In this document: piece after piece, positions 1 through 40,524 of the stretch
Layout of the letters: the number at the start of each line of letters is the position of its first letter
Numbering within the stretch: position 1 is the stretch's first letter
Source of the DNA: Bacteroidales bacterium
GTDB lineage: Bacteria; Bacteroidota; Bacteroidia; Bacteroidales; Muribaculaceae
DNA: 40,524 nucleotides
Assembly: GCA_029224905.1 (NCBI GenBank)
Contig: JAQXVL010000056.1
Coordinates: 1 to 40,524, forward strand
Direction of reading: 5' to 3'
Program-made: the position numbers and the translations under genes
The notes under the pieces: model-generated
What the model saw: the letters and a program-made list of their open reading frames with translations, nothing else
Told to the model about the DNA's origin: nothing
The model's database searches: none

Positions 1-31
1 CTCTCTCTGCTGATATTTATGTGGTAACCCA

Positions 32-1498
32 CTATTCGGCTACCATTTCAAGGATTTTTACAAGATGATTCCAGTATTTTTCCACAGCGGGAATGTGCAT
101 CGACTCTTTGGGAGTGTGAACGTCGCGGAGCGTCGGGCCGAACGAAATCATGTCGAGTTTCGGGTTGAGTGCCAAGAAGTTGCCGCATTCCAGTCCGGCA
201 TGGAGCGAAGTGCAGAGCGGGGTGATGCCGTAGAGGTCTTCGTAGGCTTTGACGGCAATTTTCAGTATCTTGGAGTCCATATTGGGTTTCCAGCCCGGGT
301 AGCCGTCGCCTTGAGCGATTTCGGCGCCTGCGAGGGTGAAGTGAGCGGCGATTTGGCTTGCAATGTCGAACTTGCGCGACTCTTCTTCGCTGCGTTGCGA
401 GGTGATGATTGCCACGGTTTTGGCAGCCTTATCTTGGCGGAACAGGGCGAGGTTGGTCGACGTACTTACCATACCTTCGATGCTGTGGCTCATCGCGATA
501 ACAGCATTAGGTGCGGAGTGAGCGGCGAGGATGAAGCGTTTTGCCGTGCACGGGTCGATTACTTCAGCGGGAGCGTCGACAGTTTCGAGTGTAAACACTT
601 GGTTGCCTTCGATACCTTTATATTCTTCTTCGATAACGGCTGCGTAGTTGTTGAAGCGCACGCGGAGGTCTTCCTTCTTGTCGGCGGGGATGCCGATAAC
701 GGCGTAAGCGTTGCCGGGGATAACGTTGCGGAGTTCGCCGCCGTCGATTTCAGCGAGAGCGAAGCCTCCGAAGTCGCCGTAGAGGCTGTTGAGGAAGCGT
801 ACGAGCACCTTGTTGGCGTTAGCGCGACCCAGATGGATGTCGGCGCCCGAGTGGCCGCCCTTGAAGCCGTTGGTCGAAATTTTTACAAAAGCATAACCTG
901 CGGGAGCGGCTTCCGCAGTATATTTAAATGTAGCCGTCGTGTCGATACCGCCTGCGCAGCCGAGGAAGATTTGTGCTTCGTCTTCCGAGTCGAGGTTGAT
1001 AAGGATAGAGCCCGTCATCATGCCTTCGCCGACGTTCTTGGCGCCGGTAAGACCAGTCTCTTCGTCGACGGTGAAGAGCGCTTCGAGCGGACCGTGCTCA
1101 AAACTCTTGTCGACCAGGGCAGCCAACGCACCTGCCACGCCTATGCCGTTGTCGGCGCCGAGGGTAGTCTTATAGTCTTTAGTGTGAACCCATTCTCCGT
1201 CGACCACGGCTTGAATCGGGTCGGTCTCGAAGTTGTGAGTTTCCGGCTTTGTCTGGTTGGGTACCATATCCATATGGCCCTGGAGGACAACAACAGGCGC
1301 ATTTTCTTTGCCCGGAGTTGCCGGTACGCGCATGGCAACGTTGCCTATAGCGTCGGTTTTTGCCTCGATATTGTGTTTCTTTGCAAAGTCAAGGAGAAAT
1401 TCGCGCATTTTACCCTCTTTTTTCGAAGGACGCGGCACTTGAGTAATCTCTGAGAAGATTCCCCAAATCAGTTCAGGTTTAAGTTCTTTGATTGTCAT
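32..1498 (-). CDS. pepD: Aminoacyl-histidine dipeptidase (PepD, M20 family)
   Basis: 488-aa ORF; M20 motifs such as LQGHMDMVPNQ, TLGADNGIGVAGALA and FTVDEETGLTGA. Confidence 0.93.
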   Translation of the reverse strand: MTIKELKPELIWGIFSEITQVPRPSKKEGKMREFLLDFAKKHNIEAKTDAIGNVAMRVPATPGKENAPVVVLQGHMDMVPNQTKPETHNFETDPIQAVVDGEWVHTKDYKTTLGADNGIGVAGALAALVDKSFEHGPLEALFTVDEETGLTGAKNVGEGMMTGSILINLDSEDEAQIFLGCAGGIDTTATFKYTAEAAPAGYAFVKISTNGFKGGHSGADIHLGRANANKVLVRFLNSLYGDFGGFALAEIDGGELRNVIPGNAYAVIGIPADKKEDLRVRFNNYAAVIEEEYKGIEGNQVFTLETVDAPAEVIDPCTAKRFILAAHSAPNAVIAMSHSIEGMVSTSTNLALFRQDKAAKTVAIITSQRSEEESRKFDIASQIAAHFTLAGAEIAQGDGYPGWKPNMDSKILKIAVKAYEDLYGITPLCTSLHAGLECGNFLALNPKLDMISFGPTLRDVHTPKESMHIPAVEKYWNHLVKILEMVAE

Positions 1499-1646
1499 AG
1501 ATGTTTACAATTTTAAAATTAAACGCATTTATTTGAAAATTATTGTTAAATCAATCATAAATCGAGGTGCAAGTTACAAAATAAATTCGAGTTAAGCCTA
1601 AATTTTCTCACTCTTTTCATATATTTGCAGTAAAATTTAAGAATTT

Positions 1647-1805
1647 GTGTTGACGATAATCGCGGCTATAGCAGTTTTGGCATTGTGTGTAGTGCTGTTG
1701 GGAGTGAAAATTTTCTTTGTTAAAGGAGGTAAATTTCCCTCGACGCACGTGCACGGCAATCGAGCGTTGGCTGATAAAGGTATCCGATGCGCTAAAGACG
1801 AATAA
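1647..1805 (+). CDS. Small hydrophobic protein of unknown function (52 aa, GTG or TTG start), not in the supplied ORF track
   Basis: Frame from GTG 1647 (or TTG 1650) to TAA 1803-1805: (M)LTIIAAIAVLALCVVLLGVKIFFVKGGKFPSTHVHGNRALADKGIRCAKDE. One TM segment plus polar tail; TATATTTG -7-like box at 1620-1627 just upstream. Confidence 0.6.
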   Translation: MLTIIAAIAVLALCVVLLGVKIFFVKGGKFPSTHVHGNRALADKGIRCAKDE

Positions 1806-1827
1806 AAAATTAACTAAATAAATTATC

Positions 1828-2445
1828 ATGACAAAAATTACAAGATTTGCGAAGGTGTCGGCAGTGATGTTGGCGGTAGCGATGTTTGCCGCAACAGGAT
1901 GTTCTTCGGAAGGAAAGACGGATGCCAACGCCGAGAGCAATAACAAAAAGACAACAAAGACCGCTGATGCGTCGGCATTGAAAGTGGCGTTTGTCGACGA
2001 AGACTCGTTGATGAGCGGCTACAACTTTGCCAAAGACGTAAACGAAGCGTTATTGCGTGCCGACAGTAAGTTGGAATCGGCTCGCCGCCAGAAAGAGAAC
2101 GAATTGCAGCGTTTTGCAGGCGAAATCGAACGTAAATATAAGAGCAACGGCTACTTGACCGAGGCAAGTTTCAACGCCGACCAAGAGAAGTTGCAAAAGA
2201 TGCAAGTCGATGCGCGCAACTATATGGACAACATGACCCGCACGGCGCAGAACGAAGCGTTGATGAACAGTCAGCAACTTCGCGACTCTGTCGATAAATA
2301 CATCGCCGAATATTCCAAGAAGCAAGGCTATACGTTGGTGCTCAAAAAGGCGGCAACCTGGTATGTCGGCGACGTTGACGACATCACAGCCGACGTTATT
2401 AAAGGTCTTAACGAACGTTATAATAAGGTAGATAAAAAGAAGTAG
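1828..2445 (+). CDS. OmpH/Skp-like periplasmic chaperone family lipoprotein
   Basis: Lipobox (AATGCSS); LKVAFVDEDSLMSGY start and coiled-coil body typical of OmpH/Skp. Confidence 0.8.
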   Translation: MTKITRFAKVSAVMLAVAMFAATGCSSEGKTDANAESNNKKTTKTADASALKVAFVDEDSLMSGYNFAKDVNEALLRADSKLESARRQKENELQRFAGEIERKYKSNGYLTEASFNADQEKLQKMQVDARNYMDNMTRTAQNEALMNSQQLRDSVDKYIAEYSKKQGYTLVLKKAATWYVGDVDDITADVIKGLNERYNKVDKKK

Positions 2446-2467
2446 AATAAACTATTTACGTTATACG

Positions 2468-2497
2468 CGGGCTGCGGCGGTGCTGCAGCCCGTTTTT
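2468..2497 (+). terminator. Intrinsic terminator after OmpH-like gene
   Basis: CGGGCTGC / GCAGCCCG stem followed by TTTTT. Confidence 0.8.
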
Positions 2498-2980
2498 GTT
2501 GTTGTGGGGTGGAGTAAGTGTTAAATTTAACAGTTATAAATTGTAAGCATAAACTTGCGTCGATTTTCGTAATTTTAGCTAAAATCGGGGTTCGGCGAGG
2601 AGTTTTGAAGTAATTTGTCTGTAGAAATCTATTAAAGGCGAAAACTTTTTGCGTTTTTTAGAAAATGTTCGGAGTCGTTTCGTTGATATTTCGGCAAAAG
2701 ATGTATAGCCGTCTCATTGGTGGCGTTTGTTGTCGTTTTCGGTTGTATTGCGCTGATAAATAGGCAGATGTAGCTTGCGGTGCAGTTGCCCGACAGAGGA
2801 TCGGCTCCGGCTTTGACGGATAACTTTTGGCTACTTAATTTTTCAATTTATTAATTTTGTGCTATGAAAAATTATGAGTAACTTAGCAAAGTGATAACAG
2901 AACGGTAATAATTTATCAAAAGATATAGATTTTAAGGGTACGAATAGAGGTTAGTTAATATCCTAAAATGTGTATTTTGG

Positions 2981-3023
2981 CTCTTGATTCTTAAAATTCG
3001 CGTAGAATTTAACAAATCAAGAG
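2981..3023 (+). promoter_or_regulatory. Long hairpin in the susC upstream region
   Basis: CTCTTGATT (2981-2989) pairs perfectly with AATCAAGAG (3015-3023); inner arm TTAAAATTC/GAATTTAA with one bulge. Confidence 0.45.
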
Positions 3024-3123
3024 GGTTTATTTTGATGCCTATTACCGAGTCGGAGTGATTCGACGCTGTTAGAACATAGACAAGAAAAATAAATAAGTAA
3101 TAAATAAACAGATTAAAGTATTT

Positions 3124-6100
3124 ATGAGACTTAAGAATTTTGTCATTCTGTTGGCGATGGCTATTCTCGCGATTCCGGCTCATGCACAGATGAAGGTAAG
3201 CGGAGTAGTTGTTCAAGCCGATGATGGCGAGCCGGTAATCGGTGCGACCATCAAAGTTAAGGGGAGTCCTGCGATAGGTGCTGCAACTGACCTTGACGGA
3301 AAGTTTACCCTTTCAGTCCCCTCATCAAAATCAGTTCTTATTGTTTCTTATGTCGGAATGACGACAAAAGAAGTTAAGGCGAGTGCTAACGTAAAGATAG
3401 CGCTCGAGAGTAGTTCGCAACAGCTGCAGGAGGTCGTTGTTACCGGTATGCAGAAGATGGACAAACGTATGTTTACCGGTGCGACCACTCAGATTAGCGC
3501 TTCGGAGGCGAAACTCGACGGTGTGGCTGACATCAGCCGTTCGCTCGAGGGTAAGGCTGCCGGCGTGTCGGTGCAAAACGTGTCGGGTACGTTCGGTACG
3601 GCGCCGAAGATTCGTGTGCGCGGTGCTACGTCAATCTACGGTACGTCGAAGCCGCTGTGGGTTGTCGATGGTGTGATTCTTGAAGATAACGTGGAAGTGT
3701 CTGCCGACGAACTCTCGTCGGGTGATGCCGTTACGCTGATTTCTTCGGCAATTGCCGGATTGAATGCCGACGACATCGAGAGCTTCCAAATTCTTAAGGA
3801 CGGTTCGGCTACCTCTATATATGGTGCGCGCGCGATGGCAGGTGTCATCGTCGTAACAACCAAGCAAGGTAAGTCGGGCTCGACAAGCATCAACTATACC
3901 GGTGAGTTTACAACTCGTCTAAAGCCCAACTACAGCAACTTCAACATCTGTAACTCGCAAGAGCAGATGGGTATCTATAAGGAAATGGAGCAAAAAGGTT
4001 GGTTGGAGTTCGCTTCAATCGCCAACTCTTCAAGTTCGGGTATCTATGGTACGATGTACAAACTCATCGACCAATACAATTCAACATCCGGCAAGTTCGG
4101 TCTCGCCAACACCGAAGCGGCAAAGAACGCATACCTTCGCGAGGCTGAGTTCCGCAACACCGACTGGTTCGACCTGCTCTTCTCCAACGCTTTGCAGCAG
4201 AACCACGCCATCAGCATCAGCGGCGGTACCGACAAAGGTAAATTCTATACGTCGCTCTCCGTGATGCAAGACCCGGGATGGTCGAAGCAGAGTGAGGTGC
4301 AACGCTACACGTTCAACGCCAATGCATCTTACGACCTGTCGAAGACCTTGCGCGTCAAGATTCTTACCAGCGACAGCTACCGTAAGCAAAAAGCGCCCGG
4401 CACGTTGAGTCAAGACGTCGACGTCGTCAGCGGCGAGGTTAAGCGCGGCTTCGATATCAACCCGTATAGCTACGCCCTCAACACGTCGCGTACTACCGAC
4501 CCGAACGCTACGCTTACTCGTAACTATGCGCCGTTTAACATCTTCGACGAACTCGAAAACAACTATATCGACCTTAACATCGTCGACCTCAAGTTCCAGG
4601 GCGAAATCAACTGGCGTCCGATTCGCGGACTCGAGTTCAACGCCATCGGCGCATTCCGCTATAACTCGTCGACGCAGAACCACTACGTAAAAGACAATAG
4701 CAACCAGGCTAACGCATATCGCGCCGGTATCGACCCCGAAAATGCTACCATACGCGCAAGCAACCCGTACCTCTATACCGACCCCGACGACCCCAACTCG
4801 TTGCCTATCTCCGTACTTCCCAAGGGCGGTATCCTCTATCACGACGTTTACTCGTTGTCGCAATTCGACTTCCGCGGTACCGTTCAATATGTTAAAGACT
4901 TCAAAGATATCCACGTGATGAACGTCCTCGCCGGTGCCGAAATCGGCTCGATTGACCGCCATGCCGAGGCTTACACCGCTTGGGGTATCTGCTACGAAAA
5001 CGGTAACATCCCGTTCGTCGATTGGCATCTGTTCAAGCAGATGGTCGAAGAAAACGGCTCATACTACAGCGATGCATGGACATATCGTCGCAACGCTGCA
5101 TTCTTTGCAACAGCCAACTACGCTCTGCGCAACAAATATATCATCAACGGTACAATCCGCTACGAAGGTTCTAACAAACTCGGCCGCTCCAACCAATCGC
5201 GTTGGTTGCCTACTTGGAACGTGTCGGGCGCATGGAACGCCAGCGAAGAATCGTGGTTCGAAAATCCTGTGGTTTCGCACGCAAAAGTTCGCGCCTCTTA
5301 CTCACTTACCGGTGAGAGCGGTCCGAGCTACGTGTCGAACGCTTTGGCTATCTACAACTCGACAAAGCCTTGGCGACCCATTGCCGATGCCAACGAACTC
5401 GGCCTCTACCTGAGCGAATTGGCTAACAGCGAACTTACCTACGAGAAAAAGCATGAGTTCGACCTCGGCGTCGACCTCGGCTTCATCGACAACCGCATCA
5501 ACTTCGTCTTCGACTGGTATACCCGTAACAACTACGACCTTATCGGACGTATCTATACAGAAGGTGTCGGCGGTGTGACCAGCAAGTATGCCAACGTGGC
5601 TTCGATGGCTTCGCACGGTGTCGAATTTACCGTGTCGACTCGCAACATCGAGACAAAAGACTTCTCTTGGGGTACCGACCTTACATTCTCGTACGCCAAG
5701 AACAAAATTACCGACCTCGAATCGCGTAGCCGCGTTATCGACCTCGTGCAAGGCACAGGTTTCCCCTTGGAAGGCTATCCCGTACGTGCTATCTTCTCAA
5801 TTCCCTTCGTAGGTCTTAACGACGAAGGTATTCCCCAAATCATCAACGAAAAGGGCGAAGTGACAACCACAGATATCAACTTCCAAGACTTCGAAAACCT
5901 CGACTTCCTCAAATACGAAGGTCCCGTCGACCCCGTCTACACCGGCGGTTTCGGTAATACCTTCCGTTGGAAAAACTGGAAAGCAAACGTCTTTATGACA
6001 TACTCGTTCGGCAACAAGATTCGCCTCGACCCGGTGTTCTCGTCGGCATACAGCGACCTTTCGGCTATGCCTAAAGAATTCAAAAACCGTTGGATTAAGC

Positions 6101-6447
6101 CCGGCGACGAACTCATTACCAACATCCCGGCAATCGCTTCTCGCCGTCAAGTCTACAACGACTACACCCTCGGCTATGCTTACAACGCTTACAACTACTC
6201 GACAGCGCGTATCGCCGACGGTGGCTTTATCCGCCTCAAAGAGGTTTCGTTGACCTACGACGTGCCCAAGTCGTTCCTCGAGAAGATTCGCTTCAAGAGC
6301 GCTTCCATCAAGGTGCAAGCAACCAACCTTTGCTTGCTCTATGCCGACAAGAAACTCAATGGTCAAGACCCAGAATTCTTCAACTCGGGTGGTGTGGCTA
6401 CACCGATGCCTAAGCAGTTTACTTTCACTTTGAGATTAGGTCTTTAA
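3124..6447 (+). CDS. SusC/RagA-family TonB-linked outer membrane protein
   Basis: 1107 aa; signal peptide, carboxypeptidase-like N-terminal domain (VSGVVVQADDGEPVIGATIKVKG), plug motif ESFQILKDGSATSIYGARAMAGVIVVTTKQG. Confidence 0.97.
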   Translation: MRLKNFVILLAMAILAIPAHAQMKVSGVVVQADDGEPVIGATIKVKGSPAIGAATDLDGKFTLSVPSSKSVLIVSYVGMTTKEVKASANVKIALESSSQQLQEVVVTGMQKMDKRMFTGATTQISASEAKLDGVADISRSLEGKAAGVSVQNVSGTFGTAPKIRVRGATSIYGTSKPLWVVDGVILEDNVEVSADELSSGDAVTLISSAIAGLNADDIESFQILKDGSATSIYGARAMAGVIVVTTKQGKSGSTSINYTGEFTTRLKPNYSNFNICNSQEQMGIYKEMEQKGWLEFASIANSSSSGIYGTMYKLIDQYNSTSGKFGLANTEAAKNAYLREAEFRNTDWFDLLFSNALQQNHAISISGGTDKGKFYTSLSVMQDPGWSKQSEVQRYTFNANASYDLSKTLRVKILTSDSYRKQKAPGTLSQDVDVVSGEVKRGFDINPYSYALNTSRTTDPNATLTRNYAPFNIFDELENNYIDLNIVDLKFQGEINWRPIRGLEFNAIGAFRYNSSTQNHYVKDNSNQANAYRAGIDPENATIRASNPYLYTDPDDPNSLPISVLPKGGILYHDVYSLSQFDFRGTVQYVKDFKDIHVMNVLAGAEIGSIDRHAEAYTAWGICYENGNIPFVDWHLFKQMVEENGSYYSDAWTYRRNAAFFATANYALRNKYIINGTIRYEGSNKLGRSNQSRWLPTWNVSGAWNASEESWFENPVVSHAKVRASYSLTGESGPSYVSNALAIYNSTKPWRPIADANELGLYLSELANSELTYEKKHEFDLGVDLGFIDNRINFVFDWYTRNNYDLIGRIYTEGVGGVTSKYANVASMASHGVEFTVSTRNIETKDFSWGTDLTFSYAKNKITDLESRSRVIDLVQGTGFPLEGYPVRAIFSIPFVGLNDEGIPQIINEKGEVTTTDINFQDFENLDFLKYEGPVDPVYTGGFGNTFRWKNWKANVFMTYSFGNKIRLDPVFSSAYSDLSAMPKEFKNRWIKPGDELITNIPAIASRRQVYNDYTLGYAYNAYNYSTARIADGGFIRLKEVSLTYDVPKSFLEKIRFKSASIKVQATNLCLLYADKKLNGQDPEFFNSGGVATPMPKQFTFTLRLGL

Positions 6448-6468
6448 TAGTTTAAACGCAGATAAATT

Positions 6469-8175
6469 ATGAAACTTAAATATATAGCAATTATAGCGGC
6501 ATTGGCATCGATTGGTCTGAGTTCGTGCGACGACTTCCTCGACAAGGTGCCCGATACCCGCGTCGAACTCAATTCGCCGGAGAAACTCCGCCTGCTTATG
6601 GTCAGCGGCTATACCGAAACCAACTACGGTATCCTTACCGAACTGATGACCGACAATATGATTGACAACAACTCTACGTCGTCGACAGGTGTTCGTTACA
6701 ACCTTCCGGCATACGGACGCCAAGACGATGAGGCTTTCGCCTGGGAACCCGTTGTCAGCGATACCGGTTCCGACTCTCCGTCGGGAATCTGGGAAGGTTG
6801 CTACCACGCAATCGCAACTTGTAACGCCGTGCTCGAAGGCGTGGCTAAACTCGAAGAAGAAGGCCGTGGCGACGAAGTGTCGGCTGTCAAAGGCGAAGCC
6901 CTCGTGAGCCGCGCTTATCACTACTTCGTGCTCGCTAACGTGTTCTGTATGCCCTATCGCGGCCCCGAACTCAGCAAGCAATATCCGGGCGTGCCTTATG
7001 TCACCGAGCCCGAAACCACCGTGCTCGTTCACTACGACCGCGGCAACCTCGCCGACCTCTATGCAAACATCCAGAAAGACCTTGAAGCCGGTCTGCCGTT
7101 AATCAACGATGGTAGCTACGAAGTGCCTAAATATCACTTCAACAAGGCAGCAGCGCACGCTTTTGCCGCTCGCTTCTACTTATTTACCCGTCAGTACGAA
7201 AAATGCGTTGAGCATGCCGACCAAGTGTTCGGTGGCCCCGGTATGGATCCCTCAGGCTATATGACCCAGATTTGGGCGCAGACCAACCTCTACTATCTCT
7301 CCGACTTCGGACGTTACTACACCGACATGACTCAACAACGCAACTTGATGCTCTTCCCGACCTATTCGCAGGCTTGGCGCCACTTCATCGGCGGTCTCCG
7401 TTATGCTTGCAACCGCGAGGCTAAGCGCGCAACCATCCAAGGCCCCGGCCCGACGTGGGAAAAGTGCCGCTACTCGTCGTCGGCTACCAAAGAGTCGTTC
7501 TCGCTCAACCCGTGCTTCCTTGCCATGTCGTTCGTCAATGGCAAACAAGAGTACGGCACATATTTCGGCGCCGCTGTCGCTGAGTTCTTCGAATATACCG
7601 ACAAAGTTTCCGGCATCGGCTACACTCACATCGTGCGCTCCGAATTCACCGGCGAAGAAACCCTTCTCTGTCGCGCCGAAGCAAAACTCTACCTCAACGA
7701 CATCGAGGGTTGCGTTGCCGACCTCACGGTTTGGGACGAGGCTCACAAGAAAAACTCGTCGACCGACGACCGTACGATTCCTCTCACTCGCGAGTGCATC
7801 GAGGCATTCTATGCAACCGACAAAGACGGCTTCGGCATCGTTAAGCCACTCCACATCGATGAGGTCTATCCAGGTAGCGGCTATAGCGTGAATTCCGCCA
7901 TCGAGCCTTATCTGCAATGCGTGCTCCACTTCCGCCGCATCGAGAACATCCACAACGGTATGCGTTGGTTCGACATCAAGCGTTACGGCTTGGAAATTAC
8001 TCACGTAATTGGTACCGATCGCGTCGAAAATCTTACCATGCTCGACTCGCGCAAGGCTATCCAAATCCCTGCCGAAGTTATCGCTGCCGGTATGGAACCT
8101 AACGAGCGTTTGACCACCCCGTCGAACTCTGATGATGCAGTTGTCGCTAAAGGTTATTACAAAAAAGTTGATTAA
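6469..8175 (+). CDS. SusD/RagB-family nutrient-binding outer membrane lipoprotein
   Basis: Lipobox LSSCDDFLDKVPDTRVEL; directly downstream of SusC; C-terminal RRIENIHNGMRWFDIKRYG typical of SusD. Confidence 0.95.
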   Translation: MKLKYIAIIAALASIGLSSCDDFLDKVPDTRVELNSPEKLRLLMVSGYTETNYGILTELMTDNMIDNNSTSSTGVRYNLPAYGRQDDEAFAWEPVVSDTGSDSPSGIWEGCYHAIATCNAVLEGVAKLEEEGRGDEVSAVKGEALVSRAYHYFVLANVFCMPYRGPELSKQYPGVPYVTEPETTVLVHYDRGNLADLYANIQKDLEAGLPLINDGSYEVPKYHFNKAAAHAFAARFYLFTRQYEKCVEHADQVFGGPGMDPSGYMTQIWAQTNLYYLSDFGRYYTDMTQQRNLMLFPTYSQAWRHFIGGLRYACNREAKRATIQGPGPTWEKCRYSSSATKESFSLNPCFLAMSFVNGKQEYGTYFGAAVAEFFEYTDKVSGIGYTHIVRSEFTGEETLLCRAEAKLYLNDIEGCVADLTVWDEAHKKNSSTDDRTIPLTRECIEAFYATDKDGFGIVKPLHIDEVYPGSGYSVNSAIEPYLQCVLHFRRIENIHNGMRWFDIKRYGLEITHVIGTDRVENLTMLDSRKAIQIPAEVIAAGMEPNERLTTPSNSDDAVVAKGYYKKVD

Positions 8176-8177
8176 TT

Positions 8178-9353
8178 ATGAAGGCTAATAGATTCTTTAA
8201 TATATTCGCAGTTTCGGCAGCCGTATGCCTCTCGTTGGCTTCTTGCTCCGAAGACGAACTCGGTCCGACAATCTTCCCCGACGTGCCGGAAGAAATCGAC
8301 AAAGATTCGTACACTTATCAGTTCGATACGTGGTTGAAGCAAAACTACCTCGACCCGTACAACCTTGAGTTCCGCTACAAGATGGAAGACGTAGGCGCCG
8401 ACATGAACTACAACCTCGTGCCTTCTACGCTCGAAAACTCTGAGCGCCTCGCCGTGCTCGTCAAATATCTCTGGTTCGAGCCCTACAACGACATCGTCGA
8501 CCCGGAATTCTTGAAACAATACGGTCCGCGTATCATTCACCTTATCGGTTCGCCGGCGTTTAACCCAACCAGCGGTACGATGATTCTCGGTCTGGCTGAA
8601 GGCGGTATCAAGGTTACCCTCTTCCGCGTCAACGATATGAACTTGGAGGATATGGACAATTTGAACGAGATGTATTTTAAAACAATGCACCACGAGTTCT
8701 CACACATCCTTCACCAAACGAAGAGTTACCCGACCGAGTTCAACCTGCTCAGCACCGGCCACTACGACTCGAGCAACTGGCAAGACCGCAACGAAGGCGT
8801 TGTTGCTTCGCTCGGATTCTTCTCGACCTATGGTAGTAGCGAAACTCGCGAAGACTTCGCCGAGACCATTGCCAACTACATCGTAAAGACCGACGAACAA
8901 CTCGCTCGCCTCTACGAATTGGCACAACGCGGTTGGGAAGTTGAAGACCCCGACGCGCTTGAACCGATTTACTCGTGCTGGTTCTATTACGAAAACAACG
9001 AAGTGAGCGACGAAAACCGCAAACTTACGTTGCCAATCGACGCTTACGACAACCGTGCTGTCGACGATAGCGACCTCAACGTTACTGTTAACGAAGACGG
9101 CACAAAATCGTACACCCTCAAGAACAAACGTGACAGCAATGGCAAGCCAATCATCGTCTATCCGGTGGCTGACAAAGACGGCGTCGATGGCGTCAATATT
9201 CTCAACCAGAAAGTCAACATTTGTCGCAACTGGTTCAAATCTGCTTGGAACGCCGACCTGGATGCCCTCCGTGCAGAAGTGCAAAAGCGTCAAAAGAACG
9301 TCAATACCGAGTTTACCGAGCAATTGCTCCAAGAGATTTACAACATCAAATAA
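8178..9353 (+). CDS. SusCD-associated putative zinc metallohydrolase lipoprotein (HExxH)
   Basis: Lipobox SLASCSEDE; MHHEFSHILHQTKSYP zinc-binding motif; 2-nt gap to SusD. Confidence 0.85.
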   Translation: MKANRFFNIFAVSAAVCLSLASCSEDELGPTIFPDVPEEIDKDSYTYQFDTWLKQNYLDPYNLEFRYKMEDVGADMNYNLVPSTLENSERLAVLVKYLWFEPYNDIVDPEFLKQYGPRIIHLIGSPAFNPTSGTMILGLAEGGIKVTLFRVNDMNLEDMDNLNEMYFKTMHHEFSHILHQTKSYPTEFNLLSTGHYDSSNWQDRNEGVVASLGFFSTYGSSETREDFAETIANYIVKTDEQLARLYELAQRGWEVEDPDALEPIYSCWFYYENNEVSDENRKLTLPIDAYDNRAVDDSDLNVTVNEDGTKSYTLKNKRDSNGKPIIVYPVADKDGVDGVNILNQKVNICRNWFKSAWNADLDALRAEVQKRQKNVNTEFTEQLLQEIYNIK

Positions 9354-9366
9354 ATAAGGAATAGCA

Positions 9367-10671
9367 ATGAATAAAAAGATATTTTTTGTAGCAACCGTTG
9401 CCGCGAGTCTCGCCGTGCTCCCTTCGTGTAAGAACGAAGTAGACGACCTCTTCGACCAATCGGCTGCCGATCGCATCGAACAGGCTATGACCGACTATAA
9501 CGAAGCGCTCTGCAGCGCCGAAAACGGCTGGGAAATGCTCTATTTTGCCAACGGAGATGAGCAGGGTTACAACTTGCTCTGTAAGTTCGACAAAAACGGC
9601 TCGGTGAAGTTCGCTGCCAAAAACGAGTTTTCGTCGAATAATCAATATGCCGAAGAGACAAGCCTCTACGAAATGATTGCCGACAACGGTCCCGTGCTTA
9701 CTTTCAACACCTACAACAAACTCTTCCACATCTTTGCCGACCCGAACGACATCCCCTCGACCGGCGAAGACGATGAAACAGGCTTCGGTCACGAAGGCGA
9801 CTACGAGTTTGTTGTGCATGAGGCTACCGCCGACCAAATTTTCCTGAAAGGTAAAAAATATGGCATCAGCATCTACCTCCGCAAACTGCCTGCCGACCTC
9901 GCTTGGGAGGACTATTTCGCACAGGTAGAGGCTAACAAAGCAAAATACTTCAACTCGAAAGTTAAGACCATCTGGCTCGAAACTGCAACCAAACGCTATA
10001 CCGTTCAAGATATGACGAGCGGAGTTATGTCGTTCGTTCCCGAAGGCGGAGACGCTGTGAGCGAAACTCTCTACAAGGCGTACATCTTGACCTACGATGG
10101 CAAACTCCACTTCATCACCCCGTTTAAGGGCATCGACGGTAAGATAAGCGTTCAAAACTTCGACGTGGCAGAAGACGGTACGCTCGTTTGCTCCGACGAA
10201 GGCGAAACAGGTCGATTCTACAGTTTCACTCCTGCAGATATGTTCACGGCAACTTCGTATACTTGGCGTATCGATAAAAATGCTGTTGAAGGCTCATGGG
10301 CTACCGCTTATCAAGCCCTTGTCGACGGCATTGTGGCTTACAAAAAGTCGAGCCCGTTGCAGTATGTTGAGTTCTCTTACGATAGCAAAAACGCTGTCGA
10401 AGGCTATCCCAACCTGATGACTATCAAGACAAAGAGTTATACACTCAAATACTACTTCAACATCGCGGTCGAAGGCGACAATGCTGTTAATATTACCTAT
10501 GGTGGCACTGCCGACAACAACTCGAAGGTGTTCTATCGTGATGTGCCTGCGGTTGTTGACTTCTGCAACGCTCTCTGCGGTGCAAGTACACTTACCGGCA
10601 ACTCAAATATGGCTATTACCACGCTTGTTGTTGCTAATGCAACAGGTTCGTTTGCTGTCGACTTGAGATAA
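9367..10671 (+). CDS. DUF4302-like lipoprotein
   Basis: Lipobox VLPSCKNEVDDLFDQSAADRIEQAMTDYNEALCSAENGWEMLYFANG; position in SusCD operon. Confidence 0.78.
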   Translation: MNKKIFFVATVAASLAVLPSCKNEVDDLFDQSAADRIEQAMTDYNEALCSAENGWEMLYFANGDEQGYNLLCKFDKNGSVKFAAKNEFSSNNQYAEETSLYEMIADNGPVLTFNTYNKLFHIFADPNDIPSTGEDDETGFGHEGDYEFVVHEATADQIFLKGKKYGISIYLRKLPADLAWEDYFAQVEANKAKYFNSKVKTIWLETATKRYTVQDMTSGVMSFVPEGGDAVSETLYKAYILTYDGKLHFITPFKGIDGKISVQNFDVAEDGTLVCSDEGETGRFYSFTPADMFTATSYTWRIDKNAVEGSWATAYQALVDGIVAYKKSSPLQYVEFSYDSKNAVEGYPNLMTIKTKSYTLKYYFNIAVEGDNAVNITYGGTADNNSKVFYRDVPAVVDFCNALCGASTLTGNSNMAITTLVVANATGSFAVDLR

Positions 10672-10687
10672 CAGACCACTATAAGCA

Positions 10688-10726
10688 AGGTGTGTTCTCT
10701 TTCTATAGAGCTTACACACCTTGTTT
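10688..10726 (+). terminator. Intrinsic terminator closing the SusCD operon
   Basis: CAAGGTGTG ... CACACCTTG followed by TTTTATTT. Confidence 0.75.
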
Positions 10727-10810
10727 TATTTGATTTTCACACAATTTTTCACTGAAAACTTATTTTTAGTGTCATTTTTTTGTTTATTTTATGAGAATTT
10801 GTTTGATTTT

Positions 10811-10842
10811 GTTGCTTTAATAAAATAATGTGTGTACATTTG
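10811..10842 (+). promoter_or_regulatory. Putative Bacteroidota promoter for the sorting-domain protein
   Basis: GTTG-N20-TACATTTG (TAnnTTTG -7 box). Confidence 0.5.
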
Positions 10843-10951
10843 CAGCGATTAAACGATTCTCGCAAAAGTTTGTGTGAAACGGTTAGATATTTTATAGACA
10901 GTAAACGATACGAAAGAATTATAGATTATTTATTTATATAACTTATTTCTT

Positions 10952-13453
10952 ATGAAAAAATCATTACTTTTTTCAGCAATGGCAGCTGTAGCTCTTGTAG
11001 CCAATTCGGCAACCCCGAAGGCTATGCATATGGCTACTGCTAACGTAGCCGAACAACCCGTACGTTCGACTAAAGTTCTTGCAACACCCGCAAAGCGTGT
11101 TGCTACTCCCGTTAAGGTGATGCAAAAAGCATCTGCTGCTAACGGATTTGTTCAATTGTCGCAAATGAGCGATGGTAGTATTGCAAAGACATTGTGCCCG
11201 AAAGTTATGCCGTCGAGCTTGGCTAACTTCCTTCCCAAAAGCAAACCTGCTACAAAAGTAACAGCAACCGGCGACTTGGTATTGTCGGAAGGCTTTGAAG
11301 GTTGGGATGGCAAGGCATACGACTGGATTCCCGAAAATTGGCAAGATGTTTCGAAAACCGAACCCGCGCACGTTGCTCCGGGTGCTGATTCAAGTTTGCC
11401 AAACTTGACTTGGGCTGCATCAGATGGTGTATTTGAAAGTCCTTATGAAGGTAATGCAGTTGCTCGCATCCAAGTAAGTATGGCCAATGAGCAAGCAGGC
11501 GTTGTAGAAGAAGCACAAGACGAATGGTTGATTACTCCTTCGATGACAATCGCTGCCGGCTCTTATCTTTCGTTCCACCTTTCTTACAGCCCGGCTTGGA
11601 CTTTGTTGGATATGGAAGCCCTCAACGCATACTTTGGCGGTGACTTGACTGCTAATGTGTTCGGCTCTCAAAACAATATCCTCGAAGTGCTCGTTAGCGA
11701 AGACAACGGTGCTAACTGGACAAAGATTTGGGACGTAATGGAAGATGCCGTTAAGTATACGGAGGATGAGTTGTGGAACGACGCTATGTCGATGTCGCAC
11801 CCCTATATCTCTGTTCTTAAGGGTCTTAACGACTATGCAGGCAAGACTGTTAAAATCGCTTTCCGTTATGTAGGTCAATCAGGTGAAAGTATGTGCCTCG
11901 ACTTTGTAGAAGTTGGCGAACTTACTCCTCAAGCATTCTACTATACTCCTGCTAACGTATTCGGTATCGGTCTGTCGCATGACTGGAAGAACTTCCCTGC
12001 AACAAACCTTTATGCAATTGCTCCGGCATACAACGGTTATACTTGGTACAACGGCTCTGAATATGCTAACGCTTACTCTTGGGAATATGAAGACCCCGAA
12101 AACACTACTCAAGAAGTTGTGACTGTCTTCTCGGAAGATGAAAACTTGGCATATCCGGCATACGAGATGGGTATCTACAATTCTCCGATTTTGACTGCAA
12201 GTCTCGAAAGTGCAACGTCTCAATATCAATCTCCGTTCAAAGCCCTCTGCGCAGGTGCAGATATGCAATTCTTTACAGGTGACGATTCTTCATATTTCGG
12301 CGGCTCTCGTTACGACCTCTACAACTGGATGAGCAATGACGCATTCGGCTTGGGTCTTTGGGGTCAAAGCAAGGCTGAAGACGATTCTTGGGGTGAAGGT
12401 AGCAACGTGATTGGCTACGCTAACTTGTTCGAAGCTCCCGAAGTGCCTTATGCATTGTCGCTTGTTTACTTCAACATCCGTAAAGATTACTTCACTCTCG
12501 GAGAAGGCTCAAAAATCAATTTGGCGGTTTACAAAGTCGATGATTCTGGAATTCATACTGACGAGCCTTTGGCAACAAGCTCTATAACAGCTGATGACCT
12601 TCTCTTCCCGGATCCTGATTATCCTACCTTCGGCACAGCTATATTCTATTTGCAAAAGCAAGACGGCGAATTGGTTGAAAACGTTGATTTGACAATCGAT
12701 TCTGCAATTTTGGTTGAGGTTTCTCTCGAAAGTGCAGAAGCAAATGTTGAAACTGATAAGATTAACTGGTTGTCGGTTGTCGGTGACCCCGCTCAAATTA
12801 AGGAATACGCAGGCAGCTATCTCCACTTGAACTATAAGGGCAATCCTCGCTACTATCCGTTGGATATCTTCGAATTTAATGATGGTTCTGTTACACAAGG
12901 TCTTGTTATGAACCTTGGCATCACTAACAACTGGTTGTTCGAAAATAGCGACAACTATCAATACGACTATGTCGACGAGAATGGTGGCAGCGCTACATTC
13001 TCAATGAACTCGCTCTATTCTGCTGAGGCATGGGAACTCGACGGTGAAGGTCTCGACGACTGGTATACATACACAACCGGCGATTATGATCCTCAAACCG
13101 GTCTCCAACCCATTACGTTCACACTCGATGCACTTCCCGACGGTGTAGACGAACGCGTTGCTGCTTGCAACATCAAGACTTTCGGTGTTAACCAACGCAC
13201 ATTCTACATTGCTCAACGTCGTCAAAGCGGTGTTGCTGCTATGAAGAACAACGCTAACCGCGTATCGGTTGTTAACGGCAACTTCGTGGTTAAGTCGAAC
13301 AAAGCAACTGCTGTTGAAGTTTACAACGTAGCAGGTCAAAAAGTTGCTGCTTCGAAAGTTAACGGCACGGCATTCATCCCGGCTGCTAACCTTGCTAAGG
13401 GCATTTACATGGTTAAGTTCAACGACAACACTGTTGTTAAAGTGATGAAGTAA
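10952..13453 (+). CDS. Secreted protein with choice-of-anchor-J-like domain and C-terminal T9SS type A-like sorting domain
   Basis: Signal peptide; LSEGFEGWDG..WIPENWQ; C-terminus AVEVYNVAGQKVAASKVNGTAFIPAANLAKGIYMVKFNDNTVVKVMK. Confidence 0.78.
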   Translation: MKKSLLFSAMAAVALVANSATPKAMHMATANVAEQPVRSTKVLATPAKRVATPVKVMQKASAANGFVQLSQMSDGSIAKTLCPKVMPSSLANFLPKSKPATKVTATGDLVLSEGFEGWDGKAYDWIPENWQDVSKTEPAHVAPGADSSLPNLTWAASDGVFESPYEGNAVARIQVSMANEQAGVVEEAQDEWLITPSMTIAAGSYLSFHLSYSPAWTLLDMEALNAYFGGDLTANVFGSQNNILEVLVSEDNGANWTKIWDVMEDAVKYTEDELWNDAMSMSHPYISVLKGLNDYAGKTVKIAFRYVGQSGESMCLDFVEVGELTPQAFYYTPANVFGIGLSHDWKNFPATNLYAIAPAYNGYTWYNGSEYANAYSWEYEDPENTTQEVVTVFSEDENLAYPAYEMGIYNSPILTASLESATSQYQSPFKALCAGADMQFFTGDDSSYFGGSRYDLYNWMSNDAFGLGLWGQSKAEDDSWGEGSNVIGYANLFEAPEVPYALSLVYFNIRKDYFTLGEGSKINLAVYKVDDSGIHTDEPLATSSITADDLLFPDPDYPTFGTAIFYLQKQDGELVENVDLTIDSAILVEVSLESAEANVETDKINWLSVVGDPAQIKEYAGSYLHLNYKGNPRYYPLDIFEFNDGSVTQGLVMNLGITNNWLFENSDNYQYDYVDENGGSATFSMNSLYSAEAWELDGEGLDDWYTYTTGDYDPQTGLQPITFTLDALPDGVDERVAACNIKTFGVNQRTFYIAQRRQSGVAAMKNNANRVSVVNGNFVVKSNKATAVEVYNVAGQKVAASKVNGTAFIPAANLAKGIYMVKFNDNTVVKVMK

Positions 13454-13480
13454 TAAATCTTCTTCGCAAATAACCTCTAA

Positions 13481-13519
13481 GGAGAGGCTGCCTGACAAGT
13501 TTAGGCAGTCTCTCTTTTT
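13481..13519 (+). terminator. Intrinsic terminator
   Basis: GAGAGGCTGCCT / AGGCAGTCTCTC stem followed by TTTTT. Confidence 0.85.
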
Positions 13520-13566
13520 GTTTTCGTTGTTTTGTAGTAACTTTGCAGCCGCAAAAAGGTCAAGAA

Positions 13567-14583
13567 ATGAGTATTATTTTAGGTATAGAGTCGTCGTGCG
13601 ACGACACCTCGGCTGCCGTCATTCGCGACGGTGTGCTTCTGTCGAACGTCATAGCAAGCCAAAGCGTCCATGAGGCGTATGGCGGCGTGGTGCCCGAGCT
13701 GGCATCGCGTGCACATCAGCAAAACATTGTTCCGGTTGTCTCGGAAGCCATCAACCGCGCCGGAATCAGCAAAACCGACATCAACGCAATCGCTTTCACC
13801 GCCGGACCGGGGCTTATCGGCTCGTTGCTCGTCGGCACACAGTTTGCCAAAGGCTTTGCCACCGCGTTGGGCATTCCGTTGGTCTGCGTCAACCATCTCC
13901 ACGGCCACGTGCTGGCGCATTTCATCAAAGAAGACGAGTCGACCGAAGTGCCGGAATTTCCCTATATGTGCCTGCTCGTCTCGGGCGGCAATTCGCAGAT
14001 AATCATCGTCGACGACTACAACCGTATGCGCATCCTCGGGCAAACCATCGACGATGCTGCCGGCGAGGCTTTCGACAAGTGCGCCAAGGTGATGGGCTTG
14101 CCTTATCCCGGCGGACCGCACATCGACCGACTTGCTGCCGAAGGCGACCCGTTGCGTTTCCGCTTTAGCAAACCGCATATCCCGGGGCTCGACTACAGCT
14201 TCAGCGGGCTGAAAACGTCGTTTCTCTACACCCTTCGCGACGCCATTGCCGTTGACCCGGATTTCATCGAAAAAAATAAAGCCGACCTTGCCGCTTCGTT
14301 GCAGAAAACCATCATCGACATCCTTCTCGACAAGCTGGCGAAAGCCGTTGACGCACATCCCGAAATCCGACAACTCGCCATTGGCGGCGGTGTATCGGCA
14401 AACAGCGGAGTGCGTACCGCCGTGGCTGACTTCTGTGCGCAGCGCGGACTTCGTGCGTTCATCCCCAAGCGCGTGTTTACGACCGACAATGCAGCAATGG
14501 TAGCCATCGCCGGATGGTTTAAGTATAACGACGGTCAATTCTGCGACCTCGACATCGCACCCTTCGCACGCGTGGAAGTGTAA
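13567..14583 (+). CDS. tsaD: tRNA N6-adenosine threonylcarbamoyltransferase
   Basis: MSIILGIESSCDDTSAAVIRDG, NHLHGHVLAHF, LLVSGGNSQII, AIGGGVSANSGVR. ATG at 13567 preferred over the track start 13543. Confidence 0.96.
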   Translation: MSIILGIESSCDDTSAAVIRDGVLLSNVIASQSVHEAYGGVVPELASRAHQQNIVPVVSEAINRAGISKTDINAIAFTAGPGLIGSLLVGTQFAKGFATALGIPLVCVNHLHGHVLAHFIKEDESTEVPEFPYMCLLVSGGNSQIIIVDDYNRMRILGQTIDDAAGEAFDKCAKVMGLPYPGGPHIDRLAAEGDPLRFRFSKPHIPGLDYSFSGLKTSFLYTLRDAIAVDPDFIEKNKADLAASLQKTIIDILLDKLAKAVDAHPEIRQLAIGGGVSANSGVRTAVADFCAQRGLRAFIPKRVFTTDNAAMVAIAGWFKYNDGQFCDLDIAPFARVEV

Positions 14584-14634
14584 GAGGTAAGAGGCGGCGC
14601 GATGATGCTACTGCTCTCGCCTTATCGGCGAGGG

Positions 14635-15846
14635 CTATAATTCGTCGCTTGTCAGGAATTGGCGTAAAGTCAGGTGGTTTATTCCTTTATAGTCTTGCGG
14701 CTTTAACATCGGATTCAGCGATACTACATATTTCGGGTAATTGTCTTCAATTTGGAGCAGATTGCCAAATTCTCTGTCAATCGTACTTTTGTCGGAAATA
14801 AGATAAGCCACTTGCAGATAGATTGTGGAGCTGTTCTTTTGGGCAACAAAATCTATTTCGCCACATGGAAGAGTGCCGACATAAATCTTGTATCCTAAAT
14901 TTTTCAGGTGTAGATAGACCGAATTTTCTATAACTTTCTCAATGTCTGCACTGCGATTCTTTCCTGCCAGCAGGTTGCGCAATCCCAGGTCTTCAAAATA
15001 ATACTTGTCAATTGTTTCCAGCAACTTCTTGCCATGGATGTCATATCTCTGCACTTTGTTGATGATATAAGCATTAGAAGCCGACTTGAGGTAGTTGATG
15101 GCTGAAAGAGGAGTGAGTTCGACGCGCTGCGACTTGAGATATTTCGACAAGGAAGTCGCCGATACGAGTTGCCCGATATTGTCGCTGACGTACGACATAA
15201 GGTTTTCAAAAAGTGTGACGTTGCGCAAACCCTCTCGTTTTATCACATCTTTGAGTACTATTGTGTTATATATGTTTTGAATGTACTCCCATACCATATC
15301 GTCGTTATCGAGTCCGAGTCGGTACAGATGAGGAAGTCCTCCGTACTCGAGATATTTTAGAAGGCTCTCGTCGGAATCGTCAAGATTGTGGAACGTGAGG
15401 AACTCGCGATACGACAAACTTTGAATGTGAATCTCTATGTATCTTCCGCCCAAATAGGTAGACAGCTCGGAAGAAAGCATCTTGGCATTGCTTCCGGTAA
15501 CGACGATATTGCATTCTTCGTCGGCATTAAGACTTCGTAGCACGACCTCGAAACCGTCGATGTCTTGCACTTCGTCAATCAGCAGATAGTTTTCGCCGCC
15601 GTCTATCAGTTTGTTATTAATGTAGGTAGAAAGGTCTTCGGCATTTCTTATGTCGGCAAATTTTGTCTTTTCTTTGTTGATGTATATGATGTTTGCGTCG
15701 GGATGGTGTGCCTCGATTTCGTCTACGAGTTGACGGATGATATAACTTTTGCCCACACGGCGTTGCCCTGTGAGCGCGATAATCATCCCCTTGCCGATAA
15801 ACTTGAGGATGTGGTCGATGTAATTATGTCGTGCAATTATCTTCAT
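14635..15846 (-). CDS. AAA-family ATPase with DUF4143-type C-terminus
   Basis: Walker A GQRRVGKS, LLIDEVQDIDGFEVVLRSL, VTGSNAKMLSSEL, C-terminal nuclease-like GEIDFVAQK. Confidence 0.88.
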   Translation of the reverse strand: MKIIARHNYIDHILKFIGKGMIIALTGQRRVGKSYIIRQLVDEIEAHHPDANIIYINKEKTKFADIRNAEDLSTYINNKLIDGGENYLLIDEVQDIDGFEVVLRSLNADEECNIVVTGSNAKMLSSELSTYLGGRYIEIHIQSLSYREFLTFHNLDDSDESLLKYLEYGGLPHLYRLGLDNDDMVWEYIQNIYNTIVLKDVIKREGLRNVTLFENLMSYVSDNIGQLVSATSLSKYLKSQRVELTPLSAINYLKSASNAYIINKVQRYDIHGKKLLETIDKYYFEDLGLRNLLAGKNRSADIEKVIENSVYLHLKNLGYKIYVGTLPCGEIDFVAQKNSSTIYLQVAYLISDKSTIDREFGNLLQIEDNYPKYVVSLNPMLKPQDYKGINHLTLRQFLTSDEL

Positions 15847-15850
15847 GCAG

Positions 15851-15883
15851 CAAAGATAGTGATTTTTTGTTAATCATACCAAA
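15851..15883 (-). promoter_or_regulatory. Putative core promoter of the DUF4143 ATPase gene
   Basis: On the minus strand TTTG (15880-15883) - N21 - TATCTTTG (15851-15858), followed by 4 nt to the ATG at 15846. Confidence 0.55.
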
Positions 15884-15970
15884 TAAAAACTGAAAATCCG
15901 TCGATTTTGTTAATCATACCAAACAAAAACTGAAAATTTGGGATTTTGTTAATTATACCAAACGAAATTC
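15861..15970. repeat. Three imperfect tandem copies of a ~40-bp unit, GATTTTGTTAATCATACCAAACAAAAACTGAAAAT
   Basis: Copies begin at 15861, 15903 and 15942 (the third is truncated after ACCAAACGAAA). Confidence 0.85.
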
Positions 15971-16079
15971 TCGCCGGAAAATTTTTTTTGATACAATAAA
16001 AATTATTGCGAACTTTGCACTGTGAAACGGTGGTGGTGATAGTTTGCCATCATTGTTTTGTGTATTAAGTAACGTTATT

Positions 16080-17351
16080 ATGGATGTATCAATCATAGCA
16101 ATCGGCGACGAGCTGCTCATCGGGCAGGTTGTCGACACCAATTCGGGCATGATAGCCCAAATGATAAATCCCTACGGCTGGCGCGTGCGCAGTGTGCGCG
16201 TTGTTGCCGACGACGGTGATGAGATTCGTCGTGCCATCGATGCCGCAATGTCGGAAACCGACGTCGTGCTTACCACCGGCGGACTCGGACCAACGAAAGA
16301 CGACATCACCAAGCCTACGCTGTGCGACTATTTCGGCGGCACGCTCGTCTACGACAAGTCGGTCGAGGCAAATGTGCTCGAGGTCGTGGCAAAACGCGGG
16401 CTGAAGATAAATCCGCTAACGGCGGCGCAAGCCTACGTGCCATCGTCGTGTCGCGTCATTCAGAATCGCGTTGGGACGGCGCCGCTGATGTGGTTCGAGC
16501 GTCAGGGCAAGGTGCTTGTGTCGATGCCCGGCGTGCCTTTTGAAACCGAAGAAATGTTTCGCACGGAAGTTTTTCCGCAGTTGCGCGAGCGGTTCGACGT
16601 GAGTTTTGCCGTTGAGCATCGCACGTTCGTTGTCATAGACCACAGCGAGTCTGTTCTTGCCGGCAAACTCGCCGACTTCGAGAGCAGTCTGCCCGCCGAG
16701 GTGCATCTTGCCTACCTGCCCAAGCCGGGGATGATACGTCTGCGACTTACGGGCACGGGCGACGACCACGATAGGGTGGTGGCGCTGCTCGATGAACAGG
16801 GACGGAAGTTGCACGAAATCGTCGGCGAGAGCATCGTTTGCGACGAAGATAAGATGCCCGGCGAAATCCTTGGCGATATGTTGCGCAGCCGCGGACTTAC
16901 CGTGTCGACCGCCGAAAGTTGTACGGGCGGCAACGTTGCGCACGAAATTACCGCCGTGGCGGGTAGCAGCGACTACTATCTGGGCAGCGTGGTGTCGTAT
17001 GCCAACGGGGTCAAGACAGGCGTGCTGGGCGTCGATGCCGATACGTTGGCGAGGGTAGGCGCGGTTAGCGAAGAAGTGGTTCGCGGAATGGTCGATGGCG
17101 CATGTCGACTCCTTGGTACGGATTGTGCCATAGCGACATCCGGCATCGCGGGTCCGTCGGGAGGCAGTGCGGAGAAGCCCGTAGGCACCGTTTGGATAGC
17201 CACTCGCGTCGGCGACGCGGTCGAGGCAAAAGTCTATCACTTTGCCGGCAATCGCAGCCGAGTAATCAACCACGCGACGACAATTGCACTTATCCAACTT
17301 ATCAAAATGATAAACCTGCATTATTCATACTCTTCCTACGGCAAGGGCTAA
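16080..17351 (+). CDS. cinA: CinA-family protein (competence/damage-inducible, nicotinamide-nucleotide amidase-like)
   Basis: MDVSIIAIGDELLIGQVVDTNSGMIAQ; TTGGLGPTKDDITK; C-terminal STAESCTGGNVAHEIT and TSGIAGPSGGSAEKPVGTVWIA. ATG 16080 preferred. Confidence 0.93.
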   Translation: MDVSIIAIGDELLIGQVVDTNSGMIAQMINPYGWRVRSVRVVADDGDEIRRAIDAAMSETDVVLTTGGLGPTKDDITKPTLCDYFGGTLVYDKSVEANVLEVVAKRGLKINPLTAAQAYVPSSCRVIQNRVGTAPLMWFERQGKVLVSMPGVPFETEEMFRTEVFPQLRERFDVSFAVEHRTFVVIDHSESVLAGKLADFESSLPAEVHLAYLPKPGMIRLRLTGTGDDHDRVVALLDEQGRKLHEIVGESIVCDEDKMPGEILGDMLRSRGLTVSTAESCTGGNVAHEITAVAGSSDYYLGSVVSYANGVKTGVLGVDADTLARVGAVSEEVVRGMVDGACRLLGTDCAIATSGIAGPSGGSAEKPVGTVWIATRVGDAVEAKVYHFAGNRSRVINHATTIALIQLIKMINLHYSYSSYGKG

Positions 17352-17489
17352 CTGACAACGCCTTAGCGCAATGCTCGCTCTTCCTCTTTGAAGGTAGGAT
17401 TTACTACATTCTGCATCGTCATCGCTGTGCTCACGCTGATGCGTCGCCATTTAGCCCTTTCGTGACGTAACAGTATGAATAATGCAGGT
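17314..17489. mobile_element. MITE-like imperfect palindrome with terminal inverted repeats
   Basis: AACCTGCATTATTCATACT (17313-17331) is the exact reverse complement of AGTATGAATAATGCAGGTT (17472-17490); inner AAGGGCTAA/TTAGCCCTT also complementary; possible TAA duplication at 17311-17313 and 17490-17492. Confidence 0.6.
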
Positions 17490-17619
17490 TAAAAATAAAT
17501 AATTATCAAAATTTTTTAGCAGAAAGTGATTCAAATATTTGGATAGTTTGCAAAAAATTGCTTACTTTGCACTCTGTTTTGAGGACATTAATAGAAATAA
17601 TAAAAAAACGAATATAGCC

Positions 17620-17874
17620 ATGTCAAAAGTTTGTCAGATTACAGGCAGAAAAGCGGCCGTAGGTAATAACGTTTCTCACTCAAAGAGAAGAACGAAACGC
17701 AAATTCAAAGCCAATCTGTTCAACAGAAGATTCTTCTGGGTAGAGCAACAGATTTGGATTAGTCTTACAGTATCAGCAGCAGGACTCCGCACAATCAACA
17801 AGTTGGGTCTTGACGCAGCAATACGTCAAGCAGCTGAGAAAGGTTACTTAACAAGCATTAAAACAGCAGAATAA
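17620..17874 (+). CDS. rpmB: 50S ribosomal protein L28
   Basis: [43 protein letters not shown]. Confidence 0.96.
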
Positions 17875-17876
17875 CG

Positions 17877-18065
17877 ATGGCAAAGAAAGCAAAAGGCAAT
17901 AGAGTTCAGGTAATCCTCGAATGCACAGAGATGAAGGATAGCGGTATGCCCGGAACTTCGCGCTACATCACAACAAAGAACCGCAAGAATACTACAGAGC
18001 GCTTGGAGTTGAAGAAATACAACCCCATCCTCAAACGTGTAACTATTCACAAAGAAATAAAATAA
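17877..18065 (+). CDS. rpmG: 50S ribosomal protein L33
   Basis: [62 protein letters not shown]. Confidence 0.96.
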
Positions 18066-18074
18066 TCATAGGAT

Positions 18075-18224
18075 ATGGCAAAGAAAACCGTCGCAACACT
18101 TCAGACCGGTGAAGGTCGTACTTATAGCAAAGTTATCAAAGCTGTACGCTCTGAGAAGACCGGCGCATACGTGTTCAAAGAAGAAATGGTTCCTAACGAC
18201 GCAGTGAAGGACGCTTTGAAATAA
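18075..18224 (+). CDS. DUF4295 small protein (49 aa), not in the ORF track
   Basis: MAKKTVATLQTGEGRTYSKVIKAVRSEKTGAYVFKEEMVPNDAVKDALK immediately after rpmB-rpmG. Confidence 0.9.
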   Translation: MAKKTVATLQTGEGRTYSKVIKAVRSEKTGAYVFKEEMVPNDAVKDALK

Positions 18225-18259
18225 TAACTGAACGAATATATTTTTCCTATCAATAGCGT

Positions 18260-18297
18260 GTAGCCTTTCGGACTTCCGGAGGGCTATCGTTTTTTTT
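18260..18297 (+). terminator. Intrinsic terminator of rpmB-rpmG-DUF4295
   Basis: TAGCCTTTCGG / CCGGAGGGCTA stem with GU pairs, followed by TTTTTTTT. Confidence 0.85.
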
Positions 18298-18399
18298 GCT
18301 GATTTGTCGCTAATGGTGCACTTTCCCGACGAAATTGTGCAATGTGTTATGGAAATTTGTTACACTTTGACGTTTTTAGTCGATTTTTTGCGTAAAATA

Positions 18400-18431
18400 T
18401 TTGCATTTGACAATATAAATAGATAAATTTG
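18400..18431 (+). promoter_or_regulatory. Putative ilv operon promoter
   Basis: TTTG (18400-18403) - N20 - TAAATTTG (18424-18431). Confidence 0.7.
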
Positions 18432-18456
18432 CAATCGAAAACAAGAAGCGAGTATT

Positions 18457-18531
18457 ATGGTGAATCTACACGTCATTGGTATTGTGCTATCTTCAGTTGT
18501 CGTGGAAACGCGAGCAGATGAGGAACGGTAG
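18457..18531 (+). CDS. ilv leader peptide (24 aa): MVNLHVIGIVLSSVVVETRADEER
   Basis: ATG 18457, TAG 18529-18531; 10 of 24 residues are Val/Ile/Leu including a VVV run; lies between an N20 promoter and a terminator ahead of ilvD. Confidence 0.8.
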   Translation: MVNLHVIGIVLSSVVVETRADEER

Positions 18532-18569
18532 TTTGTGCCATAACGCTTTGCAGAAATTAGAAACCGACG

Positions 18570-18603
18570 ACCTTTCCTCAAACTAATACGGAAAGGTTTT
18601 TTT
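18570..18603 (+). terminator. Attenuator terminator upstream of ilvD
   Basis: ACCTTTCC (18570-18577) / GGAAAGGT (18590-18597) then a T tract, ending 13 nt before the ilvD ATG. Confidence 0.85.
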
Positions 18604-18616
18604 ATGATAATAGAAA

Positions 18617-20446
18617 ATGAGTAAACCATTACGAAGTGCGCAGAGCACACAAGGAAGACGAATGGCAGGCGCTCGTGCCCTATGGAGAGCCTGTGGCATG
18701 AAGGAAGAACAGTTGGGCAAGCCGGTGATAGCCATTGCCAATTCGTTTACACAGTTTGTGCCGGGGCATACGCATCTGCATGAGATTGGACAATTTGTCA
18801 AACAAGAAATAGAACGACTCGGCTGTTTTGCTGCCGAGTTTAACACAATAGCCATCGACGACGGTATCGCTATGGGCCACGACGGCATGCTCTATTCGTT
18901 GCCTTCGCGCGACTTGATTGCCGACAGCGTCGAATATATGGTCAACGCCCACAAGGCTGACGCGCTGGTCTGCATCAGCAATTGCGACAAGATTACGCCG
19001 GGAATGCTTATGGCGTCGATGCGCTTGAACATTCCTACAATCTTCGTCTCCGGCGGACCGATGGAAGCCGGTCACCTGGGTAGTCGTCCGCTCGACCTTA
19101 TCGACGTGATGATCGACTCTGCCGACACTTCCGTCGACGACGAAACCGTGACAAAAATCGAGCAACTCGGTTGCCCGGGATGCGGATGCTGCTCGGGTAT
19201 GTTTACCGCCAACTCGATGAACTGCCTCAACGAAGCCATCGGACTCGCTCTGCCCGGCAACGGTACTATCGTGGCTACTCACGAAAACCGCCGCGAACTC
19301 TTCCGCCGTGCCGCGCAAAAAATTGTAGAAAACTGCTACGCATACTACCGCGACGACGATGAGTCGGTTCTTCCGCGCAGCATAGCAACTCGCGCGGCGA
19401 TGCTCAACGCCATGGCGCTCGACATCGCTATGGGCGGTAGCACAAACACCGTGCTCCACCTGCTTGCCATCGCCAACGAAGCCGGCGTCGACTTCACGAT
19501 GAGCGACATCGATGCATTGTCGCGTCGCACTCCCGTCCTCTGTAAAGTGTCGCCCAACTCGAAATATCACGTGCAAGACGTCAACCGTGCCGGCGGCATT
19601 ATGTCGATTATGTCGGAATTGGCAAAAAACGGACTTGTCGACACCGCATGTCGCCGCGTCGACGGACTGACCCTCGGCGAAGCCATCGACCTTTATGCCA
19701 TCGGCGGAAGCGAATTCGGCGCCGATGCCGAACATCTGTGGAAGAGCGCTCCGGGCAACGTGCGCAGCATCGTGCTCGGCAGCCAGGCAAACTATTACGA
19801 CAGCCTCGACAGCGACCGCGCCGGCGGATGTATCCGCGACTTCGAGCATGCCTACGTAAAAGACGGCGGTCTGGCAGTGCTCTACGGCAACATCGCTCTC
19901 GACGGATGCGTGGTCAAGACGGCAGGCGTCGACGAAAGCATTTTCCACTTCGAAGGACCGGCAAAAGTCTACGAGTCGCAAGACGACGCCGTGCAAGGCA
20001 TCCTCGGCGGCGAGGTTGTGTCGGGCGACGTTGTGGTAATCACCCACGAAGGTCCCAAAGGCGGTCCGGGCATGCAAGAAATGCTCTACCCGACATCGTA
20101 CATCAAGTCGCGTCACCTCGGCAAAGAGTGCGCGCTCATCACCGACGGACGATTCTCGGGCGGTACGTCGGGCTTGTCCATCGGACATATCTCACCCGAA
20201 GCGGCTGCCGGCGGCAATGTCGGACTGATTCGCAACGGCGATATCATCGTCATCGACATACCCAACCGAAGCATAGAGGTGCGCCTCAGCGACGACGAAC
20301 TCGCCGAGCGACGCAGCGCCGAACTCGCCCGCGGACGCGATGCATTTGCTCCGACAAAGCGCAATCGCGAGGTGTCGAAAGCCCTGCGCGCTTATGCCGC
20401 TATGGTGTCGTCGGCTGACAAGGGTGGCGTTAGAATAATCGATTAA
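18617..20446 (+). CDS. ilvD: Dihydroxy-acid dehydratase
   Basis: [74 protein letters not shown]. Confidence 0.97.
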
Positions 20447-20458
20447 TCTCAGCAAACT

Positions 20459-22171
20459 ATGATAGACGAAAAAATAACAGGCGCAGAAGCCTTGATAAAA
20501 TCTTTATTGGCAGAAGGTGTCGACACCGTGTTCGGATATCCGGGCGGAGCGATAATCCCTGTCTACGATGTGCTCTACGGCTACACTGATAAGTTGCGCC
20601 ACATCCTGGTGCGTCACGAACAGGCAGCCACGCATGCCGCACAGGGCTATGCCCGCGTGACCGGACGTGTCGGCGTTGCCTTGGTGACTTCCGGACCGGG
20701 TGCCACCAACACAATTACCGGCATCACCGATGCGTTGATGGACAGCACGCCGATGGTGGTCATCTCCGGACAGACCGACAGCCGCGGCTTGGGCACTGAT
20801 GCTTTCCAGGAAACCGACGTCATCGGCATTACCCAGCCGGTAACGAAGTGGAACTACCAGGTGCGCCGCGCCGAAGACATTCCTTGGGCTGTGTCGCGTG
20901 CGTTCTACATCGCCTCGAGCGGACGTCCCGGACCGGTTGTGCTCGACGTGACCAAAGACGCTCAAAACGGCAAACTCGATTGGGCTTACGAGAAGTGCAA
21001 CTACATACGCAGTTACGATCCCGACCCCGAAATCAGTAGCCTTGCCGTTTCGGAGGCTGCCGACTTAATCAACGGCGCCGCTCGTCCGCTGATTATTGCC
21101 GGCCGCGGCGTGATGATTTCGCAAGCCGAAAACGAACTGCTCGCTTTGGCTGAAAAGGCTGACATCCCGGTTATCAACACCCTGTTGGGACTGTCGACCA
21201 TCCCTTCCGACCATCGCTTATATAAAGGTATGGCAGGTATGCACGGCAACATCGGCGCCAATGTCGCCACGAATGCTTGCGACGTGCTTATCGCCGTCGG
21301 TATGCGTTTCGACGACCGCGTCACCGGCGACTGCGAAACCTATGCCCGTCAGGCGAAAATCGTGCACATCGACATCGACCCGTCGGAATTTAACAAAAAC
21401 ATCCATTCGCACGTTTCGATACTCGGCGACGCAAAGAAAGTGCTCGGTCAGTTGGTAGGGCTTGTCGGCGAGGCACGCCACGACGAATGGCTTGCCACGT
21501 TTGAGCGCCCCGACGCCGTAGAATATGAGAAGGTGATACGCGACGAAGTGTTCCCCACCGAAGGTATGCTGAACATGGGCGAGGTGGCACGCCGCGTGTC
21601 GGAGGCTTCCGGCAACAAGGCTGTGCTCGTCACCGACGTAGGCCAAAACCAAATGCTCTCGTCGCGCTACTTTAAGTTCTCCGAATCGCGCAGCATCGTC
21701 ACTTCGGGCGGCTTGGGCACAATGGGCTTCGGACTTCCTGCGGCTATAGGCGCCAAAATCGGTGCGCCCGACCGTCAAGTGTGCTTGTTCGTCGGCGACG
21801 GAGGTTTGCAGATGACCGTGCAAGAACTCGGCACGATTCTCGAATATAAGGTGCCAGTAAAGATTATCTTGCTCAACAACAACTTCTTGGGTATGGTTCG
21901 CCAATGGCAGGAACTCTTCTACAACGAGCACTACAGCCAGACGCCGATGGTCAACCCCGACTATGTGACGCTCTGCAAGGCATACGGCATACCCGCCGAA
22001 GACGTTACCGACCGCGCCGGGCTCGACGACGCCATTCGCCGTATGCTCGAAAGCCCGACGGCATATCTCTTGAACGTGCAAATCAAGCCGAACAATATGG
22101 TGTTCCCTATGATTCCCGCCGGAGCAAGCATCGACAACATTCTGTTAAACTCGAACGAACGCTACAATTAA
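20459..22171 (+). CDS. ilvB: Acetolactate synthase large subunit
   Basis: TGAEALIKSLLAEGVDTVFGYPGGAIIPVYD; ThDP motif GDGGLQMTVQELGTILEYKVPVKIILLNNN. Confidence 0.97.
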   Translation: MIDEKITGAEALIKSLLAEGVDTVFGYPGGAIIPVYDVLYGYTDKLRHILVRHEQAATHAAQGYARVTGRVGVALVTSGPGATNTITGITDALMDSTPMVVISGQTDSRGLGTDAFQETDVIGITQPVTKWNYQVRRAEDIPWAVSRAFYIASSGRPGPVVLDVTKDAQNGKLDWAYEKCNYIRSYDPDPEISSLAVSEAADLINGAARPLIIAGRGVMISQAENELLALAEKADIPVINTLLGLSTIPSDHRLYKGMAGMHGNIGANVATNACDVLIAVGMRFDDRVTGDCETYARQAKIVHIDIDPSEFNKNIHSHVSILGDAKKVLGQLVGLVGEARHDEWLATFERPDAVEYEKVIRDEVFPTEGMLNMGEVARRVSEASGNKAVLVTDVGQNQMLSSRYFKFSESRSIVTSGGLGTMGFGLPAAIGAKIGAPDRQVCLFVGDGGLQMTVQELGTILEYKVPVKIILLNNNFLGMVRQWQELFYNEHYSQTPMVNPDYVTLCKAYGIPAEDVTDRAGLDDAIRRMLESPTAYLLNVQIKPNNMVFPMIPAGASIDNILLNSNERYN

Positions 22172-22180
22172 TCCGCTCAG

Positions 22181-22741
22181 ATGAATAAGTTATATACAGT
22201 CACGGTATTTACCGAAAACCGTGTGGGTCTGTTGAATCAGATTTCCATTATCTTCACTCGGCGTTGTCTCAACATCGAGAGCCTTTCGGTGTCGCCTTCG
22301 TCAATCCCCGGCATCCACAAGTTTACCATCACCGTGTGGAGCGATCGCCCGACGATTGCAAAGGTGACCAAGCAAATCGAGAAGCGCATTGAGGTGCTGC
22401 GCTCTTTCTTCTACACCGACGACGAACTCGTCTACCAAGAAATTGCGCTCTACAAGGTGCCTACCGAACAACTCCTCGACGAGAAAGAACTCGAGAAAAT
22501 CATTCGCCGCTACAATGCCCGGATTCTTGAGATGGACCGCAAGTTCACCGTCATCGAAATGACCGGACACAGTGACGAAACCAGTGCTCTGTTCAACGAC
22601 TTGAAGAAATACGGCATCTTGCAATTCGTGCGCTCCGGCCGCGTCGCCGTAACCAAGACCGACGAAGAATTGCTCAATATGTATCTCGAAAATCAAGAGA
22701 AACGTCTCGAACGAATCGAACAACAATGCAACAATCAGTAG
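22181..22741 (+). CDS. ilvN: Acetolactate synthase small subunit
   Basis: ACT domain MNKLYTVTVFTENRVGLLNQISIIFTRRCLNIESLSVSPS. Confidence 0.93.
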   Translation: MNKLYTVTVFTENRVGLLNQISIIFTRRCLNIESLSVSPSSIPGIHKFTITVWSDRPTIAKVTKQIEKRIEVLRSFFYTDDELVYQEIALYKVPTEQLLDEKELEKIIRRYNARILEMDRKFTVIEMTGHSDETSALFNDLKKYGILQFVRSGRVAVTKTDEELLNMYLENQEKRLERIEQQCNNQ

Positions 22742-23472
22742 ACAACAGCCTGTTCAGTCGCACCTACTACCTCACGCCCGGCGAATGTAACGCAGAGCAG
22801 GAGATGCCGTTTGCGCTGCTTGCCAACCGCCTTATCGAGGTGGCTACGCTACACGCCGACAGTTGGGGCGTTGGCTATCGACGTCTGAGCCGCGACAATC
22901 AAGCCTGGGTGCTGTCGCGTTTGGCTGTTGAAATGACAGCCTTCCCTCGCGTTGGCGAAAACTACACCATCAGAACGTGGATTGAATCGTACAATCGCCA
23001 TTTCTCGGAGCGCAACTTCGAGATTGTCGACGACGAAGGCACAACGCTCGGCTATGCGCGCACCATTTGGTCGGTTATCGACTCAACGACCCGTCAGAGT
23101 TGCGACATCGCCGCTTTGGGCTTCATCAAGAGCAACATTGCCGACCGCAGATGCCCCATAGCGTCGCCCGAACGCGTGCGCATGGTGGAGAGCCGTCGAC
23201 AGATGGACTACACCTTTCTCTACACCGACATCGACTTCAATCGCCATGTCAACACCGTGCGCTACATCTGCGCTCTGCTTAACGCTTGGCCGATTGACTG
23301 GTACGAGCGTCACCGCATCAGTCGCTTCGACATCGCCTTTGTCAAAGAAGCCTACTACGGGCAGAAGGCAACGGTTGCCGTCGACGACGCCGACCCGCTT
23401 TGCTGTCCTGCCGAGATTGTGGTCGACGGAGAGCCGATTTGTAAAGCAAAAATTAAATTTTCACAACGATAA
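22726..23472 (+). CDS. Acyl-ACP thioesterase family protein within the ilv operon
   Basis: Tandem hot-dog architecture: ADSWGVGYRRLSRDNQAWVLSRLAVEM..., DIDFNRHVNTVRYI; overlaps ilvN by 16 nt. Confidence 0.87.
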   Translation: MQQSVDNSLFSRTYYLTPGECNAEQEMPFALLANRLIEVATLHADSWGVGYRRLSRDNQAWVLSRLAVEMTAFPRVGENYTIRTWIESYNRHFSERNFEIVDDEGTTLGYARTIWSVIDSTTRQSCDIAALGFIKSNIADRRCPIASPERVRMVESRRQMDYTFLYTDIDFNRHVNTVRYICALLNAWPIDWYERHRISRFDIAFVKEAYYGQKATVAVDDADPLCCPAEIVVDGEPICKAKIKFSQR

Positions 23473-23508
23473 ACAAACAATTTTTTAACCATAAAATTTT
23501 AAACGAAA

Positions 23509-24558
23509 ATGGCAATAATGAATTTTGGCGGCGTTGACGAAAACGTCATGACCCGCGAAGAATTTCCTTTGGAAAAAGCACGTGAAATCTTGAAAGACGA
23601 GACAATCGCCGTAATCGGTTACGGTGTGCAAGGTCCCGGTCAATCGATGAACCTTCGTGACAACGGTTTCAACGTAATCGTCGGACAACGTGCCGGCAAA
23701 ACCTTCGAAAAGGCTATTGCCGACGGCTGGAAGCCCGGCGAAACGCTCTTCAGCATCGAAGAGGCTTGCCAACGCGGTACTATCATCTGCTTGCTTCTCT
23801 CCGACGCAGCACAAATCGCCGTATGGCCTACAATCAAACAATATCTCACACCGGGCAAAGCATTATACTTCTCGCACGGTTTCGCAATCAACTGGAGCGA
23901 CCGCACAGGCGTTGTGCCTCCCGCTGACGTCGACGTTATCATGGTAGCACCTAAGGGCTCGGGTACGTCGTTGCGCACGATGTTCCTCGAAGGCCGTGGT
24001 CTTAACTCTTCGTTTGCCATCTATCAAGACGCTTCAGGCAAGGCTCGCGACCGCGTCCTCGCTTTGGGTATCGGCGTAGGCTCGGGCTACCTCTTCGAAA
24101 CAACATTCAAACGCGAAGCAACCAGCGACCTTACCGGCGAACGCGGTACGCTCATGGGCGCTATCCAAGGTCTTTTGCTCGCTCAATATGAGACTCTCCG
24201 CGAACACGGTCACACTCCCTCGGAAGCATTCAACGAAACTGTCGAAGAACTTACGCAATCGCTCATGCCGCTCTTCGCAGCAAAAGGTATGGACTGGATG
24301 TATGCAAACTGCTCGACTACCGCTCAACGCGGCGCACTCGACTGGATGGGTCCGTTCCACGACGCTACCAAGCCGGTGTTCGAAAAGCTCTATAAGTCGG
24401 TTTGCGACGGCATCGAGGCTCAACGCTCTATCGATTCGAACTCGCAACCTGACTATCGCGAAAAACTTAATGCCGAACTTAAGGCGCTTCACGACAGCGA
24501 AATGTGGATGACTGCTCAAGTCGTTCGCCGTCTCCGTCCTGAAAACGACGAAGCATAG
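23509..24558 (+). CDS. ilvC: Ketol-acid reductoisomerase
   Basis: DETIAVIGYGVQGPGQSMNLRDNGFNVIVGQRAG; APKGSGTSLR. Confidence 0.97.
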   Translation: MAIMNFGGVDENVMTREEFPLEKAREILKDETIAVIGYGVQGPGQSMNLRDNGFNVIVGQRAGKTFEKAIADGWKPGETLFSIEEACQRGTIICLLLSDAAQIAVWPTIKQYLTPGKALYFSHGFAINWSDRTGVVPPADVDVIMVAPKGSGTSLRTMFLEGRGLNSSFAIYQDASGKARDRVLALGIGVGSGYLFETTFKREATSDLTGERGTLMGAIQGLLLAQYETLREHGHTPSEAFNETVEELTQSLMPLFAAKGMDWMYANCSTTAQRGALDWMGPFHDATKPVFEKLYKSVCDGIEAQRSIDSNSQPDYREKLNAELKALHDSEMWMTAQVVRRLRPENDEA

Positions 24559-24585
24559 TCGGCATCTCGATTTTTCATAAATTAA

Positions 24586-24616
24586 GCGTGTCACGTCATT
24601 GTGGCACGCTTTTTTT
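24586..24616 (+). terminator. Intrinsic terminator after ilvC
   Basis: GCGTGTCAC / GTGGCACGC stem and TTTTTTT. Confidence 0.88.
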
Positions 24617-24688
24617 GTGTATATTTATGCAGAATTATAATTGTAAGTATTTAAGAACATTAAATTTACACAATTATTATTTTTATGC

Positions 24689-24720
24689 TTTGCAGTGTAA
24701 AATAAATGTGATTATATTTG
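24689..24720 (+). promoter_or_regulatory. Putative promoter of the ECF sigma factor gene
   Basis: TTTG (24689-24692) - N20 - TATATTTG (24713-24720). Confidence 0.65.
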
Positions 24721-24739
24721 CAACGTATATTATTGGCTT

Positions 24740-25243
24740 ATGGCAAAACCCGAATTTCATAAAAGGTTGATGGACCTGCAAGACAATCTGCTCTCGTTTG
24801 CCCTGAAGTTGACGTCGAACTATGACGACGCCCACGATTTGCTGCAAGACACTACGTGCAAAGCACTTGTCAACGAGCAGAAGTATGTCGACGATTCCAA
24901 CTTCCGCAGTTGGGTCTTTACCATTATGCGCAATATCTTTATCAACAACTATCGGCGGGTGGTTCGCTCGCAGACGGTGGTCGACAAAAGCGACGACCTC
25001 TATCAAATGAACTTGCCGCAGATTGAGGCTTCCGAAACGCCCGAAAATTCTTATGCTTTGTCGGAAGTTACGCAAGCCGTCAACGAGTTGCCGGAGGAAT
25101 ACCGCCGACCGTTTTCGCTACACGTGGCAGGCTATAAGTACCAGGAAATCGCCGAGATGATGGATTTACCCTTAGGTACGGTCAAAAGCCGCATCTTCTT
25201 CGCCAAGCAGAAACTCCAGCAACAACTTCGGGAGTATCGTTAA
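24740..25243 (+). CDS. RNA polymerase ECF-type sigma factor
   Basis: Region 2 LKLTSNYDDAHDLLQDTTCKAL..., region 4 LPEEYRRPFSLHVAGYKYQEIAEMMDLPLGTVKSRIFFAKQKLQQQL. Confidence 0.93.
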   Translation: MAKPEFHKRLMDLQDNLLSFALKLTSNYDDAHDLLQDTTCKALVNEQKYVDDSNFRSWVFTIMRNIFINNYRRVVRSQTVVDKSDDLYQMNLPQIEASETPENSYALSEVTQAVNELPEEYRRPFSLHVAGYKYQEIAEMMDLPLGTVKSRIFFAKQKLQQQLREYR

Positions 25244-25265
25244 GAGGGGAGAGGGTTTATCGTTT

Positions 25266-25297
25266 ATCGGCGGGCGCGAGGCGTTTGCCGATTTTTT
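25266..25297 (+). terminator. Putative intrinsic terminator after the ECF sigma gene
   Basis: ATCGGC ... GCCGAT followed by TTTTT. Confidence 0.6.
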
Positions 25298-26147
25298 ATT
25301 CTTCGTAAATCATTTTGTGGGTCATTCCGCCGTCGACTACTATGTCGGTGGCTGTAATGAAGTCGCTCTCGGGCATCGACAGGTAGAGGCAAGCCGATGC
25401 GATGTCGTCTGGACGTCCGACGCGGCGCGACATGTGTTGTTCGTGGTCGACGGCTCGCAGCGAGTCGTAGTTGCCTGTCTCAATCCACCCGGGCGAAATG
25501 GAGTTGACCGTTATGTGATATTTCGCCAACGAAGCCGCCAGCGCGTGCGTTAGTGCCGCGACGCCGCCTTTAGTGGCTGCGTAGGCTTCGCTGTCGGGCT
25601 CGCTCATCAGGTGTCGCGTCGACGAGATGTTGATAATTCTGCCGTAGGTCGAGGGCTCGGCAAGGCTGCTGCGATGTCGTGCCATGGCTTGCGCCGTGAT
25701 TATCACCGGCCGCAGGTTAGTGGCTACGGTTTTGTCGAAGTCGTCGAGCGAAAGCGTTTCGAGCGGCTCGAATTTGCAGATTCCGACGTTGTTGACAATA
25801 ATGTCGATGTCGCCCCAGAGGGCAATCACGTTTTCTACGGCGTGTTGCAGCGCCGCTGCGTCGGTGACGTCGACGGGATAGAATCGCGAGCCGGTGGCTT
25901 CGGCGGTTGCTTGTCCGGTACGGCTGTCGATGTCGCAGAAGGCTACGCGGCAGCCTGCTGAGCAGAATCGTGCAACGATAGCGCGTCCGATGCCTTGTGC
26001 GCCGCCGGTGACGAACACACGGCGTGGCGGGAACTTCATTTGGATGGTTCCCGCCTTTGGCATTGCCGTGGTGCGTTTAGGTTGAGGTCGTTTACCTCGG
26101 TTTGCGTTATATTCTTCGAATTTCTTCTCCAAATAGTTGTCTGCCAT
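25296..26147 (-). CDS. SDR-family oxidoreductase
   Basis: RRVFVTGGAQGIGRAIVARF, NNVGICKFEPLE, YAATKGGVAALTHALA. Confidence 0.9.
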   Translation of the reverse strand: MADNYLEKKFEEYNANRGKRPQPKRTTAMPKAGTIQMKFPPRRVFVTGGAQGIGRAIVARFCSAGCRVAFCDIDSRTGQATAEATGSRFYPVDVTDAAALQHAVENVIALWGDIDIIVNNVGICKFEPLETLSLDDFDKTVATNLRPVIITAQAMARHRSSLAEPSTYGRIINISSTRHLMSEPDSEAYAATKGGVAALTHALAASLAKYHITVNSISPGWIETGNYDSLRAVDHEQHMSRRVGRPDDIASACLYLSMPESDFITATDIVVDGGMTHKMIYEE

Positions 26148-26151
26148 TGTT

Positions 26152-26760
26152 TTACCAAGCGTTGTAGTGAATGTTTTCGGGTTTCCACTTATCCTTAGGT
26201 TCGGGCGACTCGGCGGGATAGCCGATAGGCACTACATTAAGAGGCACGACGTAGTCGGGCAGACCGAGCACAGCGCTCACCGGAGCAACTCGTTCGGTGG
26301 GGTAGACGCCCGTCCAAACGGCGCCCAGACCTAATGCGTGGGCTGCCAACAGAAGGTTTTCGGTAGCCGCCGAAGCGTCTTGAATCCAAAAAGCTTCACC
26401 ATCGCCTTCGATAGTTTTGTGCTTGTTTCCGCAAACCACGATAGCCAACTGCGCTTGCTTGAGCATCTTGGCGTAGGGCAGGCTATCGCAAAGGGTGGCG
26501 AGCACTTTTGCATCGTTGACCACCACAAAATCCCACGGCTGCTTGTTCATTGCCGTCGGAGCCGACATGGCAGCGCGCAAAAGGGTTTCAACTTTCTCCG
26601 GCTCAACGGGTTGCGACGTGTAGGCGCGGATGCTTGTACGTGTTAAGATTGTAGATACGGCGTCGTTCTGACTTTTGTCGTTGCCGCAGAACGCCACATA
26701 GGCGAGCGCGCAAACTGCAACGGCGAGTACAACATTGATAATTAATGAGATACGCTTCAT
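26152..26760 (-). CDS. Nitroreductase-family protein with N-terminal signal/anchor
   Basis: MKRISLIINVVLAVAVCALAYVAFCG anchor; TRTSIRAYTSQPVEPEKVETLLRAAMSAPTAMNKQPWDFVVV core. Confidence 0.87.
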   Translation of the reverse strand: MKRISLIINVVLAVAVCALAYVAFCGNDKSQNDAVSTILTRTSIRAYTSQPVEPEKVETLLRAAMSAPTAMNKQPWDFVVVNDAKVLATLCDSLPYAKMLKQAQLAIVVCGNKHKTIEGDGEAFWIQDASAATENLLLAAHALGLGAVWTGVYPTERVAPVSAVLGLPDYVVPLNVVPIGYPAESPEPKDKWKPENIHYNAW

Positions 26761-27557
26761 TTTTTATAATAGTTTTGTTTGATTGTAGGCAGCTTCTTCT
26801 GCAACTCCGCAATGCGTTGAGCGTCGCTGGGGTGAGTGCTCATAAATTGTGGCACTTTAGCCGACGATGACGACGACATTTTTTGCCAGAACGAAACGGC
26901 AACGTCGGGATTATAGCCCGCCATCGCCATAAAGATTGTGCCCATATAATCGGCTTCGATTTCGTGCTTGCGCGAGAAAGGCAACATTACGCCGTATTGA
27001 GCGCCGAGACCGAATACGCCGTTTGCCAGCGTTTGCACCATCGCACTCTTGTTGGCTATCGTTGCGCTGAGAATCTGCGCGCCGTATTGTGCCATCACTT
27101 GTTGACTCATTCGCTCGTTGGCGTGTTTTGCCACGGCGTGTGCCACCTCGTGACCGACAACGACCGCCAATTCGTCGTCGCTCCCGACGATGCCCATAAG
27201 TCCTTCGTAGACAACGATTTTGCCACCGGGCATGCAGAACGCGTTGACTTGGCTGTCTTTCACCAAACTAAACTCCCACGAGAAGTTGCTCAACTCGCTC
27301 GACATGCCGTTTTGGCGCAGATAGTTCTCCGTTGCGGCGGCAATCTTCTGCCCGACGCGTGTAACCATTGCCGATTGTGTCTTGTTGGTCGACTTTGTTG
27401 CCGTTTTCATATAATCGTTGTATTGTGTCAAACTCGAAGAAAGTACTTCTTGGTCAGAAACCAATAAAAGTTGTTTTCTTCCGGTTACGGGAACAGAACT
27501 ACAACCCGATAAAATTAGCAAAAGTGCTACAGCAAACATTAAAATCTTTTTATCCAT
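26757..27557 (-). CDS. M48-family metalloprotease lipoprotein
   Basis: Lipobox ILSGCSSVPVTGRKQLLLVSDQE; zinc motif VVVGHEVAHAVAKHANERMSQQ. Confidence 0.92.
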   Translation of the reverse strand: MDKKILMFAVALLLILSGCSSVPVTGRKQLLLVSDQEVLSSSLTQYNDYMKTATKSTNKTQSAMVTRVGQKIAAATENYLRQNGMSSELSNFSWEFSLVKDSQVNAFCMPGGKIVVYEGLMGIVGSDDELAVVVGHEVAHAVAKHANERMSQQVMAQYGAQILSATIANKSAMVQTLANGVFGLGAQYGVMLPFSRKHEIEADYMGTIFMAMAGYNPDVAVSFWQKMSSSSSAKVPQFMSTHPSDAQRIAELQKKLPTIKQNYYKK

Positions 27558-27652
27558 AGTCTATAATCATTAAATTTGACCGAATAATCGGCCGTTTCTT
27601 CTATTTATTGCGACAAATTTACGATATTATCTCCGAAAGTGCAAGTTTTTAA

Positions 27653-27761
27653 GCTGCTGACGCAGCGGTTATTCGGCAACTACGTTGCGGTTAATCGGCT
27701 GCTTCGCAGCGGTTATTCGACGCCAAAGATGCGGTTATTCGGCAACTACGTTGCGTATTCG
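27653..27761. repeat. 22-nt-period hairpin repeat array (left copy, 5 units)
   Basis: On + strand: [arm5][NNN][arm5']GGTTA[NNCG]; 22-nt units at 27672, 27694, 27716, partial at 27738, and a slightly variant first unit from 27653. Confidence 0.85.
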
Positions 27762-27767
27762 ACAGGT

Positions 27768-28130
27768 TTATTTGAAACTTTTTTGTAAAGCATTCAGCAT
27801 TTTAGAAATGCGCAAAATGCGATTCTTGATAGAAGAAAGTTGGCTTTCAGAAATATAATCCAAATCATGCGCAATTTGAATTTGACAATAAAGTTCCATT
27901 AAAGATCCATACGCAATTTCAATGAAATGAGACTTTTCTTTTTTAGACATTCTACCTGCTCCTTCCGCAATATTAGACGGCACAGAAACAACTGCTCGGC
28001 GAATTTGGTCGCAAAGTGAATACTTTTCCTCAGAGGGAAATTCTCGTATAGCTATGTAAATTTCTTTAACAAGATTCCGAGACTCTTGCCAAACATTAAG
28101 TTTTTCAAAAGAGAAATAAATTTTATCCAT
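27768..28130 (-). CDS. Four-helix-bundle protein (S23 / 23S rRNA intervening-sequence protein family)
   Basis: 120 aa: FEKLNVWQESRNLVKEIYIAIREFPSEEKYSLCDQIRRAVVSVPSNIAEGAGRMSKKEKSHFIEIAYGSLMELYCQIQIAHDLDYI. Confidence 0.92.
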   Translation of the reverse strand: MDKIYFSFEKLNVWQESRNLVKEIYIAIREFPSEEKYSLCDQIRRAVVSVPSNIAEGAGRMSKKEKSHFIEIAYGSLMELYCQIQIAHDLDYISESQLSSIKNRILRISKMLNALQKSFK

Positions 28131-28179
28131 AAGGCAAAGTTAATCAATTATTTTGATTTATTTGCTTTTTACACCGATT

Positions 28180-28384
28180 CTACAGCAACCCGATTGCCAT
28201 TTAACCGCGCCGTAGGCGCCGTCTAACCGCAACCCAGTAGCCTTCTAACCGCAGTAACGCTGCCGTATAGCCGTATCAGCGAAGCTATTTAACCGCAACG
28301 AAGTTGCCGTATAACCGCGCCGTAGGCGCCGTCTAACCGCAACCCTGTTGCCGAATAACCGCAACGAAGTTGCCGCATAACCCC
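28180..28384. repeat. 22-nt-period hairpin repeat array (right copy, 8 units plus degenerate ends), inverted relative to the left array
   Basis: TAACC[arm5][NNN][arm5'][N4] units start at 28202, 28224, 28246, 28268, 28290, 28312, 28334, 28356. Confidence 0.9.
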
Positions 28385-28392
28385 AAAAATTA

Positions 28393-28424
28393 TTTGCTAT
28401 TGCGCTTAGTTTTCACTAATTTTG
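28393..28424 (+). promoter_or_regulatory. Putative metG promoter
   Basis: TTTG (28393-28396) - N20 - TAATTTTG (28417-28424). Confidence 0.65.
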
Positions 28425-28460
28425 CATATTAAACTTGGAAAATAAAAACAGACGCAATAT

Positions 28461-30500
28461 ATGGAAAAGAAATTTCGACGCACAATGGTGACAGCCGCGC
28501 TGCCGTATGCCAACGGTCCGGTGCACATCGGTCACCTTGCCGGAGTCTATGTGCCGGCAGATATCTACGTACGCTACCTCCGCCTCAAAGGCGAAGACGT
28601 TGTCTTCGTGGGCGGTTCTGACGAGCACGGTGTGCCTATCACTATCAAGGCTAAAAAGGAGGGCGTAACGCCGCAAGACATCGTTGACCGCTACCACAAA
28701 ATTATCAAAGAATCTTTCGAAGGTCTCGGCATCTCGTTCGACGTTTATTCGCGTACGACGTCGGAAATTCACGCCCGTACGGCAAGCGATTTTTTCCGCA
28801 AACTCTACGACAAAGGCGAATTCGTCGAAAAGACGTCTATGCAATACTACGACGAAGAGGCGCATCAGTTTCTTGCCGATCGCTACATCGTCGGAACGTG
28901 CCCTCACTGCGGCAACACGCGTGCCTACGGCGACCAATGCGAAGCCTGCGGTACGTCGCTCAACGCTACCGACCTAATCGACCCGAAGTCGGCTATCACC
29001 GGCAACGTGCCCGTTCTTCGCGAGACGAAGCACTGGTATTTGCCGCTCGACAAGTGGGAACCGCGCTTGCGTCAATGGATTTTGGAAGAGCATAAAGAGT
29101 GGCGTCCGAACGTCTACGGTCAGTGTAAGTCGTGGCTCGACCTCGGCTTGCAGCCGCGTGCCGTGAGTCGCGACCTCGATTGGGGTGTGCCCGTGCCGGT
29201 CGAAGGTGCCGAAGGTAAGGTGCTCTACGTGTGGTTCGACGCGCCTATCGGCTATATTTCAAACACTAAGGAGTTGCTTCCCGACACTTGGGAAAAATAT
29301 TGGAAGGCTGAAGATTCGCGCATCGTGCATTTTATCGGTAAAGACAATATCGTGTTCCACTGCATAATTTTCCCGGCAATGCTTATGGCTGAAGGGTCGT
29401 ATCAGTTGCCCGACAACGTGCCTGCCAACGAGTTTCTTAACCTCGAAGGCGACAAGATTTCGACTTCGCGAAACTGGGCTGTGTGGCTCAACGAATATCT
29501 CGAAGATTTGCCCGGCAAGCAAGACGTGTTGCGCTATGTGTTGACGGCAAATGCACCCGAAACGCGCGACAACGACTTCACCTGGAAAGACTTCCAAGCG
29601 CGTAACAACAACGAACTTGTGGCTATCCTCGGCAACTTCGTCAACCGCTCGCTGGTGCTTACTCATAAGTATTTCGAAGGCAAAGTGCCTGCACGTGGCG
29701 AACTTACCGACTACGACCGCGCTACGCTTAACGAGTTTGCCGACGTGAAGGCTACGCTCGAAAAATATCTCGACACATACCGTTTCCGCGATGCGCAGAA
29801 AGAGGCTATGAACCTCGCTCGCATCGGCAACAAATATCTTGCCGACACCGAGCCGTGGAAACTCGCCAAAACCGACATGGGTCGCGTGGCTACGATTATG
29901 AACTTGGCTTTGCAGATTACGGCGAACCTTGCCATCGCTTTCGAGCCGTTCTTGCCGTTTATGTCGAAAAAGTTGCGCACGATTCTCGGTATGCACGAAT
30001 TTTCGTGGAATGCCCTCGGCAGCGTCGACATCCTCTCGGCAGGCGCAACAATCGGTCAGCCCGAACTCTTGTTTGAGAAAATCGGCGACGAGGTTGTTGA
30101 GGCTCAGGTCAAGAAACTTGTCGACATGAAGCGTGCCAATGCGCTTGCCAACTTCGAGCCCAAGCCCGTTGCAGCCCCCGTGGCGTTCGACGAATTTATG
30201 AAGATGGATATTCGTGTAGGTACGGTTTTGGAATGTGAGAAGGTCAAGAAAGCCGACAAATTGCTCAAGTTCCGCATCGATGACGGAATGGGTGGCAGAA
30301 CTATCGTGTCGGGCATTGCGAAATTCTACAACCCGGAAGATTTGGTAGGCAAGCAAGTGTGCTTTGTTGCCAATTTCGAGCCGCGAAAACTCAAGGGCAT
30401 CGAGTCGCAAGGCATGATTCTTTCGGCAGAAAACGCCGACGGCAGCCTTGTTGTAATCGGTCCGCAAGGTCCAGTTGTGCCCGGCTGTCAAGTTGGCTAA
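28461..30500 (+). CDS. metG: Methionyl-tRNA synthetase
   Basis: [30 protein letters not shown]; zinc site [29 protein letters not shown] (KMSKS-like); C-terminal EMAP/tRNA-binding domain. Confidence 0.96.
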
Positions 30501-30525
30501 CATACAAAATAACGAGACTGTAGCG

Positions 30526-31836
30526 ATGGAAGAAACCGCAATTACGCTGCTGGAATTCAGCCGTCGGATTGGCGCTCTGATGCGCAGCCCGCAACTTCAG
30601 CGCTGTTGGATTGTTGCCGAAGCCGTCGACGTGACCGTCCGTGGCGGACATTGCTACCTCGAACTCGTTCAGAAAAATGCGACGACCAACGTCGTCGAAG
30701 CAAAAGTGCGCGCAGTGATTTGGGCTAACGTCTACAGTCGCTTGCGCGTCGCTTTTGTGAAAGCCACCGGACAATCCTTGCAATCGGGTATGAAGGTGAT
30801 GGTCGAGGTTAGTGCAAACTTCCACGAGCAATACGGTTTGTCGCTGATTATCACCAATATCAACCCGACCTATACGCTCGGCGATATGGCTCGTCTGCGG
30901 CTGGAAATCATCAACCGACTCAAGCGCGAGGGCATCATCGACCTCAACAAACGCTTGCCGTGGTGCGACGCGCCGCAGCGCATTGCCGTTGTGTCGGCTG
31001 ACTCGGCTGCCGGCTACGGCGACTTCATCGACCAACTGCACCGCAATCCTTACGGGCTGGCGTTCTACACAAAACTCTTTCCCGCCTACATGCAGGGCGT
31101 CAACACCGTACCGTCTGTGCTTGCGGCTCTGCGCCGCATCGAAGAGCATCAGCATGAGTTCGACTGCGTTGTTGTGATTCGCGGCGGAGGTGCTACTGCG
31201 GAACTTAACGTGTTCGACAACTATGAACTCGCTGCCGCGCTGGCTCGCTTTCCTTTGCCGACGATTGTCGGCATCGGGCACGACCGCGACTATACCGTGC
31301 TCGACGAGGTGGCTTCGGTGAGGGTAAAAACGCCCACCGCTGCCGCGGAATTTCTCATCGATAAAGGGCAGCAAGCGCTTGCACGGCTTGACGCCATCTC
31401 GCAAACGATTGCCGACATTGCCAATCAGATGCTCGTAGATTCGCGCCGTCAGTTGGACTATATTGCTAACACTATTCCGCTTGCTGTCAAGCAAATAATG
31501 GCAGTTTCGAAGGCGAATCTCTCGAACTACGCTCGGTCGATTCCGCTGTGCGCAAAGTCGCGCATCGACACCTCCGAAAAAGATTTGCAACTCTATCTCG
31601 TCAAGACCCGCCAGGCGGTCGAAGCGGCTATGAACCGTGAGCGCCATCGTTTGGAGGTCTTTACAACTCAAGTCGAACTGCTTTCGCCTCGGCAGGTGTT
31701 GCGCCGCGGATACTCGTTGGTGATGCGCGAAGGAAAGTTTGTCACCAATGCTTCACAACTAAAACCCGGCGACACCATTGTGACGCATTTCGCCTCGGGA
31801 AAAGCATACTCAACTATTAATGATATTAAAGAATAA
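30526..31836 (+). CDS. xseA: Exodeoxyribonuclease VII large subunit
   Basis: ITLLEFSRRIGALMRSPQLQRCWIVAEAVDVTVRGGHCYLELVQ; VIRGGGATAELNVFDNYELAAALARFPLPTIVGIGHDRDYTVLDEVA. ATG 30526 preferred. Confidence 0.93.
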   Translation: MEETAITLLEFSRRIGALMRSPQLQRCWIVAEAVDVTVRGGHCYLELVQKNATTNVVEAKVRAVIWANVYSRLRVAFVKATGQSLQSGMKVMVEVSANFHEQYGLSLIITNINPTYTLGDMARLRLEIINRLKREGIIDLNKRLPWCDAPQRIAVVSADSAAGYGDFIDQLHRNPYGLAFYTKLFPAYMQGVNTVPSVLAALRRIEEHQHEFDCVVVIRGGGATAELNVFDNYELAAALARFPLPTIVGIGHDRDYTVLDEVASVRVKTPTAAAEFLIDKGQQALARLDAISQTIADIANQMLVDSRRQLDYIANTIPLAVKQIMAVSKANLSNYARSIPLCAKSRIDTSEKDLQLYLVKTRQAVEAAMNRERHRLEVFTTQVELLSPRQVLRRGYSLVMREGKFVTNASQLKPGDTIVTHFASGKAYSTINDIKE

Positions 31837-31840
31837 GAAT

Positions 31841-32047
31841 ATGGAGGAAAAAGATATAACAAAGATGACCTACAGCGAAGCCGTCGACGAACTTGAGCGC
31901 ATCGTAGCCGAAATGCAGTCCGACCGCTGTAGCATCGACAACTTGTCGCGCTACACGTCGCGTTCGCTCGAGTTGCTCAAGGCTTGCAAGGCTCGCTTGA
32001 CAAAGACCGACGAAGAACTCAAGAAAATCCTCGAACAAATCGACTGA
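31841..32047 (+). CDS. xseB: Exodeoxyribonuclease VII small subunit
   Basis: TYSEAVDELERIVAEMQSDRCSIDNLSRYTSRSLELLKACKARLTKTDEELKKILEQ. Confidence 0.9.
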   Translation: MEEKDITKMTYSEAVDELERIVAEMQSDRCSIDNLSRYTSRSLELLKACKARLTKTDEELKKILEQID

Positions 32048-32052
32048 CGCCG

Positions 32053-33166
32053 CTATTCGCCTGCGGCAAATTCCATAAGGTAGGCTTTGATAAATCCGTC
32101 AAGGTCGCCGTCCATCACGCCTTGCACGTCGCTCGTTTGGTAGCCCGTGCGATGGTCTTTGACACGGCGGTCGTCGAACACGTAACTGCGTATCTGCGAA
32201 CCCCACTCAATTTTCTTCTTGCCGGCTTCGATTTTCGCTTGCTCTGCCATGCGGCGTTGCAATTCCATGTCGTAGAGTTGCGAACGGAGTAGGCGCATCG
32301 CATTTTCGCGGTTGTCGAGTTGCGAGCGCGTTTCGGTGTTTTCGATAAGAATTTCGCGGACTTCGCCCGTGTCGGGGTCTTTATAGTTGTAGCGCAGACG
32401 CACGCCGGTTTCCACTTTGTTGACGTTCTGACCTCCGGCGCCACCGCTTCGGAATGTGTCCCACGAAATGTCGGCGGGATTGATTTGCACCTCGATTGAG
32501 TCGTCGACAAGCGGCGTTACAAACACCGACGCAAACGACGTCATTCGCTTGCCTTGTGCGTTGAACGGCGACACGCGCACCAGTCGATGCACGCCGTTTT
32601 CGCTCTTCATATAGCCGTATGCCATGTCGCCTTCGACTTGGATGGTTACCGACTTTATGCCGGCTTCGTCGCCTTCAACCAAGTGGACTATCGTTGTCTT
32701 ATATTTGTGGTTTTCGCACCAGCGTAGATACATACGCATCAGCATTTGCGCCCAGTCTTGGCTTTCGGTACCGCCGGCGCCGGAGTTGATTTTCAGCACG
32801 GCTCCGAGCTTATCTTCTTCGCGGCGCAGCATGTTGCGCAGCTCTACTTTCTCGAAGGTCTCAATCACTTTTGCATACATCTCGTCGACTTCCGCTTCGG
32901 TGATAAGTCCTTCTTTGACAAAGTCGAACGCCAAAGCCAGTTCGTCGACCATCTTCGAAATCTCTTCGTAGCTGTCAATCCAGTAATGCAATTCTTTGAC
33001 TTTGCGCATTTGCTTTTCGGCGGCTTTTTGGTCGCTCCAAAAGTCGGGCACATGGGTGCGCAATTCCTCTTCTTCTACTTCGACACGCTTGCTGTCGATG
33101 TCAAAGATACCTCCTCAACGCCAACTTGCGTTCTTCTGTCTCTTTTAGCTGGTCAGGTGTAATCAT
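32053..33166 (-). CDS. prfB: Peptide chain release factor 2, expressed through +1 programmed frameshift
   Basis: SPF and GGQ motifs (VSPFNAQGKRMTSFASVFV, SGGAGGQNVNKVETGVRL). Upstream frame MITPDQLKETEERKLALRRYL then TGA at 33103-33101 in AGGAGGTATCTTTGAC; +1 frame continues DIDSKRVEVEEEELRTHVPDFW. Confidence 0.95.
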
Positions 33167-33284
33167 CTGCAAAATTTTCCGCGAAGTTCGGACTTTTTCG
33201 GCGAAAAGTCAAAAATATTGGCTAAAAAGTGAAGTTTCGGAAATAAAATCCGTAAATTTGCACAGATTATGTTTCGATACCGAA

Positions 33285-35108
33285 ATGCTGAACCAAATTA
33301 AGCGATATATTTTCACCTATCTGTTTGTACTTGTGGTATTCGCCATCGAGCGAGCCGTATTTGTCGGCGTCTACAGCAGTACAATCAACCTCGCCGGGGT
33401 GGCTGACTTCTTCAGCATCCTTGCTCACGGCGTGCCGATGGACTTGGCAGTGGCGGGCTATCTGACCATTCTGCCCGGGCTGTTGCTCGTCGTCGAATCG
33501 GCGCTCAACCAACGCAAAAAATGGCTCAAGTGGGTCGAAACGGGCTATCTTATCTTGGCAAGCCTCATCGTGTCGCTGATATTTGTCGTCGACCTTATGC
33601 TGTACGACTATTGGGGATTCCGTCTCGACATGACCCCGGTTTTCTACTTCACCTCGTCGCCTGCCGACGCGCTGGCAAGCATCTCCGCATGGGCTGCTGT
33701 CGGCGGTTTTGCCGTTGTGCTACTCTGGGCAGCCGCTGTGTTTGTCGGCTTATACTTTCTTTATGTAAAGCCTGAATTTGCTCGCCCTGAGCGCCGCCGT
33801 TGGCTTACGTCGGCTGTTATGCTGCTTGCCACAGCGGCTCTGTTTATCCCCATCCGCGGTGGATTTACCGTGTCGACGATGAACCTCAGCAAGGCATATT
33901 TCAGCCAAAATCAAGGCTACAACCATGCCGCCATCAATCCCGCATTCAGCCTGCTCTACAGCGCTTCGCACCAAACCGATTTCGGTACGCAATTTCGCTA
34001 CCTTACCGACCAACGGCGTGCGGAAGTTATGGCGCAGATTGCTCCGACGGCTGACAATTCCGACGTTCCGACGATTCTCAACACAACTCGTCCCGACGTT
34101 ATCATTGTGATTCTTGAAAGTTTTTCGAACCATATACTGCCCGTCACAGGGGGCGAACCGATTGCGATGAGCCTCGACAGCATCGCCCGCCAAGGCTTGA
34201 CGTTCACGCGGTTTTATGCCAACTCGTTCCGCACCGACCGCGGCTTGACGTCAATCATCAGCGGCTATCCCGCTCAGCCCACGACGAGCATAATGAAATA
34301 CGTCGAAAAAGCCGAGACGCTGCCGTCGATACCCAAAAGTATGAAAGCGGCAGGCTACGACCCGGCATACTACTATGGCGGCGACGCCGATTTTACCAAC
34401 ATGAACGCCTACTTGGTGTCGTGCGGCTTTGAGCGAATCATCAGCGACAAAGATTTCGCGCTTTCGCAGAAGATGAGCAAATGGGGCGCAAACGACGGCG
34501 ACCTCGTCGACCGTTTTCTTGCCGACTATCTTGCCGAGAAGCCCGCAAAGCCGCGTCTGCGCATCGTGCAAACGTCGAGTAGTCACGAGCCTTTCAACGT
34601 GCCCTACAACCGCTTTGCCGACCCGCGTGCAAATGCCTTTGCCTACGCCGACGCTGCAGTCGGGCGGCTTGTGCGCACCATTCGCCAAAAAGGCAACTGG
34701 GCAAACACGCTCTTCGTTTTTGTCCCCGACCACTACGGCTGCTACCCCGAACTGACCGACAAAGCCGCTCGTCACGCCATTCCGCTGATTTTCGCAGGTG
34801 GTGCGCTCGCGCGTACAGGCATCGATGATACCTACGCTTCGCAAATCGACTTGGCTGCAACCCTGCTCTGTCAGTTAGGCATCGGCCATAGCGAATTCGC
34901 GTTCAGCAAAAACGTGCTTAACCCGAATTCGCCGCATTTCGCCTACATCTCCGAGCCGGGAATCTTCGGCATCATCTCTGAGGAAAATACCTACATATAC
35001 AACTACGAGGCAGAGTCTGCCATCGTCGACACAGGTGCGACTTCCTTCAATGCCGAACGTGCCAAGGCTTTCATCCAAACCCTTTACAACGACTTAGATA
35101 AACGCTGA
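33285..35108 (+). CDS. LTA synthase-like membrane sulfatase/phosphotransferase
   Basis: N-terminal TM helices, then DVIIVILESFSNHILPVTGG, FYANSFRTDRGLTSIISGYPAQP, FVFVPDHYGCYPE. ATG 33285 is more plausible than track start 33126. Confidence 0.9.
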   Translation: MLNQIKRYIFTYLFVLVVFAIERAVFVGVYSSTINLAGVADFFSILAHGVPMDLAVAGYLTILPGLLLVVESALNQRKKWLKWVETGYLILASLIVSLIFVVDLMLYDYWGFRLDMTPVFYFTSSPADALASISAWAAVGGFAVVLLWAAAVFVGLYFLYVKPEFARPERRRWLTSAVMLLATAALFIPIRGGFTVSTMNLSKAYFSQNQGYNHAAINPAFSLLYSASHQTDFGTQFRYLTDQRRAEVMAQIAPTADNSDVPTILNTTRPDVIIVILESFSNHILPVTGGEPIAMSLDSIARQGLTFTRFYANSFRTDRGLTSIISGYPAQPTTSIMKYVEKAETLPSIPKSMKAAGYDPAYYYGGDADFTNMNAYLVSCGFERIISDKDFALSQKMSKWGANDGDLVDRFLADYLAEKPAKPRLRIVQTSSSHEPFNVPYNRFADPRANAFAYADAAVGRLVRTIRQKGNWANTLFVFVPDHYGCYPELTDKAARHAIPLIFAGGALARTGIDDTYASQIDLAATLLCQLGIGHSEFAFSKNVLNPNSPHFAYISEPGIFGIISEENTYIYNYEAESAIVDTGATSFNAERAKAFIQTLYNDLDKR

Positions 35109-35109
35109 C

Positions 35110-35781
35110 ATGATAGAACTCTTACGAAGCATAGATACCGAGATTTTTCTCTCGCTCAACAATCTCAATACTCCGTTTTGGGACTCGTTTATGAGTATCT
35201 TTTCGGGGAAAATGATTTGGGCGCCTATGTATGCGACTATTGTCTACATCCTCTATACGAACCTCGACAAGCGCACCGCCACGTTCTATTCGCTGGCGAT
35301 AATCTTGACCATCGCCCTTGCCGACATGACATGCGCACGCATGTTGCGTCCTATGGCGGAGCGTCTGCGCCCGGCGAACCTCGACAACCCGATTTCAGGT
35401 ATGGTCCACATCGTGGGCAACTATCGCGGCGGCATCTACGGATTTCCTTCGTGCCACGCCGCCAATTCGTTCGGACTTGCCACGATTCTGTCGCTAATCA
35501 TCAGGAAGCGAACGCTCGCCGTGTTTATCTTCCTTTGGGCTACTGTCAACGCCTATTCGCGCCTCTATCTCGGCGTGCACTACACGGGCGACTTGCTCGT
35601 CGGTGCCATTATCGGCTCGCTCATTGCAATCGGCGTCTATTGGTTGGCGCAACGCATCGCTCGCCGACGTCTCGGCTATAGCCGTGCCTCTTTCACACAG
35701 TCGTACGTCCTCCCGGCTGTAGGACTTACAACCGTTTTCTGCATAGCCGTCTATTCGTTTACAGTATATTTCCGCTGGTAA
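35110..35781 (+). CDS. PAP2-family phosphatase, membrane
   Basis: ARMLRPMAERLRPAN, GGIYGFPSCHAANSFGLATI, SRLYLGVHYTGDLLVGAIIG. Confidence 0.92.
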   Translation: MIELLRSIDTEIFLSLNNLNTPFWDSFMSIFSGKMIWAPMYATIVYILYTNLDKRTATFYSLAIILTIALADMTCARMLRPMAERLRPANLDNPISGMVHIVGNYRGGIYGFPSCHAANSFGLATILSLIIRKRTLAVFIFLWATVNAYSRLYLGVHYTGDLLVGAIIGSLIAIGVYWLAQRIARRRLGYSRASFTQSYVLPAVGLTTVFCIAVYSFTVYFRW

Positions 35782-35868
35782 AAGCGCTCTAAGCCTCGTC
35801 GCAATTTTGCCGACGAAGGTTGCGAGTGTGAGATTTCTTTACTATTTTTGCAGAACGAAAATCGGAAC

Positions 35869-35940
35869 GCACCCATAGTTCAATGGATAGAATATCGGAT
35901 TCCGGTTCCGACGATTGGGGTTCGACTCCCCATGGGTGTA
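35869..35940 (+). tRNA. tRNA-Arg (anticodon CCG)
   Basis: Cloverleaf: acceptor GCACCCA/TGGGTGT, anticodon stem-loop TCGGA-TTCCGGT-TCCGA, T arm GGGG-TTCGACT-CCCC; 3' CCA not encoded. Confidence 0.92.
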
Positions 35941-35948
35941 CAAAGAAT

Positions 35949-35991
35949 GAGCGGCACAATCTCAACGAGAACTGCGCCGCTCTTGTTTTTT
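35949..35991 (+). terminator. Intrinsic terminator after tRNA-Arg
   Basis: GAGCGGC ... GCCGCTC followed by TTGTTTTTT. Confidence 0.75.
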
Positions 35992-35994
35992 CCC

Positions 35995-36774
35995 TTATTC
36001 GAGTTGGCGGGCAAATTCAGTTACTTTCGCTTCGAGTTCGGTAGGGTTGAGTCGTAGCGAGAGTTTTCCTTTATAAGCAATCGAGATAGCGCCGGTTTCT
36101 TCCGAAACGACGATAGCCAATGCGTCGGAAAATTGAGAAATGCCCAGAGCCGAGCGGTGGCGTAGTCCGAGTTGTCGCGGCACGTCTTCGTCGTGCGACA
36201 CGGGCAGAATGCATCCGGCAGCGCAGATTCGTTCGCGGTCGATTATCATGGCGCCGTCGTGGAGCGGGCTGTTTTTGAAAAATATGTTTTCGATGAGTCG
36301 GCTGTTGATGTTGGCGTTGATGATGTCGCCGGAGTTTTCATAGTTGTCGAGCGGCACGTTGTTGCGGATTACAATGAGTGCGCCGGTTTTTGATTTCGAC
36401 ATATTGATGCACGAATAGACCAAGGGCAACACCCATTCTTTGGTCTCCTCGCGGTTGTCGCTCTTTTTGCGCTTGAACATTGCGTGGAGGAAGTGCCATC
36501 GCTTGTGCGAGCCTATCTCAACCAGGAATCGCTTGATTTGGTCTTGGAAGATGATGACCAGAATCAGCAATCCGATATTCATAAACTTGTCGAGGATGCG
36601 CCCCGTGAGCTCCATTTGGAGGAATACGGATGCGACAAACCAAACGACGATGAACGAAAGTACACCGAGGAAGATGCTGAGCGTGCCCGATTCTTTCATG
36701 ATTTTGTAGACGTAGAAGAGAATCGTGGCGACGATAAGTATGTCGATTATGTCTTTTATCCCGATGTCGAACAT
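35995..36774 (-). CDS. cdaA: Diadenylate cyclase CdaA (DisA_N)
   Basis: Three N-terminal TM helices; NSPLHDGAMII and GLRHRSALGIS catalytic motifs. Confidence 0.94.
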   Translation of the reverse strand: MFDIGIKDIIDILIVATILFYVYKIMKESGTLSIFLGVLSFIVVWFVASVFLQMELTGRILDKFMNIGLLILVIIFQDQIKRFLVEIGSHKRWHFLHAMFKRKKSDNREETKEWVLPLVYSCINMSKSKTGALIVIRNNVPLDNYENSGDIINANINSRLIENIFFKNSPLHDGAMIIDRERICAAGCILPVSHDEDVPRQLGLRHRSALGISQFSDALAIVVSEETGAISIAYKGKLSLRLNPTELEAKVTEFARQLE

Positions 36775-36790
36775 GGCTTGATGGCTGTTA

Positions 36791-37636
36791 TTATGGGTTT
36801 AACTTGGAAACTATGCGGCAGGCTTCAACGGCTTGGCGCACGTCGTGGACGCGAATAATTGAAGCGCCTTTGAGGAGGCTGACCACGTTGACGGCGGTGG
36901 TTGCGTTGAGCGATTCCGCCGGTGTGGTGCCGAGCAGTCGGTAGAGCATCGACTTGCGCGACATGCCGACCAAGATGGGCAGGTCGAGGGCTTTGAACAC
37001 GTCGAGACGTTCGAGCAACTCGTAGTTTTGGTCAAGCGTTTTGCTGAATCCGAACCCCGGGTCGATGATTATGTCGTTGATGCCGGCAAAAGCAGCTTCG
37101 GAGATTTTTTCGCCGAAATACTGAAGCATATCGCTGACAAGGTCGTCGTAGTCGGTCAGCGACGTCATTGTGTGCGGGTTGCCGCGCATGTGCATCATGA
37201 TGTAAGGCAGGCGGATACGCGCAACGGTTTCAATCATTCGGCTGTCGAGGCAGCCGGCGGCGATGTCGTTGACTATGTCGATACCCCAGTCGTCGTAGCA
37301 GCGTTGCGCCACATCGGCGCGGAATGTGTCGACGGAAACAATGATGTCGGGCGCTTCTTCTTTGACGATGCGCAGACCTCGGCTCAGTCGGCTGTATTCT
37401 TCGTCGGCGCTGATGTCGTCGGCACCGGGGCGCGACGAATAGCCGCCGATGTCGAGCATTTGTGCTCCTTCGTCGACGATAGTGCGAACGCGTCGGCGTA
37501 TGGTTTGCTCGTCGGTGCAGCGGCTGCCGTCGTAGAACGAGTCGGGCGTTACGTTGAGTATGCCCATCACTTGCGGACTGTCTACGCGGTAGAGCGAGCC
37601 GCGGATATTGAGTGTATATGGTTTGAAATAACTCAT
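36791..37636 (-). CDS. folP: Dihydropteroate synthase
   Basis: VMGILNVTPDSFYDGSR, MLDIGGYSSRPGA, DPGFGFSKTLDQNYELL, RVHDVRQAVEA. Confidence 0.96.
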   Translation of the reverse strand: MSYFKPYTLNIRGSLYRVDSPQVMGILNVTPDSFYDGSRCTDEQTIRRRVRTIVDEGAQMLDIGGYSSRPGADDISADEEYSRLSRGLRIVKEEAPDIIVSVDTFRADVAQRCYDDWGIDIVNDIAAGCLDSRMIETVARIRLPYIMMHMRGNPHTMTSLTDYDDLVSDMLQYFGEKISEAAFAGINDIIIDPGFGFSKTLDQNYELLERLDVFKALDLPILVGMSRKSMLYRLLGTTPAESLNATTAVNVVSLLKGASIIRVHDVRQAVEACRIVSKLNP

Positions 37637-37711
37637 CTCATTTCAGTTTCGGGTGCTAAGTTACCGCTTTTTTGTGGCTATTTCAAGACATTTGCCGCTG
37701 AAAATGCGCTC

Positions 37712-39058
37712 TTATGTCAATTGGTAGACAAAAACGGCGAGGATGGCCGCCGGGGCTACGAACTTGAGGCAGAACACGATGGGGCGGTAGAGCAGGCGCG
37801 CTGTTTTGCCGTTGTTGGTCAATTGATTGTGCAGCAGATTCTTGTCCATCATCCATCCGGCAAAGATTGAGAAGAATATTCCGCAGATGGGCATAAAGTA
37901 GTTTGCCGTGACGTTGTTGAACAGGTCGAACACGGTTTGCCCGAAGATTGTGAAATCGCTGAGCATGCCGAACGACAGGGCGCAGATGGTGCCAAACACG
38001 AGGGCTATGATGAAGTTGAGCAGCGACGCCTTTTCGCGCGACATGTGCCATTCTTCGCTGAAAAAGGCTATGGAGATTTCGCTCATCGAGATTGTTGACG
38101 TTATCGATGCCAGGAAGAGCAGAAAGAAGAATCCGGCTGCCCAGAATTGACCTCCGGCAGTTTGCGAGAAGATGTAGGGGAGTACCTCGAACACTAACCG
38201 CGGACCTTCGGCGGGCTCCATGTTGAATGAGAACAGGGCGGGGAAGATTATCAGTCCGGCAATGATGGCAAACACGGTGTCGAGTCCGGCGATGATTGAT
38301 GCACTCTTGACGAGCGGCACGTCGCGTTTGAAGTACGATGCGTAGGTGAGCAGCGTACTTACACCGAGGCTCAGCGAGAAGAATGCTTGTCCCATAGCGC
38401 CGAGCAGCACGTCGGGCGTAATTTTGCTGAAATCGGGGACGAACAAGAATTTCAGTCCTTCGGCGGCTCCCGGCATCATCAGCGATTTGACGCAGAACAC
38501 CACAAGGATGACAAACAGCAACGGCGTCATCAGATTCGACATTCGCTCGATTCCGCTACGCACGCCGCGGCGCAGAATCAGGTAGTTGAGCGTCAAAAAT
38601 ACTATTGTCCAATGCAGTGGGCGCATACTTTCGCCGGTGAACGTGCGGAAGTAGTCGGAGTAGTATTGCTCTCCGGCTTGCGACGAGAGTGCGCCGTTGA
38701 GCGAAGCAAAGCCGTATTCCAACGTCCAGCCTGCTACTACGGAGTAAAAACTGAGAATCATCAGTGATGAGAGTATGCCCAGATACGAAATCCAATGCCA
38801 TCGGCTGCCGCGGCGTTCCAGATTACGCAGTGCGCCCAAGACGTTGGTCTGCGAGGCGCGTCCGATGACGAATTCGCTGCATATCAGTGGAATGCCGATG
38901 ATGGCTACCATGGCAAGGTAGATAATCAGAAATGCGCCTCCGCCGTGTTGTCCGGCTTCGTAAGGGAAGCGCCAAATGTTTCCTAATCCGATTGCCGAGC
39001 CTACACTGGCTGCTATCACTCCGATTTTTGTGGCAAATAGTGTTCGTTGATTCTTCAT
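37712..39058 (-). CDS. Sodium-dependent transporter, SNF (NSS) family
   Basis: FATKIGVIAASVGSAIGLGNIWRFPYEAGQHGGGAFLIIYL; GQAFFSLSLGVSTLLTYASYF. Confidence 0.94.
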   Translation of the reverse strand: MKNQRTLFATKIGVIAASVGSAIGLGNIWRFPYEAGQHGGGAFLIIYLAMVAIIGIPLICSEFVIGRASQTNVLGALRNLERRGSRWHWISYLGILSSLMILSFYSVVAGWTLEYGFASLNGALSSQAGEQYYSDYFRTFTGESMRPLHWTIVFLTLNYLILRRGVRSGIERMSNLMTPLLFVILVVFCVKSLMMPGAAEGLKFLFVPDFSKITPDVLLGAMGQAFFSLSLGVSTLLTYASYFKRDVPLVKSASIIAGLDTVFAIIAGLIIFPALFSFNMEPAEGPRLVFEVLPYIFSQTAGGQFWAAGFFFLLFLASITSTISMSEISIAFFSEEWHMSREKASLLNFIIALVFGTICALSFGMLSDFTIFGQTVFDLFNNVTANYFMPICGIFFSIFAGWMMDKNLLHNQLTNNGKTARLLYRPIVFCLKFVAPAAILAVFVYQLT

Positions 39059-39342
39059 TTCCGTCTGTTTAGTTTGTCTTTAAGCGGGTCGATGTCGCTT
39101 GCCGACTGCTTTTTGTTAGGTTTTTTCTTTGTCTTTTTAGTCTTATGCCGTGTGGCTATGGTGTCGGCTTCGAGGCTGTCGATGGCGTTGAGCAGACGCT
39201 CGGTGGCAGTCGTTTGTGCTTCTGTAGAAGGCTTGTCGCTTGTGTCGGCATTGTGCATCGCCCATACGCAGACGATTGCCAGAGCACAGACTACGGCAAG
39301 GATTGTCAATCCCAAGCGCTCGCGACGTGTCAGCCTTTCCAT
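39055..39342 (-). CDS. Small single-pass membrane protein of unknown function (95 aa)
   Basis: LGLTILAVVCALAIVCVWAMHNAD TM segment plus basic tail KTKKTKKKPNKK; overlaps both neighbouring genes by a few nt. Confidence 0.65.
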   Translation of the reverse strand: MERLTRRERLGLTILAVVCALAIVCVWAMHNADTSDKPSTEAQTTATERLLNAIDSLEADTIATRHKTKKTKKKPNKKQSASDIDPLKDKLNRRK

Positions 39343-40524
39343 TAAAGTGATTCAATGATTTTGTTGATAAACACAATGGCAATGAGCAGCGGCGATATGT
39401 AGCGCACCACAAATACCAGTGCCGGGAAGATGCGCGACTTCATCGAGCCGTTGTTGGTCATCTCACGTTCCAAGAACGACTTCGGCAATACGTGTCCGAC
39501 GTAGATGCACACGGCGATTGCTACAAGTGGCAACATTATGTTGGCTGTAAAATAGTCGAGCAAGTCGAAAAATGTCATGCCGAAGAGCGTGTAGTCGCTC
39601 CACGGGCCGAGCGACAGCGACGATACGGTGCTCAGCAGAAGCAGCGGAAGCATAATGACTACGCATGCCGTGCGGCGACTCATTCCCGTTTTGCCCGTCA
39701 GAAAGGCGATGACCACTTCGCCGAGCGACACTGTCGACGTCAGCGCTGCTACGACGAGCAGGAAGAAGAACAGCAACGCCCATACGTAGGTCATATGCAT
39801 ATGCTCGAAAATCTGCGGTAAGGTGACGAAGATTAGTGCCGTACCATCTGTTTTGCCCTCGATGCCGAACGACTTCATTGCCGGGAAGATGATTAGTCCC
39901 ATCAAAATGGCAACCACAAATACCAGCGACGAAACCGTTACCGACGTGCGTCCCAGCCGCGTTGTCGAAGGGTAGTACGACGAGTAGGTTATCAAAATGC
40001 CCATACCCAAACTCAGCGAGAAGAATGCTTGCCCGACGGCGCTTATGAGCACATTGGCGTTCAGTTTGCTCCAATCGGGGCGCAGGAAGTAGTCGACGCC
40101 CTCGCCGGCTCCGGGCAACGTCAGCGACACGCCGCAGAGCACTACTAAGATAATAAATAGCGTAGGCATCAGCATATTAGCCATGCGCTCGATGCCTTTG
40201 TGCACGCCGCGCAGCAGTACGAACAAGTTGAGGAATATCATTATCGCGGTCCACATCACTGGCTTGAATCCCGACGTGATTGCCTCGTTCATTATGCCGG
40301 AGAAGTATGCCGTCGATTCGACCCCTTCGGGCACCGACGAAATTTCGCCGGTAAGCGACAGCCATAGATATTCGAGCGTCCAGCCCGACACAACGATGTA
40401 GAACGACAAAATCAAGTAGGAAGCCACGACGGCTATCGCTCCGACAATCCACCACGGCTTGCCGGGTGTCAGTTTCTTGAACGACCCGACGGCATCGGCT
40501 CCGCTGCCGCGTCCTAACGAAAAT
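39342..40524 (-). CDS. Second sodium-dependent SNF-family transporter, 5' end outside the window
   Basis: GQAFFSLSLGMGILITYSSYYP; the frame continues upstream of the track start (LGRGSGADAVGSFKKLTPGKPWWIVGAIAVVASYLIL) to the window edge. Confidence 0.92.
   Translation of the reverse strand, partial: FSLGRGSGADAVGSFKKLTPGKPWWIVGAIAVVASYLILSFYIVVSGWTLEYLWLSLTGEISSVPEGVESTAYFSGIMNEAITSGFKPVMWTAIMIFLNLFVLLRGVHKGIERMANMLMPTLFIILVVLCGVSLTLPGAGEGVDYFLRPDWSKLNANVLISAVGQAFFSLSLGMGILITYSSYYPSTTRLGRTSVTVSSLVFVVAILMGLIIFPAMKSFGIEGKTDGTALIFVTLPQIFEHMHMTYVWALLFFFLLVVAALTSTVSLGEVVIAFLTGKTGMSRRTACVVIMLPLLLLSTVSSLSLGPWSDYTLFGMTFFDLLDYFTANIMLPLVAIAVCIYVGHVLPKSFLEREMTNNGSMKSRIFPALVFVVRYISPLLIAIVFINKIIESL

What the first reader, a model, noticed from the sequence alone, without database searches (positions are those of the whole stretch)
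28180..28384. Exact 22-nt-period array of covarying mini-hairpins upstream of metG
Seen: eight contiguous 22-nt units in perfect register from 28202, format TAACC-N5-N3-N5'-N4. The linker TAACC is nearly constant while arms change together: GCGCC/GGCGC, GCAAC/GTTGC, GCAGT/GCTGC. Units 1 and 6 are identical, suggesting a 5-unit (110-nt) duplication. Compensatory arm changes suggest selection on structure (DNA cruciform or RNA hairpin). 22 is not a multiple of 3, so this is not a coding repeat.
Basis: seen in the sequence. Interest (0 to 1): 0.75.

Follow-up and report, generated by a model that had tools for sequence, protein, structure and literature searches.

The report
Hairpin-array ends of mobile S23 cassette
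The row of tiny hairpins is one end of a small cassette built around a four-helix-bundle gene of unknown function; in many bacterial phyla such genes sit between mirror-image rows of short repeats, and in cyanobacterial plasmids the whole package can be seen to have jumped into operons.

Summary
The array is real: eight 22-nt TAACC-hairpin units at 28202-28377, with a degenerate unit on each side. This layout is general. In 75 of 106 S23 genes from Bacteroidales, against 4 of 123 neighbouring ORFs, the flanks hold matching inverted short tandem repeats, usually 7-8 nt in period. Outside Bacteroidota the count is 17 of 22. Related S23 proteins from different families carry related repeats. Cognate repeats are also scattered through the host genome, mostly without S23. 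Cyanobacterial plasmids show empty sites where S23 plus both arrays is absent, including reciprocal ones, so the cassette moves as a unit there. In this genome the hairpins have C-G closing pairs and GNA/GNNA loops on one strand only, which favours a DNA hairpin. The array lies outside the likely metG transcript. Best reading: terminal array of a mobile S23 cassette, working like RAYT/REPIN but with an unrelated protein. That S23 binds its repeats is inferred, not shown. I found no description of this in the open literature searched.

The parts
28180..28399 (+). Right array: TAACC-hairpin units, eight in exact 22-nt register at 28202-28377 plus a degenerate unit on each side; it is the 5' array of the S23 gene
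27650..27759 (-).
   Evidence: inverted match to the right array scores 83 against a control maximum of 25
27768..28130 (-). S23 / 23S_rRNA_IVP four-helix-bundle protein, 120 aa (P0001)
   Evidence: Pfam PF05635 E=8.2e-40, NCBIfam TIGR02436 E=1.3e-36; homologue with a solved structure, 2gsc, E=6.8e-23
28135..28142 (-). Possible Bacteroidales-type -7 element TAACTTTG of the S23 gene, inside the cassette
   Evidence: Motif match only; not enriched at other S23 genes (5 of 106), so weak
28417..28424 (+). Possible metG -7 element TAATTTTG, downstream of the array, placing the array outside the metG transcript
   Evidence: Motif match; TAACTTTG occurs at a similar place upstream of metG in congeners G001-G003
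28461..30500 (+). metG, methionine--tRNA ligase: neighbour, not part of the element
   Evidence: NCBIfam NF001100 E=1.4e-257
26757..27557 (-). M48 metalloprotease: neighbour on the other side, not part of the element
   Evidence: Pfam PF01435 E=3.5e-37

Best explanation
The array is one of the two inverted terminal arrays of a roughly 750-bp mobile cassette (27650-28399) whose only gene encodes an S23 four-helix-bundle protein. S23 cassettes across bacteria end in inverted arrays of short tandem repeats that are private to each S23 lineage, insert as a unit (S23 plus both arrays) into intergenic and operon-junction sites, and leave or spread S23-less copies of the repeats in the host genome. 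Most likely the S23 oligomer recognises its own repeats and promotes their copying or recombination, as RAYT transposases do for REPINs. In this lineage the basic 8-9-nt unit (TAACCNNN) has gained a stable mini-hairpin with a GNA/GNNA loop on one strand, which gives the 22-nt period. Shown: the architecture, its generality, its link to protein phylogeny, the dispersal, and (in cyanobacterial plasmids) mobility of the unit. Inferred: that this copy is mobile, that S23 binds the repeats, and that the DNA strand is the active form.
For: Inverted arrays flank the S23 ORF. S23 genes 75/106 versus neighbouring ORFs 4/123 with inverted flank score >=30, Fisher P=7.8e-30; direct-orientation excess far smaller (14 versus 61 of 115). 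Same outside Bacteroidota (Gemmatimonadota, Verrucomicrobia, cyanobacteria, Gammaproteobacteria, Cloacimonadota, Clostridiales, Phycisphaerae): 17 of 22 loci. Repeat sharing rises from 1.4% of pairs below 30% protein identity to 67% at 60% or more, permutation P<=2e-4, although dS is near saturation; dN/dS about 0.07-0.12 where dS is computable. Closest S23 relatives carry GGTTTANN (58% identity) and GGTTA/TAACC octamers with hairpin units (congener, 52%). Cognate repeats dispersed and mostly S23-less; this genome 43 dyads, 23 of 25 clusters intergenic against 11% expected. Empty sites: PCC 7003 versus 7002 at cas10-cmr3; N. edaphicum versus Calothrix at nrdB-nrdA; reciprocal empty sites in pNsp_c versus pNPUN02/pNsp_a with two different S23 cassettes.
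Against: No empty site was found for this particular copy: the congeners have a different gene upstream of metG, and no array site could be matched on both flanks in G001. G021 has the TAACC hairpin array without a detectable S23 gene. Dispersed hairpins in this genome use mainly GCATC/GCGC arms, while the S23 arrays mostly use GCAAC, so descent from this cassette is not proven. A Y1 transposase on contig C35 also lies near a TAACC composite. About 30% of S23 genes score below the inverted-repeat threshold. No S23 protein is known to have recombinase chemistry, and no binding was tested.
Confidence: 0.72

Rival explanations
1. The TAACC hairpins are REP-type repeats spread by a Y1 (RAYT) transposase, and the S23 gene merely lies between two of them.
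For: This genome has two RAYT-like Y1 genes, each flanked by inverted palindromic composites; the one on C35 has a TAACC composite about 390 nt upstream. REPINs are thought to be dispersed by RAYTs (PMC3116915).
Against: The TAACC composite lies on one side only of the C35 gene, beyond other REPs; the repeats directly flanking both RAYTs are of other types. G021 has the array without a detectable Y1 gene. The inverted-array habit is shared by S23 genes across phyla, and the congener's S23 carries TAACC repeats although that genome has no TAACCGC dyads.
Confidence: 0.12
2. The arrays are passive products of slippage and hairpin-primed duplication, and S23 cassettes simply settle in repeat-rich intergenic DNA.
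For: Units vary in copy number, and tandem duplication inside the array is visible (units 1-2 versus 6-7).
Against: Pre-existing arrays would be direct, not inverted, across an insertion. Cyanobacterial empty sites lack the arrays altogether. Repeats follow the protein phylogeny.
Confidence: 0.08
3. The array works as RNA: a structured leader or terminator acting on metG or S23 expression, or a stem that lets the cassette be cut from a transcript, as with 23S rRNA intervening sequences.
For: Inverted arrays could pair in a transcript that crosses the cassette. The Coxiella 23S IVS with an S23 ORF is removed by RNase III and has tandem heptamers before the ORF (PMC4990558). Several S23 genes sit inside operons.
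Against: A promoter-like element lies between array and metG, and congeners have no array there. Many 4-nt loops are not RNA-type GNRA (GTCA, GATA, GTTA, GACA, GCCA), while GNA and GNNA are the DNA mini-hairpin loops (PMC4686876). No Rfam match.
Confidence: 0.06

Closest known systems
S23 ORF-bearing intervening sequences (IVS) of 23S rRNA (Coxiella, Leptospira)
   Same: Same protein family; described as selfish elements with inverted repeats; the Coxiella IVS also has tandem heptamers before the S23 ORF (PMC4990558)
   Different: This one is not in rRNA: it lies between protein genes. The arrays are long, lineage-specific and dispersed in the host genome, here with hairpin units
RAYT / REPIN systems
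   Same: Single-copy gene flanked by inverted palindromic repeats whose gene-less copies are dispersed in intergenic DNA, with protein-repeat co-evolution (PMC3116915)
   Different: The protein is a four-helix bundle, not a Y1 HUH transposase; repeats are tandem arrays of 7-8-nt (here 20-23-nt) units; the gene itself is part of the mobile unit
Heptamer tandem repeats (cyanobacterial STRR, TAACTGA repeats of Beggiatoaceae, cyanobacteria and Bacteroidetes)
   Same: Short tandem repeats of 7-8 nt in intergenic DNA, patchy across distant phyla; a mobile repeat-binding protein was proposed but not identified (PMC4679880)
   Different: Here a candidate partner gene is identified; that paper does not mention S23
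Diversity-generating retroelement accessory protein Avd / bAvd
   Same: Same fold family; weaker profile match (bAvd E=4.6e-12)
   Different: DivGenRetAVD score far below cut-off (41.9 versus 80 bits); no reverse transcriptase family among the neighbouring proteins scanned

Membership tests
S23 / 23S_rRNA_IVP protein family (PF05635, TIGR02436) | Profile score above the curated cut-off over full length | tested here: met
   135.8 bits versus 33.8, positions 1-106 of 106; 125.1 versus 24
23S rRNA intervening sequence | Located inside a 23S rRNA gene | tested here: not met
   Lies between M48 protease and metG genes; no Rfam rRNA match at 25-31 kb
23S rRNA intervening sequence | Excised from the transcript by RNase III | not testable with these tools
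   Needs RNA work
RAYT/REPIN | Gene is a Y1 (HUH) transposase | tested here: not met
   P0001 matches only S23/bAvd-type families
RAYT/REPIN | Gene flanked by inverted palindromic repeats that are dispersed in intergenic DNA | tested here: met
   (works-like, not membership)
Diversity-generating retroelement | Reverse transcriptase with template and variable repeats next to avd | tested here: not met
   The six proteins scanned, at 25.3-31.8 kb, contain no RT family; template/variable repeats were not searched for
S23 cassette as proposed here | S23 gene between inverted arrays of the same tandem repeat | tested here: met
   Inverted flank score 83 versus control maximum 25
S23 cassette as proposed here | Empty site lacking S23 and both arrays in a close relative | tested here: inconclusive
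   Clear for cyanobacterial plasmid copies; not resolvable for this copy because synteny is broken

The most novel reading that the evidence does not exclude
S23 four-helix-bundle genes define a widespread, undescribed class of bacterial mobile element whose ends are inverted arrays of private short tandem repeats. S23 is the missing repeat-recognition protein behind many bacterial heptamer and octamer repeats; it drives their spread without any known recombinase domain, here through one-strand DNA mini-hairpins.
Probability: 0.5. Interest if true: 0.92.

Novelty: new variant of a known kind. Interest (0 to 1): 0.8.

Why it matters
S23/IVP proteins are widespread, yet they 'have no known function' (PMC4990558), and the origin of heptamer repeat arrays in cyanobacteria, Beggiatoaceae and Bacteroidetes has no evident mechanism (PMC4679880). 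Linking the two gives a named protein, a cognate repeat for each protein, and empty-site pairs in cyanobacteria. The question of what S23 does and what spreads these repeats then becomes a binding assay and a mobility assay.

Tried and rejected
metG leader or riboswitch: rejected because a promoter-like element lies between, congeners lack the array, and there is no Rfam match. A repeat shared widely across species: rejected; 2 of 397 family genomes, and of the stored genome-contig hits only the G021 contig holds a real array, the rest being chance or coding hits. A general internal promoter for S23 genes: TAnnTTTG is not enriched (5 of 106, shuffle mean 4.5). Flank similarity in four loci first looked like shared repeats but was coding sequence of one and the same neighbouring gene (sufB-like), so the co-evolution test was redone on arrays only. 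Suspected rRNA location of those loci: rejected. Empty sites by synteny with congener G001: two calls of sequence, no site with both flanks. Single-strand DNA folding of the array: only mildly better than shuffles (z -1.5 and -2.4), uninformative because long pairings between units dominate. PADLOC defence search: nothing. S23 in phage records: none. A clear target-site duplication could not be read from the cyanobacterial junctions.

Full report
OBSERVATION. The array is as described: eight 22-nt units in exact register at 28202-28377, format TAACC-N5-N3-N5'-N4, plus one degenerate unit on each side. Units 1 and 6 are identical; the claimed 110-nt duplication holds only for units 1-2 versus 6-7. 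That ORF is a clear S23 / 23S_rRNA_IVP four-helix-bundle protein (PF05635 E=8.2e-40, TIGR02436 E=1.3e-36), related to the solved protein 2gsc. The object is therefore gene plus inverted arrays, about 750 bp, between an M48 protease gene and metG.

THE UNIT. In this genome (2.59 Mb, 233 contigs) the double unit TAACCGC-N9-GC-N4-TAACCGC occurs 43 times and the reversed control 0 times. I took the contigs and parsed 114 units, of which 91 are perfectly paired. The closing base pair is C-G in all 91. The loop is GNA or GNNA in 68 of 90 on the TAACC strand and in 1 on the opposite strand. The linear part is 9 nt in 90 of 91, while whole units run 20-23 nt. Seven arm types occur, all paired. So the constant features are a short linear unit and a mini-hairpin with G..A loop, not the number 22. 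Many units are copies of each other; among 62 distinct units with 3-4-nt loops, 43 have GNA/GNNA. GNA and GNNA loops on G-C stems are the known extraordinarily stable DNA mini-hairpins (PMC4686876); several of the four-base loops here (GTCA, GATA, GTTA, GACA, GCCA) are not RNA-type GNRA. That favours a single-stranded DNA form; this step is inference. In the dispersed arrays plain octamers (TAACCTCT, TAACCTCC) are interspersed with hairpin units, as if a hairpin had been added to an octamer unit. Of 25 clusters in the retrieved contigs, 23 are intergenic against 11% for random placement. Many are inverted pairs around a short core without S23.

DISTRIBUTION OF THIS REPEAT. Among 397 genomes of the family only the own genome and G021, another genus, have it. 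Of the hits in the species-level genome collection, only the G021 contig is a real array. It is absent from three congeners.

S23 GENES IN GENERAL. I collected S23 loci from the order, one genome per family for most. Matching the 300 nt before the ORF against the reverse complement of the 300 nt after it gives a median score of 35 against 18 for flanks taken from different loci; 61 of 115 exceed the 99th percentile of that control, and only 14 of 115 do so in direct orientation. Against neighbouring ORFs the contrast is 75 of 106 versus 4 of 123 (Fisher P=7.8e-30). The matching flanks are short tandem repeats, most often of period 7 or 8 or multiples of these. The array on the 5' side has more G than C in 51 of 60 loci and fewer in 6. 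Outside Bacteroidota 17 of 22 S23 loci pass the same threshold (Gemmatimonadota, Verrucomicrobia, cyanobacteria, Gammaproteobacteria, Cloacimonadota, Clostridiales, Phycisphaerae). Y1 transposases in the same lineage, the known RAYT case, also score high on the same kind of test and serve as a positive control.

PROTEIN AND REPEAT GO TOGETHER. Restricting the comparison to array segments and to pairs from different genomes, repeat sharing rises from 1.4% of pairs below 30% protein identity to 10 of 15 at 60% or more; for pairs at or above 50% identity it is 23.5% against 2.9% in permutations (P<=2e-4). At that distance synonymous sites are near saturation, while dN/dS is about 0.07-0.12 where dS can be computed. 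Unrelated S23 genes in one genome have different repeats (G497: GATTACAG, AGCGAACG and others). The closest relatives of the window protein have GGTTTANN octamers (58% identity, same family) and, in a congener (52%), GGTTA/TAACC octamers with hairpin units. The window arrays thus look like a hairpin-bearing form of the octamer arrays of its own S23 branch.

DISPERSAL. The CAGTC-type repeat is found in all four genomes with a CAGTC-type S23 (66, 10, 8 and 6 matches), in 2 of 11 others with one or two matches, and never in reversed form. The GATTACAG repeat is found only in G497 of 15 genomes. Of 13 such loci inspected, 11 have no S23 nearby.

MOBILITY. Cyanobacterial plasmids give direct comparisons. 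Picosynechococcus PCC 7003 has S23 plus arrays between cas10 and cmr3; in PCC 7002 these two genes are 12 nt apart. Nostoc edaphicum has it between nrdB and nrdA; Calothrix NIES-4105 does not. Anabaena 90 has it between cas6 and cas4; Dolichospermum 0315A, 98.8% identical in the shared flanks, lacks it but carries a different insert there. Best is a reciprocal case: pNPUN02 and pNsp_a carry an AGTCAGG-type S23 cassette at the junction of genes B and C, which is empty in pNsp_c; pNsp_c carries an AAAAGGGG-type cassette with a different S23 (38% identity) at the junction of C and D, which is empty in the other two; proteins B, C and D are 90-96% identical between pNsp_c and pNPUN02. The arrays are absent from the empty sites, so they travel with the gene.

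WHAT IT IS. Shown: inverted repeat arrays are a general property of S23 genes, repeats follow the protein, cognate repeats are dispersed, and cassettes insert as units in cyanobacteria. Inferred: that the window copy is such a cassette (same architecture, but no empty site could be found), that S23 recognises its repeats, and that DNA hairpins on one strand are the recognised form here. The chemistry of movement is unknown; S23 has no known nuclease or recombinase motif, so a host enzyme may be recruited.

RIVALS. A RAYT origin of the dispersed TAACC hairpins is the strongest rival, because a Y1 gene on contig C35 lies about 390 nt from a TAACC composite. It lies on one side only, other REP types are nearer, and G021 has the hairpins without a detectable Y1 or S23 gene. 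Passive slippage does not explain inversion, empty sites or co-evolution. An RNA role for metG is unlikely: the promoter-like element at 28417 is downstream of the array and a similar one stands before metG in congeners that lack the array. An RNA role for the cassette itself, as in 23S intervening sequences, stays open.

KNOWN OR NEW. The S23-bearing 23S IVS is a described selfish element with inverted repeats, and in Coxiella with tandem heptamers before the ORF (PMC4990558). TAACTGA heptamer arrays are described without a mechanism, and a mobile repeat-binding protein was suggested (PMC4679880). RAYT/REPIN is the closest functional parallel (PMC3116915). None of the papers found in the open library joins S23 genes to inverted tandem arrays in general. 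Subscription papers and preprints were not searchable, so priority is not certain.

Noticed in passing
L183, L189, L207, L212: In four genomes from different families an S23 gene sits just after the same gene (by its sequence sufB of the iron-sulphur operon), each time with its own repeats.
   Followed up: partly
L403 (contig C35) and L404 (contig C197) of the own genome: Two RAYT-like Y1 transposase genes, each flanked by its own inverted composite palindromes of different sequence; the genome is rich in REP-like families.
   Followed up: partly
L265, L266, L272, L276, L280 of the own genome (core GGTCGCACCAAGGCGCGACCCTAC): A second dispersed palindromic family often borders the TAACC hairpin arrays.
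   Followed up: no
L002 (contig C6 of the own genome), 1501-1815: The second S23 gene of this genome lies among phage-like genes and is bordered by inverted ATAGGGGATAG / CTATACCCTAT repeats.
   Followed up: partly
L396, L397, L402: S23 cassettes inserted inside CRISPR-cas operons (cas6-cas4 twice, cas10-cmr3 once) of cyanobacterial plasmids.
   Followed up: partly
L398, about 1119-1365: Dolichospermum carries a roughly 200-nt insert with inverted ends at the same cas6-cas4 junction where Anabaena 90 has an S23 cassette.
   Followed up: no
L394, L412, L415: The same S23 protein occurs on two plasmids of Nostoc PCC 7120, and a related locus in Nostoc HK-01; in pCC7120gamma and HK-01 it lies directly after an ISL3-type transposase gene, perhaps as a passenger.
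   Followed up: no
window 15865-15967: A 40-nt tandem repeat, 2.6 copies, between two convergent or neighbouring ORFs.
   Followed up: no
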